57,683 nucleotides of DNA from a virus, in IMG/VR virus record IMGVR_UViG_3300044971_000875, positions 1 to 57,683 of that record; one strand, given 5' to 3'. Positions 1 through 57,683 of this stretch are shown piece after piece. Below the pieces are notes generated by a model. The model was given only the letters and a program-made list of their open reading frames with translations. It was not told where the DNA came from and did no database searches. Within the stretch, counting starts at the first letter, position 1; every line of letters begins with the position of its first letter. Made by a program: the position numbers and the translations under genes.

Positions 1-63
1 TCTAAGAAAAAATTTAAATAATCGCAGGGTATCAAACCATCTCTCTGGCTCCATATTGTCCAT
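1..63 (-). CDS. Possible partial gene leaving the left edge
   Basis: A minus-strand reading frame opens with ATG at 63 (a second ATG in frame at 54) and stays open to base 1, giving about 21 residues that begin MDNMEPERWFDTLRLF. No family can be named from so little. If real, it is transcribed away from the gene at 286, which makes bases 64-285 a divergent control region. I see no good ribosome site. It could equally be a chance open frame. Confidence 0.3.
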   Translation of the reverse strand, partial: MDNMEPERWFDTLRLFKFFLR

Positions 64-205
64 ATCAAACCAGTGTTATTGGACACATTGGTCAAACCTT
101 TGTATCTGGGATATGGGGGATATCTGGAATACATGGTTTGTTATTACACTAGGGGTATTACGACATTCTTTGTATACCCGCCGATTTTAGGATACTAACC
201 GATAG

Positions 206-250
206 TGCCCATGTTGGGCAGGATAAGGTTTGATAGTTCTATTTTGCGCC
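206..250 (+). repeat. Hairpin plus conserved box, copy A
   Basis: A perfect 6-bp hairpin (TGCCCA-tgt-TGGGCA, 206-220) is followed two bases later by ATAAGGTTT and then TTCTATTTTGCGCC, ending at 250. The same order of elements recurs at 909-953. Copy A lies directly upstream of the promoter at 251-279, so a regulatory role is likely. Apart from this copy, bases 64-250 hold no gene that I can support. They contain short scattered repeats of ATCAAACCA (30-38, 64-72). Confidence 0.6.
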
Positions 251-279
251 TTGCCTTTACCGCCAAACTTTGATACAAT
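251..279 (+). promoter_or_regulatory. Leaderless sigma-70-type promoter
   Basis: TTGCCT (251-256), 17 bases, then TACAAT (274-279) preceded by TGA (extended -10). The ATG at 286 begins only 6 bases after the -10 box, so the transcript probably starts at or next to the start codon. Confidence 0.7.
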
Positions 280-285
280 AAGTAT

Positions 286-516
286 ATGTGGTGGTCATGG
301 GTATTAGCGGTTATCGGTGTTGCAGGCATATATTTTGTCGGCCGAAAAGATAAATGGGGATGGTTTGTTTTATTATTTAATGAATGCTTATGGATAGCCT
401 ATGCAATAATAACAAACCAATATGGTTTTATATTTTCCGCCCTTGCCTATGCAGTAGTTTACATTAGGTCATATATCCACTGGTCAAAGGAACCTGTAAA
501 TGAAATACCACTTTGA
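286..516 (+). CDS. Small three-helix membrane protein
   Basis: This 76-residue protein has three hydrophobic stretches (about residues 2-19, 24-43 and 46-62) separated by short charged loops (GRKDKWGW), so it probably sits in the inner membrane. The pattern of Trp and charged residues recalls half of a PnuC-type vitamin transporter, but the protein is too short to claim that function. It is the first gene of the rightward small-gene group and lies behind a promoter whose -10 box is 6 bases from the ATG. The next gene starts inside its 3' end. Confidence 0.75.
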   Translation: MWWSWVLAVIGVAGIYFVGRKDKWGWFVLLFNECLWIAYAIITNQYGFIFSALAYAVVYIRSYIHWSKEPVNEIPL

Positions 517-694
517 TCAAATGATTATAGAAGCCAGAAATGAAAGACCTACAAACCTTACTTGGATTGAAAATGATCTTTGGTATGGATGGACATATAA
601 TGCAAAGAAAAACCTTTATTATTTTAATGATGTAGGCAATAAGTCTCTTATGGGGTTATGGGAAGAACAGTGGAAAAAGGAGTCAGATGACTAA
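500..694 (+). CDS. Small conserved-looking phage protein
   Basis: This 64-residue acidic protein is rich in Trp and Tyr (LWYGWTYNAKKNLYYF). Its ATG at 500 overlaps the end of the membrane-protein gene by 17 bases and has AAAGGA upstream as a ribosome site. The next gene begins before its stop, so these genes form a coupled operon. I do not recognise a family. Confidence 0.7.
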   Translation: MKYHFDQMIIEARNERPTNLTWIENDLWYGWTYNAKKNLYYFNDVGNKSLMGLWEEQWKKESDD

Positions 695-800
695 AGTTCT
701 TTGTTTTGATTGTGGATCTATTTTTACCGTGCCAGATAGGACAGATAGGCCTACTAAGCAATGCCCTGACTGTAAGGAGAACAATGAAAGATTTAGTTGA
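687..800 (+). CDS. 37-residue zinc-ribbon protein
   Basis: ATG at 687 to TGA at 798-800 encodes 37 residues with two Cys pairs, C6-x2-C9 and C26-x2-C29, the pattern of a single zinc ribbon (CFDCG...CPDCKEN). The start overlaps the previous gene's stop, and the following gene starts at 784 inside it. Proteins like this are common in actinobacteriophages and are thought to bind nucleic acid or protein. The function here is unknown. Confidence 0.7.
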   Translation: MTKVLCFDCGSIFTVPDRTDRPTKQCPDCKENNERFS

Positions 801-909
801 TTTAGCCATCTCAATGACAGAAATAGATACAGGTGTTAACTTATCACTTCAAGAAAGAGAGGATATGGTTAAACGTATAATGAAAAAGGTAGAGGATATT
901 AACCAATAG
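784..909 (+). CDS. 41-residue helical protein
   Basis: The ATG at 784 is preceded by AAGGAG (776-781), a near-perfect ribosome site, and gives a 41-residue charged protein starting MKDLVDLAISMTEID, probably all helical. A longer reading from 706 would lie in the zinc-ribbon gene in another frame and has no ribosome site. It is coupled to the zinc-ribbon gene by a 17-base overlap. No family recognised. Confidence 0.65.
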   Translation: MKDLVDLAISMTEIDTGVNLSLQEREDMVKRIMKKVEDINQ

Positions 910-953
910 TGCTTTCGTAGAGCACAATAAGGTTTTTACTTCTATTTTGCGCC
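909..953 (+). repeat. Hairpin plus conserved box, copy B
   Basis: GTGCT (909-913) and AGCAC (921-925) can pair. One base later come ATAAGGTTT and TTCTATTTTGCGCC, ending at 953, followed by AAACTTT. This is the second copy of the module at 206-250. It starts at the stop codon of the preceding gene, so it may act as a terminator-promoter junction. Confidence 0.55.
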
Positions 954-974
954 AAACTTTTGTTTTTTAAAATT

Positions 975-1136
975 ATGATAACATTGTCTTCTGCACCACC
1001 TCACCGTGGAGTCGCAGATATGTCGGGGGAGACAGCGACATTAAATAACTGGGATAGTCCTGAGCACGACTGTAAAAAACTGCTCATTTGCTTATATCGC
1101 AAAAAAATGGTAAGATTAATATACAAACATATATGA
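975..1136 (+). CDS. Possible 53-residue protein
   Basis: ATG at 975 opens a 53-residue frame ending with TGA at 1134-1136. It includes NNWDSPEHDCKKLLICLYRKK, which reads like protein rather than noise. There is no clear ribosome site. The same stretch can also fold into short hairpins (TGTCG/CGACA near 1020-1040, GAGCA/TGCTC near 1062-1085), so a structured leader RNA for the gene at 1152 is the alternative. Composition here is more GC-rich than the flanks. Confidence 0.4.
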   Translation: MITLSSAPPHRGVADMSGETATLNNWDSPEHDCKKLLICLYRKKMVRLIYKHI

Positions 1137-1151
1137 TAAAATGGAGAAGAC

Positions 1152-1874
1152 ATGTTTAAAAAAAGTATTTTTAATAAAAAACAAAAACCAATTTTAAGAT
1201 ATGAGTCTGCCGTTCCAACTTATCCAAACTCAATAGTTCCAACAAAAAAAGTTGTACCAGATTGGTATAAAAAAATACCACAATATTATGATGATGTAAT
1301 GTTTAGTGATGATTTTAATATTAGGTCAACAGTTAAATTATGTGTACCATTTTTAGATTCATTAACTATTGGCTACGTAATGACCCTTCCTTTTGATCTA
1401 TATGTTGAAATAAGAGACGGGGTTCCATTTATTTTATGGCCAAAAGGTGCAAAAGGCACACCAAATGTCAGAAATAATGTAGCAAGTGAAAAACTTGTTC
1501 CAATTGGTCATTATCCTACAGAATTTGTTTGGCACCCAGGAGTTTCCTATGGCGTTCCAAAAGGATATAGTATTTTATTTACTCATCCACTAAATAGACA
1601 CGATCTTCCATTTACAACTTTAAGTGCAGTGCTTGATGGAGGATTGGTATTAAGCGAAGATGGAAATGTTCCATTTTACCTTAAAGAGGGATTTACAGGA
1701 CTCATTGAGCAAGGAACGCCAATAGCACAACTAATACCGTTTCGCCAAGAAGACTGGAACTCAGAAAAAACAAAAGGTCTGGTAGAAATTGGAAAGAGTC
1801 ATAGTGATTCTGCTAGTAGTGTTTTTAAAGGATGGTATAAAAAAACATTTTGGACAAAAAAACAATACGATTAA
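1152..1874 (+). CDS. Conserved phage protein, beta-rich DUF6065-like
   Basis: This 240-residue protein starts at an ATG after GGAGAAG. It contains VPDWYKKIPQYYDD, KLCVPFLDSLTIGY and a C-terminal half with HPLNRHDLPF, LSAVLDGGL, IEQGTPIAQLIPFR. This layout (a Pro-rich segment, GVV/AVLD, then I-x-x-GTP-x-AQLIP) resembles proteins seen in marine and cyanobacterial phages with no assigned role. The 261-residue protein at 17413-18198 shares the same order of motifs, and the one at 3050-3751 may do so, so this could be one of a small paralogous family in this genome. Function unknown. Confidence 0.75.
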   Translation: MFKKSIFNKKQKPILRYESAVPTYPNSIVPTKKVVPDWYKKIPQYYDDVMFSDDFNIRSTVKLCVPFLDSLTIGYVMTLPFDLYVEIRDGVPFILWPKGAKGTPNVRNNVASEKLVPIGHYPTEFVWHPGVSYGVPKGYSILFTHPLNRHDLPFTTLSAVLDGGLVLSEDGNVPFYLKEGFTGLIEQGTPIAQLIPFRQEDWNSEKTKGLVEIGKSHSDSASSVFKGWYKKTFWTKKQYD

Positions 1875-1889
1875 ATTTTATATTACGTA

Positions 1890-1918
1890 TTGACATACCG
1901 TTATAAATTTGATATACT
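1890..1918 (+). promoter_or_regulatory. Consensus leaderless promoter
   Basis: TTGACA (1890-1895), exactly 17 bases, then TATACT (1913-1918) with TGA directly before it. The ATG of the next gene is at 1926, 7 bases after the -10 box. There is no room for a ribosome site, so the message should be leaderless. Confidence 0.85.
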
Positions 1919-1925
1919 GAATTGT

Positions 1926-2033
1926 ATGTCAGCCAATAAATTTGTTATTTGTGAAACATGTAGTAAGGAAATACAGGTGAGGTCAACAATGGCACATCAA
2001 ACTATTTATAATCATATGAAAACACATAAATGA
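1926..2033 (+). CDS. 35-residue zinc-finger-like protein
   Basis: ATG 1926 to TGA 2031-2033 encodes 35 residues with C9-x2-C12 followed by H24, H30 and H34. This spacing could form a small C2H2-type zinc finger (CETCSKE...HQTIYNHMKTH). It lies directly behind a consensus promoter and probably has a leaderless message. The next gene starts at the overlapping ATGA. A DNA-binding or protein-binding role is inference. Confidence 0.65.
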   Translation: MSANKFVICETCSKEIQVRSTMAHQTIYNHMKTHK

Positions 2034-2197
2034 GAAAACAAAAAAAAATAAAGGAACTTACCAGGCCAATAGATTTAGTAGTTCACACAAGATGTCCTGA
2101 AAAGTGGATGCTTATAGATAAAGAAACTGGAGAAATATACCAAGGTAATAATAGTGGATATTGGGATAGGCTTGATCCAGTTTTAAAAAATAAATAA
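2030..2197 (+). CDS. 55-residue conserved phage protein
   Basis: The start codon overlaps the previous stop (ATGA, 2030-2033). The 55-residue product contains RCPEKWMLIDKETGEIYQG and GYWDRLDPV. This motif set is familiar from many small actinobacteriophage proteins, for which no function is known. The tight overlap means translation is coupled to the zinc-finger-like protein. Confidence 0.7.
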   Translation: MRKQKKIKELTRPIDLVVHTRCPEKWMLIDKETGEIYQGNNSGYWDRLDPVLKNK

Positions 2198-2201
2198 AAA
2201 C

Positions 2202-2230
2202 TTTACAAAACAAGATAGGTGGGGTATACT
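2202..2230 (+). promoter_or_regulatory. Leaderless promoter
   Basis: TTTACA (2202-2207), 17 bases, TATACT (2225-2230). The ATG of the secreted-protein gene begins 6 bases later at 2237, which sets that start rather than the upstream in-frame TTG/GTG-type codons near 2219. Confidence 0.8.
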
Positions 2231-2236
2231 AGTAAT

Positions 2237-2635
2237 ATGAAAAAAATAACTATAGTAGCAGTACTTTTAACATTATTGATTCCTGTATCTTCAGCGGAGG
2301 CTACAACAAAATCTTTAAATACTAAGAATAATAAAAATTCTTGTAAATTTATTAAAACAAAATATCAATCTGAAGTTATGCTTAATTGGGCTACTGGCAT
2401 CGCAACTGACGAAGATATGCTAAAAGAAACTACTCAAAACATAGCAATGCTATCTAAAAGAGAAAAACTTACAAGTGGAGCAATTAAAAATGTTGTAAAA
2501 ACTTGGATTGTTTCAGAACAAAATACTAAAATAGCATTACAAAGTAAAAATTTAGATGCAGTTATAAAATCAGTAGAGTTAAAGATTTCCTCTGTTGAAA
2601 AGTTTGACAAATTATGTAGGTCTATAAAGGCTTAA
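2237..2635 (+). CDS. Small secreted protein
   Basis: This 132-residue protein has a clear signal peptide: KK, a hydrophobic core (ITIVAVLLTLLIPVSS) and a likely cut near A20 (SSAEA-T). The mature part is basic and helical, with two Cys (one near residue 36, one near the end) that could form a disulfide outside the cell. It has its own promoter and no close partner gene. The role is unknown; a cell-envelope or superinfection role is a guess. Confidence 0.75.
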   Translation: MKKITIVAVLLTLLIPVSSAEATTKSLNTKNNKNSCKFIKTKYQSEVMLNWATGIATDEDMLKETTQNIAMLSKREKLTSGAIKNVVKTWIVSEQNTKIALQSKNLDAVIKSVELKISSVEKFDKLCRSIKA

Positions 2636-2702
2636 AATTTTGTTAAACACTGGCAATCAAGTTTTTTAAGGTTTTAAACTAATAATTCCGTTATTACAAG
2701 TT

Positions 2703-2734
2703 TGATACCTACCCAGTCTATGATCTGGTATCAT
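2703..2734 (+). promoter_or_regulatory. Leaderless promoter with inverted repeat
   Basis: TATCAT (2729-2734), preceded by TGG, lies 6 bases before the ATG at 2741. A perfect 7-bp inverted repeat, TGATACC (2703-2709) and GGTATCA (2727-2733), has its right arm across the -10 box. This is the arrangement expected of an operator. There is no good -35 box. Confidence 0.55.
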
Positions 2735-2740
2735 AGAATT

Positions 2741-2842
2741 ATGTATTGCGAATCCTGTGGCGGTAGACTGGTTAATGGAGATTGTTATAATTGTTTTAAA
2801 AATTCTAATGCTTTAAAGGGGTTTGAAGAAGAAGATGACTAA
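2741..2842 (+). CDS. 33-residue zinc-ribbon protein
   Basis: ATG 2741 to TAA 2840-2842 encodes 33 residues with C3-x2-C6 and C15-x2-C18 (CESCGG...CYNCFKN), a minimal zinc ribbon with an acidic tail. It begins 6 bases after a -10 box and overlaps the start of the next gene at 2835. Confidence 0.65.
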   Translation: MYCESCGGRLVNGDCYNCFKNSNALKGFEEEDD

Positions 2843-3050
2843 CTGGACCGAAGAACTTACAGATAAACAAAAACAGGATGTGTGGAATTTCATTGTTTTT
2901 ACTGTCAAAGAAATAAGAGAACAAATTGCTAAAGACATTGAAGCAACTATTCCGCTTTGGAAAGAAAAAGGATTATTGAAATCCCGTAGAACACAAAAAG
3001 CATTTGAAGCATCTGCTGCAATTGCTAGAGGAGAAAACGAAAAAATATAA
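2835..3050 (+). CDS. 71-residue helical protein
   Basis: This start is chosen because the ATG overlaps the zinc-ribbon stop and has a GAAGAAG ribosome-site-like run before it. A TTG at 2823 would add four residues. The product is charged and helical (WTEELTDKQKQDVW, KEIREQIAKDIEA) and ends in AAIARGENEKI. It is coupled to the genes on both sides. Function unknown. Confidence 0.65.
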   Translation: MTNWTEELTDKQKQDVWNFIVFTVKEIREQIAKDIEATIPLWKEKGLLKSRRTQKAFEASAAIARGENEKI

Positions 3051-3751
3051 TGTCAATTACTGTTTATTGGGCCTGTATTGAAGAAGAATGGCTAAGGGCT
3101 AAAGAGCCTGAGCCAATATATAAACAATTTTTAAAAAATATAAAAGATAAAAATACAGTAGTAAATTTTTGCCCATCAGTAAAAGAATACATGAAAAATG
3201 TTTTTTCAATAGAATCCATATATGATTATAATTTTGAAATAAAAGATAATCAAACAGGTACATTTACTAATTTATACGATCAAGACTTTTTCAATAAACA
3301 TGTAATGGTTCGTTCAGAAAAAGAAAAACTTTTTTCATTTTTTCAACAGTTTATTTTTTTTACTGAGAAAAATTCTTTAAAAATGTCTGCAGGGATGCTG
3401 CCATTTTTAGAAGATAATGAAATAACTAAAAGATGCATACCAATTCCTGGAATTTTTGATATTGGAAAGTGGTTTCGTCCAACTGAGTTTGCTTTTTATT
3501 TAAAAAATAATTACAATAGATTTGAAATTAAAGAAGAAGATATTTTTCAGTATATTAAATTCTATACGGAAGAAAAAATTATTTTTAAACAATTTTATGC
3601 TAGCGAAAAAATTATGAAATATGCAGGAGACGTTACAAAAGCAAAAGATTATAGAGTAAATAAAACTAGACAATTGCAAAGTTATTATTCAATGCTTAAG
3701 CATAAAAAAAATATAATAAAAGAAATTAAAAATAACTTAATAAAAGGATAA
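3050..3751 (+). CDS. Conserved phage protein, possibly DUF6065-like
   Basis: This 233-residue protein begins at an ATG overlapping the previous stop. It has a hydrophilic N-terminal half (YWACIEEEWLRAKEPEPIYKQF), a central SAGMLPFLED...CIPIPGIFDIGKWFRPTEFAFYL segment and IKFYTEEKIIFKQF. It ends in a basic tail. The order of a Pro-rich central segment, an F-x-L strand and an I-x-F...EKI...QF strand is loosely like the proteins at 1152 and 17413, but similarity by eye is weak. It directly precedes the sugar cassette and may be transcribed with it. Function unknown. Confidence 0.7.
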   Translation: MSITVYWACIEEEWLRAKEPEPIYKQFLKNIKDKNTVVNFCPSVKEYMKNVFSIESIYDYNFEIKDNQTGTFTNLYDQDFFNKHVMVRSEKEKLFSFFQQFIFFTEKNSLKMSAGMLPFLEDNEITKRCIPIPGIFDIGKWFRPTEFAFYLKNNYNRFEIKEEDIFQYIKFYTEEKIIFKQFYASEKIMKYAGDVTKAKDYRVNKTRQLQSYYSMLKHKKNIIKEIKNNLIKG

Positions 3752-3753
3752 AT

Positions 3754-4713
3754 ATGGCTAATATAGTATTTCTTGGTAACTTTGAAGTGCCTTATAGTAG
3801 TGAGAATCATCATGCTAAATCTTTGGAATCTCTTGGGCATACGGTGCAAAAATTGCAAGAGAAGAAAGCGGGTAGTGCTGAAATATTAAATGCAGCACTA
3901 AAGTCTAATTTATTCATCTGGGTGCATACACATAGATGGCAAACTCCAGGATCTAGATCTATGACAGATGTATTAAAACAATTAAAGGCTGCTGGCATAC
4001 CAACCATGACCTATCATTTAGATTTGTGGTTTGGTATTGAGCGTGAAAAAGATTTAAAAAATGATGATTTCTATACAAACATAGGTCACTTTTTTGCTAC
4101 AGATAAGTTAATGTGTGATTGGTTTAATGAAAACACACAGGTAGAAGGACACTTTTTACCTGCTGGTGTGTATGATAAAGAATGTTATATCCATGAAGAT
4201 TATGATCCACATAACTTTGAAAATGATATTATATTTGTTGGTAGTAAGGGTTATCATCATGAACATAAATACCGACCAGAATTAATAGATTTTTTGAGAA
4301 ACACATATGGTAAAAGATTTTTACATGTTGGTGGAGATGGTGACACTGGAACTGTTCGTGGAGATGCATTAAACCGTATCTACGCAAAAAGCAAAATAGC
4401 AATAGGTGATAGTTTAAATATTAATTTTAATTATCCTTACTACACTAGTGATAGATTGTTTGAGAGTACTGGTCGTGGTGGTTTTACTATCTACCCTCGC
4501 ATTAAAGGTCTTGAGGAATACTTCAAGGATGAAAATGAGATTGTATTTTATGAACACGGCAACCTTGAAGATCTAAAAAATAAGATAGATAAGTATTTAT
4601 TAGACGGTATATCAAGAGAAGCAATCAGACTTAATGGGCATGAAAGAACAAAAAAAGAACATACTTACGTTCATAGATGGTCTGTAATACTAGAAACTCT
4701 AAACATAAAATGA
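3754..4713 (+). CDS. Glycosyltransferase, CgeB-like
   Basis: This 319-residue protein is predicted to transfer a sugar from an activated donor in the cytoplasm. It has a Rossmann-like N-terminus (IVFLGNFEVPYSSENHH) and a C-terminal half typical of the CgeB/Glyco_trans_1_2 group: DIIFVGSKGYHH, YAKSKIAIGDSLN and SDRLFESTGRGGF, with the glutamate expected to hold the donor sugar. An AAAGGA ribosome site precedes the ATG. Its last bases overlap the start of the epimerase gene (ATGA), so it opens a coupled cassette. The acceptor is unknown; virion protein or host glycan are the main options. Confidence 0.85.
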   Translation: MANIVFLGNFEVPYSSENHHAKSLESLGHTVQKLQEKKAGSAEILNAALKSNLFIWVHTHRWQTPGSRSMTDVLKQLKAAGIPTMTYHLDLWFGIEREKDLKNDDFYTNIGHFFATDKLMCDWFNENTQVEGHFLPAGVYDKECYIHEDYDPHNFENDIIFVGSKGYHHEHKYRPELIDFLRNTYGKRFLHVGGDGDTGTVRGDALNRIYAKSKIAIGDSLNINFNYPYYTSDRLFESTGRGGFTIYPRIKGLEEYFKDENEIVFYEHGNLEDLKNKIDKYLLDGISREAIRLNGHERTKKEHTYVHRWSVILETLNIK

Positions 4714-5594
4714 AATATTTAGTTACTGGTGGTGCTGGTTTTATTGGGTCAAACCTTGTTGATAAGTTAATTAGTCTTGGTCACGATGTTATTTGTATTG
4801 ATAATGAGTCTGCAGAGTGCCATGAACAATTCTATTGGAATGATAAAGCACAAAACTATAAGTATGATATCTGCGATTATGATCTGGTTGCACCATTATT
4901 TAAAGATATTGACTGCGTGTTTCACGTTGCATCTGATGCAAGAATACAGCCAGCAATACTAAACCCTAAAAAATCTATTCAGTCAAACGCAGTAGGAACA
5001 GCCAATGTTCTTGAACTTTGTAGGGTTAATAATGTAGATAGATTAATTTATTCAAGCACATCATCTTCTTATGGCAAAAAAGCCTTGCTTCCAAACCAAG
5101 AAACACAGTCACCTGATCCATTAACGCCATACTCTGCTGCTAAAGTTTTTGGTGAAAACCTTGCAAGAGTTTACTATAATCTTTATGGACTAAAAACAAT
5201 ATCACTTAGATACTTTAATGTTTATGGAGATAGACAGCCATTAAAAGGTCAGTACGCACCAGTAATAGGACTATTCTTAAAACAATATCATGAGTCAAAA
5301 CCATTGACAGTAGTTGGAGATGGATCTCAGCGTAGAGATTTTACTCACATATCAGACGTAATACAGGCAAACATTCTTGCATCTGAAGTTGAAAATGGAT
5401 TTGGGGAAGTATATAACATTGGGTATGGAAGTAACTACTCTATACTTGATATTGCTAATATGATTTCAAATGATATTAAATTTATCCCGCCAAGAATTGG
5501 TGAAGTGCAAGAAACCCTTGCGTCTAACGCAAAGTTTAAAGATTTAACTGGATGGATGCCAAAGGTATCACTAATAGAATGGTTACAGAAATGA
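4710..5594 (+). CDS. NAD-dependent nucleotide-sugar epimerase/dehydratase
   Basis: This 294-residue extended short-chain dehydrogenase resembles GalE or UDP-glucuronate epimerases. The N-terminus MKYLVTGGAGFIGSNLVDK carries the TGxxGFxG nucleotide site. The catalytic set is present as YSSTSSSYG and PYSAAKVFGE (YxxxK), followed by RYFNVYG and GDGSQRRDFTHISD, typical of sugar epimerases. I chose the ATG at 4710, which overlaps the previous stop; an upstream in-frame ATG at 4677 would add 11 residues before the Rossmann strand. It probably supplies the sugar donor for the transferases beside it. Confidence 0.9.
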   Translation: MKYLVTGGAGFIGSNLVDKLISLGHDVICIDNESAECHEQFYWNDKAQNYKYDICDYDLVAPLFKDIDCVFHVASDARIQPAILNPKKSIQSNAVGTANVLELCRVNNVDRLIYSSTSSSYGKKALLPNQETQSPDPLTPYSAAKVFGENLARVYYNLYGLKTISLRYFNVYGDRQPLKGQYAPVIGLFLKQYHESKPLTVVGDGSQRRDFTHISDVIQANILASEVENGFGEVYNIGYGSNYSILDIANMISNDIKFIPPRIGEVQETLASNAKFKDLTGWMPKVSLIEWLQK

Positions 5595-6304
5595 CCGAAA
5601 TGAAAAAAGTAACGATAAATGGTGACTTTGAAATTACATTGCCAGAACATCGTGCAGCACGTCCTGATTGGTATCAACCCCATGGTTGGGAAAAGCCAAG
5701 GCTAAAACATATGTCAGAAAACATTTCATCTGGAGATGTTATGTATTATGTTGGTGCAGAAGAAGGAGAGATGCCTGCTTTGTGTCAAATGTGGGGATCA
5801 GAAGTTGTTTTATTTGAACCTAATCCAAAGGTTTGGTCACACTTTCCATTGCTTTGGAGTGCAAATAACTTAGAGATGCCACTGGCTTCTATTCCTGGTT
5901 TTGCATCTGATGTAGATAATAAACTTGCACGTATATATTATGATGCATGGCCTCCAGAGGCTGATGCTCCTATTGAGGCTTCACATGGATTTAAAGAACT
6001 ACAATATGAAGCAGATAAATATGGTCAAACAAAGATTGATACTCTTGTTTATGAAAAAGGAATGAAGCCACCAACAGCAATATCCCTTGATGTTGAGGGT
6101 AGTGAATGGAGGGTCCTAGGAGGGGCTGAGAGGGTCCTTAAAGAGCATAGACCCAAGATTTGGCTATCTGGACACCCAGAATTTATGATGATGTATTGGA
6201 AAGAATATCTGTATGATTTAAGACAATTTATTAAGGGTATTGGCTACAAAGAAACCTTGCTTGACTATCAGCATGAGGTACACTTATTTTATGAACGATC
6301 TTAA
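5591..6304 (+). CDS. FkbM-family methyltransferase
   Basis: This 237-residue SAM-dependent methyltransferase-like protein has FkbM-type motifs: SGDVMYYVGAEEGEMPAL (binding loop, slightly changed from the usual DVGANxG), VVLFEPNP (acidic residue after strand 2) and AISLDVEGSEWRVLGGAERVLKEHRP. The family often O-methylates sugars. The ATG at 5591 overlaps the epimerase stop; a longer reading from 5552 lies inside that gene. It probably caps or decorates the glycan made by the neighbours. Confidence 0.8.
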   Translation: MTEMKKVTINGDFEITLPEHRAARPDWYQPHGWEKPRLKHMSENISSGDVMYYVGAEEGEMPALCQMWGSEVVLFEPNPKVWSHFPLLWSANNLEMPLASIPGFASDVDNKLARIYYDAWPPEADAPIEASHGFKELQYEADKYGQTKIDTLVYEKGMKPPTAISLDVEGSEWRVLGGAERVLKEHRPKIWLSGHPEFMMMYWKEYLYDLRQFIKGIGYKETLLDYQHEVHLFYERS

Positions 6305-7145
6305 AGCATATCTTTATTCAGTTAAACAAGAAGATTGTGCTGCTGATAAATGGGATTACGGTCTATTAAAACAATTTTTTAATAAAAATAATATCAAACC
6401 AGACAGGGTAACAACTTTGACTAAAGCAGACAGAGCCTTTGTTGTAATTCCTGGACCTCAAAATGTAGACTATGAAAATCAAATATCTGAAGAGTTAAAT
6501 AAAATAGATAGGGTGGTCTTACTTATTACTGGAGATGAAAGCGCCACTTTTAAGGTTGATAAGATAGAGCATAATAATATTGAGATTTGGATTCAATACC
6601 CGCACAGAAAACATTCACAATATAATAAATTAGCGTTAGGTGTTCCTCAACATTTATCAAATAATTTACCAGAGTATCAAGATAAATCGTATGATGTATT
6701 TTTTTCAGGACAGATAACTCATCAAAGAAGGCAAGAACTTGCAACCGTTATGCCTGAGATACCAAACTCTTTTTATAATCCAACTACTGGTTTTGCAGAA
6801 GGCTTAAGTCCGAAATCATATTACGATAAAATGTTTTTATCAAAGATTGTTCCTTGCCCTAGCGGAGCAATGGTTGTTGATTCATTTAGATTCTATGAAG
6901 CAATTGAAATGCTTTGCTTACCCATAGGGGATAGGTTAGACCCAAGAATGCGAAACACAGACTTTTTTAATTTTTTATTTGAGGGTAATCACAAAATAAA
7001 AACTTTTGAAAATTGGCAACTCTTTCCTGAATTGCTACCTGAATTATTAAACAATTACACATCGGATATGCATCAAGTTGTTTGTTGGTGGATTAAATAT
7101 AAAAGGGATCTTTTTATTGAGTTAATGAGGCAAGTAAATGCATAA
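6291..7145 (+). CDS. Exostosin-like glycosyltransferase
   Basis: This 284-residue protein has a pattern seen in exostosin/GT47-like enzymes: YDVFFSGQITHQRRQEL, then SPKSYYDKMFLSKIVPCPSGAMVVDSFRFYEAIEMLCLPI, where the conserved Arg/Glu pair holds the nucleotide sugar. The ATG at 6291 overlaps the methyltransferase by 14 bases; a reading from 6240 would sit deeper in that gene. Sugar and acceptor are unknown. It is the fourth member of the coupled cassette. Confidence 0.7.
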   Translation: MNDLKAYLYSVKQEDCAADKWDYGLLKQFFNKNNIKPDRVTTLTKADRAFVVIPGPQNVDYENQISEELNKIDRVVLLITGDESATFKVDKIEHNNIEIWIQYPHRKHSQYNKLALGVPQHLSNNLPEYQDKSYDVFFSGQITHQRRQELATVMPEIPNSFYNPTTGFAEGLSPKSYYDKMFLSKIVPCPSGAMVVDSFRFYEAIEMLCLPIGDRLDPRMRNTDFFNFLFEGNHKIKTFENWQLFPELLPELLNNYTSDMHQVVCWWIKYKRDLFIELMRQVNA

Positions 7146-7899
7146 AAGAGATATAACAATTGTCATGGCTACCTCTGTAATTCCAGATCACCCAAGTACA
7201 AATATGATAGAGCAAACAATTAGTGATATTCGTGTTCACTTTCCAGACAACGAAATTATTATGCAAATAGATGGTCTTAGAGAAGAACAACAAAACCGTA
7301 AAAAAGATTACGATGAATATAAAAATCGTATTTTATGGAAATGCTTGCATGAGGATAAAAACATATTGCCTTTTGTATTTAAAGAGCATAGCCATCAAAC
7401 TAACATGATGCGTCAAACAATCAATGAAATTAAAACACCGCTATTGCTTTACATTGAAGGAGATGCCCCATTAACTCCAGATGTAGCAATAGACTGGGAT
7501 AAATGCTTAGACATGTTTGAGTATAATAAAGCAAACACCATTCGTTTTCATTTTGAATCATCCATACCGAAAGATCACGAACACCTAATGTTTGGTTTAG
7601 AAGATGGGTTTATGAAAACAATACAGTGGAGTCAACGACCACATCTAAGTAGAAAAAAATATTATAAAGATATAGTGCTTCCAAGATGTAAAGATAAATT
7701 TTTTATAGAAGATACATTTCATGGAGCAATTCAAGACGATATATCTCCGTATGAAGTGTTTAATCAAGAAGGTTGGGAGATGCATAAACTTTGGATATAT
7801 CACCCTGAAGGTAGTATTAAACGTTCTTATCACTTAGATGGTCGTCAAGGTACCCGAAAATTTACGGTAGACGATGAAACTTGGGGGTATAAAGAATGA
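7138..7899 (+). CDS. GT-A-like glycosyltransferase
   Basis: This 253-residue protein begins with a nucleotide-sugar transferase-like strand (ITIVMATSVIPDHPSTNMIEQTISDIRVHFPDNEIIMQIDG). LLLYIEGDAPL stands where a DxD-like metal site is expected. Its second half (LEDGFMKTIQWSQRPHLSRKKYY, DDISPYEVFNQEGWEMHKLWIYHPEG) is like hypothetical phage transferases. It overlaps both neighbours by a few bases. The family call is by fold pattern only. Confidence 0.65.
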   Translation: MHKRDITIVMATSVIPDHPSTNMIEQTISDIRVHFPDNEIIMQIDGLREEQQNRKKDYDEYKNRILWKCLHEDKNILPFVFKEHSHQTNMMRQTINEIKTPLLLYIEGDAPLTPDVAIDWDKCLDMFEYNKANTIRFHFESSIPKDHEHLMFGLEDGFMKTIQWSQRPHLSRKKYYKDIVLPRCKDKFFIEDTFHGAIQDDISPYEVFNQEGWEMHKLWIYHPEGSIKRSYHLDGRQGTRKFTVDDETWGYKE

Positions 7900-8933
7900 G
7901 ACTAGGCATCATAGCAAGATCAGACAATACTGGTCTTGGTAATCAGACTAAAGAGTTAGTTAATATGCTCAACCCTGATAAGATTCTTTTAATTGACTCT
8001 ACCCCGTTTAATAATAACAAGCAACATCCACACTGGTATGACCAATACAGTTGTATTAAAACACAAGGTTTTCCATCTGTTCAACAGATAAAAATGTTTT
8101 TAGGAGATGTGGATGTTGTATTAAGTTGTGAAACTTTTTATGATCAAAATTTTGTAAGGTTTGCAAATAAACGTGGTGTAAAAACCATTCTTCAATATAA
8201 CTATGAATTGTTTGGTCACTTATCAAACCCAGAACTTCCACTACCGACTGTTTTGCTATCTCCCAGTTTATGGCAAATTGAAACAATTCAAAGTATGTTT
8301 GGAGATAGAACAAAGGTAGTTCATCTTCCGCCACCCACTACTCCTGAGTTATTTACAACTGTAAAAAATAATAACATTTCTAAATCACACAACAGGCTAT
8401 TACACATTGCTGGTAAAAAAGCAGCCAAAGATAGAAATGGTACTGAGACTGTAATAAATATGTTAAAACACTCTAAGTCTGATTATGAATTAGTTATTAG
8501 AAGTCAAAGTGAAATAGTAACTAATGTAACAGACTCAAGACTAAAGATTGAGATTGGCAATCCAGAAAACAGGGAAGATCTGTATAATGGCTTTGACGCT
8601 ATGGTATTACCAAGAAGATATGCAGGACTATGTTTGCCAATGAATGAGGCTTTGCTTTCTGGTCTCCCCGTTTTTATGACAAATGTTTCACCCAATAATC
8701 AGATCTTGCCACAAGATTGGTTAGTTGAATCAGATTCTATAGGAACAATTAGAACAAAAGTTAGAATCAATTTGTTTGAAGCAAATAATGTTTTGTTAGC
8801 ACAAACAATTGATAAGTATATGTCTATTATTGATAAAACTAGTTATAAACAACAAGCCTATGATTTAGGATTTAACCATTTTACGCCAGCAATATTAAAA
8901 AATAAATACTTAGAACTCATTTCTCAAATTTAG
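7896..8933 (+). CDS. Glycosyltransferase family 4-like
   Basis: This 345-residue GT-B protein has the N-terminal motif MRLGIIARSDNTGLGNQTKEL (glycine loop) and a C-terminal donor domain with LLHIAGKKAAKDRNGTETVINML, LEIGNPENREDLYNGFDAMVLPRRYAGLCLPMNEALLSGLPV-type signature residues (the E in NEAL contacts the donor). The ATG overlaps the previous stop (ATGA). It is the last rightward gene, and its final 17 bases overlap the 3' end of the opposing gene at 8917. I see no terminator between the two. Confidence 0.85.
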   Translation: MRLGIIARSDNTGLGNQTKELVNMLNPDKILLIDSTPFNNNKQHPHWYDQYSCIKTQGFPSVQQIKMFLGDVDVVLSCETFYDQNFVRFANKRGVKTILQYNYELFGHLSNPELPLPTVLLSPSLWQIETIQSMFGDRTKVVHLPPPTTPELFTTVKNNNISKSHNRLLHIAGKKAAKDRNGTETVINMLKHSKSDYELVIRSQSEIVTNVTDSRLKIEIGNPENREDLYNGFDAMVLPRRYAGLCLPMNEALLSGLPVFMTNVSPNNQILPQDWLVESDSIGTIRTKVRINLFEANNVLLAQTIDKYMSIIDKTSYKQQAYDLGFNHFTPAILKNKYLELISQI

Positions 8934-9609
8934 TTTTTTTGTCAAATTTATCTTTAAGTATTTTATTAAATATATTATTAAATGAACTATCTGCACTAGA
9001 TAAATAAGTATGATCATCTATATTTAAATTATAAGACTTAAGAACTAATGGTCCAGAGTTGTAAACCTTGACGTCCTCCATTTGTGTGCCACCGACATCA
9101 AACTTATTTCCGTAAATAGATCTCCATAAAAATTGATCTAAAAGTTCTAATACTAACTTTAGTTTTTCTTTTTCCATAATCATGGGAACGTGAAGTTCAT
9201 AGTCTAAAGGGTTTTCAAATCCCAAGGCTTTAAGTTTTTTATATGTGCCTGAAAGTTTTCTGGTGTATTGAGAGTTGCCATTTAATTTTTGATATAAATT
9301 TATTTTATTTAATAAATAACCCCCATGAAAATTTTCTATTTTGTCTATTTTTTTAATAATATAAAAGTCATCATTCATTAAAACAAATGATTTTGATATC
9401 TGATCTGAGGTAGAAATTATTTTTAAGTTTTCTACAGCATTTTTATATTTTGATTCTTTTTGTTCTACTTTTATGTAATTACCCACATACCAATCAGGCT
9501 TACCACCAACTACCCATATGTTTGAGTCTGGAAAACTTTCAACAACAGATCTAATAGAATATTTTAACTCTTCGTTAATGCCTTCTTTACATATATACAC
9601 AAAGTCCAT
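8917..9609 (-). CDS. Stealth/GT-A-like sugar-phosphate or glycosyl transferase
   Basis: This 230-residue protein starts MDFVYICKEGINEELKYSIRSV and has SKSFVLMNDDFYIIKKI, the NDD site typical of GT-A-like and Stealth-type enzymes, followed by a helical region with LDYELHVPMIM. AGGAGA precedes the ATG at 9609. An upstream in-frame ATG lies in the terminator stem and is rejected. It is the last gene of the leftward block, separated from the holin-like gene by a strong terminator, yet functionally it belongs with the converging sugar cassette. Confidence 0.65.
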   Translation of the reverse strand: MDFVYICKEGINEELKYSIRSVVESFPDSNIWVVGGKPDWYVGNYIKVEQKESKYKNAVENLKIISTSDQISKSFVLMNDDFYIIKKIDKIENFHGGYLLNKINLYQKLNGNSQYTRKLSGTYKKLKALGFENPLDYELHVPMIMEKEKLKLVLELLDQFLWRSIYGNKFDVGGTQMEDVKVYNSGPLVLKSYNLNIDDHTYLSSADSSFNNIFNKILKDKFDKKTKFEK

Positions 9610-9622
9610 AATTCTCCTGATA

Positions 9623-9665
9623 TAAAAAAATAAAGAGGGCAAGGTTTTAAGTTTGCCCCCTTTAT
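9623..9665 (-). terminator. Intrinsic terminator
   Basis: Read on the minus strand, a long stem (AAAG-x-GGGCAA paired with its complement, one mismatch, loop near 9643-9652) is followed by ATTTTTTT. It ends the holin-like gene transcript before the last glycosyltransferase-like gene. Confidence 0.85.
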
Positions 9666-9675
9666 TAGAAACAAA

Positions 9676-9957
9676 CTACTTTTTCTTAGCAGCCTTCTTT
9701 TTTGCTGGAGCCTTCTTAGCAGGTGCGATCTTGCTAAGTGCATCCGAAATAGCACCAGTATCTGGCAGTATGCCAAACGCCTTGTCATTTGGATTCAACG
9801 CTCTCAATGCAACGGGCGCTAAAGCAGCAATTAATGCAGCCCATAGATCTTTTGGATCTGTTACGCCAGCCATGTAAAGTGCAATTACAGCACCAAGAAC
9901 AGATCGTCCGTATGATGCAAGCATTGCCTTTGTATTATCGTTTAGTAAGTTATTCAT
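9676..9957 (-). CDS. Holin-like membrane protein with Lys-rich tail
   Basis: This 93-residue protein has two hydrophobic segments (about residues 17-30 and 38-52, around GVTDPKDLW), followed by LNPNDKAFG and a tail APAKKAPAKKKAAKKK. The layout 'AGVTDPKDL...LRALNPNDKAFG' is typical of small proteins called holins in actinobacteriophages. AGGAGGA precedes the ATG. A holin opens the membrane so endolysin can reach the wall. It lies far from the endolysin gene (18800), so the call is probable, not certain. Confidence 0.65.
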   Translation of the reverse strand: MNNLLNDNTKAMLASYGRSVLGAVIALYMAGVTDPKDLWAALIAALAPVALRALNPNDKAFGILPDTGAISDALSKIAPAKKAPAKKKAAKKK

Positions 9958-9965
9958 TATTCCTC

Positions 9966-10124
9966 CTAGGATATAATTTGTGTTAGTGTTTTATAGCCAA
10001 TCCACAAACCAATAATTCCTGCGACTCCCGCAAAAACTGGTGGTGCTGGTACTGGCAATTTGAATGCTGCGAACACGACACCGCATCCAAAACCTGTAAT
10101 GACTGATAGCAAAATATCTCTCAT
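9966..10124 (-). CDS. XapX-domain membrane protein
   Basis: This 52-residue protein reads MRDILLSVITGFGCGVVFAAFK, then LPVPAPPVFAGVAGIIGLWIGY. It matches the XapX (DUF1427) pattern closely: a glycine-rich helix, LPVPAPP, then a second helix ending GIWxGY. Members are small inner-membrane proteins of unknown function. Its stop lies just before the ribosome site of the holin-like gene and its start 2 bases after the preceding stop, so it is translated with its neighbours. Confidence 0.75.
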   Translation of the reverse strand: MRDILLSVITGFGCGVVFAAFKLPVPAPPVFAGVAGIIGLWIGYKTLTQIIS

Positions 10125-10125
10125 G

Positions 10126-10488
10126 TTATTCTTTTTCTTGACCCATTTTTGGTAAAAGTTCTAAAAGTTTTTCAGAATAGTTGTCCAAACCTTTATTTTT
10201 AAGTTCTTCTGAAACCTCTTTAATTGTTTTTTGTGACTGCTCAATATACTCAAAAGCCCAATCCCTAGAATCAGAAAGGAATTTAATAAAGTTTTCTTTA
10301 TGAATTAGATCATCGGATGTACCTATACCGCTTTTTACCTGGAAGGCTAATTCTTCAAGCGCTTTGTTTTTTATAAAAAGTTCAGCCATTAAAAGATTAG
10401 ATTTTTTTAGTTTATCAAAAGTAGACCAATAGGCTATGCCAAAGGAAAAAGACAGGGTGGCAAAAAATATAACAAACATCATTTCCAT
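10126..10488 (-). CDS. Membrane-anchored coiled-coil protein
   Basis: This 120-residue protein has one N-terminal membrane helix (MFVIFFATLSFSFGIAYW) and a long charged helical part with heptad-like spacing (KTIKEVSEELKNKGLDNYSEKLLELL). It belongs to the small membrane cluster with the XapX and holin-like genes, so a part in lysis or membrane control is possible. TACAAT lies 7 bases before the ATG and could be a leaderless -10 box, without a good -35. Confidence 0.65.
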   Translation of the reverse strand: MEMMFVIFFATLSFSFGIAYWSTFDKLKKSNLLMAELFIKNKALEELAFQVKSGIGTSDDLIHKENFIKFLSDSRDWAFEYIEQSQKTIKEVSEELKNKGLDNYSEKLLELLPKMGQEKE

Positions 10489-10493
10489 AATAA

Positions 10494-10982
10494 CTATTGT
10501 ACTCTATCCCTAATGGCATGAGTTACCCAATAATATAAACACTTATCACAACAAGGCTTGTTATATTCACTTTTTGTATCAATATAAAACTCAGCATAGT
10601 ATGTAGGATCTTTACGATATAGATTAGTCCTATGAGTGATATTAACACGATTTACGTGAGATGCACTATTCCATAGAGGCTTAGCAGTACCCCAGATAGG
10701 GCCAGAAAGGGCTTCTAGAGCCTCTATATTGGCCTGGTTCTTGTCTGTCTTAATACCCCTCAAGGTAGCCTCTGTAATCATGGCCTTTACGTATGCTCTT
10801 AGTGAGTGCTCAGCACCTTTCCACATCAAGACTGCTGGGTGATTTCGCCATGCCCCTGAAGTAGATCTGCCAGATAAAACCTTGAGTATCTGATAGGTTT
10901 CAAGTATCTGTTTATTTAATCGTTTATTGTCTAGTATTTCCGCACACTGATTATAATCTTTGTAAGGTAGAAAGGTTTGCAT
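10494..10982 (-). CDS. Pyrimidine-dimer glycosylase-like protein (MSMEG_6728 type)
   Basis: This 162-residue protein begins MQTFLPYKDYNQCAEILDNKRLNKQILE and carries the set W-RNHPAV-x-MWKG, SLRAYVKAMITE and H-RTNLYRKDPTYY. This is the pattern of the family related to T4 endonuclease V / MSMEG_6728-like proteins. The family is linked to repair of UV-damaged DNA by base excision. The role in this phage is inferred from the family. A C-terminal CxxC (CCDKC) is additional and may bind metal. Confidence 0.75.
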   Translation of the reverse strand: MQTFLPYKDYNQCAEILDNKRLNKQILETYQILKVLSGRSTSGAWRNHPAVLMWKGAEHSLRAYVKAMITEATLRGIKTDKNQANIEALEALSGPIWGTAKPLWNSASHVNRVNITHRTNLYRKDPTYYAEFYIDTKSEYNKPCCDKCLYYWVTHAIRDRVQ

Positions 10983-11107
10983 TAGTCTTTTTCTACATCA
11001 AAAATATCTAATTCAGATATTTTTTTTAAATTAGATGCTGCCCAAAGTGTTACGGCAGTCAAGAAAGATAATGTTATCAGTATTAATATTTTTGTCTTTT
11101 TTTTCAT
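10982..11107 (-). CDS. 41-residue membrane-anchored protein
   Basis: ATG 11107 to TAA 10984-10982 encodes 41 residues: KKK, a hydrophobic helix (TKILILITLSFLTAVTLWAA) and a short acidic tail. Its start overlaps the stop of the upstream gene (ATGA) and its stop overlaps the next start, so it is in a coupled operon. Function unknown. Confidence 0.55.
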   Translation of the reverse strand: MKKKTKILILITLSFLTAVTLWAASNLKKISELDIFDVEKD

Positions 11108-11223
11108 ATTGCTATCATTGCTCCACATCTTGTACAGGCGTTATAATTTTTTCCAGTAAATGGACATGCTCCAGCAGTAACTAGGATATGACCTTTAATT
11201 TTACAAAAAATAATTTTAAACAA
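11104..11223 (-). CDS. 39-residue zinc protein (PFTGK-CxRCG type)
   Basis: The frame from a TTG at 11223 gives a 39-residue protein with C-K-x-x-GH, AGACPFTGKNYNACTRCGAM. This is the Cys/His order of small prophage proteins of the DUF1660-like kind. The stop overlaps the next start (ATGA), which supports expression. There is no ATG in frame upstream; the TTG start is the only reasonable choice. Confidence 0.6.
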   Translation of the reverse strand: MFKIIFCKIKGHILVTAGACPFTGKNYNACTRCGAMIAI

Positions 11224-11231
11224 TTCTTTAA

Positions 11232-11462
11232 TTATTTAAGTGCCTCCCTGGTTATTAAAACAATTGCTCCACAATGCTCTAATGCTTTTTTAAGTTTTAC
11301 AACATATTGAAGTGCCGATATTTTATCATCATGTGCCATACGTAAAAACTTTTTTTCATCTAATTTTACAGTAAGAAAGTGATCATTGTCAATAATTTCT
11401 ACCCCAAATCCTTTTGGAGGAATAATTGAATGTACAGCCTTACGCATAGAGTCTGTATACAT
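11232..11462 (-). CDS. Small conserved-looking phage protein
   Basis: This 76-residue protein starts MYTDSMRKAVHSIIPPKGFGVEIIDNDHFLTVKLDEKKF. It has an alternating strand-helix pattern (FLTVKL ... ALQYVVKLKKALEHCGAIVLI), probably one small alpha/beta domain. It follows WhiB with one base between stop and start, so it is co-transcribed with it and may act with it. No family recognised. Confidence 0.65.
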   Translation of the reverse strand: MYTDSMRKAVHSIIPPKGFGVEIIDNDHFLTVKLDEKKFLRMAHDDKISALQYVVKLKKALEHCGAIVLITREALK

Positions 11463-11463
11463 T

Positions 11464-11745
11464 TTATTCCATAGTTAAAGACTGCCAAGTTTCATACCAG
11501 TCTTTTTTAGTTTTATGCTTATTAAATTCTCTTGAAACTTCTCCACCCTCTAAATAAACACCACCCCAGACTCCCCATTCTTTTCCAGAGACCCCGTTGG
11601 CAAAACATATTTTTTTTACTGGGCATTGTTTGCAAAGTGCATCAATATCTTTTCTAGATTCTTCATAATCTTCGTATTTATCAAAGAATGCATTGTTGTC
11701 CATTCCCAAGCATAAGGCTTGATCTTTCCATAAATGCTGTTTCAA
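11464..11745 (-). CDS. WhiB-family iron-sulfur transcription regulator
   Basis: This 93-residue protein has the four Cys of a WhiB [4Fe-4S] site (C12, C38, C41, C47) and the GVWGG turn (58-62), followed by a basic C-terminal segment. WhiB proteins are confined to actinobacteria and their phages. They bind the sigma factor and tune transcription; phage copies (for example TM4 WhiB) can shut down a host WhiB. The gene is in a run of short, closely spaced genes. All key residues are present, so it should bind a cluster. Confidence 0.9.
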   Translation of the reverse strand: MKQHLWKDQALCLGMDNNAFFDKYEDYEESRKDIDALCKQCPVKKICFANGVSGKEWGVWGGVYLEGGEVSREFNKHKTKKDWYETWQSLTME

Positions 11746-11747
11746 AA

Positions 11748-11957
11748 TTAATCCTTGTACTTATTTGGTATGTCCCAGCCAATGCGAGTAGGCTTATAAA
11801 TTCTATGTAAATACCATTTATCTTTTATTCTAATACCCATTGGGGAAGTTTTTGCTACTTCTGATTCTTTTAAATCAACAATGTCCCAGCCATGCCAAAT
11901 TAAATTTTTATTTTTGTTTACAATTTTTTCCATTGTGTTTAAACTTTTAATTATCAT
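11748..11957 (-). CDS. 69-residue conserved-looking protein
   Basis: The ATG at 11957 has AGGAGA upstream; a longer in-frame start at 11987 overlaps the previous gene and has no such site. The product has WHGWDIVDLK, GIRIKDKWYLHRIYKPTRIGWDIPNKY, Trp-rich strands of a small beta domain. It lies just upstream of whiB and is probably in the same transcript. Function unknown. Confidence 0.65.
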   Translation of the reverse strand: MIIKSLNTMEKIVNKNKNLIWHGWDIVDLKESEVAKTSPMGIRIKDKWYLHRIYKPTRIGWDIPNKYKD

Positions 11958-11964
11958 TTTTCTC

Positions 11965-12315
11965 CTAATATCTAAAAAGACCAACATTAATATTATTTGC
12001 TTCTGCAGTTAAAACCAATTTTGATTTTGGTTCTTTTGGAAGACTTAAAAAAACAAAGTAGTTAATTTTATCTATGTTTTCACTTAACCATGCTGGAGCA
12101 ACGTTATAGAATTTAACTTTTTTGCCTCTTGCTTTCATCCCACGCTCTGATAAATTGCAAAACTCTGAAACAAAATTATTAATTTTTAATGGACCAGCAG
12201 AATAAACAACAAACTCTTTGTCTTCTTTTCCCATATCGGAAAGAGCAACGCTCATAGCACGTAAAAATACACCATAGTCATTAAACTCTTTTGTTCCCTG
12301 CACTGCCACTATCAT
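11965..12315 (-). CDS. SLOG-like nucleotide-binding protein
   Basis: This 116-residue protein begins MIVAVQGTKEFNDYGVFLRAMSVAL, the Rossmann start with the GT(R/K)xF turn of YspA/DUF2493-type SLOG proteins, and continues with FVVYSAGPLKINNF and YFVFLSLP strands. SLOG domains bind nucleotides or nucleotide-derived ligands, and some act in signalling or defence. In phages they are frequent but unexplained. Its start lies inside the 3' end of the upstream gene (35-base overlap). Confidence 0.6.
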   Translation of the reverse strand: MIVAVQGTKEFNDYGVFLRAMSVALSDMGKEDKEFVVYSAGPLKINNFVSEFCNLSERGMKARGKKVKFYNVAPAWLSENIDKINYFVFLSLPKEPKSKLVLTAEANNINVGLFRY

Positions 12316-12709
12316 TTGGTCCTACCCCTTGTTTTAAGTCATCAAGTATTGATAACATCTTTTCTAATTCTTTTGCTGGCATGCCTTCGGCATTTAATGG
12401 TTTTATTGTTTCTTCATCTACTCTGCCATTTATAGCATTTGCAGTATAAAAAACATTATCTAATATCCAATATGCCTTTCCTTCAGTTATGACTACCTTA
12501 AGCATATTCTTTTGAATATGTTTTTCAGACTGCGTTATAACTTTAGGTTTATCAAACTTTTGTTTTGGAATAACATCTTTAACCATTTCATAAATAGAAC
12601 TTTGTCTATATTTATGTTTGCCTAAAAATATCATTCTTTTTTTGTTTGATATTTTAATTATAGACCAAGAAGACAGCAATGTCAAGCCTATAATTAATAA
12701 ATATTCCAT
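12281..12709 (-). CDS. Membrane-anchored conserved phage protein
   Basis: This 142-residue protein has one N-terminal helix (LLIIGLTLLSSWSIIKI), a basic stretch, then a cytoplasmic domain with KAYWILDNVFYTANAINGRVDEETIKPLNAEGMPAKELEKMLSILDDL-type sequence. It ends in a Gly/Ser-rich tail. The 'YWI.DN.FY.A...NG.VD..T.KPLN' pattern recurs in tailed phages of several hosts with no known role. Confidence 0.65.
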   Translation of the reverse strand: MEYLLIIGLTLLSSWSIIKISNKKRMIFLGKHKYRQSSIYEMVKDVIPKQKFDKPKVITQSEKHIQKNMLKVVITEGKAYWILDNVFYTANAINGRVDEETIKPLNAEGMPAKELEKMLSILDDLKQGVGPNDSGSAGNKRV

Positions 12710-12710
12710 C

Positions 12711-12872
12711 TTATTTAATTTTTTTCTCTGGCGTTTTGCTTAAATTTAAAACCATAGAATTAAGTTTATTAACTTCAAGTTGTAACTTTAATGACTCTAA
12801 CTCTATATCAGATAGTTTTTGTTTATAAAATGATATTAACTGAATTAATTCATTTTTTTCTAAATTATCCAT
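12711..12872 (-). CDS. 53-residue coiled-coil protein
   Basis: ATG 12872 (AGGGGG upstream) to TAA 12713-12711 encodes a 53-residue, almost wholly helical protein with leucines at heptad spacing (LEKNELIQLISFYKQKLSDIELE). It probably forms dimers. It may help the membrane protein encoded next. No family recognised. Confidence 0.6.
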   Translation of the reverse strand: MDNLEKNELIQLISFYKQKLSDIELESLKLQLEVNKLNSMVLNLSKTPEKKIK

Positions 12873-12882
12873 AGATCGCCCC

Positions 12883-13251
12883 CTATTTTTTTAGATCAAA
12901 TGCAGTTCCCTGCCAAATTTTTTCTACTTTTTTCTTTTCTCTTTCTACAATTGCACGACTCCAGGCAAATCCTGCGTCACCGCCCCACGCATCCCACATA
13001 ATTCTTCCATTGGAAGGAAAGTCTGGGCCATCAAAAAATCCTTTACCTTTTTTATCTACTTCGTGGCGAGAAAAAAAAGAAAACATTCTTTTAACAGTAC
13101 TAAGAGACATAACAGATCCATTTACGATATCTGTTGCACGACCCCAACCTACAGGAGTTCCTGCGCCAGTTGCTTTACCGTCTGCTTTCCATTTTAATGC
13201 ACGACGGGCAGCAGCCTTCATACCAGCGTTAGGTGTATATGTATCAGCCAT
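12883..13251 (-). CDS. Conserved phage protein (SLSTVKRMFSFFSRHEVD family)
   Basis: This 122-residue protein contains MKAAARRALKWKADGKATGAGT, GRATDIVNGSVMSLSTVKRM, FSFFSRHEVDKKGKGF and PSNGRIMWDAWGGDAGFAWS. This block is a widespread phage domain, found alone or fused to structural or protease proteins, with no proven function. Its Arg/Lys-rich helices suggest nucleic-acid contact. Its neighbours at 13255 and 13401 have similar 'accessory' character. Confidence 0.65.
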   Translation of the reverse strand: MADTYTPNAGMKAAARRALKWKADGKATGAGTPVGWGRATDIVNGSVMSLSTVKRMFSFFSRHEVDKKGKGFFDGPDFPSNGRIMWDAWGGDAGFAWSRAIVEREKKKVEKIWQGTAFDLKK

Positions 13252-13254
13252 TGT

Positions 13255-13401
13255 TTATTTTTTCCCTTGATTCTTTATGTATGGACCTAGTTCTGCTTTA
13301 ATTGTGCCATCTTTTCTTAAACGAACAATTTTTCCATCTTTAATTTGAATAGAATTAAATGGACTATTCTTAAAATAAGAACCTGAAGATCTGTTAGCCA
13401 T
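13255..13401 (-). CDS. 48-residue basic protein
   Basis: ATG 13401 overlaps the stop of the upstream gene (TAATG) and TAA is at 13257-13255. The 48-residue product is Ser/Lys-rich at both ends with a central IKDGKIVRLRKDGTIKAELGPY, two short strands joined by a turn. It is small and basic, so binding to nucleic acid is possible. No family recognised. Confidence 0.55.
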   Translation of the reverse strand: MANRSSGSYFKNSPFNSIQIKDGKIVRLRKDGTIKAELGPYIKNQGKK

Positions 13402-14198
13402 TATTTTTTAAACCTTAAAGGGTTAAATGATCCATCCCAAATACTTTTTGTTGTAGGTTGTGACTCTGACTTGTATGTACCACCACGACGCTTATATTCT
13501 TGAACTACCCAAGAATTAGCAACTGCAGATGGATAAACATCAAATTTATCTTTTGCTGCTTGCACTACTGTTGCGTATAACTTTGGATTTGATGGTGTTG
13601 ATCCACCCCTACGAGGTTGAATAAAATCTCCGTAGTTTGGTTCTTTTGCTTTTTCCATTTCATCATCCATATCTTCTGATTTACCAATTTGAGTATCATA
13701 CATTTCCATCATAGTTTTAGAATCTGCTGTTGATGGAATTCCAGATCCGTTAGAGCCCATTTCAACTACAAGATCTACTGATACAGATAGTGATTCAATT
13801 TTAATAACTTTAGACATGCGATGATAAGAAACATAAGATTTTTCTTCCCATGCGCCATCTTTTTCTTCATATTCACGAACAATAACTGGCTTATCATTTT
13901 CCATGTATTCCATAGAGTATTCTGATCCTGGTAACCCAAGTAATCCTGGATTAGTCATTACGTATTCAACACGACCAATCATAATTTCATCATCTTCGCC
14001 TACATATGTTACAAAGTCGCCTTCTTTAATTTCATTCATACTTTTCCCTATATTCCCTTCGGAACGATTAATTGCATAAATTTGTGCTGCTGCTTCACTA
14101 CGAGTTTTGTGACAACCCATAACTTCATTTGTCCCCTCTTTTAAAGCGGGATAGCCTGAACAACCAAATGAACCCTTAGCACCTATACGATATGGCAT
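13401..14198 (-). CDS. Multi-domain conserved phage protein
   Basis: This 265-residue protein has three parts. Residues 1-45 carry GSFGCSGYPALKEGTNEVMGCHKTRSEAAAQIYAI-like sequence, a short Cys-containing block common at the ends of phage proteins. The middle (about 55-150) is a beta-rich 'EGDFVTYVGEDDE...IGRVEYVM' SH3/KOW-like domain. The end holds NPKLYATVVQAAKDKFDVYPSAVANSWVVQEYKRRGG-like sequence, another phage module. Similar modules are fused to prohead proteases in other phages. No active site seen. It starts 6 bases after a TGATATAAT box. Confidence 0.65.
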   Translation of the reverse strand: MPYRIGAKGSFGCSGYPALKEGTNEVMGCHKTRSEAAAQIYAINRSEGNIGKSMNEIKEGDFVTYVGEDDEIMIGRVEYVMTNPGLLGLPGSEYSMEYMENDKPVIVREYEEKDGAWEEKSYVSYHRMSKVIKIESLSVSVDLVVEMGSNGSGIPSTADSKTMMEMYDTQIGKSEDMDDEMEKAKEPNYGDFIQPRRGGSTPSNPKLYATVVQAAKDKFDVYPSAVANSWVVQEYKRRGGTYKSESQPTTKSIWDGSFNPLRFKK

Positions 14199-14204
14199 CT
14201 TAGT

Positions 14205-14213
14205 ATTATATCA
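14205..14213 (-). promoter_or_regulatory. Leaderless extended -10 promoter
   Basis: On the minus strand TGATATAAT (14213-14205) ends 6 bases before the ATG at 14198, so the message probably starts at the start codon. No convincing -35 box. Confidence 0.7.
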
Positions 14214-14216
14214 GAG

Positions 14217-14549
14217 TTATTCTTTACGAGTTAGGCGTTTAAGTTCTTCTATAGCCCAAACATCTTGCTTGCGTAGTTTTGACATTTCTACGGGATCAAA
14301 AGATTTATTTGTGACTGTTACTATTGGCTCTTTTGCCAAGAAGTCTATGTCTACATAGCCTTTTTCCCATAATGAAAGTATTTCAGCATTAACTCTATTG
14401 AGATGGTCGTTATAAAGTTCTGGCATTACCTGTTGAATTTTGGAAGTAAATGAATATAACAACGAACCATCTTCAGAGTCAATACCCGCAACCTCAAGTG
14501 CTCCTTCAAGAATTAATTTTTCAATCATTTCGTTTTCATCTGAAATCAT
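14217..14549 (-). CDS. Conserved phage protein
   Basis: I chose the ATG at 14549 because AGGAAA lies 5 bases upstream and it follows the thioredoxin stop. A longer in-frame start at 14609 would overlap thioredoxin by 44 bases and add a basic prefix. The 110-residue product has MIEKLILEGALEVAGIDSEDGSLLYSF, ELYNDHLNRVNAEILSLWEKGYVDIDFL, a small helical domain frequent in phages of actinobacteria. Function unknown. Confidence 0.65.
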   Translation of the reverse strand: MISDENEMIEKLILEGALEVAGIDSEDGSLLYSFTSKIQQVMPELYNDHLNRVNAEILSLWEKGYVDIDFLAKEPIVTVTNKSFDPVEMSKLRKQDVWAIEELKRLTRKE

Positions 14550-14565
14550 ACTTTTCCTATCTGGA

Positions 14566-14838
14566 TTAAATATTCTCTTGAATATTTTTTTCATAGTTAA
14601 TAAACTCATTTAACTTTTCCCTTGTTTGTGCCCCAGTTACACGATCAAGTTCTTTGCCGTCTTCTAATAAAATAAATGTAGGAATTGATTTAACTTGAAA
14701 TTGTTTAGCCAAAAGTTGTTCATAATCAACATCTATAATTTGAAACTGAAATCCTTCTTTTTTTAATTCCTCAACGACTGGTCTTGTTTTTTTACAAGGG
14801 TTGCACCAGTCTGCTGTAAAGTAAAAAACGTTTTTCAT
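14566..14838 (-). CDS. Thioredoxin
   Basis: This 90-residue thioredoxin has the active site WCNPC (C12, C15) after the first strand, the cis-proline SIPTF (P53), and the C-terminal GxQ helix. It reduces disulfides in the cytoplasm; in phages it may serve ribonucleotide reductase, the host polymerase (as in T7) or redox-sensing proteins such as WhiB. Which applies here is not shown. Its start overlaps the SNase stop, so both are made together. Confidence 0.9.
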   Translation of the reverse strand: MKNVFYFTADWCNPCKKTRPVVEELKKEGFQFQIIDVDYEQLLAKQFQVKSIPTFILLEDGKELDRVTGAQTREKLNEFINYEKNIQENI

Positions 14839-15242
14839 TTGCCAGACTTTGATCTAGCCTTTTTAAGAACTTCAAAATCTTTAATCTTAGTTTCACCAAG
14901 ATATCCCCAAGCATATCCATCGTTAATCATCTTATTATTAATTGATTCAGACTCTCCGTTAATATATATCCAGCCGAGAATGCGTCCATATTTTTCAGAT
15001 GAGTTCATTTTTTCTGTACGAATAACCACAGACTTTGCATCTTTAAGTTGTTTTTTTAAATATTCTTTAGATTCAAGACCAAGAGTCTTTTCAATCTTAT
15101 CTGTTGTACGTGATTCTGGTGTATCAATACCTGCTAAGCGAACACGGGATGAAAATAAAATATCAAACCCTAAATCAATAATTACATCAATGGTATCTCC
15201 ATCAACAACATTTTTTACTTCTTTTACAAAATACTCATACAT
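14835..15242 (-). CDS. Staphylococcal-nuclease-like thermonuclease
   Basis: This 135-residue SNase-fold protein has VVDGDTIDV (Asp residues for calcium), RVRLAGIDTPE (R35, D40, E43) and KYGRILGWIY (R87). These are the catalytic and metal residues of Staphylococcus nuclease. It has no signal peptide, so it probably acts on nucleic acid inside the cell, for example in host DNA breakdown. Its stop overlaps the thioredoxin start (ATGA). Confidence 0.85.
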   Translation of the reverse strand: MYEYFVKEVKNVVDGDTIDVIIDLGFDILFSSRVRLAGIDTPESRTTDKIEKTLGLESKEYLKKQLKDAKSVVIRTEKMNSSEKYGRILGWIYINGESESINNKMINDGYAWGYLGETKIKDFEVLKKARSKSGK

Positions 15243-15248
15243 TATTTG

Positions 15249-15500
15249 TTAACCCCCTATTTGTTCTTTAATTAACTTTTCACGCTCATCAATAACTGTG
15301 AGCATAAAAGACATCATTTTTGCATACCCATCTTTAGTATCCATAATTTTATTATAATGATGACCACAAAACATTAGGTCTCCAGTTAATCCAGTTACTT
15401 TGACAAGGGCTTCTGCTGCACATGAATCACAGCGATCTTTTGCACTTAAAAGCCATTCTTTGGGTTTTACACTTGGATGATCTTTAATTGCACTATTCAT
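15249..15500 (-). CDS. DUF7455-like zinc protein
   Basis: The product has CDSCAAEALVKVTGLTGDLMFCGHHYNKI, the Cys-Cys ... CGHH motif of small actinobacterial proteins (DUF7455 type), probably binding one zinc. I chose the ATG at 15500, giving 83 residues. TATAAT lies 6 bases before it, so the in-frame ATG at 15515 would be inside the promoter. A link to actinobacteria is the main value of this gene. Function unknown. Confidence 0.75.
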   Translation of the reverse strand: MNSAIKDHPSVKPKEWLLSAKDRCDSCAAEALVKVTGLTGDLMFCGHHYNKIMDTKDGYAKMMSFMLTVIDEREKLIKEQIGG

Positions 15501-15506
15501 AGTATT

Positions 15507-15512
15507 ATTATA
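15507..15512 (-). promoter_or_regulatory. Leaderless -10 box
   Basis: TATAAT (15512-15507 on the minus strand) ends 6 bases before the ATG at 15500. No clear -35. The spacing matches the other leaderless promoters in the window. Confidence 0.55.
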
Positions 15513-15515
15513 CAT

Positions 15516-15689
15516 CTACTTTCTGTTGTCGGTTGAATAAAATCCACTACCGTTGAAAATTGCAGTAGTGGCACTCCAAAGCCTTTGCATAGATTGATTA
15601 CAGCATACTGGAAATATTTCTTCATCAAACTTTTTTTCAAATTCAATCTGTGAAGAACAAATAGAGCATTTGTAGTCATATCTTGGCAT
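15516..15689 (-). CDS. FmdB-type zinc ribbon protein
   Basis: The ATG at 15689 follows GGAGAG; the longer frame upstream has no such site. The 57-residue protein begins MPRYDYKCSICSSQIEFEKKF, has a second Cys pair (VCCN) and ends FNGSGFYSTDNRK. This is the full pattern of the FmdB/CxxC_CxxC regulatory zinc ribbon family. The function of the family is not proven; a nucleic-acid or protein-binding role is assumed. Confidence 0.8.
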   Translation of the reverse strand: MPRYDYKCSICSSQIEFEKKFDEEIFPVCCNQSMQRLWSATTAIFNGSGFYSTDNRK

Positions 15690-15760
15690 AAACTCTCCTA
15701 TAGTTATATCTAAGTATATCAAAAAATAGGCAGTTTTACAACATGCCAAGGTTGTTATTT

Positions 15761-16177
15761 TTATTTTATTTTAATTACTTTAGGTTTTTTATCTTCAGGA
15801 ATTACACGAACAACATTAATTGTTAGCAGTCCATCTTTTAGTTCAGCACTAGATACTTCCATGTATTCACCTAAAGCAAAAGATCGTACAAACTTACGAC
15901 CAGCAATTCCTTTGTGAACAACTTCAGCATCTGTAACCTCTACAATTTCACCTTTAATTACCAAGGTTCCATTATCTACTGATACATCAATATCTTCTTT
16001 TGTAAATCCCGCAATAGCAAGAGATAGCCTATATGTATCTTCATCTAATTTAAGAAGATCGTATGGAGGATATGATTGTGAATTTACTTTATGTGCTGTA
16101 TTTAAACGGCCTAACTCTCTGTTAAAGCCAATAAAAAAAGGATCATTGAATAGATCCATTGCAAACTGTGTTACCAT
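15761..16177 (-). CDS. Small heat-shock protein, Hsp20 family
   Basis: This 138-residue protein resembles IbpA. A short N-terminal arm (FNDPFFIGFNREL) precedes an alpha-crystallin domain (YPPYDLLKLDEDTYRLSLAIAGF ... DVSVDNGTLVIKGE ... VRSFALGEYMEVSSAELKDGLLTINV) and a C-terminal I-x-I-like tail (KVIKIK). It holds unfolding proteins without using ATP. Hsp20 genes are well known in cyanophages. AGGGGAA precedes the ATG and a TGATATAAT promoter lies at 16235-16243, just downstream of the tRNA genes. Confidence 0.9.
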   Translation of the reverse strand: MVTQFAMDLFNDPFFIGFNRELGRLNTAHKVNSQSYPPYDLLKLDEDTYRLSLAIAGFTKEDIDVSVDNGTLVIKGEIVEVTDAEVVHKGIAGRKFVRSFALGEYMEVSSAELKDGLLTINVVRVIPEDKKPKVIKIK

Positions 16178-16234
16178 TTTATTCCCCTTTCAAGCGAATA
16201 AGTTAATTTGCTCCCCATTTGGGCAAGCATAACA

Positions 16235-16243
16235 ATTATATCA
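16235..16243 (-). promoter_or_regulatory. Extended -10 promoter for hsp20
   Basis: TGATATAAT (16243-16235, minus strand) between the tRNA-Met gene and the hsp20 ribosome site; no clear -35. It lies 57 bases before the ATG, so this message has a leader, unlike others here. Confidence 0.6.
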
Positions 16244-16259
16244 TGAAGATAAAATGAAG

Positions 16260-16333
16260 TAGAGTGGGTAGGACTTGAACCTACGATAACCGAATTATGA
16301 GTTCGGGGCCTTAACCAACTTGGCTACCACTCC
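16260..16333 (-). tRNA. tRNA with CAU anticodon (Met, or Ile if modified)
   Basis: A full cloverleaf can be drawn: acceptor GGAGTGG / CCACTCT (one G-U), D arm GCC...GGC, anticodon stem CCGAA-CTCATAA-TTCGG with CAU, T arm GTAGG-TTCAAGT-CCTAC, discriminator A. CCA is not encoded. CAU reads Met codons, or AUA Ile codons if the cytosine becomes lysidine; AUA-type codons are frequent in this A+T-rich genome. Confidence 0.9.
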
Positions 16334-16340
16334 CTGATTG

Positions 16341-16413
16341 TGTCCCCAACGGGATTTGAACCCGTGTTAACGCCGTGAAAGGGCGACGTCCTAGGCCACT
16401 AGACGATGGGGAC
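16341..16413 (-). tRNA. tRNA-Glu (UUC)
   Basis: Acceptor GTCCCCA / TGGGGAC, anticodon stem GCC-CTTTCAC-GGC with UUC, T loop GGTTCAAATCC, discriminator A, no encoded CCA. It lies 7 bases from the tRNA-Met gene, so all three tRNAs probably come from one transcript. Confidence 0.92.
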
Positions 16414-16418
16414 CTTTG

Positions 16419-16489
16419 AGCGGATAGCGGGAATCGGACCCGCACATTAACCTTGGCAAGGTTACGCACTACCACTATGCAATATCCGC
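16419..16489 (-). tRNA. tRNA-Gly (GCC)
   Basis: Acceptor GCGGATA / TATCCGC, anticodon stem AACC-TTGCCAA-GGTT with GCC, T loop GGTCCGATTCC, discriminator T, no encoded CCA. It is the first of the three tRNA genes in the direction of transcription. Confidence 0.92.
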
Positions 16490-16508
16490 AACTATATTTT
16501 AGTATTAT

Positions 16509-17141
16509 TTAATTTTTTATCCAACCACGAAGCAATTGAAAGAACTTACTTAAATTTTCTTTAAGAATAGTGCTTTCTTGAATAGATTCTTCAAACTGTT
16601 CTTTGGTTTTTGGTTCATCAAAAGATTTTGTTTCAATTAACTCACCCTGAGTTGCAGAAATAGTTGCACCTGTCGTTGAAGTTACAACAGGAGTAAATTC
16701 CATTTGACCGTCAATAAAATTGTTAGGACCAAAAGTAACTGCATCTGAATGAATCGTTGCAGTTATAGTAGTAGTTTCTACAATCTCACTTCTTGTAACT
16801 GGTTGTGGAAAACTTGTTGACCCTGAACTAAAAGTATTGCTTTGTTCATTATATGTAACTGCTTTTTCAGGATCTGGATTGTAGTAACCACCTTGTGAGG
16901 TATGGGTTGTTGGGTTGGCTGGAACCTGCAGCACTACTCTTACTCCAGCAAATGTTCCTGAGCCACACACTGACGGTTGGCAAACAATAATATTTGTAAC
17001 ACGACCATCATTATCTAGCATTGCCCATGTTCCACAAGGATTTTCTGCAGTACACTCACTAGCATTTGCTTGTGATGGAATAAATACAGACATAGTACTT
17101 GCAATTAATGCAAAAACTAAAATTAATAATTTGTTTCTCAT
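16509..17141 (-). CDS. Secreted protein of unknown function
   Basis: This 210-residue protein has a signal peptide (RNKLLILVFALIASTMSVFIPSQANA-S, cut expected near residue 27). Four early Cys (C30, C36, about C54 and C59) would form disulfides outside the cell, around CGTWAMLDNDGRVTNIIVCQPSVCG. A Ser/Thr-rich beta part (TRSEIVETTTITATIH) follows, then a charged C-terminal helix (KTKEQFEESIQESTILKENL). AAAGGGGAA precedes the ATG. Similar Cys-bounded domains occur in actinobacterial secreted proteins; the role is unknown. It sits just before the tRNA cluster. Confidence 0.7.
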   Translation of the reverse strand: MRNKLLILVFALIASTMSVFIPSQANASECTAENPCGTWAMLDNDGRVTNIIVCQPSVCGSGTFAGVRVVLQVPANPTTHTSQGGYYNPDPEKAVTYNEQSNTFSSGSTSFPQPVTRSEIVETTTITATIHSDAVTFGPNNFIDGQMEFTPVVTSTTGATISATQGELIETKSFDEPKTKEQFEESIQESTILKENLSKFFQLLRGWIKN

Positions 17142-17153
17142 TTTTCCCCTTTA

Positions 17154-17375
17154 TTAGTTATTTTTTATTTTAACTACTACTTGACATGGGTCGCCTCCTG
17201 CTTCCCACTCTTCTTGTTCTTCTTCTTCCATGAAAGGATCCCCTTCATGTGTATTGCAGAAAGGCTCTGTTATCCAGCCCCTCTCAATTCCATTTTCTAG
17301 CCAAATTTCAAATTCTTTATCGTTTGAATCTAAATCTTGTATTTTTTTTAAAACTTCTTCAAAATTTTCATCCAT
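17154..17375 (-). CDS. Acidic conserved phage protein
   Basis: This 73-residue very acidic protein contains GWITEPFCNTHEGDPFMEEEEQEEWEAGGDPCQVVVKI. The 'I..PFC.THDG....EEE..EWE.GGDPC' block recurs in many actinobacteriophages without a known role; it may bind metal through its Cys, His and Asp residues. It has the best minus-strand promoter in the window, with the ATG 6 bases after the -10 box. Confidence 0.75.
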   Translation of the reverse strand: MDENFEEVLKKIQDLDSNDKEFEIWLENGIERGWITEPFCNTHEGDPFMEEEEQEEWEAGGDPCQVVVKIKNN

Positions 17376-17381
17376 ATATTA

Positions 17382-17410
17382 ATTATACCTATCTACTAAC
17401 TTAAAGTCAA
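17382..17410 (-). promoter_or_regulatory. Consensus leaderless promoter
   Basis: On the minus strand: TTGACT (17410-17405), exactly 17 bases, TATAAT (17387-17382), then 6 bases to the ATG at 17375. Confidence 0.85.
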
Positions 17411-17412
17411 AT

Positions 17413-18198
17413 CTAGTTTGTTGTTTTTTTAGGAAGTTGGTGATTAATAAATTTATTATTGTTTACGTCCATTCCACGATAATAAAGCCTATCTGGAAGA
17501 GATTTATTGTAATTTGACATCTCTCTACGCTCCGTATGTTTTTTGACTACATTTCTTTCTTCTTCTACAATATCTTTATCAAAAATATCGTATGCATTTT
17601 TTAATTCAAATGAATCACAAAAATTTCTAGGTATTGGAATTAAACCCATTAACGGAGTATTAGCAAATACACGAATAATAATATTTGGTAAATCCATTTT
17701 AAGATTCATTGTAAAAGTAAATCTTAAGTTGTCTGACTCAACGACACCCGTCATTGGGCTCATTCCAGGAATCGGATAGTTTGGTGGAGCAATAGTCATC
17801 AAGTTAATACCTGGTGGTGTTTTTAACGTTACTGGAAAATGAATCGTAAGGATGCCACTTCCAAATTCAGATTTTAAATTGACCTGGTTTTTATTTTTAT
17901 ACAAACTTGCGTCTGAATGTAAATCTATTTTAATGTCATTGGTAGAGTCTCCACCATTCCACAAAACATCAAATCCAAATGGAACACTAAAAACAAATCC
18001 TTGCATATTTCCTATTGATAATGGCAAGCAATGATAAAAGTGTGAGGAAAACCAATCTCTTTTATGATCTAGGTTTAATGGTTTTAAAAAAGAATTAAAA
18101 TCCATATCAAACTCTTCAACGCCATCATTTGGGATTAATGGAAAAATTGCTATGGTGTTATCTGGCACTACTAAATCTTTGTCTTGATTAATTATCAT
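17413..18198 (-). CDS. DUF6065-like beta-rich protein
   Basis: This 261-residue protein contains YHCLPLSIGNMQGFVFSVPFGFDVLWNGG, FGSGILTIHFPVTLKTPPGINLM, PPNYPIPGMSPMTGVVESDNLRFTFTMNLKM and IIRVFANTPLMGLIPIPRNF. This is the pattern of DUF6065-type proteins in bacteria and phages: a beta-rich fold with no assigned reaction. It shares motif order with the protein at 1152-1874 (HPxNxxDLPF, GVV/AVLD, TPxAxLIPxxR). The last 60 residues are charged and variable. It lies between the acidic protein and the HslV-like peptidase. Confidence 0.7.
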   Translation of the reverse strand: MIINQDKDLVVPDNTIAIFPLIPNDGVEEFDMDFNSFLKPLNLDHKRDWFSSHFYHCLPLSIGNMQGFVFSVPFGFDVLWNGGDSTNDIKIDLHSDASLYKNKNQVNLKSEFGSGILTIHFPVTLKTPPGINLMTIAPPNYPIPGMSPMTGVVESDNLRFTFTMNLKMDLPNIIIRVFANTPLMGLIPIPRNFCDSFELKNAYDIFDKDIVEEERNVVKKHTERREMSNYNKSLPDRLYYRGMDVNNNKFINHQLPKKTTN

Positions 18199-18207
18199 TA
18201 AGATCTC

Positions 18208-18738
18208 TTAAATACTTACTACATCAATAGGCCCCATACAGGATGGGCTAAATTTAATAGCAGAATTTACTGCACCAACCACTCTTTTACGAGGATCTTT
18301 AGATTTTTCTGTAGCATTTAAAAATCCATAGGCATACTCTGCGCCAGATCCCATTGCTAAGTAATCTAAATTGTATTTAGACAAAGACATGTCAACTGCA
18401 TTGTGCTCATATATTTGTCCCTTAACACAAATAATTAAACCAAGGTCAGCCTCTTTGCCAGTGTCAACCCACCAGTCATTGTAAAAATTTTTAAGTTGCT
18501 TAATAAATTTAGTTTGCATAAATTTGTCTATGTCTTTAATGTCTGGTATGTATGGATTAAAATTATACCTAATACGTTCACCATCTAGTGCACCAGCATA
18601 TCCTATTAAGTATGGACCAAGTTTCCAAACTTTTGGTGCTGTTAAAGAAAGAATAGTATTATCATCTGAGGCACCACGATCACCAGCCATATAAACTTTA
18701 TTTGTTTCTAGATCACGTACAACTGCAAGCACTGTCAC
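18208..18738 (-). CDS. Proteasome-beta/HslV-like Ntn-hydrolase
   Basis: This 176-residue protein begins at GTG 18738 (GAGGGGG upstream) as MTVLAVVRD. Removing Met would expose Thr2, the nucleophile of this superfamily. D20 (MAGDRGAS) and K36 (APKVWKLGPYLIGYAGALDG) match Asp17 and Lys33 of HslV and proteasome beta subunits, and LAMGSGAEYAYGF (GSG 130-132) matches the conserved Ser loop. Length equals HslV. No HslU/Mpa-type ATPase is encoded here. It probably forms a ring peptidase; targets (host proteins, virion proteins or itself with a host unfoldase) are unknown. Confidence 0.85.
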   Translation of the reverse strand: MTVLAVVRDLETNKVYMAGDRGASDDNTILSLTAPKVWKLGPYLIGYAGALDGERIRYNFNPYIPDIKDIDKFMQTKFIKQLKNFYNDWWVDTGKEADLGLIICVKGQIYEHNAVDMSLSKYNLDYLAMGSGAEYAYGFLNATEKSKDPRKRVVGAVNSAIKFSPSCMGPIDVVSI

Positions 18739-18764
18739 AACATTCCCCCTCAGAATATATTTAA

Positions 18765-18773
18765 ATTATATCA
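18765..18773 (-). promoter_or_regulatory. Extended -10 promoter for the peptidase
   Basis: TGATATAAT (18773-18765, minus strand) lies 26 bases before the GTG start of the HslV-like gene, with a ribosome site between them. No clear -35 box. Confidence 0.6.
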
Positions 18774-18799
18774 AAAAGTTGTTAATTAGTCAAATACTT

Positions 18800-19384
18800 T
18801 TATTTAACAGTTTGTCCACATGATGAACATGTTTTTGGTTTAGCAGTACCCTTTTTTGCAGGGGCTGCTGGAGTTGTTGATCCAGATGCACCGAATTTAG
18901 GTCTACCAAATCCTACTATAGATATCATAACATTTTTTGGATTTTTCTTATAAGCACGAAGTTTTTTACAAACCTCTCCACCATTACGTTGGCTACCTTT
19001 TGGATCTCCAGATGTATTACCTTCAACACACCAAACAGTTCCATCTCCATTGTCTTTAACAACAATTGCTACGTGAGAAATTCTATCAACACCATCTGAA
19101 GGGAAATCAAAGTATGCAATGTCTCCTGGTTCTGGATCTGCTACTTTTGCATCAGTCCAACTACCTGCTTTTTTAAATGCTGCTGCGCCACCTGGAGTAA
19201 ATACAGTATTTGGAATTTTTACTCCTGCTTCATTAGCACACCAATTTACGAAAGAGCCGCACCATGGCTGTAAGTCTGCTTTCATAAACTTACCATATTT
19301 GGTTTCGTTATCTTTGGGACCCTCTACGGTTCCAATTTCTGCTATAGCAACTTCAATAAGACGTTCTGCTGTACCTTGTGACAT
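18800..19384 (-). CDS. CHAP-domain endolysin
   Basis: This 194-residue lysin has a CHAP amidase/peptidase domain with WCGSFVNWCANEAG (catalytic C42), SHVAIVV (H104) and WCVEGNTS (E121/N123). It cuts peptidoglycan peptide cross-links or the amide bond. A Pro/Ala/Lys linker (TTPAAPAKKGTAKPK) leads to a CSSCGQTVK end, half of a zinc ribbon or a short binding tail, in place of a wall-binding domain. There is no signal peptide, so export needs a holin. It overlaps the two-helix gene upstream by one base. Confidence 0.9.
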   Translation of the reverse strand: MSQGTAERLIEVAIAEIGTVEGPKDNETKYGKFMKADLQPWCGSFVNWCANEAGVKIPNTVFTPGGAAAFKKAGSWTDAKVADPEPGDIAYFDFPSDGVDRISHVAIVVKDNGDGTVWCVEGNTSGDPKGSQRNGGEVCKKLRAYKKNPKNVMISIVGFGRPKFGASGSTTPAAPAKKGTAKPKTCSSCGQTVK

Positions 19385-19791
19385 TACTTATCCCAATCTG
19401 TATCAACAGGTTGTTCTTCTGGCATCGCTCCATCTGGCTTAGCAAGTCTTCTTGCTGCTGCCTCATCAATTTCTGCTTCTAATTTTTTATCTGCTAAAGT
19501 ATTTTTTGCATCTACTTCTTTGTTTGCAATTTGTGCAGCCATAACATCTTTGGCCCCAGATGAACCAATAAGTAGACCAGCAAGTGTGCCTGTAATAAAT
19601 GTTGCAACGCTTCCAAGAACGTTAAAAAACATTTTATCGTTTTCTGATTGTCCTGTAACTGGCTGTGTAACAAAAATTAGCGCATACATAATTCCTGTTG
19701 CAGTTATAAATAAAATTGAACCTAGTGTAATTCCTAGAATAAATTTTAATCTTGCATCTAAATCTTGTGGGGACAATCTTTCTTTAGCCAT
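19384..19791 (-). CDS. Putative holin, two membrane helices
   Basis: This 135-residue protein has two helices (about residues 18-41 and 55-78; the second is GSVATFITGTLAGLLIGSS) and a long charged cytoplasmic tail (KEVDAKNTLADKKLEAEIDEAAARR). It is immediately upstream of the endolysin (shared TAATG), the classical place for a holin. Together with the gene at 9676 and the one at 20002, it makes three candidates for membrane pore formation; this one has the best context. Confidence 0.7.
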   Translation of the reverse strand: MAKERLSPQDLDARLKFILGITLGSILFITATGIMYALIFVTQPVTGQSENDKMFFNVLGSVATFITGTLAGLLIGSSGAKDVMAAQIANKEVDAKNTLADKKLEAEIDEAAARRLAKPDGAMPEEQPVDTDWDK

Positions 19792-19981
19792 TTTCGTTTT
19801 CCTCCATGCTTGCTAAATCTTCTGGACATGCTCCGTTAGCCGTACAAATTGGTGGTTTGCATTCTGCACTTTCCCAGTTTGATGGATCCTGACATGGATA
19901 GCGATAGTGACCATCGTATCCGCAGGATGTTAGTCCTAATACTAGTATACCGTATAAGAAAAATGTTAGTGGTTTTTTCAT
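19784..19981 (-). CDS. Small Cys-rich lipoprotein
   Basis: This 65-residue protein has a signal peptide with lipobox LTSC (Cys20), so the mature protein is lipid-anchored on the outer side of the membrane. The rest is rich in Cys: YRYPCQDPSNWESAECKPPICTANGACPEDL. This block is found in several phages, usually near lysis genes. It might act like a spanin or protect from superinfection; both are guesses. The -10 box is 6 bases from the ATG. Confidence 0.7.
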   Translation of the reverse strand: MKKPLTFFLYGILVLGLTSCGYDGHYRYPCQDPSNWESAECKPPICTANGACPEDLASMEENENG

Positions 19982-19987
19982 AATTTG

Positions 19988-19993
19988 ATTATA
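19988..19993 (-). promoter_or_regulatory. Leaderless -10 box of the lysis group
   Basis: TATAAT (19993-19988, minus strand), then 6 bases to the ATG at 19981. No TG before it and no good -35. The position is the same as in the better promoters. Confidence 0.55.
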
Positions 19994-20001
19994 CCCTCAT
20001 T

Positions 20002-20187
20002 TTATTCTTCATCATTTTTATGTCTAATTGGACTAGTTAATATCCAAAGAGCCGTAGTTGCAATGATACCGTATCCAACTACTGTTTTTGCGCTACCGTC
20101 TAAAACAACCCAGGCTATGTACATACCTAGTAGTGTCCATGCTTGATCAATTAAATCAGTAATCACATTTTTTATTATTTTTACCAT
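20002..20187 (-). CDS. Small membrane protein near lysis genes
   Basis: This 61-residue protein has two hydrophobic segments (WTLLGMYIAWVVL, TVVGYGIIATTALWILTS) and charged ends (HKNDEE). It is coupled to the large PA14 protein (7-base overlap) and lies ahead of the lipoprotein, holin-like gene and endolysin. A second holin or antiholin is possible; by sequence it is only a small membrane protein. Confidence 0.6.
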   Translation of the reverse strand: MVKIIKNVITDLIDQAWTLLGMYIAWVVLDGSAKTVVGYGIIATTALWILTSPIRHKNDEE

Positions 20188-22706
20188 TTTCCGCTCCTTC
20201 TTGATGCGCCTGAATTTGCTCCACTTGATGAACTTCCAGAAGAACCTCCTGAAGGTGCTCCACTACCTGCTGCCACCGCTGCTGCGTTAATTGCTGCACC
20301 TGTTGCTACTACTGTTGCTACAACCATATCCGTTGCTTCTTCTCTTTCTTCCTCAGTCATATCTGCACCAACACTTCCAAGTGCTGCTAGGGCTGCTCCT
20401 GGATCTGTAAAAGCGGCTGCAAGCAAAGCCCCTGGATCTGTAACTAATTCAACACTTGCAGCAACCTCTGCAGTAATGACAAGGGCATTTCCATTCTCAT
20501 CTGTGCGAAGTTCTACTGGAGTCGTTGGTGGTAGGTCTGCAAATGAAACACCAGATGCTTTTACTTCTGCTGCTGAGATTGATTCGCCAGGCTTAAGATC
20601 TTCTAGCAGTGCCTCAACAAGAACTTCTTTTTGTTCTTCAGTTAATTCTTTTCCGTCTTTTGCTTCTTCAAGTATTTCTTTTAATTCTTCTTCTTTTTCT
20701 TGTGCTTCTTCTTCTTCAGCCTTTGCTTCTTCTAATTCTTTTTCTTTTGCTTCAGCCTCTGCCTTAGCATCCTCTTCTGCTTGTCTGGCAGCCTCAGCCT
20801 CTGCTTCTTCTGCTGCTCTAGCCTCTTCTTCAGCCTGGGCTGCTGCTTCTTCTGCAGCAATTCTATCTTGTTCTGCTTGTTGTGCTTCAGCCTCTGCCTG
20901 CGCTGCAGCCTCTTCTGCTGCTACTCTATCAGCCTCTGCTTTTTCTGCTGCTGCTTGGGCTGCTTGTGCTGCTGCTTCTGCAGCAATTCTAGACTGCTCT
21001 GCTTCATACGCCTGCTGTGCTGCGACTCTTGCATTCTCTGCTGCTATTGCAGCAAGTCTTGCTTGCTCTGCTGCTTGTCTTTCTGCTTCCTCGTTGGCAA
21101 GTGTTTGACTAACTGTATTATTAGCATATGCAACTTTGTTGTTCATAATGCTTACAGCGGTTCCAACCTGAAGTATTAAAGAGTCTAGTTCATCCTGAGC
21201 ATCCTGTAAATTTTCTTCTGCCTCAATTAAATCTTCCTCTGCACTAGTCAAGTCGCCCTCAAGAATATCTAGTGCCCCTTGTGCAATGTTAAGATTATTT
21301 CTTGCAGTTGCAAGTGCTTGAAGTTGTTGTGGACTTGCATTTGTTGTACTAAATTCTGATGCAGGAATTACTTCCCATCCAGATCCTGTGTATCTTAGTA
21401 ATGACACATTGGCTCCTCCACCATTTTCGTAATACCACATTTGGAATTGCTTTGCTACTCCAGCGGTAGTCATAACATCAGCGGTAGATCCTCCACCACC
21501 CTTATCAAACCAGTCATCAATAACTAATTCATTATCAAGATAGAGGCGAACTCCATCATCTGCTGGTGCAGTTATGTACTGTGTTCCTGTTGTTTGTGGT
21601 GTCCAAATACCTTCCCACTTAACCTGGAAATCTTCTGCCACTGTTGTTGTTGAAGTAACCTGGCTCGTAGCAGACACATTGTCTACTCCATAATAATCCC
21701 AGTTGGCAGGAATATTTATTGTTGCAATAGTTTTTCCTGTTGGTGCAGTAATTGTTTCTTGATGAACATAGTTTGGGTATTCCTGACTAACATTATGCTG
21801 AATACTAAAAGTACTTGTAGTTCCGTCAGTATATGTAACTACGGCATTATGATCACCATTTTTAGCAAAAACCTGGAAACTTGCAGAGGTTGTGTTTGCT
21901 GGCATAGTTATAAGAGTATCTGCAGTTGAACCTATAAGTGTTAGAGAAGGATCTTGTCCAGGACCAGGGAATCCGATTGATCCTATATATACATTATTAT
22001 TATTTTCAGTAGAAACAGGGGTTCCATTTACTGTGATTCCAATAGATGTATTTAAACGATTACCAGCAAATGTTTCAGTTACTGTTGTTGTGGTAGTTGC
22101 ACCATTTACTGTTGGTCCTGAACTACCATACTGCTCATCAATTCCATCTGTATCTGTACCAGTATAGACAACATTTCCACCCATGGCTGGCATGTTGTTT
22201 GTTCCAGGATTATGATATATTGTTACATTTAATCCAGGAGTTGTGTTAGCCTCAACCACTGCTGTTGCTGATTCTAAAACCAATGTCTTGTCTTCTACTA
22301 CTGCTGTTTGAGACTCTACCGCTATTTCTGCAATAGCAACATTTTCTTCAGCCTCAGCAACTAAAACGGTAGCAGAATCAACCTGAGCCACAGCCACAGT
22401 AGCACTATCTACTACTGTTTGAGCCTGTAATATTGAGTCCTGTGCCTGTGTGATAGTGGCTGTAATGGTCTCTGTAGGGCTTGTAATGGCTGTTGCTTGG
22501 ATTTCTATGACTGCCGTGGCAGTTTCAGCCTGAGCAATAGCAGCAGTTGCTGACTCTATAGTTTGGGCTACCACGGTGGCAGTATCTAGTATGGGTTGGT
22601 TAGTTGTCTCTAGTTGTACAGTCTCTTCAGCATGTGCTTTTTCTGTTGGGGACAGCAAGGTCCACATAAACAATAATAATGCTATTAAACTTAACCTAAT
22701 AAACAA
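20181..22706 (-). CDS. Large secreted PA14 and coiled-coil protein
   Basis: This 841-residue protein starts at TTG 22706 (no ATG in frame before it). A signal peptide (LSLIALLLFMWTLLSPTEKAHA) is followed by an Ala/Thr/Glu-rich helical stalk, a beta domain with Thr-rich loops, and a PA14-like domain (about 380-455: FQVKWEGIWTPQTTG, DDGVRLYLDNELVIDDWF), which binds carbohydrate in other proteins. A long Ala/Glu coiled coil (about 480-700) and a Gly/Ser tail follow. It may bind a host glycan, or form part of the virion or the host surface. No membrane anchor is seen at the C-terminus. Confidence 0.7.
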   Translation of the reverse strand: MFIRLSLIALLLFMWTLLSPTEKAHAEETVQLETTNQPILDTATVVAQTIESATAAIAQAETATAVIEIQATAITSPTETITATITQAQDSILQAQTVVDSATVAVAQVDSATVLVAEAEENVAIAEIAVESQTAVVEDKTLVLESATAVVEANTTPGLNVTIYHNPGTNNMPAMGGNVVYTGTDTDGIDEQYGSSGPTVNGATTTTTVTETFAGNRLNTSIGITVNGTPVSTENNNNVYIGSIGFPGPGQDPSLTLIGSTADTLITMPANTTSASFQVFAKNGDHNAVVTYTDGTTSTFSIQHNVSQEYPNYVHQETITAPTGKTIATINIPANWDYYGVDNVSATSQVTSTTTVAEDFQVKWEGIWTPQTTGTQYITAPADDGVRLYLDNELVIDDWFDKGGGGSTADVMTTAGVAKQFQMWYYENGGGANVSLLRYTGSGWEVIPASEFSTTNASPQQLQALATARNNLNIAQGALDILEGDLTSAEEDLIEAEENLQDAQDELDSLILQVGTAVSIMNNKVAYANNTVSQTLANEEAERQAAEQARLAAIAAENARVAAQQAYEAEQSRIAAEAAAQAAQAAAEKAEADRVAAEEAAAQAEAEAQQAEQDRIAAEEAAAQAEEEARAAEEAEAEAARQAEEDAKAEAEAKEKELEEAKAEEEEAQEKEEELKEILEEAKDGKELTEEQKEVLVEALLEDLKPGESISAAEVKASGVSFADLPPTTPVELRTDENGNALVITAEVAASVELVTDPGALLAAAFTDPGAALAALGSVGADMTEEEREEATDMVVATVVATGAAINAAAVAAGSGAPSGGSSGSSSSGANSGASRRSGKW

Positions 22707-22754
22707 CTTTTTAATTTGGGGTCCTTTACGTTAGCCCCCATATCTAACAATACT

Positions 22755-22763
22755 ATTATATCA
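22755..22763 (-). promoter_or_regulatory. Extended -10 promoter after the terminator
   Basis: TGATATAAT (22763-22755, minus strand) just past the terminator at 22775-22804. It would restart transcription for the PA14 protein and lysis genes. A 16-codon frame from ATG 22741 overlaps the leader, and its meaning is unclear. Confidence 0.65.
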
Positions 22764-22774
22764 TTTTATGCAAT

Positions 22775-22804
22775 AAAAAAGAGGGTAGAAATTAATCTAC
22801 CCTC
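22775..22804 (-). terminator. Intrinsic terminator
   Basis: A perfect 9-bp stem, GAGGGTAGA and its complement (22781-22804), with a 6-base loop, followed on the minus strand by TTTTTT. It ends the transcript of the Ig-like secreted protein. Confidence 0.9.
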
Positions 22805-22821
22805 AATTTTTATAAGGAGTT

Positions 22822-24423
22822 TTAAGCCTTTACCTTCTTCTGAATCTTTAGAACCAAGTTTGTTAATGTAACAATCAAGGTGCGTAGAGATGCAATTGTT
22901 GCTGTTAAAGCAGCAATTTGTGTAAGTGCAACTGTAGCAGGACTTACCACTGTTGCTGATGCAGATACTTCTACCTGTCCAGCAGTTGGTAGTAATGATC
23001 CACCCTTTGCAGTAACTTTAATATCACCCTCTACTGCTGGCATAAATACTTTGTAAATCTTTACACCGTTAGCGTCTGTTGTTACAGATGTTGCAGTTAA
23101 AGTATCGCTACCTGAACCAAATGCATAATTTGTTGAAATTCCACCATCTGTTAATACGTTTGTATTAGTTTTTCCAGATAAAGCCAATCCGCTTGCATCA
23201 AGAACTGACAATGTGATTGTTGCAGCCTCACCTGGTGCATATGTTGTCTTATCAAAAGCAACCTTTACAGATGATGCAGTTCCTTCTACACGAACAGTTA
23301 CTGTATCAGCAACAATTGTTCCACTTTTTACAACAATTCCAGCCTTACCAGTTGCAACACCAGTAAGTGAGAACAGTGCTTCACCATTTACGATGGAAGC
23401 AGTTGTTGCAGAGTTGCTAACTATAGATAACGCATCTGATGTTGCTGAAAGTGTTCCAGCACCAACCTTTACACCACTTGAATCATAGGCAATTGCAGAA
23501 ATAGCATCAGCATTTGATCCTGTAGAAATTACAGGCTTCTTAACTGTAGTTACTACCTTGGCAATATCACCATAAAATGTTATTGATTCTGTTCCAAGCA
23601 CCACACCAGATTGTGTTGTAATTGTAACTGTTCCTACTCCAGATGTACCATCAGCAAATACACCAATGTAGTTGCCAGCAGCGACTGAAATAGAACGTCC
23701 TAGTGCTGAAATTGTTGCGTGGTTTGAACCAGTTCCAATAAGACCAGAACCTGAAACTGTTGCTATCAAAGATTCTGAAACAGATGTTCCAGCAGCATTC
23801 TTTTGTGTTACTACGATTACCGCAGCAGCATCAGAAGATACAGTCTTTGGGGCAAAAACAGTTGCGTCAGCAGTTGCTGTGATTGTTTCTCCAGAGTTAA
23901 TAATAGATGTTGAATTTGATGCAGATGCTTTTACATCTGCTGCACTAACTACAACTGACCACAGAACAGCAGAAGAATTTAATGTTCCTCCACCACCCTT
24001 TACAGATGGAGTTAATTTAATAACATAAGTTCCAGCAACCGTTGGGTTTACTAGGCTTACATTTAACTTTGTGGATACTGAGGTAAGAGCATTTACGGAT
24101 GAGGAAACATCAGCCGAATATAAATCTGCTGCTACAACAACTACAGCGCTAGTTGTTTCTTTTACAGACAAAGTTGCTAATTTAGCAGCCCCTGTTGGAA
24201 GACTTACAACTGATGAAGTTACCGTGAGAGTATCTCCAGTATTACCTGCCAAAAAAGACAATGTTGCTACTGCCGTTGCAGTCTCACCTGTTGAAATAGT
24301 GCTTGACACTGTATCAATAGTAAGAGAGTCTGCATTATGCACAGCATTTGCCTGAGTTGCAGTTAAGGTGCTAATAGACAAGGCTGCAGCCATGACTAAA
24401 GCGATTTTCTTAAATGAATTCAT
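22822..24423 (-). CDS. Secreted Ig-like surface-layer-type protein
   Basis: This 533-residue protein has a signal peptide (FKKIALVMAAALSISTLTATQANA) and repeated beta domains rich in Val, Thr, Ser and Ala (SGETATAV, TFAPGEAATITLSVLDASGLAL-type strands typical of Ig/invasin-like folds). It ends in LRTLIVTLTNLVLKIQKKVKA, a helical basic end like that of surface proteins in freshwater actinobacteria. AGGAGAAAA precedes the ATG. It is bounded by its own terminator. I know of no phage structural family like this. A host-derived surface protein expressed during infection, or a virion decoration, are both possible. Confidence 0.7.
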   Translation of the reverse strand: MNSFKKIALVMAAALSISTLTATQANAVHNADSLTIDTVSSTISTGETATAVATLSFLAGNTGDTLTVTSSVVSLPTGAAKLATLSVKETTSAVVVVAADLYSADVSSSVNALTSVSTKLNVSLVNPTVAGTYVIKLTPSVKGGGGTLNSSAVLWSVVVSAADVKASASNSTSIINSGETITATADATVFAPKTVSSDAAAVIVVTQKNAAGTSVSESLIATVSGSGLIGTGSNHATISALGRSISVAAGNYIGVFADGTSGVGTVTITTQSGVVLGTESITFYGDIAKVVTTVKKPVISTGSNADAISAIAYDSSGVKVGAGTLSATSDALSIVSNSATTASIVNGEALFSLTGVATGKAGIVVKSGTIVADTVTVRVEGTASSVKVAFDKTTYAPGEAATITLSVLDASGLALSGKTNTNVLTDGGISTNYAFGSGSDTLTATSVTTDANGVKIYKVFMPAVEGDIKVTAKGGSLLPTAGQVEVSASATVVSPATVALTQIAALTATIASLRTLIVTLTNLVLKIQKKVKA

Positions 24424-24439
24424 TTTTCTCCTTATTAGT

Positions 24440-26224
24440 TTATATTAAGTTTAATTTATCCAGGAAATCCTTAACATCGTTAGGCATTTCCCGATTATCT
24501 AATTCTACCATAAGTTGTTGTTTTTCTGCAAGTCTTGTTGCAGAACTCCAAGTGTGGACATCTATCTCTGTATTATTAGTCCTTGCTGTATGAGAAATTG
24601 CTCCAAATACCGCTCCACAAACCGCATCAGCCAAGTCTTTAGATTTTTTACGTGGATGGTCAACTCTGTTACCTTTCATTATTCTCAATTCTGACATTTC
24701 TTCTAACAGAATTGGGATCATAGGAATAGCAACACGTTCTTCGTAAATCATCATCGCTAAATCTTCATAGTGTTTTTTAGCAACTGATACAGTTTCTGTT
24801 TTAATTCCAACAGCCTGTAATTCATTTTGGATATCAAAAGATTGCCACCTATCAAAAGAAACCATTCCAATATTAAAACCTTCTCTGCGTAAGTTAATAA
24901 TCCACTGTTTTACTTCTGATAAATTTACTGGTCCTTCTGCTCTTGGCTCCCACCAGGCCACAGCATCAACAACAACAATGGGGGCTACCTGTTCATAATC
25001 TTTAATAACCTGAATATTAACCCATTTATCTACGTGAGCAATTGCTACTGCACACTTATCGTGTTTTTGTGCAAGGTCAGCATGGATGTAATAAATTTTT
25101 TCTGGATCTGCTTTAAAAGTTTCATCAAACCTTCTAAAAGAGTCTAGTGGATTTCTTGTGTTCATGCATTTTTCTAATTTTTCTTTTTGTTTAAAGAATG
25201 CATCTGAGGCAAAGGTTGGTACGCAGGCAAAACGCATCATTGCATCACCCAAATCTGTATAAAATGCTAATTTAAAATCATCTATTTTGCGAGTAGGATT
25301 TACTTCCCATGTAGGTCTTTTTAATGCTAATATTTTTGGTACCTTGTAAGAAATAATAGAATCTTCTTCCCAGATAATCTCAAATTGATTGCTAACGTCA
25401 TCATGCGGTAAGTCTTCGTTCATAATAAATGTATGTTTTTTTTCAATTATTTCTTTTTCCATAATAACATCTTCATACCTTTTTGAAATAAAGTCACCTT
25501 GATAACGAGGGAATGAAAGTAATACTACTTTGCCTAAATCTGGAAAGCGAGAATCAACTGAGCCACGAAACGCTTTGTAAATATTTTCTGCTGTCTTGCC
25601 TTGCTCATTGCCAGTTCCAACTTCAGATGCAAAACCAGAAATTTCATCAAGCACTGCAAGTAATAAGTTTAATCCCTCATGCGATTCTCTTTCTGAGTGT
25701 CCAGAGTAAACTGTAATTGATTTATCAAACTCTATTGAGTCTGCTTTAGCATTATACTTACCAGCAAACCATGGTGATCTTTCAATCTTACTTTTAAAAC
25801 CTTTAAAGAAAACATTTTTTGCTTGCTGTGCATTTATTGCAACGTTAATTAAATCTATTGCATCTCCGCTTGGCTTTCCAAAATATCTAGCGGGATCCTT
25901 AAGACACAACAACTTATATACAATATAGGCACAGGCAACCGTAGAGGTAAAGTCTTTACCAGAGCCTTTTCCTAGTTGTAAAATAATTTCATTTTTAGTA
26001 TATTTGTCATAATATCTTGCGCCTTCTACTGGGCCATACAATTCTTGCAAGTCTTCTTTTTTATATATTTGACTCATTGCTTCTACAATGTCATATTGAA
26101 TTGATGATAGCGGTGGCTGCCCCAAATAATCAGAAGACTCAACAAATGTCTTTGCATCTACTGGCTGTTCTTCAAATTGTTTTTCTTTTAGTACCTCAAA
26201 AAAATCATTGAACATCTTGGACAA
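24440..26224 (-). CDS. terL: Terminase large subunit
   Basis: This 594-residue packaging motor has an N-terminal ATPase with Walker A QLGKGSGKD (85-91) and Walker B LLLAVLDEIS, and a C-terminal nuclease with YIHADLAQKHDKCAVA (first metal Asp) and KKSKDLADAVCGAVFG (last Asp). It pumps DNA into the prohead and cuts concatemers. The length fits the family. It overlaps the small-subunit gene by 20 bases. It is followed by the surface protein rather than by a portal gene, which is unusual. Confidence 0.92.
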   Translation of the reverse strand: MSKMFNDFFEVLKEKQFEEQPVDAKTFVESSDYLGQPPLSSIQYDIVEAMSQIYKKEDLQELYGPVEGARYYDKYTKNEIILQLGKGSGKDFTSTVACAYIVYKLLCLKDPARYFGKPSGDAIDLINVAINAQQAKNVFFKGFKSKIERSPWFAGKYNAKADSIEFDKSITVYSGHSERESHEGLNLLLAVLDEISGFASEVGTGNEQGKTAENIYKAFRGSVDSRFPDLGKVVLLSFPRYQGDFISKRYEDVIMEKEIIEKKHTFIMNEDLPHDDVSNQFEIIWEEDSIISYKVPKILALKRPTWEVNPTRKIDDFKLAFYTDLGDAMMRFACVPTFASDAFFKQKEKLEKCMNTRNPLDSFRRFDETFKADPEKIYYIHADLAQKHDKCAVAIAHVDKWVNIQVIKDYEQVAPIVVVDAVAWWEPRAEGPVNLSEVKQWIINLRREGFNIGMVSFDRWQSFDIQNELQAVGIKTETVSVAKKHYEDLAMMIYEERVAIPMIPILLEEMSELRIMKGNRVDHPRKKSKDLADAVCGAVFGAISHTARTNNTEIDVHTWSSATRLAEKQQLMVELDNREMPNDVKDFLDKLNLI

Positions 26225-26741
26225 TGGTAATCACTTCTCCCTCTTTAGCAATTTCAGAAAGACGGTGCATAATTAAATCACGAACCTCTGGATGCTCAGA
26301 AGCAACGTCTCTAAGAATTCCAATGAGAACTTCTTGTTTACGTTCAATCTGCACCATTTCTTCTGCTAGTTCCTTGTTTTCAAGAAGTCCAGCCTTTTGT
26401 AACATTTCAATTCTAGATTTTTCTATATCCATAACTAATTTAATTGCTTGAGTTTTTGCACTAAGATTATTTGTCATTGATGCTTCATCAATAACCTCAT
26501 AAGATTTTGTAATTAATTTGCTATAGTGTGCATCTGCTCCAGCAAGGGCTTCTTTTGCACGAGCACGTATAGCGTCATTGGCAGATGCCATAACTTTCCA
26601 TTCATTAATTAATGCAACAACACGAGTTCTTGGCATATCCAAATCTTTAGAAATTTTTGTAGGATCTTGGCCTTTAAGATATTCTGCAACAACTTTGTTT
26701 ACTTCATCAAGATGTTGAATTAATTCTATTTCAGTTGACAT
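26205..26741 (-). CDS. terS: Terminase small subunit
   Basis: This 178-residue protein has an N-terminal helix-turn-helix (VVAEYLKGQDPTKISKDLDMPRTRVVALINEW) that would recognise the phage packaging site. A long helical oligomerisation part follows (HYSKLITKSYEVIDEAS ... EKSRIEMLQKAGLLENKE). It sits directly before the large subunit with an overlap, the standard order. The call rests on HTH, length and context. Confidence 0.8.
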   Translation of the reverse strand: MSTEIELIQHLDEVNKVVAEYLKGQDPTKISKDLDMPRTRVVALINEWKVMASANDAIRARAKEALAGADAHYSKLITKSYEVIDEASMTNNLSAKTQAIKLVMDIEKSRIEMLQKAGLLENKELAEEMVQIERKQEVLIGILRDVASEHPEVRDLIMHRLSEIAKEGEVITIVQDVQ

Positions 26742-27066
26742 TTTTTTCCTTTGCTATTTTAAGCAATACTAAGTATCCAATAAGATCATCTATATCGTTG
26801 TCTCCAATATAGTCCGTGCCTTTCATAAGTCTGCTTAATTTATCATCAATTCTTACTCTAAGTTGTTCTACTGGATCTGCCTTGCTAAAAATTCTAACAG
26901 GATCTAAAGCAGAATCTCCATATGCAATATTTTTATCAATAAGCATCTGTGCAATTCCATGACATGTTGACCAAATCTCTTTTCCAGAAGGTGCGCTAAT
27001 AGAATAAAGATATAAATCCTCACAACTAAAACTTTTTACATCCTTATAAACTGGATTTAGTTTCAT
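26731..27066 (-). CDS. DUF1599-like nucleotide-modification-associated protein
   Basis: This 111-residue protein contains MLIDKNIAYGDSALDPVRIF, LRVRIDDKLSRLMKG and DDLIGYLVLLKIAKEK. This is the layout of the DUF1599 / nucleotide modification associated domain: K-x-x-YG, R-x-DKL-R, D-x-x-DL-x-GY. In phages such domains go with changed bases in DNA. No base-modifying enzyme is evident near it, so that link is inference. It starts just before the terminase small subunit. Confidence 0.7.
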   Translation of the reverse strand: MKLNPVYKDVKSFSCEDLYLYSISAPSGKEIWSTCHGIAQMLIDKNIAYGDSALDPVRIFSKADPVEQLRVRIDDKLSRLMKGTDYIGDNDIDDLIGYLVLLKIAKEKNVN

Positions 27067-27218
27067 CGTTTTGATTTCCTTAATCCAAATTTAGCAAGGT
27101 ATACGTAGATTGTTTCTACGCTTGCCCCACACTCTTTGGCAATGTCTTGTGGAGACTTTTTATCCATAAGGTATCTCTTACGAAGCCAAGTTTCACTTGT
27201 ATACAGTTTACCAGTCAT
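27063..27218 (-). CDS. Small HTH protein
   Basis: The ATG at 27218 gives 51 residues; the longer frame from 27269 overlaps the preceding gene. It has KKSPQDIAKECGASVETIYVYLAKFGLRKSKR, a sigma-region-4/homeodomain-like helix-turn-helix with a basic end. It likely binds DNA as a regulator or packaging helper. The stop overlaps the next start (ATGA). Confidence 0.7.
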   Translation of the reverse strand: MTGKLYTSETWLRKRYLMDKKSPQDIAKECGASVETIYVYLAKFGLRKSKR

Positions 27219-27222
27219 AGTA

Positions 27223-27867
27223 TTATTTGTCAACCTCAGTCTCATTAATTTCATAGTTAAACCTATCACTGTCTTCTAAGGTCCATTTGTCTTGATTCTC
27301 TACGTCCCACTTATAATCATTAATTATTCTATCAATAACATATTCCTTTTTTAAAGTAAAAGAAGGTTCATAAATACGAACTCTATTGTTTGGCTGTATA
27401 GCAAAGTTCCCATCGTCTCTTTGTATAACATGACCACATTTATGTTCCGCTGGATTCTCTGAGTACCCGTCATCTAAAACATTGGAGTCTGGATTGTGCC
27501 AGTCAAGTGTAAACAAATATGTCCCCTTATGCATAGTCTTTGTTCTATCAATGTAAGACATTTTAAGATTTGTTAAGTTTTCAAATTTTGTTACAGATAT
27601 ATGATGACTAAAGGCATTCCATAAAACCAAATTGTGTATGTCTTGTTCTTGTACTCCAGGTTGTGTACAGAATGCGCTGATTGGCATTCTCCACCACAAA
27701 CCACCATCTTCCATCATTATGTGGAATAAGGGACTTCTACTTTTAATACTAGCAACACCAAATATAACACATGGAAAATATTTATCATGACTATCTAATT
27801 GATTTCTTAAATAGTTTCCACGCACATAACATTCTATAGGTGGTATGTTTGCATTTAATTCTGGCAT
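27223..27867 (-). CDS. Conserved phage protein next to the halogenase
   Basis: This 214-residue protein has IPPIECYVRGNYLR, CVIFGVASIKSRSPLFHIMMEDGGLWWRMPISAFC, LVLWNAFSHHISVTKFENL and EHKCGHVIQRDDGNFAIQPNNRVRIYEPSF. This set is well known from cyanophages and other marine tailed phages as a conserved protein of unknown function. It is beta-rich with many His, Cys and Trp. It lies 3 bases after the halogenase stop, so they share a transcript. Confidence 0.75.
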   Translation of the reverse strand: MPELNANIPPIECYVRGNYLRNQLDSHDKYFPCVIFGVASIKSRSPLFHIMMEDGGLWWRMPISAFCTQPGVQEQDIHNLVLWNAFSHHISVTKFENLTNLKMSYIDRTKTMHKGTYLFTLDWHNPDSNVLDDGYSENPAEHKCGHVIQRDDGNFAIQPNNRVRIYEPSFTLKKEYVIDRIINDYKWDVENQDKWTLEDSDRFNYEINETEVDK

Positions 27868-27870
27868 TTT

Positions 27871-29331
27871 TTAACCTATCCCTCTAATAATTTTAATTAT
27901 TTCTTTATGATTTAAGTATTGTTTAGACTGATCTTGAAAAACCGCTGAATTAATCATTATTTCTGCATTATTTTTTATATTTTTTGATAAAAATTGATAC
28001 TCGTTTAAAATTGCATCATTGTCAAACAAATTAAGACCTGCCATGACAACGACAAAGTTTAATGGTAAAAACATAGCATAAGAAGAATCTTTTCTAAAAT
28101 CCTCTTTAATTGGAAGTTTTGTTTTCCATTTTTCTAAATTATATTTTAAAGATTCTGGTATGTCTATAGTTAAAATATTTTTCCAAAATTCGGTATCATT
28201 TCTTTTTGTTAAATAATGTAAAACAATAAAGTCTCTAATATTTTCTGTAATATTTTCAAATGACTCATTATATTCTTTTATAACTCTTTCGTTATAATTT
28301 TGAAGTCTATGCATTAATAAAAAACTTTGTTGAATAGTTAATCCAATTGATGTTGCCTCTAGTGGTTCAAAAAAACATCCACTTAATCCCATTGCAACAC
28401 AATTTTTCGTCCATACAGTTTCTAAAGCCCCTGGATCAAAATTAAAAGTTTTTCCAACTTCTATTTTGTAACCAAGTTCTTTTTCTACTTCTAACTTTGC
28501 TTGATCGGCATTTATAAAATTATTATCATATATGTATCCATTTCCATGTCGTCCCCAAGTTGGTATTTTAAATCTCCAACCAGAATCCATGGCTTTTGCT
28601 AATGTCCAAAAATTATAATTATCTTCGTCAACAGTTGGAAATGTAATTGCAGAGTTCAATTTTAAATATTTATTAAAAGATTTCCATTTAACATCTAATT
28701 TATTCATTAAAACTCGTTTAAATCCTGTTGCATCTATATAAAAATCACTTTTATATTTATTTTTTTCTCCCACTACATAATCAATAAATCCATTTTGATC
28801 TAATTCAACATATAAAATATTATCATCAAAAACATTGATTCCTTTTTCAATTGCTTTCTTTTTTAAAAAATCATTTAATTTAAATGTATTAAAATGATAT
28901 TGATTTGTTACTGGTGTATTATCTATGTTTATTGCTTGAGCAATAACTTTATTTTGTAAAACACTATCTGGATAAATGTATTGTAAGCCTTCAGATATTT
29001 GTTTTGCGTATACGTGTGAATATTGACCAACTATATTGCTAAATGGTGGACCAACCGTATGCATATATTTTTTATTTTTAATCCAGCCATCAAACATAAT
29101 TCCAATCTTAAATGTTGCATCACATTCTGTAATGATTTCACTACCTTTAATTCCAACAAAATCCATAAACTCTCTAAAATGTTCTGTTGATCCTTCTCCT
29201 ACACCAACAATTCCAATATTTGAAGAATATACTAAATTAACCTCTAAAGTGCTACGTTCTTTTAAAATAAGTGCAGAAATTAAGCCAGCAGTTCCCCCAC
29301 CAACAACAGTTAAACTTTTCACATGTTTCAT
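27871..29331 (-). CDS. Flavin-dependent tryptophan-halogenase-like enzyme
   Basis: This 486-residue enzyme matches PrnA-type halogenases. The FAD site is VVGGGTAGLISA (9-20); the catalytic Lys is K75 in DATFKIGIMF; GWRFKIP (251-257) is the GWxWxIP signature with Phe for the second Trp; FEPLEATSIG (about 321-330) holds the paired Glu. These enzymes add Cl or Br to tryptophan using reduced flavin. Related genes occur in cyanophages, where the substrate is unknown. Free Trp, Trp in a protein, or another aromatic ring could be used. It overlaps the RuvC-like gene by 4 bases. Confidence 0.85.
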   Translation of the reverse strand: MKHVKSLTVVGGGTAGLISALILKERSTLEVNLVYSSNIGIVGVGEGSTEHFREFMDFVGIKGSEIITECDATFKIGIMFDGWIKNKKYMHTVGPPFSNIVGQYSHVYAKQISEGLQYIYPDSVLQNKVIAQAINIDNTPVTNQYHFNTFKLNDFLKKKAIEKGINVFDDNILYVELDQNGFIDYVVGEKNKYKSDFYIDATGFKRVLMNKLDVKWKSFNKYLKLNSAITFPTVDEDNYNFWTLAKAMDSGWRFKIPTWGRHGNGYIYDNNFINADQAKLEVEKELGYKIEVGKTFNFDPGALETVWTKNCVAMGLSGCFFEPLEATSIGLTIQQSFLLMHRLQNYNERVIKEYNESFENITENIRDFIVLHYLTKRNDTEFWKNILTIDIPESLKYNLEKWKTKLPIKEDFRKDSSYAMFLPLNFVVVMAGLNLFDNDAILNEYQFLSKNIKNNAEIMINSAVFQDQSKQYLNHKEIIKIIRGIG

Positions 29332-29906
29332 TTATTTTTTACCGTGTTCCACTTGTCCCAATTATTAATAGCCCAATGCCCAATACCACAAGCGTCAGCA
29401 ACGTCATTATCATTAATAACTTTATTATAATTAATTTCAATTAGTTTGATAGTTCTTTCTTTCCTAATTTGTCTTTCATATGTTTTATACCAAGAGTCTG
29501 ACTTTCCTGGGTTCTTTGATCTAATTACAACCTGTTCCTCTTTTGTTATTTTTTTATTTCCTAAATAGTTTTGCCAAGTTATTGGTGCTACAGTTCCTAT
29601 AACCTTTGTTCCAGTTAGTCCTGCTGCTCCTAATAGCGCACCTTGGACTAAAGCCAAATCCGCAGCAGTTTTAGGGCTATTCATAAAAACGGTATGCTCA
29701 ATTACAATTGTTTTAAATCCACCATAATATTCAAAAAATGCTTTTGTCTTAGCACAAGCATCCATAACTTTTTCATAATTTGTATTTCCTTCAAACCTAA
29801 TCTTACCAATACTTTCTAGATTGTTATTATTAAAAATAGCAAAGGCAAGACTATTAGTGCTTGCATCAATAGCACAAACTGTTTTTGAATTACCACTGTT
29901 GTTCAT
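29328..29906 (-). CDS. RuvC-like Holliday junction resolvase
   Basis: This 192-residue RNase-H-fold nuclease has KTVCAIDASTNSLAFAIF (first Asp), FKTIVIEHTVFMNSP (Glu), KVIGTVAPITWQNYLG and INDNDVADACGIGHWA (last Asp pair). Order and spacing fit RuvC, which cuts crossed DNA strands in recombination and before packaging. The ATG at 29906 follows AAAGGA; a TTG at 29912 is the alternative. It stands beside the zinc-ribbon and Cas4-like genes. Confidence 0.8.
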   Translation of the reverse strand: MNNSGNSKTVCAIDASTNSLAFAIFNNNNLESIGKIRFEGNTNYEKVMDACAKTKAFFEYYGGFKTIVIEHTVFMNSPKTAADLALVQGALLGAAGLTGTKVIGTVAPITWQNYLGNKKITKEEQVVIRSKNPGKSDSWYKTYERQIRKERTIKLIEINYNKVINDNDVADACGIGHWAINNWDKWNTVKNK

Positions 29907-30183
29907 AGTCAATAAATCCTTTTATTTGTTTTAACATTTTATCTACTTCTTTTTTATTTATATTGCAATTAGGACAAAATCCAGAGTCATTATATATTGA
30001 CAGTTGTTCTCCACAGCCACCAAAGCAAAGTCTTTTTTTGCCTATTCTTTTTTGTCTACGAGTTATTTGATACCTTTCGGCTATCTTTATTTTGGTGGCT
30101 CCTTCTCTACAAACATCTCCACAATAAATTTGATAACTTACCTTTGGTGTAAATTGGGTCTCGCACCTTTCACATAGTTTCAC
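29890..30183 (-). CDS. Double zinc-ribbon protein
   Basis: This 97-residue protein has two Cys groups: C4-x2-C7 with C21-x3-C25 (CERCETQF...YCGDVCREG) and C53-x3-C57 with C69-x2-C72. Between them lies a basic segment (RYQITRRQKRIGKKR). This looks like a DNA-binding recombination or endonuclease accessory. It overlaps the RuvC-like gene by 17 bases and follows the Cas4-like gene by 2. Confidence 0.65.
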   Translation of the reverse strand: MKLCERCETQFTPKVSYQIYCGDVCREGATKIKIAERYQITRRQKRIGKKRLCFGGCGEQLSIYNDSGFCPNCNINKKEVDKMLKQIKGFIDYEQQW

Positions 30184-30185
30184 AT

Positions 30186-31049
30186 TTATTCATCTTTCTC
30201 GTCCTTTAATAATTTCATAGGTTTAATCTTAATTGTTCCGTCTCCTGCTTCAGCACATGCCTTTTGAATAGGACACACTTTGCAAATTTTTGAATTTGAA
30301 CGATAAGGAATTTCTGGTAATTGTTTATCTTGCCAACTCTTGTAAACTACTCTCATCCATTCAAATGTTTCATCTACCCAAGTACGATACTGATCATTTA
30401 CTACAACGGGCAATGTAAGTAGTTCATGATTGTTTTTATTTTCATAAATCATTACACCCTTGCCAATTTTCCAAACCTTCATATACATTAGTAATTGCAT
30501 TAAGTGACCCATTTTAGGTTTTCTACTTAATTTTTTATGTTCAAAGTCGTCGTTTCTTATTGTTTTAATTTCACCAACAAGTCTTTCACCTTTATAGTCA
30601 ATCATGACATCTCCATACCCGTCAAAAGGTGGATCATCAGTTTTAACTCTAAACTCCATTGCTGGGTGAGTTTGCTTGCTATATTTTCTTGGTATTGGAT
30701 CAAACTCTAAATCTTGTGCAAGTAAACCAGAAGCCTCTATTGCATCTTGTATTCTTCCATGTCCGAGAGTTCCTTGTGTTCTATTTGCTACGCCAATGGC
30801 GTCTGAGTTATCATAAAATATTTGTCCATCAAACCCTAGGTGCCAATATCTTGGACACTCACCTGCGCCATAAGTCAAACCAGATGCAGAAAAATTATTT
30901 TTCTTAGTAAACTTTGGTTTTGTTTTAGTAAGATAGCCAGCATTTATGGCAGTATCTAAACCTTCAACAAGACTTTCGTCTTCTTCGCTATTTCTTTTTT
31001 TCTTTTTGGTATCTTTAATCATAACCTGTTTTAGTAAGTTTTTAGCCAT
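30186..31049 (-). CDS. Cas4/RecB-like iron-sulfur exonuclease
   Basis: This 287-residue PD-(D/E)xK nuclease has GHGRIQDA (H97), FDGYGDVMID (D147), GEIKT (E160, K162) and HLMQLLMYM (Q185). Four Cys are placed as in Cas4: C65 (ECPRYWHLG) and C256, C259, C265 (SKICKVCPIQKAC) for a [4Fe-4S] cluster. It would resect DNA ends for the UvsX-like recombinase, or degrade host DNA. No Cas1, Cas2 or CRISPR array is present. Confidence 0.85.
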   Translation of the reverse strand: MAKNLLKQVMIKDTKKKKRNSEEDESLVEGLDTAINAGYLTKTKPKFTKKNNFSASGLTYGAGECPRYWHLGFDGQIFYDNSDAIGVANRTQGTLGHGRIQDAIEASGLLAQDLEFDPIPRKYSKQTHPAMEFRVKTDDPPFDGYGDVMIDYKGERLVGEIKTIRNDDFEHKKLSRKPKMGHLMQLLMYMKVWKIGKGVMIYENKNNHELLTLPVVVNDQYRTWVDETFEWMRVVYKSWQDKQLPEIPYRSNSKICKVCPIQKACAEAGDGTIKIKPMKLLKDEKDE

Positions 31050-31071
31050 ATTTCATCCTTTGTTTATATTA

Positions 31072-31080
31072 ATTATAGCA
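31072..31080 (-). promoter_or_regulatory. Extended -10 promoter for the Cas4-like gene
   Basis: TGCTATAAT (31080-31072, minus strand), then a 22-base leader with AAAGGA before the ATG at 31049. No clear -35. Confidence 0.6.
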
Positions 31081-31082
31081 GG

Positions 31083-31397
31083 TTAGCGCATTATGTATTT
31101 AAGCGCTGATACCAGATCGTTTATTGCTTGTGCTGCTGTAAAGTATATGTTTTTCTTTGCCCTGTCAGATTTGTCAACATTGGCCATCCAAGTGGCTTTA
31201 AAAGACATTTTTGCTGCAATGGCTTGTAGCCTTACAATTTCAAGGCTAGCAGCCTGAAGGGGGATATCTGGTTTTATAATAATTTTTGCGATCATAGTTA
31301 AAGCAACGGTCAATTCCTCATCTTGCATATAGTCTGCAATCTCTGTTAAACCATTTACCATGTCAAGTGTTGTTTTTTGTGATCCTGGTTCAGACAT
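31083..31397 (-). CDS. Helical conserved phage protein
   Basis: This 104-residue protein is all helical (MVNGLTEIADYMQDEELTVALTMIAKII, PLQAASLEIVRLQAIAAKMSFKATWMANV), with a conserved-looking 'AAKMSFKATWM' core. Similar small proteins sit in recombination clusters of other phages. The start overlaps the previous gene by 8 bases. Function unknown. Confidence 0.65.
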   Translation of the reverse strand: MSEPGSQKTTLDMVNGLTEIADYMQDEELTVALTMIAKIIIKPDIPLQAASLEIVRLQAIAAKMSFKATWMANVDKSDRAKKNIYFTAAQAINDLVSALKYIMR

Positions 31398-31689
31398 TAT
31401 ATTTCTCCTCTGTTAATTGTTCTAGCATGTTCATTTCAATTATGGCAAGTCTTACTTTTGTATTTCCTTCTCCAAGAATTACAACAATGGCTGGAGACTT
31501 ATCTCTACCTGCTTGAATAGAATCAGTAACAGCCTTTGCCCATACGTCCTTATTTAATGTAAAAGATTTGCTGGCTTCTTTAAAGTCAACAACAAATTCA
31601 CGCCATGTTGCATCGCCCTTCTGTGTGTTTCTACCAGAATTTTTATGCTGCTTAGCACCTATTCTTTTACTTTCGTTCTTTTCGCTCAT
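31390..31689 (-). CDS. Possible small PD-(D/E)xK resolvase
   Basis: The ATG at 31689 follows AAGGA; the longer frame overlaps the neighbour and is rejected. The 99-residue protein has SGRNTQKGDATWREFVVDFKEASKSFTLNKDVWAK and IVVILGEGNTKVRLAIIEMN. GDA, then VDFK, then a Ser-rich strand is reminiscent of Hjc-like or phage 'Holliday junction resolvase' proteins. Similarity is limited, so the catalytic call is tentative. Confidence 0.55.
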   Translation of the reverse strand: MSEKNESKRIGAKQHKNSGRNTQKGDATWREFVVDFKEASKSFTLNKDVWAKAVTDSIQAGRDKSPAIVVILGEGNTKVRLAIIEMNMLEQLTEEKYNV

Positions 31690-31855
31690 AATCCTTCTTT
31701 GTTGGGGGAAGTAGGTTAACTTTTGAAATATGTTTTTGTGTACACATCCATGTCGCATCTCCAGTCTCTCTCCAATATCTTAAAGATGTTACAATTTCTT
31801 GGCAAGTTTTACATGGCCACTGGCCAGGATACACGGTAAAATTTTTTTCAAGCAT
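31667..31855 (-). CDS. Small Cys-containing phage protein
   Basis: This 62-residue protein contains YPGQWPCKTCQEIVTSLRYWRETGDATWMCTQKHISKVNL. C15-x2-C18 with C38 and H42 can hold zinc. The 'PGxWPCxTCxxxVxxxRxYRxTxDxTWxC' pattern is typical of small phage proteins next to recombinases. It overlaps the recombinase stop by 8 bases and the next gene's start. Confidence 0.7.
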   Translation of the reverse strand: MLEKNFTVYPGQWPCKTCQEIVTSLRYWRETGDATWMCTQKHISKVNLLPPTKKDYERKERK

Positions 31856-32861
31856 TAATTATTTTTGCCTTAAGTTGTTCTTGTAAAATTAGGTCTTCTT
31901 TGACACGGTCTATAAACCCATCACGACCTTGCACCTTTGTTCCATCATCTAACTGATACCATGCTCCAGTTCTATTGACTAATCCCATTGATTCTGCGGT
32001 ATCAACTAAGTCCCCTATTGCATCAATACCAATATTGTCACCTCTAAAATAAAAATCATACTCACCAGATTGAAACCCTGGAGAGGTTTTAGAGAATTGT
32101 AGTTCCCAACGAATCTTTCTACCAATTTTTTCTTCAATTAATTTATCTCCCACTTTAATCTTTCCTTTAATTGCTTGATTTTCTGACTCAGAAGAAAACA
32201 ATTTAATTACGCAAGATGAATAGAATTTTGTAGCCTGACCGCCAGAAGGCTGTTGACTTGTGTACATCGCATTAATGTTATTTCTTGATTGTGAAATAAG
32301 AACAAGCAATGTCGGTTTTACCTTGTTGTTGGCATAGTTAAGCATTTTCCAGGCATTGCTAAAATCTCTAGACTCTGCACCAATCTGTTTTGTATTTTCA
32401 AGTGCTTTCATTTCGTCTGAATCTTTTTCAAAATATATTGCAGGAAGCATTGATGTAATTGAATCAATAACAATAAGATCAACTCCAGCATTTATAAGTC
32501 CAACACCAACATCTACCATGTCGCTAATAGTACGTGCTTGTGAGTAAATTAATTTTGTTGGATCTACCCCCATTTGTTTAGCCCAATCTTCTGAATAGGA
32601 CATTTCAGAATCAATCCATGCACAAGTCTTGCCTTCTTTTTGTGCTAAAGCAATCATTTGTAGACACATAGAAGATTTTGCAGATGACTTGCTACCCCAA
32701 ACAAGAACCTGCCTTCCGTATGGCAATCCGCCACCTAGAGCACGATTTAAACCAAAACTTGGAGTGGGCTGATACTCAAAATTAATTCCCTCTCCTGTGC
32801 CAAGACGTTTTCTAATTCTTGGGTCTAACTGTGCTAGTACATCTTGTATATTAACTGACAT
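31848..32861 (-). CDS. UvsX/RecA-like recombinase
   Basis: This 337-residue strand-exchange ATPase has Walker A VLVWGSKSSAKSS (56-64). The usual Gly before Lys is Ala, similar to T4 UvsX (Phe there) and unlike bacterial RecA. TCAWIDSEMSYSEDWAKQMG, VDLIVIDSITSMLP (Walker B) and SQSRNNINAMYTSQQPSGGQATKFY (loop 2) follow. It would coat single-stranded DNA and drive recombination-dependent replication. It lies between DnaE and the nuclease genes, overlapping the polymerase by 11 bases. Confidence 0.85.
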   Translation of the reverse strand: MSVNIQDVLAQLDPRIRKRLGTGEGINFEYQPTPSFGLNRALGGGLPYGRQVLVWGSKSSAKSSMCLQMIALAQKEGKTCAWIDSEMSYSEDWAKQMGVDPTKLIYSQARTISDMVDVGVGLINAGVDLIVIDSITSMLPAIYFEKDSDEMKALENTKQIGAESRDFSNAWKMLNYANNKVKPTLLVLISQSRNNINAMYTSQQPSGGQATKFYSSCVIKLFSSESENQAIKGKIKVGDKLIEEKIGRKIRWELQFSKTSPGFQSGEYDFYFRGDNIGIDAIGDLVDTAESMGLVNRTGAWYQLDDGTKVQGRDGFIDRVKEDLILQEQLKAKIINA

Positions 32862-35800
32862 TTACATCCTCCATAATTACCGTGCCATCTTTGGTTTTAC
32901 CAAAACTAAATTTATATGATTTGCCTTCTTCAATGTGCATATATGCTTTTGGAAATGCCGTAGGAAATACTGTTACTGAGTGTAAGTCTCTTGAGGTATC
33001 TGCCAAAGTTAAAGAAGCCATTTTCTTTCCAGCCTTTGTTATTCTTGATTTAAATGAAACAACAAACATCTCATCTTCTGTATAAGGTAGTTGTTTATAA
33101 CTTAAAAATTTAACAAGTGCATTTGTAGATCCTTTTATTTCATCAACAGGAATTGCAGAAACAATCCTATTATCGTTAGCAAGAACCAAGTAAGTGCGAC
33201 CCGTTTCAACAGTTGTTGACTCTTCATCAAATACACCAACACTCCCAGTTTTGTCCAGAATTTCAACTCGTGACCAACCCTTTCCCCTTTTAATTGCTTT
33301 AACCATGCCCATTAAGATAAAAGATCCTTTTTCCTCAAAATCTTCAATTGATTGAATAAATGCATAATAGTGAGATGGAATAGAAACATTAAACTCTGGA
33401 AGATTTAAATACTCATAAAGATTTTCTTTAATGTCTTCATCATTACGTGGATTATCAGAAAATGTTGCAGCACCAGTTAGCCTAAGTGCATTTAGTGCTC
33501 TACTGTTTACGCCATTACCTTTTGTAAAAGTAAATTCTTCAAGTTGTTTATAACTAGTAAATGGTCTTGCATCAATATATTTTTGTGCAATATTATTTGA
33601 AATAAACTTAATTCCAGTTAGTCCAAAACGAATACCCTTACCTTCAATTTTAAAATCTAAACCTGAGTCATTGATGTGTGGTAGTTTAATTGAAATTCCC
33701 ATACGCTTAGCCTCAATTAAATATTCTGTACGACCATCTTTATCTTTTTCATTTTTAAGAAGAGCAAACATAAACTCAAGTGGGTAATAGTATTTTAACC
33801 ACGCCGTCCAATACGAGAGCGTAGAATAAGCAACCGCATGAGATTTGTTGAACGAATACCCTGCGTGTTCTTCAAAGTCTTTCCATAGATCCAAGGCCTT
33901 ATTAGGAGATATGAACTTGCTCGCCCCAGCAACAAACCTATCTTGAAATAAATTGAATTCTTTCGCATCTTTTTTCTTTCCAATAATCTTACGAACCTTG
34001 TCAGCCTCTGCCATTGTCATTCCACCAAGATAAACGCAAGCCTGCATAACTTGTTCCTGATACAGGATACACCCATATGTATCATCTGTAAATTCTTTCA
34101 TAGTTTGATGAATATAAGAAACGTTTTGCTTACCATGTTTACGAGCAATATAATCTTTTCCAATAGTATTCATTGCACCTGGACGGACAAGGGCATTGGA
34201 TGCTGCTAACTCATTAAAGTTTTTTACTCCCATTTTTACTAAAAGGTTTGTATATGGAGTTGCTTCACATTGAAATACACCCTTGGTATATCCATCTGAA
34301 AGCATTTCATATACTTTAGGATCTGCCATGTCAATAGATAAAAGATCAATATCCTTATAATGATTTTCTTTAACCATATCAATGCAATCTTTTACTACGC
34401 TTAAAGTTTTAAGACCAAGAGCATCAATTTTTATAAGACCAATTTTTTCAGCCTCTTCCATATCAACACCAACCACAGGAATGCGATCATCAGATCCAGG
34501 AGAAGAACGGGTTTCTAATGGCGCATATCTAAAGATTGGATTTTTACTAGTAACCACGCCAGCAGCGTGAATGCCCGTACCCCTAATACGGCCACGTAAT
34601 TGCTCTCCATAAATCTCTACCTCTGGGTATTTTTCTCTAAAAGATAATGTAGTTTTAGATGTGCAATATTCATCCCAGGTATCAACAAGTTTTAAAACCT
34701 TGTTAACATCTGTAAGTGGAATATCTAAGACTCTTGCAACATCTCGCACAACACCCTTATCTTTAAATTGAAGGAATGTTGCAATAGATGCTACGTGCCT
34801 ATACTGTCTAACTAAATAATCTTTTACTTCATCACGACGAGTATCTTGGATATCTGTATCAATATCGGGGAAGTCGTTACGTTCTGGATTAATAAAACGA
34901 AAGAACAAAAGACCATGTTCTAATGGATCAATGTCAGTAATACCAAGAAGATAACAAACCAAAGAGCCAGCAGAAGAGCCACGTCCTGGACCAACCAAGA
35001 TTCCCTCTTTCTTTGCCCAAGAAATCATATTTTGAACTACTAAGAAGTATGGTGCAAATTTTTTATCACGAATAATGTCAAGTTCTTCTGTTAGGCGAAG
35101 TTCATAGGCATCATTTCCAAGCCAGTTAGAATTTAAATTTTTTTCTTCTAGCGCAGCAAAGGCCAAGTTTGCTAATTCTTGATCTGGATTTTTGTATTGA
35201 ACTGGAAGTAAATCAAGACCATCTTTAATGTCATAGTCTTTTACTGTCTCTGCTAGTAATAGTGTGTTTGAGTATATGTCTTCTCTATCAATACCCTGTT
35301 TTTCCATTGCTGCTTTAATCTCTTCATAAGAAAGTAAGTGAATGTCAAATTTATTAAATGTTATCTGACGATCTTCCCCATAAAGATAGTCAAGGCGCTC
35401 CATCATAGAATCAATCTTTATAGATTTTGCATATGTGGTATCTTTTTGTACCTTAGCGTGAGTATTCATTAAAAGTTTAAACTCTTGAATATGCTTTTGT
35501 GATTCATCAGCGTGATGACAATCTGGCGTAACTACAACCTTAATATTAAATTCATCGGCAAGATCAATAAGGTATTTATTTATTTCTGGTGTATTGTGTG
35601 GCATAACCTCAATGTAGTAGTCGCTACCAAAGTTATCTTTAAACCACCCAATGTGTTTTTTAGCAAGTGCAAATTCCTGCTCTTCTAATGCCTTAACGAT
35701 AACGCTGCTAGGACAAGCAGATGTTACAATTATTCCTTCTTTATATTTTTGAAGAATTTCAAAATCAAACCTTGGCTTTTTAAAAAATCCATCTGTCCAT

Positions 35801-36138
35801 GCTATTTCACTAATCTTGTTAAGATTTTCTAAACCTTTTTGGTTCTTGGCTAGAAGGATAATATGATTATAAACAAGATCTTGTTGACCTGTTCTTTCAG
35901 ACTTATCTCTTTTATCTGATATGTCTGCACACATATATCCTTCTAGACCAAGTATTGGCTTAATACCCTTTTCTTTTGCAGAACGGTAAAACTCTCTGTG
36001 ACCAGAAAGTGAACCGTGATCTGTAATTGCAAGAGCGTTCATACCCAACTTGCTAGCACGGTCTACATACTCTTGTGGAGTTGCTATGCCGTCAAATAGG
36101 GAGTAGTGAGTATGAACATGTAAGCCTACGTAGTTCAT
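32851..36138 (-). CDS. dnaE: DNA polymerase III alpha subunit (DnaE type)
   Basis: This 1095-residue C-family replicative polymerase has a PHP domain (HVHTHYSLFDG, LAITDHGSLSGH, PILGLEGYM, TPDCHHAD) with all metal residues apparently kept. The palm carries GPGRGSSAGSLVCYLLGI and DFPDIDTDIQDTRRDEV (catalytic Asp pair). Fingers, a helix-hairpin region and a C-terminal OB fold follow. It is close to bacterial length and may have PHP proofreading, since no epsilon-type exonuclease is seen. Most phages carry A- or B-family enzymes instead. Confidence 0.93.
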   Translation of the reverse strand: MNYVGLHVHTHYSLFDGIATPQEYVDRASKLGMNALAITDHGSLSGHREFYRSAKEKGIKPILGLEGYMCADISDKRDKSERTGQQDLVYNHIILLAKNQKGLENLNKISEIAWTDGFFKKPRFDFEILQKYKEGIIVTSACPSSVIVKALEEQEFALAKKHIGWFKDNFGSDYYIEVMPHNTPEINKYLIDLADEFNIKVVVTPDCHHADESQKHIQEFKLLMNTHAKVQKDTTYAKSIKIDSMMERLDYLYGEDRQITFNKFDIHLLSYEEIKAAMEKQGIDREDIYSNTLLLAETVKDYDIKDGLDLLPVQYKNPDQELANLAFAALEEKNLNSNWLGNDAYELRLTEELDIIRDKKFAPYFLVVQNMISWAKKEGILVGPGRGSSAGSLVCYLLGITDIDPLEHGLLFFRFINPERNDFPDIDTDIQDTRRDEVKDYLVRQYRHVASIATFLQFKDKGVVRDVARVLDIPLTDVNKVLKLVDTWDEYCTSKTTLSFREKYPEVEIYGEQLRGRIRGTGIHAAGVVTSKNPIFRYAPLETRSSPGSDDRIPVVGVDMEEAEKIGLIKIDALGLKTLSVVKDCIDMVKENHYKDIDLLSIDMADPKVYEMLSDGYTKGVFQCEATPYTNLLVKMGVKNFNELAASNALVRPGAMNTIGKDYIARKHGKQNVSYIHQTMKEFTDDTYGCILYQEQVMQACVYLGGMTMAEADKVRKIIGKKKDAKEFNLFQDRFVAGASKFISPNKALDLWKDFEEHAGYSFNKSHAVAYSTLSYWTAWLKYYYPLEFMFALLKNEKDKDGRTEYLIEAKRMGISIKLPHINDSGLDFKIEGKGIRFGLTGIKFISNNIAQKYIDARPFTSYKQLEEFTFTKGNGVNSRALNALRLTGAATFSDNPRNDEDIKENLYEYLNLPEFNVSIPSHYYAFIQSIEDFEEKGSFILMGMVKAIKRGKGWSRVEILDKTGSVGVFDEESTTVETGRTYLVLANDNRIVSAIPVDEIKGSTNALVKFLSYKQLPYTEDEMFVVSFKSRITKAGKKMASLTLADTSRDLHSVTVFPTAFPKAYMHIEEGKSYKFSFGKTKDGTVIMEDVNVS

Positions 36139-36139
36139 A

Positions 36140-36796
36140 TTACCAATCTGTGTTGGTTGATGAAGTTACGGATGGAGTATCAAACCCCAAATAGAATGCT
36201 TCTTGCTCAGCATAAGGAATTTTCTTTAGTGCTAACTCAAGTGCATATGGCTTTAGTGCTGCCCAGTTAAATGGTTCTTTGTCTGGTGCAGATGGAATAA
36301 GTGTATAACTTGTTTCAGTTCCCTGACCATTACGCTTCACTTTCCATGTAAGATTTGAAATACTGCCTGTCTCCAGTGCGTATTCACGAATAGTATTAAA
36401 TGCAGATTGCTTGCTTACGCCCATTGACCAAATAGCCACATATGGCTCTTCAATTCCATCATCTACAAGTACGTTGCAATAAAAACGAAGACGTGCTCTC
36501 CAGCCAGCCTTTGGATCCTTGCGATGCATTTCTTCAGCCCAGTCACGACCTTCTGATTCCATAGTGTCTACAGCCTTACGCTTATAGTCCTTTGGATTTG
36601 TGTGTTCTTTAACAACAAGTGCTAAACCACGTTCTGCGTTGTAATTTGCAGAGTCTTCGTCAAGTTCTTCAACGAACCTAATTTTTGCAGACTGTCCATC
36701 GGCAAGTTTTAACCATCTTACCTTTGGAGAGTTTTCATCATACTTTGGCTTGTCAACTAGGGCATTAATGTTTTTGAGTCCCTTTACAATAGTCAT
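36140..36796 (-). CDS. Putative single-stranded DNA-binding protein
   Basis: This 218-residue protein has a beta-rich core: KVRWLKLADGQSAKIRFVEELD, WRARLRFYCNVLVDDG, PYVAIWSMGVSKQSAFNTI, LTWKVKRNGQGTETSYTLIP. It ends in an acidic/Ser tail (SVTSSTNTDW), like T4 gp32-type OB-fold proteins. It is placed between primase and polymerase, where phages often encode SSB. The call comes from context and fold pattern. Confidence 0.65.
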   Translation of the reverse strand: MTIVKGLKNINALVDKPKYDENSPKVRWLKLADGQSAKIRFVEELDEDSANYNAERGLALVVKEHTNPKDYKRKAVDTMESEGRDWAEEMHRKDPKAGWRARLRFYCNVLVDDGIEEPYVAIWSMGVSKQSAFNTIREYALETGSISNLTWKVKRNGQGTETSYTLIPSAPDKEPFNWAALKPYALELALKKIPYAEQEAFYLGFDTPSVTSSTNTDW

Positions 36797-36822
36797 ATTA
36801 TTTTTTCTCCTTGTTTTTTATT

Positions 36823-37137
36823 TTATAGTACTAACCCAAAATGTTTTAAAATAAATATGATAGCAAGAGCACTCCATAATATATTAAACCAAATTAAAGT
36901 TGGTATAGTTTTTACTGTTGATGACCAGATTAGCCCCAAACTTGACACTAAAGCAAAAATGTAAAACCACCATATGCTAATATCAAATAAAAGGCCTGGA
37001 ATGATAATTAGGCCTTTGGCAACAAAAGCAAAAAACTCAACAGTATTGGCTTTAGTCCAATATTTTTTATGACCCATTGTTTTTAAAGCAATAACCCACT
37101 GCATGTTTTTATTTTTTGTTTTATTTTTCATGTTCAT
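36823..37137 (-). CDS. Small four-helix membrane protein
   Basis: This 104-residue protein has about three or four hydrophobic helices (VEFFAFVAKGLIIIPGLLF, IWWFYIFALVSSLGLIW, LIWFNILWSALAIIFIL) and a basic N-terminus. It has its own consensus promoter, set in the 3' end of the primase gene, with no ribosome site between promoter and ATG. A membrane protein in the middle of the replisome genes is odd; it might anchor replication to the membrane. Confidence 0.65.
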   Translation of the reverse strand: MNMKNKTKNKNMQWVIALKTMGHKKYWTKANTVEFFAFVAKGLIIIPGLLFDISIWWFYIFALVSSLGLIWSSTVKTIPTLIWFNILWSALAIIFILKHFGLVL

Positions 37138-37142
37138 CTTTT

Positions 37143-38066
37143 CTATTTTAACATACTGGTAATGGAATTGTCAAACTTAAACTCCAGTTTTTTAATTGCA
37201 TCATCATCCATGTCGCCTATATCTTTATATTTTTTATCTATATACACAGAAGTAACAACAGGCCCAAGTCTTTTAATTAACTTATCTCTCATTATTATTC
37301 CTGCATCATCGTTATCTGCAATTAAAACAATGCTATTAAAATACTTTTCTAATAGTTTTATCTGTGCTGCAGAAACATTAGCACCCAGCGTAGCAACCGC
37401 AGGGAATCCTACTTGATCTAACCTAATTGCATCAAATGAAGACTCTACTACATAGACAATACTTGAAGTCTTTATTCTATGTAAATTAAATAATGTTTTA
37501 CCTTTTGGCAATCCAGGTGTATTTTTAAATTCTTTTCCTTCAACAGTTCTAGCCACAAACCCTATACACATTCCATCTGGGGAGTGTACTGGTATTGTTA
37601 CTGAATCTTGTTTTTCTGAATACCCAAGATTAAACTTATTAATAGAGTCTTTTGTAATACTTCTTCCTTCAAAATATCTAACTGCTCTTGGAGACTCCAA
37701 TGCTTGATTAGTTAATCTTTTAATAAGAAGTTCATCGTACTGAATAAATTCTGGTTTTTCAACTAATGCCCTGTTTACTGAATCCTCAATACTTGTCTCT
37801 TGTTCTTTGCTTTTAATATACCTAATTGATTCAAAGTATGTTCTATTAGATGTGTGCATTATAAATTCAATAAGTGTTTTTGTTGTCTGGCATCCAAAAC
37901 AAAAAAACATCCCATGATCTTTTGATACTTCTCCAGCAGGAGTTCTATTGTTATTGTGATATGGACAAAAAACAATGTAGTCAGTTCCATACTCTGCTTC
38001 AATGTCAATTCCAGCGCCAGTTAGTACACGACGTACCTGTTCTGCAGTATACACATCTTTAACCAT
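37143..38066 (-). CDS. DnaG-type DNA primase
   Basis: The ATG at 38066 follows GAGGA and gives 307 residues; an earlier in-frame ATG lies inside the helicase gene. A zinc domain (CPYHNNN, C34/H37; CFGC, C56/C59) is followed by a Toprim domain with IVYVVESSFDAIRL (Glu) and IVLIADNDDAG (DxD). It makes RNA primers for DnaE. It is shorter than bacterial DnaG and lacks the C-terminal helicase-binding part. Confidence 0.88.
   Translation of the reverse strand: MVKDVYTAEQVRRVLTGAGIDIEAEYGTDYIVFCPYHNNNRTPAGEVSKDHGMFFCFGCQTTKTLIEFIMHTSNRTYFESIRYIKSKEQETSIEDSVNRALVEKPEFIQYDELLIKRLTNQALESPRAVRYFEGRSITKDSINKFNLGYSEKQDSVTIPVHSPDGMCIGFVARTVEGKEFKNTPGLPKGKTLFNLHRIKTSSIVYVVESSFDAIRLDQVGFPAVATLGANVSAAQIKLLEKYFNSIVLIADNDDAGIIMRDKLIKRLGPVVTSVYIDKKYKDIGDMDDDAIKKLEFKFDNSITSMLK
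37145..37174 (-). promoter_or_regulatory. Leaderless promoter within the primase 3' end
   Basis: On the minus strand TTGACA (37174-37169), 18 bases, TAAAAT (37150-37145), then 7 bases to the ATG at 37137. Confidence 0.75.
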
Positions 38067-39285
38067 TTTTATCCTCATAGTCTTTATAGCGATAGTATCC
38101 TCTATCAAAGTCTACTTGAACTAAAAAATCACCCATAAAACCATTTCTATTTTTTCTAAATACGCATTCAATAATATCACTATTCGTAGCACGACCAAGA
38201 GCCATTACCCAGTCAGCATCATAGGCAATCTGTCTTGACCAAGCCGTTTGACCCAGTGTTGGTGGGCTAGATAAATCCTTAACATCATCTGGTGTAGCAG
38301 AAGAAATAGCCATAATTGGAACCTCTTCACTGATAGACATAAGTTTAAGTTCTCGTGAAAGGTTTTTCATTCGTACCGTTTCATTATCTGATTTTTGATT
38401 TGGAGACATAAGTTGTAAATAGTCAACAACAACAAAGTCTGGTTTATACTGATCAATTTTTCCACGTATAACCGAAGGAGTCACTTCTCCACCACTGTCA
38501 TTAGATATAATATGAAACTCTGGCTTACCCTGTAATTTATCTGCATGCCATTTTTTAAGCATATCAATCTCTACTTCGCCATTGCTAAGTTTACGATGAG
38601 ACCAAAGACCTTCACCCATAATTGCAAATACACGATTACGAACTTCTGTTTCAGACATTTCAAGACTTATGACTAGTGGGCTACGACCCTGTTTCCAAGC
38701 CTGTACAGCGAAATACAAGGCCAGCCAAGACTTTCCAATACCTGGGTATGCAAGGAAGACTCCAAGTTGTCCTGGCATAATTCCAGAAGGTAAATAGTTA
38801 TCAAACCCTGGAAGCCCAGTTTTAATTCCAACCTGTCCAAGATCCTGCATTTTTTTTACATTTTCAAAATAAGCAACTGCAGAGTCAAGGTCTGTTACCT
38901 CAATATCTCTAATTGCAGCAGTATTTTTTTTAAGTTCTGATGTCTTGGTAATTAAATGTTCAAGAGCATTATTACCATTACCGCTTTGAACTTCACCTGC
39001 TGCATTTCGTAAAATATCTTTAAGGCTATCATTTAAATATTCTGATTGTAATTCTTCAAGATGGTGCTTAGTTGCACCAACCCCCTCTACTGGATTAAAA
39101 TCTCTAAACTTTTCTACAACTAATGATGTTGGTGGAACCGATTGGTTATTTTCTGAATACTGTCTAATAAAATTCCAGACATCGTTGTGAGTTCTTAAAA
39201 GATTATCAACATTGGCTTGTAACAATACATGGATTTGTTTATCATTTAATACTGCTGTAATTAATTTTGCTTCTGTATTATTCAC
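38059..39285 (-). CDS. DnaB-like replicative helicase
   Basis: This 408-residue hexameric helicase has an N-terminal helical domain (about 1-120), then GVFLAYPGIGKSWLAL (Walker A, 181-186), SPLVISLEMSE, PDFVVVDYLQLMSP (Walker B) and AYDADWVMAL (arginine-finger region). It unwinds DNA ahead of DnaE. It overlaps the primase start by 8 bases, so both are made in step. Confidence 0.9.
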   Translation of the reverse strand: MNNTEAKLITAVLNDKQIHVLLQANVDNLLRTHNDVWNFIRQYSENNQSVPPTSLVVEKFRDFNPVEGVGATKHHLEELQSEYLNDSLKDILRNAAGEVQSGNGNNALEHLITKTSELKKNTAAIRDIEVTDLDSAVAYFENVKKMQDLGQVGIKTGLPGFDNYLPSGIMPGQLGVFLAYPGIGKSWLALYFAVQAWKQGRSPLVISLEMSETEVRNRVFAIMGEGLWSHRKLSNGEVEIDMLKKWHADKLQGKPEFHIISNDSGGEVTPSVIRGKIDQYKPDFVVVDYLQLMSPNQKSDNETVRMKNLSRELKLMSISEEVPIMAISSATPDDVKDLSSPPTLGQTAWSRQIAYDADWVMALGRATNSDIIECVFRKNRNGFMGDFLVQVDFDRGYYRYKDYEDKNG

Positions 39286-39586
39286 TAATCCACTTTCTTG
39301 CTAGTTTTCTTCGCTCTTCTCGTTCTTTAATATCTTGCTCTACTTCTATTTTACCATTAAGAATTTTTTCTGCATTGTATGCAAAATAATTCCAAGTAGG
39401 ATTTTCCGCTATCTTAAAATAATAATCTAATAAATCATAACATTGAGAAATGCTATAAGATTCAACAAGAGCATCTGCAGCCCATTGTTCAACATTAAGA
39501 TTCATGTTGCTTTTGGCTTCATATCTTTGTAGATGCAACTTATTGTATCTACTGAGCAAAGCCATACGGTCTTTGCGTTCAGCCAT
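39278..39586 (-). CDS. Possible helicase partner
   Basis: This 102-residue protein is helical with MALLSRYNKLHLQRYEAKSNMN, EQWAADALVESYSISQCYDLLDYYF and WNYFAYNAEKIL. It overlaps the helicase by 8 bases and ends in a basic helix (KEREERRKLARKW). The tight link suggests a helicase loader or primosome partner, but no known loader motif is seen. Confidence 0.65.
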   Translation of the reverse strand: MAERKDRMALLSRYNKLHLQRYEAKSNMNLNVEQWAADALVESYSISQCYDLLDYYFKIAENPTWNYFAYNAEKILNGKIEVEQDIKEREERRKLARKWISE

Positions 39587-39798
39587 TAGTCGTTACTGTC
39601 GGCCTCTGACTCGGCTTCTTTAACTTTTTCTGTTAACTTTTCTTCAACAAATTTATAAATTCTTTCAAAAGCCTGCTCTGTATTTTCATCATCACGCTTA
39701 GAATCAACTACTCCAAAATCAAATCTTAATGACTGAAAATTACCTAGATTAAGCGTATATCCAAGTGCTACAGATATTTTTGTATTTTCGTTTTCCAT
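39586..39798 (-). CDS. 70-residue beta-helix protein
   Basis: The ATG at 39798 follows GGTGGGG; the track of the frame before it overlaps the HTH gene. The product has strands TKISVALGYTLNLGNFQSLRFDFGVVDS, then a charged helix AFERIYKFVEEKLTEKVKEAES. Similar proteins occur in phage replication clusters. Function unknown. Its stop and the next start share TAATG. Confidence 0.65.
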   Translation of the reverse strand: MENENTKISVALGYTLNLGNFQSLRFDFGVVDSKRDDENTEQAFERIYKFVEEKLTEKVKEAESEADSND

Positions 39799-39817
39799 TA
39801 CCCCACCATTTCTGCTA

Positions 39818-40360
39818 TTAAATATTCTCTGCCCAAACAGGAATAAATCTACCATCTTCTGTCTTCGTATATGTAAGTATACCGTCTCCCATTCGCCGTG
39901 TCAATTCTTGGCTTGTAGGAGTCATATTATTTGTTATAAGTCCATCTTTTCTTGGTTGCCCTATATGTATAGTAGCCAGTATAGCACGAATGTCCTTTAC
40001 CATGCTTTCTGAATAATATGACCTTATTCTAAAACCACGTTCGCCATTTAACTTTGATCCAACTGGTAATGGAATTACACCGTTTTTCATTAATTTAGGC
40101 ATATACTTTCTATGACGATTAATCAATTTAGCAGTCTCTGCTACGGTGTAGGCTCTTTCTCTTTTTTTTCTAAAATCTGAACGTAAACAAGTTTCAAGTC
40201 TATCTTTAGTTATATTATAAACAGAAACCATGCCAGTAGATCGTGAACTATGATGAAGCCTTACAAGATCTCCATTAAGAAACCATATTTTTTTATTTCC
40301 TTGTATTACAGTTTCGTTATTGTATGCTTGGCTCTGAATGATTCCTTTGCTAGTAACCAT
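39818..40360 (-). CDS. MerR/Xis-like HTH DNA-binding protein
   Basis: This 180-residue protein has AYTVAETAKLINRHRKYMPKLMKNGVIPLPVGS, a MerR/excisionase-like winged helix (about 70-105). A short beta N-terminal part (KKIWFLNGDLVRLHHSSRSTGMVSVYNI) comes before it, and DIRAILATIHIGQPRKDG after it. It probably regulates phage transcription or replication. AAGGTAG precedes the ATG. Confidence 0.7.
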   Translation of the reverse strand: MVTSKGIIQSQAYNNETVIQGNKKIWFLNGDLVRLHHSSRSTGMVSVYNITKDRLETCLRSDFRKKRERAYTVAETAKLINRHRKYMPKLMKNGVIPLPVGSKLNGERGFRIRSYYSESMVKDIRAILATIHIGQPRKDGLITNNMTPTSQELTRRMGDGILTYTKTEDGRFIPVWAENI

Positions 40361-40497
40361 CTACCTTCTTCGCTTTCTGTTGGCGGATGAAAGAATTTTC
40401 TTAATCCACATATAACACAATATGTTTCCATATGCTGGATACTACTATATTGTCTGTCAACAAGTACTCTACCCCTACATTTTTTACAAAAAATCAT
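40306..40497 (-). CDS. 63-residue zinc-ribbon protein
   Basis: It has C4-x2-C7 (FCKKCRGR) and C27-x2-C30 (YCVICGLR), a zinc ribbon, then a variable tail overlapping the start of the HTH gene by 55 bases. This large overlap means either strong coupling or that the last part is not conserved. A transcription or replication accessory is possible. Confidence 0.65.
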   Translation of the reverse strand: MIFCKKCRGRVLVDRQYSSIQHMETYCVICGLRKFFHPPTESEEGRWLLAKESFRAKHTITKL

Positions 40498-40507
40498 TGT
40501 TTTATTC

Positions 40508-40948
40508 TCAGTTTGGAATTCCGATAATAATTAAGTGTACTGATAAAGATAGGTCACCAGAGGTACCAAACCTTACAACGCCTTCAACTCTTGTTTCTGT
40601 AACGCTTTTTAAAACAATATTCACGTTTTGTCCTGCTGGAGTACCTCTAGTATTAACTGGTGTTGCTGATACTATTGGTGGATATTTAAAGTCTTTAAAG
40701 TCATAAGTAAATGTTCTTTCGTTTCCCGCTGAAACTGTGGAGTTATTTGCAACTTCAACCAAACCGCCAACTATTCTTGTGTTAGAAGTTTGCACCTCTG
40801 CCTTACCCGCACTTGCTGTATCAATAATTGTTTTACTTGTTTGCTTAGAAGCAACATTTGTAGAAAGGTCGTTTACAGCCTCAATCAATTGATATAAATA
40901 TGTAACATCAAGAGGTTGCCCTCTTTCTGGTAGTGGTACTTTTGCCAT
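40508..40948 (-). CDS. Tail-fibre-type structural protein
   Basis: This 146-residue protein has a short helix (LDVTYLYQLIEAVNDLSTNVASKQ) and a beta domain with Thr/Val-rich strands (STVSAGNERTFTYDFKDFKYPPIVSATPVN, GVVRFGTSGDLSLSVHLIIIGIPN). This is the form of the C-terminal part of phage fibres and their trimer ends. It is the last gene of the tail block. AGGAGG precedes the ATG. Confidence 0.65.
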   Translation of the reverse strand: MAKVPLPERGQPLDVTYLYQLIEAVNDLSTNVASKQTSKTIIDTASAGKAEVQTSNTRIVGGLVEVANNSTVSAGNERTFTYDFKDFKYPPIVSATPVNTRGTPAGQNVNIVLKSVTETRVEGVVRFGTSGDLSLSVHLIIIGIPN

Positions 40949-40964
40949 TTATTCCTCCTATTTT

Positions 40965-40973
40965 ATTATACCA
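40965..40973 (-). promoter_or_regulatory. Extended -10 box before the last tail gene
   Basis: TGGTATAAT (40973-40965, minus strand), with AGGAGGA and the ATG at 40948 after it. No clear -35. It overlaps the stop of the preceding gene. Confidence 0.45.
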
Positions 40974-41391
40974 AAGAAACTAAGCCAGAATTGTATATTT
41001 GCAAATTGGCATTTAATGTTTTTTCAGATGATTCAACTTGAATAATTACACGTACATTTGTGGTTCCAGTTTTAATAAATTGATATGAGTGAATTGGTGT
41101 TGTCCCATGATAGGTTGCCGTAGCCCCATCAAATCCAACAAAAACATCATACTTTGGTCTATTTAATTCATCTCCCCATACTGCACTAATAACCGAGGTT
41201 GAGACCTGTATGGCTCCAGCAACGCTGGTAATTGAGTCATCTAATACAAGATTTATTGGAGACCATTGAGAGGTTCTGTTTTTATCTTCAGAAACAATCC
41301 TATATCTAAAAACGTATCCAACTTTATCATGATCTAGTGCTGGCAAAGATGTTTTTTTAATTATAACTTTTTTAATTCCTGCATCAGCCAT
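40966..41391 (-). CDS. Minor tail protein with fibronectin-like fold
   Basis: This 141-residue beta protein has VGYVFRYRIVSEDKNRTSQWSPINLVLDD, a fibronectin-type pattern, then YDVFVGFDGATATYHGTTP and NVRVIIQVESSEKTLNANL. It lies between two tail-fibre-like genes (TAATG overlap upstream), so it is probably part of the tail tip or fibre. Confidence 0.65.
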   Translation of the reverse strand: MADAGIKKVIIKKTSLPALDHDKVGYVFRYRIVSEDKNRTSQWSPINLVLDDSITSVAGAIQVSTSVISAVWGDELNRPKYDVFVGFDGATATYHGTTPIHSYQFIKTGTTNVRVIIQVESSEKTLNANLQIYNSGLVSLV

Positions 41392-42551
41392 TATGAATTA
41401 TTTCCACTAGAAAGATCTACTGAAAATCTAAATTCAACATAGTTACTGGTATTGGGACTCTTAACTATAGTTGCTGCGCCTGAAGTTTGAATAACTGAGT
41501 ATCCTGTTAATCCATAAAGTGGATTTACTGTAGCAACATTTTCTAGTTTTAAAGCATCTAGGGCTACATAATAGTTTCCCGATGGATTAACTCCATCAAT
41601 AACACATGCGTATATTTTAACTACAGAAACATCATTCCAATCAAATCCAGATGTTCTATATAGTTGTTGAAGTTGTTTTGTTACAACAAAGTACCTTTCT
41701 GTAGCAAAATCATGTTGTCCACCACTACTGTCATCTGCAACTTCTGCTTCAAGTCTTGCAAATTGTGTTCCACTTGTATTTTCAAATGAAACTAAAACTC
41801 TTGCTCTTTCTGGTTGAGTGCCAGCCCCATATGTTCCATCTCTATTTATTATTGAAAATGCCAATCTTAGTTCATCTGTTGGAGCATTTCTTGTAAAGTC
41901 AACCGTTGCTCCGCTTAATCTAATATAGTTTGATCCTGCTCCTATTTGAAAAGTATCTTGTGTTGGACCGCTATCTGATTCAATATCAAGATCAGCCTCA
42001 TTGCCTTTTATCATAATTACATTATTTAAAAATCTTGGTCTTTCATATCTTGCAACTCTTGGTGATTTAAAAAATATTGGGTTATCTGCGTTTGTTTGAA
42101 ATACTGGATTTGCTATAGCGATAATGTTGTCATAGTTTGGGGCATCTAACGCATTGGATTCTGTATTAATTGCTACTGCAGATGCTGCTGTTACATATTG
42201 CCAGTTTTCTGTTTGTGTAAAAGCAAAAACTGTTTTACTATCATATGCTCCCGCAGATGGGTTAGAACCTGCAGAATATATTCCAATTTCAGATATTTCA
42301 TATCTTTCTTCTGTTGGTAGTTCTGCTGTCAAAACAATTTTATCTACACCGTCTTCGTTTACAAAGCCTCTAGAAGATATTGGAACACGAAACATTTCAA
42401 AATTTAAATTTGTTTTTGTTGAATAGTCGCCAATTTCATCGGCAGTATCTAGTGGGGTAGCACCACAACCAATAGCAATATACGAGGCATAGGCAGGGGC
42501 CTGACCAAGTAAATATTTTGCAATAATAGATTTACCAGTATTAGTTATCAT
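41391..42551 (-). CDS. Minor tail / baseplate protein
   Basis: This 386-residue protein begins MITNTGKSIIAKYLLGQAPAYASYIAIGCGATPL, a start typical of phage tail-fibre and baseplate proteins. A beta-rich central part (DKIVLTAELPTEERYEISEIGIYSAG) resembles the 'phage tail-collar-like' N-domain, and a C-terminal carbohydrate-binding-like region follows. The ATG overlaps the previous stop (ATGA). Confidence 0.75.
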   Translation of the reverse strand: MITNTGKSIIAKYLLGQAPAYASYIAIGCGATPLDTADEIGDYSTKTNLNFEMFRVPISSRGFVNEDGVDKIVLTAELPTEERYEISEIGIYSAGSNPSAGAYDSKTVFAFTQTENWQYVTAASAVAINTESNALDAPNYDNIIAIANPVFQTNADNPIFFKSPRVARYERPRFLNNVIMIKGNEADLDIESDSGPTQDTFQIGAGSNYIRLSGATVDFTRNAPTDELRLAFSIINRDGTYGAGTQPERARVLVSFENTSGTQFARLEAEVADDSSGGQHDFATERYFVVTKQLQQLYRTSGFDWNDVSVVKIYACVIDGVNPSGNYYVALDALKLENVATVNPLYGLTGYSVIQTSGAATIVKSPNTSNYVEFRFSVDLSSGNNS

Positions 42552-43414
42552 GAGGCGTAGTCTCCAAGATCTGCTTCATATATTGTACCACTTACGCTAA
42601 TCTGTGTTTCTATTTGTTCATCAGGATTTATATTAATAAATTCAATAATTAAGTCTCCTGTTGCGTTAAGGTACACGTTTTCTCCATTAGTCCCGTTGCC
42701 AGTTTCTGGAATTTTGTCCTCTAATTTAATTGAAAATCCAGCAAAAAATTTATCTGAGGTTTGTTGAAGACTAATAATATTGTTTGAATTATATATTTGT
42801 TGAATGGCTGAAAGGTTTTTAATTGGTTGATATGATATTTTTTGACCATTAACAATATCAGACCTTGTTATATTAATTAATTCTTGTCCGCCAATATTTT
42901 CAAATATTTGATCAAACATTCCGTCTGTTGTAACAACTTCTTCATCAAATAAAATAATATCTAATGTTGCAGTTTTAACTGGTGGTGGAGGTGGAGAGAC
43001 TGTTACTGACAAGTTTGGAGTTTGTGGTATTGCAACTATTGCACCTGTCATAAAAGTAGTTTGTCCTGTATTTGCAACTACAGTTTCTTGCTTAACTTTT
43101 CCTGGTTCAGATTCTTTTTTAACTGTTGCTGGCTCATACCCAGTTGCTGTACGAACAGTTCCCATCGGTATAGGTCCAATAAATAATTTATTTGATGATG
43201 TTGACTGAACAGCAGAAGATTTTGTAGGAACTGTTTGAGTTTTTGCGATTGGCGTTGGGGTAAAATTTAGACGATCTTCTCTTATGTTTGCTTTATTAGC
43301 ATCTCTCTTTGCTTCAACAGCAATTGCTTCGGCTTTTTTTGCTGCTTCTCTTTTTTCAAATTCTTTTCTTACGTTTGGCACTCCAGCAGAAGTAGGAGTA
43401 AATGGTTTTGCCAT
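42548..43414 (-). CDS. Tail-associated protein with disordered N-terminus
   Basis: This 288-residue protein starts with a basic/Ala-rich, probably disordered part (FTPTSAGVPNVRKEFEKREAAKKAEAIAVE), then a Pro-rich hinge (VSPPPPPVKTATLDIILFDEE). A beta domain follows with TGDLIIEFININPDEQIETQISVSG at the end. It lies between the 1502-residue tail protein and the fibre genes, so it may connect them. Confidence 0.65.
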   Translation of the reverse strand: MAKPFTPTSAGVPNVRKEFEKREAAKKAEAIAVEAKRDANKANIREDRLNFTPTPIAKTQTVPTKSSAVQSTSSNKLFIGPIPMGTVRTATGYEPATVKKESEPGKVKQETVVANTGQTTFMTGAIVAIPQTPNLSVTVSPPPPPVKTATLDIILFDEEVVTTDGMFDQIFENIGGQELINITRSDIVNGQKISYQPIKNLSAIQQIYNSNNIISLQQTSDKFFAGFSIKLEDKIPETGNGTNGENVYLNATGDLIIEFININPDEQIETQISVSGTIYEADLGDYAS

Positions 43415-43415
43415 A

Positions 43416-46400
43416 TTACACCTCCGCTAAATAAATAGTCATATCTGGACCATTTATTTTTCTTGTATATTCAATATTATAAACTATAAATCTAGAGTTA
43501 TCTGAAGTAACCAAATCTAAATTATTAGAATCTTTATAGTTAATTGTTAGTATATCTCCTAGTTGAATTGTTGGAGTTGCAAATATTTTTAAACCGATTA
43601 ATTTTTTAGGAAACATAAGTTTATTTATTGTCCAGCCCATTAAATTTTCTGCATCATCCTGTGTTTGTATGTATGGGGTATCTAAAGTAAACTCGTTATT
43701 TCCGTAAATCATCCTGCTTCTTTTAATTTCATCAAACTTTTGTTTTTCAACTTGTGGAGAAACAATTTGAGAAGATCCAGTTAATAATGGATTAGAAAAA
43801 TTGCCACGTTTTTTAAAGTACTCGTCAACAGTTAATTCATGAGTGGTATCCTGTGTAAATGTTATACCCTGAATTCTTAAATAATTACCGCTTGTCTCAT
43901 CAAGATTTAATGCTGTGTCTGTAGCGTTAAATATTAAAAACTCAGCACCATATGAGTCTGCATAAAAGCCAGATGAAACATATCCCTTAATGTTATTAAA
44001 TGTTGGCGATAATTTGGCATAAAGCGCAGGGTATGCACGATCATATTTAATATCAAAATAGGCGCACTCTCTCATTATTGAGCCAAATTCATCAAAATAT
44101 AAATTATATTTAGGTGGTTGTTGAGAACTAATTCCAGATAAATAAGTTGCCTGAACAATACCACTCATTGCATATTTTCTTAAAGACTCACTAGCGCTTA
44201 TTTCGTTGTCGCCAAAGGCGGAAGATAGCGTTTCTCCAACTGTAAATACAGTATTTTGAGAATAGTTTTGAGATAGAGCGTATATGTTTTCAAACATTAC
44301 TCTAGATGATCCACGGACAAACGGAGCCATATTATTATATATTGGAAGTGGATCTGGATCATCTACAACCTTAATTAATTGATTATTAATGTATAAATAA
44401 AATCTTCTTATTTTTCCTATATCTTGGTACTCTACTGCTAAATCATATACCGTTGGATTTTCTTCGCCAGTCATTCTATATTGGCCAGTAAACCTTCCAT
44501 CGTCAACTATAATTTTTGATAGACCTCCATAAAGTTTTACAGGAATTGCATCATTATTTGATGCATCTTTTTTAATTTTATAAAATACAACGTTGTTGAT
44601 AGAAATGTTTGATTTATTTTCTTTGTCTAATTTTAAGTATGACTCTATATTGTCTTCTGTTAGTGCAGCAATTTCAAAATAGTACCCATTGTTAGTGGTT
44701 GGATTAAGCAATACTGCAAGGCCACCTGAGCCACCACCAATACTTACGTTTTGGTCTGGTTGAACTCCAGCAACTTGATAATATGTTGTGCTTCCGTTTG
44801 GCGTTTGACTACGGCGTTCGTTATTTTCAATTTTTCCAATAATACGTATTCTTGTTCCAAAATGTTTGTAGGAATTGTCTAATTCTTTATAAACATAAGA
44901 AACTAGATTAATTGGAGTTTCTGTTGTTTCAAAAGTTGGACCATTCATTACTAGCGCTGATGATTGAATTGTTCCAGTTTTAGGAGATGTAGTTGAATTA
45001 ACTGAAGTTTCTGTTGTATAACTTGAAGACATAAAATTTTTAATTGTTCCATTTCTTAAAGTTTGTTGAGCCTTAGAATTATTAACTCCTGCTGCCCCAG
45101 TAGTAGTTGCTGGTAAAGAAATATCTTCAAGTAGGGTGGTTGTAAATAAATATTCAGTTTGCATTTCACAACCTCTAACATAAGAATTGTCTGACCAATA
45201 AGAATTTATTCCAGCCGTATGATCTGTTATAGTTGTTCCAAATTGAGCACGACCATGCTCATAAACTGCACCATTTTGTAAGCGAGTAATACCTTCAATT
45301 TCTTCATAAAATGGAACTGTATAAATCCTTATTAAGCCAGTCGGATATATTTTTCCATTAAACGGTAGTGATCTAAAAAAATTTTGATATTCTTGATTAT
45401 TTGTAATCCACACATTGCTACTACCTTGCTTATGAGATGCCCTCCATGCCTGAATTTCTTCACCCTTTTGTGCTTCTGTAATTTCTCCATTTGCAACCTT
45501 CTTGTCTAATCCATCAATAACACCTGTTGGGGCTAGTCTTCCAGGTAAAACTATTTGTGGTTTAGAGTCATCTAGATTTATACCGTCCGATAATATTGGA
45601 TACCAAATTGCAAGAGTAACGTTAAATTGGGCAGCATCATATCTAATAACTTCTCCATTAGAATAAAAATATCCTTGGTATCTTGTAAGCCAATAAATAT
45701 TTTCTCCAACATCAAAAACATTGTTTACTATTTTATGATTAACTACGCTTGGTGCAGATGCAGTAAGGTCCGAACTTAATGGCATTGCACCCAAAACATA
45801 TTTTCCTTGTTTAGACGCAACTTCATTAATTGTTTTAGTTGAGTCTGTTCCAGATACTTCCCATAAAAGTGCAGGTTTGTAGATCCAAGTTTTGTCTATA
45901 TCAATCATACTTGCTTGGCGAATAGAACCATATGATCTTTGTATATACCTAGTAGTGTAATTAATTTTTCCATTATTATAAACTTTTTTGTCTTGTGAGG
46001 CAATTGAAATAATGTTTGGAAGTGTTCCAGATGAAAAATTTTCAACAATACCACTAATAGATTGGTTGTTAGTTCCAGATAAAACCATGCTGGATGCTCT
46101 ATCATTTAAATTTGGAAGCATGTAATTTTTGCTCATTACAATAAAATTATTGTATTCATCAAAAAACATTGCTGTTTGTGTAGAAACTGCAAGTTGGTTT
46201 AACACTTCTGCTACCGTTTGGTCTGGAGCAATAAAAAAATATGGAATGATTGGATCTGGCTCATTAACTGTTCTATAAAATGCATAGTTGCTAAATCCAA
46301 TGTAATCAAGGATTAAACTAATTGCATAACTAAGTGATACTTCTGTTACTAACATTCTTGGAGCAGGCATAGATTCTAAGAAAAAATAAAAATCTCTTAA

Positions 46401-47924
46401 AGATATTTCTAACGTACCCGCAGTGACATCTGCTTGTGGAAATCCATCGGAGTAAAGTGTTTTAATTGGGACCCAATAGTCAAACCCACTTACATTTAAT
46501 ATTTTTTCATAAAAATTAAATTTAATATTTTTACGAACATAATCACTAACTATGCTATTAGTATTGTTTTCATTAAATGCTTGATCATCATCAAACAGAG
46601 ACATGCTTCCAGTTGAGGCAAGTAACTGTCCTACTGGCAAAGCAGATGTTCCAAGATCGGAAAGAATTTTTTTAACACTGTATTCAATTGTTTTATTAGA
46701 TAAATCAACAATCAGTCTTGGTGACATTTCAATTAAATCAAAAGTAGAGTCAAATTTGTTCATTCTCTCTACAACAATTCTTAGACCACGAAGATTTTGA
46801 AATTCTCTGTAAAAAGTTTTACCGTTTGTTGTTTCTTGAAAAGATAATGGATTTGTAAGATCTGTAACAAAAGTTGTTTTATTATTAATTTCTTCGTTTC
46901 CTAATACCCAGCCGTAAACTGGAGCAAATGTTTCATATTCTTCTGTAGTGCTATTCCAAACACTATATGTTCCAACTTCATTTTCGTTTGCAATAACTAA
47001 ATATGCGTATCCATTTATTGATTCTTTTGGCAACAAAGTAGATGATGAAATTGTATCAACATGAATAAAATTGTCTTCAAAAATACTTGGAATATTTTTT
47101 ACTCCATACTGTAACTCAACATAGCCGTCAGAAGCAATAATAGGAGATCCATCATTGCGAGTATCATTTTCAGTAAATACGTAAGCATCTGTCCAATTAT
47201 TTTCTTCAAGGTACTGAATTTTCCATCTTGTTGGTGTTGTCTTATTTTCATTACCAAAAAATGGATCTGCAAAAGTTTTAGATATATCGGTAAAATCTCC
47301 CAAGTCTATATCTCCAACATTAGTTTGCATTTTTACAATAATTCGGTTTGCTGGTACATTTTTTTTATAAACTACAAACGGTACGGCATCATCTATATAG
47401 TAATTGCCATTAACAATTATTTTAGCAATACCTCTTTCAATACCACTTTCAGTTCTAAAAGATGTAAAATATTTAAATTGATCATAGCGTGATGCCATAT
47501 AATATCTTGGCCTTCTTGCAAGGTCACTGCCAGAGTTTGATAAAAACTTTCCTTTAAAGGCAACTGCTTTGTTAATACCAGATCTTGGCCTGAATGGTTT
47601 TACGCAATCTTCTAGTGAGTATAAAAGTTTATTTTTTTCTTTTATAGATGTAAAAATTTGTGGTGTTTCATTATTTTCAAATCCTCCGTCAATGATAACA
47701 TCAGCGTCTGTTGCACCAGTATAAAATAACCCAGTGTCTGCGTTATCAAATGTGTTTGGTAATGTTAAAAATTTAGAACTTTGCTCTTGAGATCTATATC
47801 TATAATTGCCAAGTTTAAATATATTATCTGGCATATTCATGTTCCACTCAGCCAAAACTAGGGATTCTGTTTGTATTGTTGCAGATGTTTCAAAATGGTT
47901 TTTTAGTTCGGTGCTTTCAAACAT
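43416..47924 (-). CDS. Large tail-tip / baseplate protein
   Basis: This 1502-residue protein lies 3' of the tape measure and the distal tail protein, the usual place for the central tail-tip protein. It has a beta-rich N-terminus, a middle part with PMNLYVTEVSLSYAISLILDYIGF / TVAEVLNQLAVSTQTAMFFDEYNNF-type segments (the fold seen in gp27/hub-like proteins), and a long beta C-terminal part with binding-like domains. No lysozyme motif was seen. It likely forms the hub and contacts the host surface. Confidence 0.75.
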   Translation of the reverse strand: MFESTELKNHFETSATIQTESLVLAEWNMNMPDNIFKLGNYRYRSQEQSSKFLTLPNTFDNADTGLFYTGATDADVIIDGGFENNETPQIFTSIKEKNKLLYSLEDCVKPFRPRSGINKAVAFKGKFLSNSGSDLARRPRYYMASRYDQFKYFTSFRTESGIERGIAKIIVNGNYYIDDAVPFVVYKKNVPANRIIVKMQTNVGDIDLGDFTDISKTFADPFFGNENKTTPTRWKIQYLEENNWTDAYVFTENDTRNDGSPIIASDGYVELQYGVKNIPSIFEDNFIHVDTISSSTLLPKESINGYAYLVIANENEVGTYSVWNSTTEEYETFAPVYGWVLGNEEINNKTTFVTDLTNPLSFQETTNGKTFYREFQNLRGLRIVVERMNKFDSTFDLIEMSPRLIVDLSNKTIEYSVKKILSDLGTSALPVGQLLASTGSMSLFDDDQAFNENNTNSIVSDYVRKNIKFNFYEKILNVSGFDYWVPIKTLYSDGFPQADVTAGTLEISLRDFYFFLESMPAPRMLVTEVSLSYAISLILDYIGFSNYAFYRTVNEPDPIIPYFFIAPDQTVAEVLNQLAVSTQTAMFFDEYNNFIVMSKNYMLPNLNDRASSMVLSGTNNQSISGIVENFSSGTLPNIISIASQDKKVYNNGKINYTTRYIQRSYGSIRQASMIDIDKTWIYKPALLWEVSGTDSTKTINEVASKQGKYVLGAMPLSSDLTASAPSVVNHKIVNNVFDVGENIYWLTRYQGYFYSNGEVIRYDAAQFNVTLAIWYPILSDGINLDDSKPQIVLPGRLAPTGVIDGLDKKVANGEITEAQKGEEIQAWRASHKQGSSNVWITNNQEYQNFFRSLPFNGKIYPTGLIRIYTVPFYEEIEGITRLQNGAVYEHGRAQFGTTITDHTAGINSYWSDNSYVRGCEMQTEYLFTTTLLEDISLPATTTGAAGVNNSKAQQTLRNGTIKNFMSSSYTTETSVNSTTSPKTGTIQSSALVMNGPTFETTETPINLVSYVYKELDNSYKHFGTRIRIIGKIENNERRSQTPNGSTTYYQVAGVQPDQNVSIGGGSGGLAVLLNPTTNNGYYFEIAALTEDNIESYLKLDKENKSNISINNVVFYKIKKDASNNDAIPVKLYGGLSKIIVDDGRFTGQYRMTGEENPTVYDLAVEYQDIGKIRRFYLYINNQLIKVVDDPDPLPIYNNMAPFVRGSSRVMFENIYALSQNYSQNTVFTVGETLSSAFGDNEISASESLRKYAMSGIVQATYLSGISSQQPPKYNLYFDEFGSIMRECAYFDIKYDRAYPALYAKLSPTFNNIKGYVSSGFYADSYGAEFLIFNATDTALNLDETSGNYLRIQGITFTQDTTHELTVDEYFKKRGNFSNPLLTGSSQIVSPQVEKQKFDEIKRSRMIYGNNEFTLDTPYIQTQDDAENLMGWTINKLMFPKKLIGLKIFATPTIQLGDILTINYKDSNNLDLVTSDNSRFIVYNIEYTRKINGPDMTIYLAEV

Positions 47925-48560
47925 TTAAACTTCTTCCAAGGTTACCGATATGTTCCAAAGGTCATGATTTGTCGCTCCACGCTTTATCACGGAATAATTA
48001 AAATCTGCAAAGTAAACTTGAATAATTTGGTTATATCTATTCAAACCAGTATATTGATAATTTTCCCCATCTAAATTTGTATATTTATCATAAGCAAGGT
48101 ACATAAAAAATGGACCTTGATGTGTCTCATACCAATCAAGAAGTTCTACTCCACCTGCACCGCCATCTGCTGTGTACTCTGTTTTAGATCCTTCACTTGG
48201 AGATATGCCAGTTGATGTATTAAATGCTGGATCAGCACTATAGGCTCTTGATGGCAACATGTTCCAAGACACAGACATGGTTAGTTTGTCTGCAATATGA
48301 TATGAACGCATACGACCATTAATTGTTCTTTGGCGTTGCTCAATTCTTTGGGTATTAAATTGCATATCACCCCTATTGTGATCAGATAAAATAATAAACT
48401 GGTCTAACAGGCTTGGATTTGTTTCTCCCGTAGATGCTCCTACCTCTATCCCATTGGGCACGTATAGGCCATTAGAGAGGGTTCCAGGGTTGTTTGCCCA
48501 TAAGATACCCTGGGGTCTTGTATATCTACGTCTACCTGTTAGATAGGCACTAGTAGCCAT
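47925..48560 (-). CDS. Distal tail protein (Dit-like)
   Basis: This 211-residue protein follows the tape measure at once. It begins SAYLTGRRRYTRPQGILWANN and has RIEQRQRTINGRMRSYHIADKLTMSVSWNMLPSRAY and LLDWYETHQGPFFMYLAYD, patterns seen in actinobacteriophage minor tail proteins at this position. It probably forms the ring joining the tail tube to the tip. Confidence 0.7.
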   Translation of the reverse strand: MATSAYLTGRRRYTRPQGILWANNPGTLSNGLYVPNGIEVGASTGETNPSLLDQFIILSDHNRGDMQFNTQRIEQRQRTINGRMRSYHIADKLTMSVSWNMLPSRAYSADPAFNTSTGISPSEGSKTEYTADGGAGGVELLDWYETHQGPFFMYLAYDKYTNLDGENYQYTGLNRYNQIIQVYFADFNYSVIKRGATNHDLWNISVTLEEV

Positions 48561-51500
48561 TATATTCTTTGCCCCCGAATTCTTTGTGAATCAACATTTT
48601 TAATTTCTCTTATTACTGCCCTAGCAATATCATTTGGATTTGAGTTACTTCCGTTAATATTAAATCCCAGACTATAATTATACACTGCTGTAGAATTATC
48701 ATTCATTGATGTAGAAATACTATTAACTGGAACCTGGGCACTATTTCTATTGCCAATCATTGAAGGATATTTTGACTCATTCAACATTGATAGCAATGGG
48801 CCAAACTGCTGGGTTGCTTTTTTGTTCATTACAAACTCGCCAGGGGTGAGCATTGCTGGCACGGTATCAGAGCCAATTGATCCACCATTAGCCATATATT
48901 TAGGAACTAGTCCTCCCATAGCCATAGATAAAATTTTTCCACCATACATTTTCTTCTGTGCTCCAGTAAATGGATCAATGTTTGGATTTGCTTTAAAATA
49001 AGCATCGGCTTGGGCCTGTAATCTAACAGATGATGCGGCCAAGCCTGATGCTGGACCTGATGCTATTCCCCTATCTGTAAATTCTTTTGTTAAATCTTTT
49101 TGCATTTTATCATAGTCTGCAGGACCTGCAGTTTTTGCTGTAGGGCTAGGCACTGCTCCTGAAAGCGATGATGCAGCCTTCATTGAAGCAAGAATACTTG
49201 TCCACGCACCTGCTGCTGTGGTGGAAGAAGTGGCAACCTTGTCTATATCAATTACTATTTGATTCAGATGTTTATTTGTTGCATCTGTATATCTTTGTAT
49301 AAAGTCCCACTCAGCCCTTGTCATTCCATTAATTGTTAATGATTGTTGTTCTTTTGAAATTTGAAAATCAAGATCAGAAAGCAATTTCTTTTTTGCATCT
49401 GCTTGTTTTTGTAAAGGTTCAAGTTGTTTTAATTCAATATTATAAATTTCATCGTTTAAAGTAATAATTTTCGCATCAATTTGTTTTCTAGTTAACTTTT
49501 CACCATTAACAACAGCGGTGACTAAAGACAAATCTTTTTGTTTTTCTAGTTCTAAGTTGCTTGTTGCTTTTTCTAATCCTCCACCCATTCTATTAAGGGC
49601 TTCCTCTGCTGAACTTGCTCGCATTTCTTGTGCAATTGAAGCGGCTGCTGAAATATCTCCTTGAGTTAATGCGTTAGCAAGGCCAAGTTGTTTTTGTTGT
49701 TGTGAAATCAAAAATGAATTTATTGATTTTATTGATTCAAGAGCGTCTTTTTGTTTATTTAAAGATTCAATTTTTTTATCATAAGTTTCTGTAATAATAC
49801 TTTCTTGTTTACCGATTGAGTCAAGAGTGCGACTATAAGATTTAATTTTTAAGTTAATTCCATTAATCTCATCTTCAATTTTATTAATTGCTTGTTCGTC
49901 AATCATAATGCTTAATTCTATTGCTTCTGAAGACATACCATTTATCTTTTTAAATGAATCTTTTGCCTTTTTTTGAATTTCAATAAATTGATAATCAAAA
50001 TTTTCACTTAATGCTTCTGCTCCACCTTCTGATAATTCATCTGCTTCAAATTGAGTAGCCTTTAATGCTTTTTCAAATTCTTTTGTTGCAGCAGTAGCCT
50101 TTTTAGTTCTATCAATCATTTTTTCTAGATCTTTGCCATCCAGGTCTTTACTTACGATCGCTGCTGCTTGTGCTGCATCAGCAGTTAATTCTAGTGCAGT
50201 AGCGGCATCAACGCCTCTTGCTCTCAGCATTGATAGTGCTTTATTTTGAGTTGTTTGTTCTCTTGTAATCTGGTCCTGTTGTCTTAAATATATACCCGCC
50301 TGAACTGTTGGGAATAGTCGGTTTAATGATTTACCATAATCGTTTAGCACTAACTTGCCATTCTTTGCCTTACTTGTAATCTTATCAAAGAATTTTCCTG
50401 CTTCTTCTGCACCAAGTCCTTCGGCAAACTGAACTAAACTTTCGTTAGCACCCATACCTTGTAATTGATTTGTAGTTCCCTTAAATGCATTTATAGATTT
50501 TCCGCTACCCAGTTGTTTGACAAGTTCTTTCCAACCACCCAAAGCATTTACAGACTCTTTTCTAAATAATTTTAATTTTAATAATAAGTCGTCAAGCACT
50601 GTATCTCGTTTGCCAGGACCCTTATCTTCAACAACTCCTCCACCTGGTATTGCTCCTGGTAATATTCCACCCTTTGCTATAATTTCTGCTGCACTTTTGC
50701 CAGCAGCACCTTCAAAACCTTTAAAGTTTGGATCGTTAGATACAACATCAAAAGCAACCTTTAGGTTTTTATTTACAAAATCTTTTCCTTCAGACAAAAT
50801 TGTCCATTGATCATAAAAAGCCTTCCACTCTCCTGGTTTTTCTTCAGCAAGTTTTGCAACTACATCTTTAGTTAATGTGGGATCTAGCCCTTCAATTTGT
50901 TTTAATGCATTTGTAGCCGTTGCCAATTGCTGTATTCCATTGGCTTTAAGATCAAGAGTAATTCCATATGTAGGATTTATTTGATTTAAGAAACTTAATG
51001 CTTGCATATCTTTATCAAAATCTTCACTGTTGTTATTAATATATCCAAGCATAAGCGCTCTTGTTGTATCTGTTGCACCCTCAGATGGTAACAATTCTGC
51101 AATTAATGCAGCATCTGCAAGACCTTGCTTGTCAACTAAAAGACTAAATGCTGTTTCAAATCCTTTATTTCCTGCTGCAGTTGAAAGAATTTTTGTAATT
51201 ACTGCTGGTCCTACCTGCCCAGATGCAAGACCTACCTGCAACTCTGTTTTAAATTCTGAATCTTTTAAATTATTTAATGCGTCTAATGCTTGATCTTTAA
51301 AGACTGCCATTGGACCTTCTTTATACATCGCATCTGCTGCTGCCTTAATTCCTTTAGTAAACGCTTCTCCTCCTAGTTGATCTCTTTGTTTTACTAATAA
51401 ATTTAATGCATTTGCATTACTTGCATTTAATGTAGCAAGACCTGCTTTTCTTTGATCTTCAATTGTTTTTATTTCTTGTTCTGTTTTTGCAGACTTTAAC

Positions 51501-54500
51501 TTTAAATCATATTGTTTATTTAATGAATCTACAAGTCCTTGATTTTGTGCTACCTCTTGTATTCCAAGTTCAACTGCTGCTGCAGCAAGTTTAACATTTA
51601 CTGATTTTCTTTTATTAGCGTCTGCCTCTCCTCCAAGCATCAATCCCGCTCCAGTAGCGGCAAGGGCTGCACCTGGAACTGCAGCAGCGCCTGCGGTGAG
51701 AACGGCAGCGGCTGCTCCTGCTGCTATTAATCCAAAGCCAGCAACTCTTGCCAATACATTTGGACCAGTTGATTCACTAATAGCCCCATCTACTGCTGTT
51801 CTAAAAGAGTCAGCCTGTCTTTGCATAGAATCTTTTTGTATTTGCAATGTTACCTGTAATGGATCTGTTGCAAGGTTTTCGCCATTTGGACCAAGCAGAC
51901 TTACAAGTTTTCCACTTACTAGTGCTGGAATTTCATAACTTCCAAGTTTTTCTCCAAGTGCTGCAGAAATGCTTCTTGCTTGACTTGTTGTTACCGCTCC
52001 TTGTGCAACTGCAACTGCTAAATTATTAGCAAGGTTTTGAGATATTTCTTTAATTGATTTACCACTTTTAGATTGTTTTTCTATATCTGCAAGAATTCCT
52101 TTTCCAAACTCACTCTCTAATGTATTTTGTCCAAACTGTCTTTGTCCTTCAACTGTTCCAGAAACTATGTTTTTTCTTCTTCTTGCAGCCTCTTCACTTG
52201 CACTTACAGTTCCAGCAATAACAGATAAAGCAGTTAATTTTTCTGAAGTCATACTCATTGATTTAGCAAGATTAATTCCTTCTAGCCTTGCTTTTTCTAA
52301 ATCTTTACCCATTTTATATATTACTCCACCAACCAAAGCAAATCCAGCAACAACTGCTACCAAAGGATTAGCGAGTAGTGGAAGAATCATAGCAATACCC
52401 TGTAATCCAAAAACAAATGGCATTATAGTTTGAGCCATTTCTCCTAACTTGCCTCCAGCAAAAGATGCTGCAATTGTAAGTCCAGAGATAGCGCCAAGGC
52501 CCATAGTTGCTTTTGAACTAAAAGCAGTCAGACTTTGTTTTGCTGTTTTTGTTTGCTTTGTAAGATCATCTGTAGCCTGGGTTGATTGTTTTATTGATTC
52601 ATTTTGTTTTTTTATTTCTTGTTGCTGTTTAGCAATTAAACCTCTAGGACCCATTGCCAATTTAGATGTAGCCTCAGATAAAGGAACTCCTTTGCTGTCA
52701 ACCTTTTGAGCATCAGCAAAGCCACGTATTCTTCTAATTCTTTGAACTACAGTTTCTTTTGGACCAAGAGTTGTTGTTCTATTATCTGCAATATTTCTGC
52801 TTGTTGTTCCAACCGATGCTGGCTTTCTTTCAGTGTTTTGTCCAGTAAGTGCGGTTAATTTTCCACTGGAATCACGCTTAAACTCTCCTCTTGCTCTAAC
52901 GGCAACAGTTTCTTTTTGAGGTTGTTTACTAATTAATCTATCAAAGGTATCATTCATTGATTTAGTAATTTTAAGAACCTGTCGTCCACCACCTAGAAAT
53001 TCTCTTTGTGATCTAAACTTTCCATCAACTAATCCATTCATTACATTATTCCCTGTAACTTTTCCACCTGTTATTTCAGGTCTTCTATAAGCAACAATTT
53101 CACCTGCACTATTTAGGCTAGTTGGAATTTGAAGATTTGGATTAAGTTTTTTTAACTCATTTAATTTTTTAACCAATACTGGATTTGAACGAGTTTTTTG
53201 TACTGCCTTAATTACATCATCAATTGGCTTTAATTTATTTGTTGCAATTTTTGATCCGCCAACCGCACTTGTAGATGCTGCTCCAAGCAATGATCTTGCT
53301 GCTTTAGATATAATTGGATCTCCTGATTTTGCAAGCGCACCCATAATTCCAGTTCTTTCATTACCCATTCTAGAGTAAATCATTTTGTCATTAATTAAAG
53401 TACCAGATGGCAAACCACTTAAAGATTTTAATAAATTTCCTCTAATTTGTTGTGCAACTTTATATGCTTCTCTATCTGGAATTCCTCTTTTAGCCAGACT
53501 TAAAGTCATTGTTCTTAAAGAGTTGTTATTAAGAAGGGCTTTTCTATAATCATCAATGTTTACTCTTGAATTAGTTCTGTTTAATTGTGCATTCATTTCT
53601 TTAGGAATATCAAAGCCAACGGACGTATAAAGATTTTCTCTTCCAAAGCCAAGTTGTCTAAATTTATCTGATACGTTTGCTCCAGAAACTTGTCTATAAT
53701 CTACAGCATGTCCAAATGCCAAGCCTGGCTTTACTCCAGTTGTTCCACCATTATATTGTGCAATTTTTCCACTTACAAGTGCTGCAACTAATGGTTTAAA
53801 TCTATCGTCTTGTGCTATTGGCTCTGGAACTACTGCTTCTCCAGGAGTTAATAATGCTGGTACAGAATCTTTTCCTGATTCCCCGCCAACTACACCTGTA
53901 GTTCCAGAAGAAAACTTTTGCGTTCCTCCGCCTTTTATTCCTCTAAATCCTGGTAACATCATTCCTGGATTTGTTGCTGCAAACCTTGCTGCTGCTGCAG
54001 TTGCATCAATATATGCCTGACGAAGTAATTTCAGTGAACCTGCTTCCATTACAAACTGTTGTGTAAGTTGTGTATGTCTTTGATTTAGTGATGCTGCTAT
54101 TGTTGCAGCCTCTAATTGTTCTACTGATAAATAATTTGTTTGTTCTGCAAGGATTTTTGAATTACCGCCAAGCCTTAAAAATCCACTACGCATTACTGCA
54201 AATAATTTAATACCATTTGCAACAGCGTTTAATAATAAACCAAAAGTCATTAATAATACTGGGCCAATAACTCCAACCAGTGTAGTTGCTACTACTATAA
54301 ACTTCTTTGTGCCATCTCCAAGATTATTAAATTTATCTAATAAGCCAGCAATTGATTGAGCAATTGGAGTTACTGCTTCTAAAAATGTTTTACCAATTGG
54401 CGCAAGAGTTAACTTAAGATCTTCAATTGCTTTTTTAAATTTAGTTCCAACAGCATTCTCTAAAACTCCAAGTTCTCTTTCAGACATAATCGCAAGTTGT

Positions 54501-55927
54501 TCAACTGAGTTTGTTGTTAAAGCAAGTACCTTTGATGCCTGTGTTCCATCTTTTGTTACGTTTTGAAATAATGTTGATAAACGTGAAAATTGGAACTTGC
54601 CGAATAACTGTTCAATTGCACGAGCACGATTAAGTGGATCTAATGTATCCAAGGCTCTTGAAAAGTCAATAACTGTTTGTCTAATGTTTCCTTGGTTGCC
54701 TTCTACAATTGCATTAATATTAATACCAAACCCTGCAAGCATGGCGCTTGCTTTTTTTGTTGGATTAATTAATGATGCAAGACCAGATTTGAGTGCGTTG
54801 GCGCCTTCTGATGCATTGATACCGCCCTCTTTCATGGCAGTCAAGAAAAATGCTAAATCTTCAACATCTCCACCAAGTTGTTTAACAACTGGACCTGCTT
54901 TAGGAATTGCAATAGTTAAATCTTCAATAGATACAACTGTTTGGTTTTCAACTGCGTTAAGAAAGTCAATCTTTTTTGCTAAATCTTCTGCTGCTATTCC
55001 AAAAGCATTTGTTACTGATATTGTGGTTTCTAATGCTTGACTCTGTTCTACTCCACCAAGGACTGCAAGTCTTGTAGCCTGTGCAACTTGTGCAGTAAGT
55101 TCTGCTCCAGTTTTACCCATTGCCGCAGCATCTGCTGCCATCTTCATTGTATCTACAACTGCTACACCATACTTTGTAAATGACTCTGCAAGTTGTTTTA
55201 TATTTTCAAGAGCCTCATTTGTTTGTTCCGTTGTTGTAAAGACGTCTCCATAAACACGTTTAAATCTAATAGCCTGTTTTTCAAGATCCATAAATGTTCT
55301 GCCAGCCACAGTTCCTAAATAAACAAGTGGAATTGTAAAACCAACCATAAGTTGGCGACCTGCCCATTGTGTGTTTTTACCAAAGTTTAAAAGATTGGTA
55401 GATCCTTGTTTTAATAATTGATTAAATAGTGCTTGTTTTTGTGCTGCCATAGCAATTTGCGTGCCATAGTCTTTCATGTTTAGGCTAGTTGGAGTAACAG
55501 AGATAGCCTTCATTGCTCCGCTTGCATCACGGCCTAGTTTAATATATTGTGTTTGTAATTTTTTTACACGCTCTTGCGCTACCTTGCCAATTGTGTCAAA
55601 CTCTGTTTTAAATAATCTTCCAAATGTTTTTGTTGAACCGCCCGCAAAACGGAAGTATTCACGCATTGACAGTTTATTTTTTTCAAGAGAATGTGTAAAA
55701 GATTCTGTAGATGTTCTAACAACACCCATTTGTGCTGAAAATTTACCAGTAGCATTTATTGAATTCAGCAGATTCTGCTGCATATTTCTTTGTTGAGCAG
55801 CAGCAGAAGCACTACCCTTTGATACCGAAGTATGGAATAGTGCTAACTGTCGCTGTAAACCTTTAAGTTCCGCTAACGCCTGCGACGTATCAATTTGTAC
55901 GCCAATTTTGGCATTAACATCACTCAT
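48560..55927 (-). CDS. Tail tape measure protein
   Basis: This 2455-residue protein sets tail length and helps DNA entry. A TP901-type core is at about 180-470 (GRQLMVGFTIPLVYLGTVAG, AADAAAMGKTGAELTAQV, EQSQALETTISVTNAFGIAAEDLA). Hydrophobic helices follow near 530-570 and 1130-1190, then long coiled coils (1950-2200). The motif VPA-x-LTPGE-x-V occurs twice, near residue 690 and near 2354; it is usually found once near the end. At about 0.15 nm per residue the tail would be near 370 nm. GAGGTGAAAG precedes the ATG. Confidence 0.93.
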   Translation of the reverse strand: MSDVNAKIGVQIDTSQALAELKGLQRQLALFHTSVSKGSASAAAQQRNMQQNLLNSINATGKFSAQMGVVRTSTESFTHSLEKNKLSMREYFRFAGGSTKTFGRLFKTEFDTIGKVAQERVKKLQTQYIKLGRDASGAMKAISVTPTSLNMKDYGTQIAMAAQKQALFNQLLKQGSTNLLNFGKNTQWAGRQLMVGFTIPLVYLGTVAGRTFMDLEKQAIRFKRVYGDVFTTTEQTNEALENIKQLAESFTKYGVAVVDTMKMAADAAAMGKTGAELTAQVAQATRLAVLGGVEQSQALETTISVTNAFGIAAEDLAKKIDFLNAVENQTVVSIEDLTIAIPKAGPVVKQLGGDVEDLAFFLTAMKEGGINASEGANALKSGLASLINPTKKASAMLAGFGININAIVEGNQGNIRQTVIDFSRALDTLDPLNRARAIEQLFGKFQFSRLSTLFQNVTKDGTQASKVLALTTNSVEQLAIMSERELGVLENAVGTKFKKAIEDLKLTLAPIGKTFLEAVTPIAQSIAGLLDKFNNLGDGTKKFIVVATTLVGVIGPVLLMTFGLLLNAVANGIKLFAVMRSGFLRLGGNSKILAEQTNYLSVEQLEAATIAASLNQRHTQLTQQFVMEAGSLKLLRQAYIDATAAAARFAATNPGMMLPGFRGIKGGGTQKFSSGTTGVVGGESGKDSVPALLTPGEAVVPEPIAQDDRFKPLVAALVSGKIAQYNGGTTGVKPGLAFGHAVDYRQVSGANVSDKFRQLGFGRENLYTSVGFDIPKEMNAQLNRTNSRVNIDDYRKALLNNNSLRTMTLSLAKRGIPDREAYKVAQQIRGNLLKSLSGLPSGTLINDKMIYSRMGNERTGIMGALAKSGDPIISKAARSLLGAASTSAVGGSKIATNKLKPIDDVIKAVQKTRSNPVLVKKLNELKKLNPNLQIPTSLNSAGEIVAYRRPEITGGKVTGNNVMNGLVDGKFRSQREFLGGGRQVLKITKSMNDTFDRLISKQPQKETVAVRARGEFKRDSSGKLTALTGQNTERKPASVGTTSRNIADNRTTTLGPKETVVQRIRRIRGFADAQKVDSKGVPLSEATSKLAMGPRGLIAKQQQEIKKQNESIKQSTQATDDLTKQTKTAKQSLTAFSSKATMGLGAISGLTIAASFAGGKLGEMAQTIMPFVFGLQGIAMILPLLANPLVAVVAGFALVGGVIYKMGKDLEKARLEGINLAKSMSMTSEKLTALSVIAGTVSASEEAARRRKNIVSGTVEGQRQFGQNTLESEFGKGILADIEKQSKSGKSIKEISQNLANNLAVAVAQGAVTTSQARSISAALGEKLGSYEIPALVSGKLVSLLGPNGENLATDPLQVTLQIQKDSMQRQADSFRTAVDGAISESTGPNVLARVAGFGLIAAGAAAAVLTAGAAAVPGAALAATGAGLMLGGEADANKRKSVNVKLAAAAVELGIQEVAQNQGLVDSLNKQYDLKLKSAKTEQEIKTIEDQRKAGLATLNASNANALNLLVKQRDQLGGEAFTKGIKAAADAMYKEGPMAVFKDQALDALNNLKDSEFKTELQVGLASGQVGPAVITKILSTAAGNKGFETAFSLLVDKQGLADAALIAELLPSEGATDTTRALMLGYINNNSEDFDKDMQALSFLNQINPTYGITLDLKANGIQQLATATNALKQIEGLDPTLTKDVVAKLAEEKPGEWKAFYDQWTILSEGKDFVNKNLKVAFDVVSNDPNFKGFEGAAGKSAAEIIAKGGILPGAIPGGGVVEDKGPGKRDTVLDDLLLKLKLFRKESVNALGGWKELVKQLGSGKSINAFKGTTNQLQGMGANESLVQFAEGLGAEEAGKFFDKITSKAKNGKLVLNDYGKSLNRLFPTVQAGIYLRQQDQITREQTTQNKALSMLRARGVDAATALELTADAAQAAAIVSKDLDGKDLEKMIDRTKKATAATKEFEKALKATQFEADELSEGGAEALSENFDYQFIEIQKKAKDSFKKINGMSSEAIELSIMIDEQAINKIEDEINGINLKIKSYSRTLDSIGKQESIITETYDKKIESLNKQKDALESIKSINSFLISQQQKQLGLANALTQGDISAAASIAQEMRASSAEEALNRMGGGLEKATSNLELEKQKDLSLVTAVVNGEKLTRKQIDAKIITLNDEIYNIELKQLEPLQKQADAKKKLLSDLDFQISKEQQSLTINGMTRAEWDFIQRYTDATNKHLNQIVIDIDKVATSSTTAAGAWTSILASMKAASSLSGAVPSPTAKTAGPADYDKMQKDLTKEFTDRGIASGPASGLAASSVRLQAQADAYFKANPNIDPFTGAQKKMYGGKILSMAMGGLVPKYMANGGSIGSDTVPAMLTPGEFVMNKKATQQFGPLLSMLNESKYPSMIGNRNSAQVPVNSISTSMNDNSTAVYNYSLGFNINGSNSNPNDIARAVIREIKNVDSQRIRGQRI

Positions 55928-55943
55928 TCTTTCACCTCATTAT

Positions 55944-56276
55944 TTAATTGTTTGCAAGAACTGTGTTCAAGAGTGCATTTGCATCTTGAAGTTTTACCCC
56001 TGAAGCAGATTCAATAATTCTGTAAACAGTTGGAAGATCAATATTTTCTTCTAACTTTTTAGCATCTTCTGCAATTTCTGGCTTATATTGCTTCATAGCA
56101 ATTTGAACACACTCAATAAGGACAGTTGTTGACTTGTCATTATCCTCTGCCACCTCTGCTAGTTCTGAAAACTTTTTCATAAATGGACGAAGTAATGAGA
56201 TTTTAAGCGGTCTTGCTTTAATCTTGCTTCCGTCCAAAAGAACTAGTTCTACCTCTTCATACGTGTTTGTTGCCAT
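55944..56276 (-). CDS. Tail assembly chaperone, short form
   Basis: This 110-residue protein shares its whole length with the N-terminal half of the next upstream gene: MAT-x-x-Y, L-x-DG-x-x-x-x-PLKI, LR-x-FM, EC-x-x-I-x-MKQY-x-P, and (D/N)-x-PT-x-Y-x-I-x-x-x-A-G-x-K. It corresponds to the G-type chaperone that coats the tape measure before the tube is built. AGGAGGA precedes the ATG. It is a separate gene, not the product of a frameshift. Confidence 0.8.
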   Translation of the reverse strand: MATNTYEEVELVLLDGSKIKARPLKISLLRPFMKKFSELAEVAEDNDKSTTVLIECVQIAMKQYKPEIAEDAKKLEENIDLPTVYRIIESASGVKLQDANALLNTVLANN

Positions 56277-56303
56277 TGATTTTTCCTCCTATAGGCTATG
56301 TCA

Positions 56304-56312
56304 ATTATAGCA
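56304..56312 (-). promoter_or_regulatory. Extended -10 promoter between chaperone genes
   Basis: TGCTATAAT (56312-56304, minus strand) in the 61-base gap between the long and short chaperone genes, with a ribosome site for the short gene after it. It could raise the short form and the tape measure independently. Confidence 0.55.
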
Positions 56313-56337
56313 TGATGATGATTATTTTTTTATTATT

Positions 56338-57033
56338 TTATTTTGTTAAATCTTCGTAATCTAAACCATGACCAATGCCAAACCCTGCTTTTTGGGCACT
56401 ATGTCCTTGAAGAGCCAAAATGTCTTTGCCATCGCCTGTCTTGCCTTTGCTAAATACTCTGGCCTTCATATCTTCCCACTCTTTTTGTCCCCTATCATTA
56501 CCTGATTGCTTATCTAAATCTACCCCCTGAATTGCAGCAAGAAATTTTTTTTCTTCATAGTCAAGTTCTCTACGACTAGAAAGGGTGGCCATTAATTCTG
56601 GCATAGATAGCGATTCTTCTAATTCTTTGTAATCTTTCCAAATGCCCAATAAAAATACTTCTGCTTCTATTTTTGCTAAATCTAACTCAGACCAAGTAGC
56701 ATTACTGTCTTTTGCTTGATCTTTTACTGTTTCTTGAGATTCTTTGTTTATTTTAATTCCCGCTGCAACATCTAATATTGAATATATAGTTGGCATGTCT
56801 AGGCTATCTTCTATGTCCTCTTTGTTTAGTGCTACATCTGGATAATATTGTTTCATACAAATTCTAATGCACTCTGTTATACATTCTATGGCTTCGTCAT
56901 CATTTTTGGCTTTTTTGACATACTCAAATGCTTCCATAAACTCACGTAAATGTTTTATTTTTAATGGATTTATTTCTAACTCTGTGCCATCAATAAGTTT
57001 TATTACTTTATTTTGATAAACGGTTGTTGCCAT
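56338..57033 (-). CDS. Tail assembly chaperone, long form
   Basis: This 231-residue protein has an N-terminal half similar to the short chaperone (DGTELEINPLKIKHLREFMEAFEY, ECIRICMKQYYPDVA, MPTIYSILDVAAGIKI). A C-terminal extension follows with AEVFLLGIWKDYKELEESLSMPELMATLSSRRELDYEEKKFLAAIQGVDLD, typical of the T part in GT-type chaperones. It ends in a Gly-rich tail. In most long-tailed phages the long form comes from a ribosomal frameshift; here it has its own full gene. Confidence 0.8.
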   Translation of the reverse strand: MATTVYQNKVIKLIDGTELEINPLKIKHLREFMEAFEYVKKAKNDDEAIECITECIRICMKQYYPDVALNKEDIEDSLDMPTIYSILDVAAGIKINKESQETVKDQAKDSNATWSELDLAKIEAEVFLLGIWKDYKELEESLSMPELMATLSSRRELDYEEKKFLAAIQGVDLDKQSGNDRGQKEWEDMKARVFSKGKTGDGKDILALQGHSAQKAGFGIGHGLDYEDLTK

Positions 57034-57055
57034 AATTTCTATTCTATCATAGGCA

Positions 57056-57086
57056 AAACAAAAAACCCACCTAATTAAAGGTGGGC
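57056..57086 (-). terminator. Intrinsic terminator after the major tail gene
   Basis: On the minus strand a GC-rich stem (AGCCCACCT / AGGTGGGT, loop TTAATT) is followed by TTTTTTGTTTT. It reduces transcription from the abundant tail-tube gene into the chaperones. Confidence 0.88.
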
Positions 57087-57108
57087 TTTTGTTTAATCTA
57101 AGTTTAGA

Positions 57109-57683
57109 TTATGATTGTCCATAGGTACGATCAATGATCTTACCGTAAGAACCTGATGTATCTTCAGGAAGAAGACGGAATGAAACTTCAAACATTGACG
57201 GCTCATCACGCTTTGCTGACACAGTTACGTTCTCAATTGATAGAGCACGATATGCTGCATAGATGCGTTCTTTGTCCGCAAAAGTGGCTGGGTCACCAGA
57301 TCCTGGACCAACAGCAACGATTCCTCGTTCTACTGGAACATCTCCGATATCTCCTGCACTTAAGTTAAGTGTTTGACCTGTTGATGCGTTTTTATTTCCT
57401 GTTATTTTATCATCAGAGTATGCTAGTGCTACAAGCAAGTTTTCTAGGGTTGCTTCAGCAAAAGCGGTAGCAAGATTTACTTGCATACCTTGCTTGTATA
57501 GTCTTGCAACGTCAAGAATTTGATCTACCTGAACTTCACCGAAGTCTGGTTGGAATTGTAATTCTAAACCATTCATGGTGTAACCCACGTTGGTATAAGT
57601 AGCGGCTGATGTAAGTGTTTCCTTGTAAGACTCACTTGAATCAATCACTGCTGATGACGCTAAAGTTGCTGGAGTCAAAGTTG
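57109..57683 (-). CDS. Major tail protein, partial
   Basis: The frame stays open to the window edge; the first codon inside (TTG at 57678) is internal, so the N-terminus is missing. The 190 visible residues have VDQILDVARLYKQGMQVNLATAFAEATLENLLVAL, AYRALSIENVTVSAKRDEPSMFEVSFRLLPED and end KIIDRTYGQS. It lies just before the chaperones and tape measure, behind a terminator that limits read-through. This is the place and form of the tail tube protein, the most abundant tail component. Confidence 0.8.
   Translation of the reverse strand, partial: TLTPATLASSAVIDSSESYKETLTSAATYTNVGYTMNGLELQFQPDFGEVQVDQILDVARLYKQGMQVNLATAFAEATLENLLVALAYSDDKITGNKNASTGQTLNLSAGDIGDVPVERGIVAVGPGSGDPATFADKERIYAAYRALSIENVTVSAKRDEPSMFEVSFRLLPEDTSGSYGKIIDRTYGQS

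Follow-up and report, generated by a model that had tools for sequence, protein, structure and literature searches.

A conserved phage homologue of HslV and BPH that may act without a dedicated ATPase

The DNA analysed here, from a lake virus and amounting to an entire IMG/VR record of 57,683 bases (hereafter the window), encodes a predicted threonine peptidase of the HslV/BPH type. The peptidase gene is under strong purifying selection, and no gene for a recognizable partner ATPase was found in the record or in eight longer relatives. Characterized HslV requires the ATPase HslU, a component of the textbook enzyme that the phage peptidase appears to lack. We see about an even chance that the protein is a self-assembling threonine peptidase which, with no dedicated ATPase, clears unfolded polypeptides during infection. 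In the literature on the function of phage proteasome-like proteins, we found only one directly relevant study, a 2021 survey (Fuchs et al., PMC8665760), and came across no proteasome-superfamily protein of a phage whose function is known.

The window is probably a fragment of a phage genome, because relatives reach 110 kb. Features of the peptidase locus are collected in Table 1.

Table 1. Predicted features at the peptidase locus (coordinates in the window)
Feature	Position	Strand	Evidence
Threonine peptidase, an Ntn-hydrolase of the HslV/BPH type; 176 residues from a GTG start codon	18208..18738	-	Active-site residues T2, D20, K36, G130-S131-G132
Peptidase leader with GAGGGGG ribosome-binding stretch before the GTG start	18739..18755	-	Sequence; same stretch in relatives
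Sigma70-type promoter TTGACT-17-TATAAT, TG before the -10, upstream of the peptidase	18765..18793	-	11/12 consensus
Endolysin (CHAP-like) encoded next upstream, conserved in that place and distinct from the enzyme	18800..19384	-	phrog_21825, E=5.3e-23
Small heat-shock protein (Hsp20) from a gene conserved downstream	15761..16177	-	phrog_432, E=2.6e-37

Family membership and active site

Residues 1-176 of the protein match the phrog_1040 ‘peptidase HslV family’ profile (E=3.8e-18), and the score against the Pfam Proteasome family is slightly below threshold (19.3 bits, with a cut-off of 22.4). The profile of a set of 57 diverse relatives, whose alignment extends down to 19% identity, matches over the full length both HslV of Thermotoga maritima (1m4y; E=9.7e-14) and BPH, the betaproteobacteria proteasome homologue (E=1.8e-12), and ranks HslV and BPH above 20S beta subunits. 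Judged by these profile comparisons, homology to the HslV/BPH family is far beyond chance.

An earlier reading of the DNA from its sequence alone (hereafter the sequence-only reading) had pointed to a threonine following the initiator methionine, Asp20, Lys36 and a GSG loop, and all are present. With Met as residue 1, these residues align with T1, D17 and K33 of HslV and with its GSG loop, and the protein thus carries the N-terminal Thr/Ser nucleophile and the Asp17/Lys33 equivalents of the proteasome-like (Ntn-hydrolase) superfamily. That reading had also named loss of the threonine in relatives as an observation that would count against it. No such loss occurs: all 80 close relatives retain Thr2, and position 2 is threonine (54) or serine (3) in each of the 57 diverse members. 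Among the latter, K36 and G130 are invariant and D20 is found in 56. The position of the start is likewise common to all 80 close relatives, which use ATG or GTG followed by a threonine codon, and the GAGGGGG stretch ahead of the GTG in the window resembles a Shine-Dalgarno sequence. As a point against the explanation favoured here, six of the 80 close relatives (L008, L011, L012, L014, L019 and L072) carry Glu at the position of the catalytic Asp20 and are of uncertain activity.

Among the eight genes compared, the peptidase gene has the lowest median pairwise dN/dS (0.058); TerL gives 0.078, the endolysin 0.120 and Hsp20 0.148. Relatives are encoded by at least 234 IMG/VR stretches. This abundant group is a new lineage of an already known kind of enzyme, and its abundance, together with a constraint stronger than that on TerL or the endolysin, indicates that the gene matters to the phage.

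Predicted structure

An AlphaFold model computed from the diverse alignment has a mean pLDDT of 94.1 and a pTM of 0.90, and a model from close relatives alone (pLDDT 37) was discarded. The retained model shows the core fold of the superfamily, in which two beta sheets lie between helix pairs (residues 52-59 with 70-88, and 133-142 with 149-163). Its top matches in a Foldseek search of the PDB are BPH (TM 0.80) and HslV (TM 0.73-0.75) rather than 20S beta subunits. A structure lacking the Ntn site would have spoken against the sequence-only reading; the site is intact in the model, and the computed fold and the residues together support the proposed Ntn-hydrolase of proteasome-beta/HslV fold.

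Two further details come from comparison with HslV and BPH. When the alignment is read by eye, the basic cavity cluster of HslV (R86/R89/K90) appears to be replaced by T93/E96/A97, a loss that does not favour HslU-type regulation. The linker at residues 89-99, which corresponds to the H2-S7 pore loop, holds D92, E96, D98 and K95 and looks short in the alignment. BPH, in contrast, has an extended acidic loop at this place, and the apparent, HslV-like shortness of the phage loop would count against the BPH-like mode of action that we favour.

Relationship to known proteasome homologues

When GTDB species genomes were scanned, the close family gave no cellular relative and the broader alignment gave seven, none of them actinobacterial. 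In the tree, the nearest kin of the clade that includes the window are other metagenomic viruses (33-38% identity). The homologues from DSL-LC01 and Microbacterium phage Pumpernickel, which begin with MTTI, are separate from this clade. Together with a protein of Gordonia phage Daredevil that was seen as a structural match alone, they represent proteasome-like proteins in actinobacterial phages, and a claim that the window holds the first actinophage member was dropped in view of these three homologues. The novelty implied by the sequence-only reading was also overstated, as phage homologues constitute a curated PHROG and were described in 2021 (Fuchs et al.).

Phages of Salmonella, Vibrio and Aeromonas also carry homologues. 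Members of phrog_1040 (e.g. DAL_45 of Psychrobacter phage D'Alembert and gp067 of Salmonella phage S124) share with the window peptidase the fold, a Met-Thr start without a propeptide, the same D and K residues and a similar length. However, they are just 25-30% identical to it, and they are neighboured by genes for nucleotide metabolism or PhoH, whereas the window peptidase neighbours an endolysin. Identity to cellular enzymes is lower still, at about 16-21% for BPH (PDB 5ovt, 5ovs and 5ovu), the best structural match, and ~20% for HslV (ClpQ), which is matched by profile over its full length but for which no accompanying HslU was found here.

Two phage-borne families of proteasome homologues were described by Fuchs et al. 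2021 (PMC8665760): AAH, from alphaproteobacteria, actinobacteria and phages, and PPH, from phages and their hosts. AAH was not found in actinobacterial phages by these authors. Like the window peptidase, AAH is phage-borne, belongs to group I (the HslV/BPH side), contains both helix pairs H1-H4 and has no known AAA+ partner. Assignment of the window peptidase to AAH therefore fits in gross features, as compared by description alone. PPH is also a phage-borne group I Ntn-hydrolase with no known ATPase, but it comprises ~140 residues and lacks helix H2 (PMC8665760). The length of 176 residues and the long H2 at residues 70-88 exclude PPH as the identity of the window peptidase.

Probable host

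The virus likely infects an actinobacterium, because its TerL and DNA polymerase are 54% and 55% identical, respectively, to their counterparts in Streptomyces phages, including Yaboi of the Stanwilliamsviridae, and because WhiB is encoded by all eight of the long relatives. In the control set, WhiB was found for Corynebacterium only. The actinobacterial host assumed in the sequence-only reading thus appears probable.

Promoter and gene neighbourhood

The promoter that had been noted beside the peptidase gene is borne out by comparison: it lies between the endolysin and peptidase genes and is recognizable in 38 of 48 relatives, including two (L031 and L042) whose upstream neighbour is not the endolysin. 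The window contains two exact copies of TTGACT-17-TATAAT, compared with 0.06 expected by chance. The other copy, at 17382-17410 (-), is located upstream of a gene at 17154-17375.

Of 64 testable relatives, 60 have the endolysin as the next gene upstream, at a median distance of 68 bases from the peptidase. Hsp20 is encoded downstream of the peptidase in 52 of 58 testable relatives, and is a possible functional partner on suggestive evidence. The link is weak, because genes for thioredoxin and a nuclease are about as constant among relatives as Hsp20.

Search for a partner ATPase

As the sequence-only reading had stated, no ATPase of the relevant kind is evident: no match to the HslU/ClpX-type (AAA_2) or AAA families was found in the 57,683-base record. 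Eight longer relatives, of which three are ~110 kb and whose records are possibly incomplete, likewise gave no AAA_2 match. They gave four weak AAA matches, all below the cut-off, and the one inspected (in L157) resembles a P-loop kinase or nucleotidyltransferase. The peptidase itself turned up once per relative. The dedicated HslU ATPase that defines HslV proper was thus not found in the record or in these eight relatives. An ATPase could be encoded in an unsequenced part of the phage or supplied by the host.

Proposed function and alternative explanations

We infer the oligomeric form, activity, substrates and role of the peptidase from computational comparison, and propose the following course of events. 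During infection, the protein would be produced from its own host-type promoter, and host methionine aminopeptidase would remove Met1 to expose Thr2 as the nucleophile, there being no propeptide. The subunits would then close into a ring-shaped chamber, for which the double ring of HslV, a double hexamer, and of BPH is the likeliest arrangement. Like BPH, the chamber would act without a dedicated ATPase, no phage unfoldase having been found, and would cut polypeptides, unfolded or damaged, that reach its interior unaided. Clearing or recycling of unfolded protein would in turn aid phage growth, and the downstream phage Hsp20 may hold substrates soluble. There is precedent for such an arrangement in BPH, an HslV descendant that has no known unfoldase and binds epoxomicin (PMC5777263). 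It is this precedent, combined with the apparent loss of the HslV basic cavity cluster, that leads us to favour an ATPase-independent chamber. A more ambitious version, in which the Hsp20 holdase feeds an ATP-independent chamber to create a minimal module for quality control or host-protein recycling in widespread freshwater actinophages, is decidedly improbable.

The phage peptidase might instead take an unfoldase of the host, either a Clp ATPase or Mpa, as its partner and turn the host's regulated proteolysis against selected host or defence proteins. The dependence of characterized HslV on HslU and the failure to find a phage ATPase in the record or the eight relatives are both in keeping with this possibility, and the very strong sequence constraint would suit an interface. 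We nevertheless regard it as unlikely, given that the basic cavity cluster of HslV appears not to be retained, that homologues in phages of very different hosts argue against one fixed partner, and that no co-occurring AAA+ interactors were reported for the AAH and PPH families by Fuchs et al. (PMC8665760). A role as a virion or assembly protease that matures a structural protein, which the sequence-only reading had also entertained, is quite unlikely, because seven of eight long relatives have an S78 prohead protease of their own that scores above the cut-off. The gene does reside in a lysis or late-gene neighbourhood, adjoining the endolysin, and in distant phages (e.g. L165, L170 and L178, examined by eye) it lies between apparent terminase and portal genes. 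Elsewhere, however, it is found amid nucleotide-metabolism genes, and its place is therefore not tied to head genes.

The likely host phylum, actinobacteria, carries 20S proteasomes, and the phage protein could in principle join or poison the host particle as an alternative beta subunit, much as the capture of or competition with this system suggested by the sequence-only reading. Mixed rings of this sort would suit the two tandem paralogues observed in some distant phages. Yet both profile and fold are of the HslV/BPH type rather than the PrcB type, which leaves the suggestion without support; the nucleophile is strictly conserved, and homologues are carried by phages whose hosts (Salmonella, Vibrio and Aeromonas) are not known to have a 20S proteasome. 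We consider such joining or poisoning of the 20S proteasome extremely unlikely. A role as a specific protein-modifying enzyme, either a peptide ligase or a cleaver of a single substrate, rather than a general peptidase is very unlikely but has some basis in that the superfamily includes connectase, a ligase with the same fold (PMC8665760), and in that the phage peptidase has no known substrate. Connectase carries a two-helix insertion between S3 and S4 and lacks the first helix pair, whereas the window model has no such insertion and contains both helix pairs.

Other observations

In the distant phages L188, L204, L225, L227 and L228, a second Ntn-hydrolase gene resides directly downstream of the first. 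Three of these (L225, L227 and L228) belong to the Aeromonas 2L372 group, in which the second copy begins MTTIAYKNGVMVSDGR, unlike the first. It is conceivable that such tandem paralogues form mixed rings.

Several other genes of the window were recorded. Two genes on opposite strands, at 1152-1871 (+) and 17413-18198 (-), both match phrog_7084, which has no known function. An 841-residue protein encoded at 20181-22706 (-) begins with a signal-like segment and contains long repeats rich in Ala and Glu, and its only match is a weak one to tape-measure proteins. At 27223-29331 (-), amid DNA-replication genes, a ferredoxin-like gene (phrog_3704) adjoins a gene for a tryptophan halogenase (phrog_2928).
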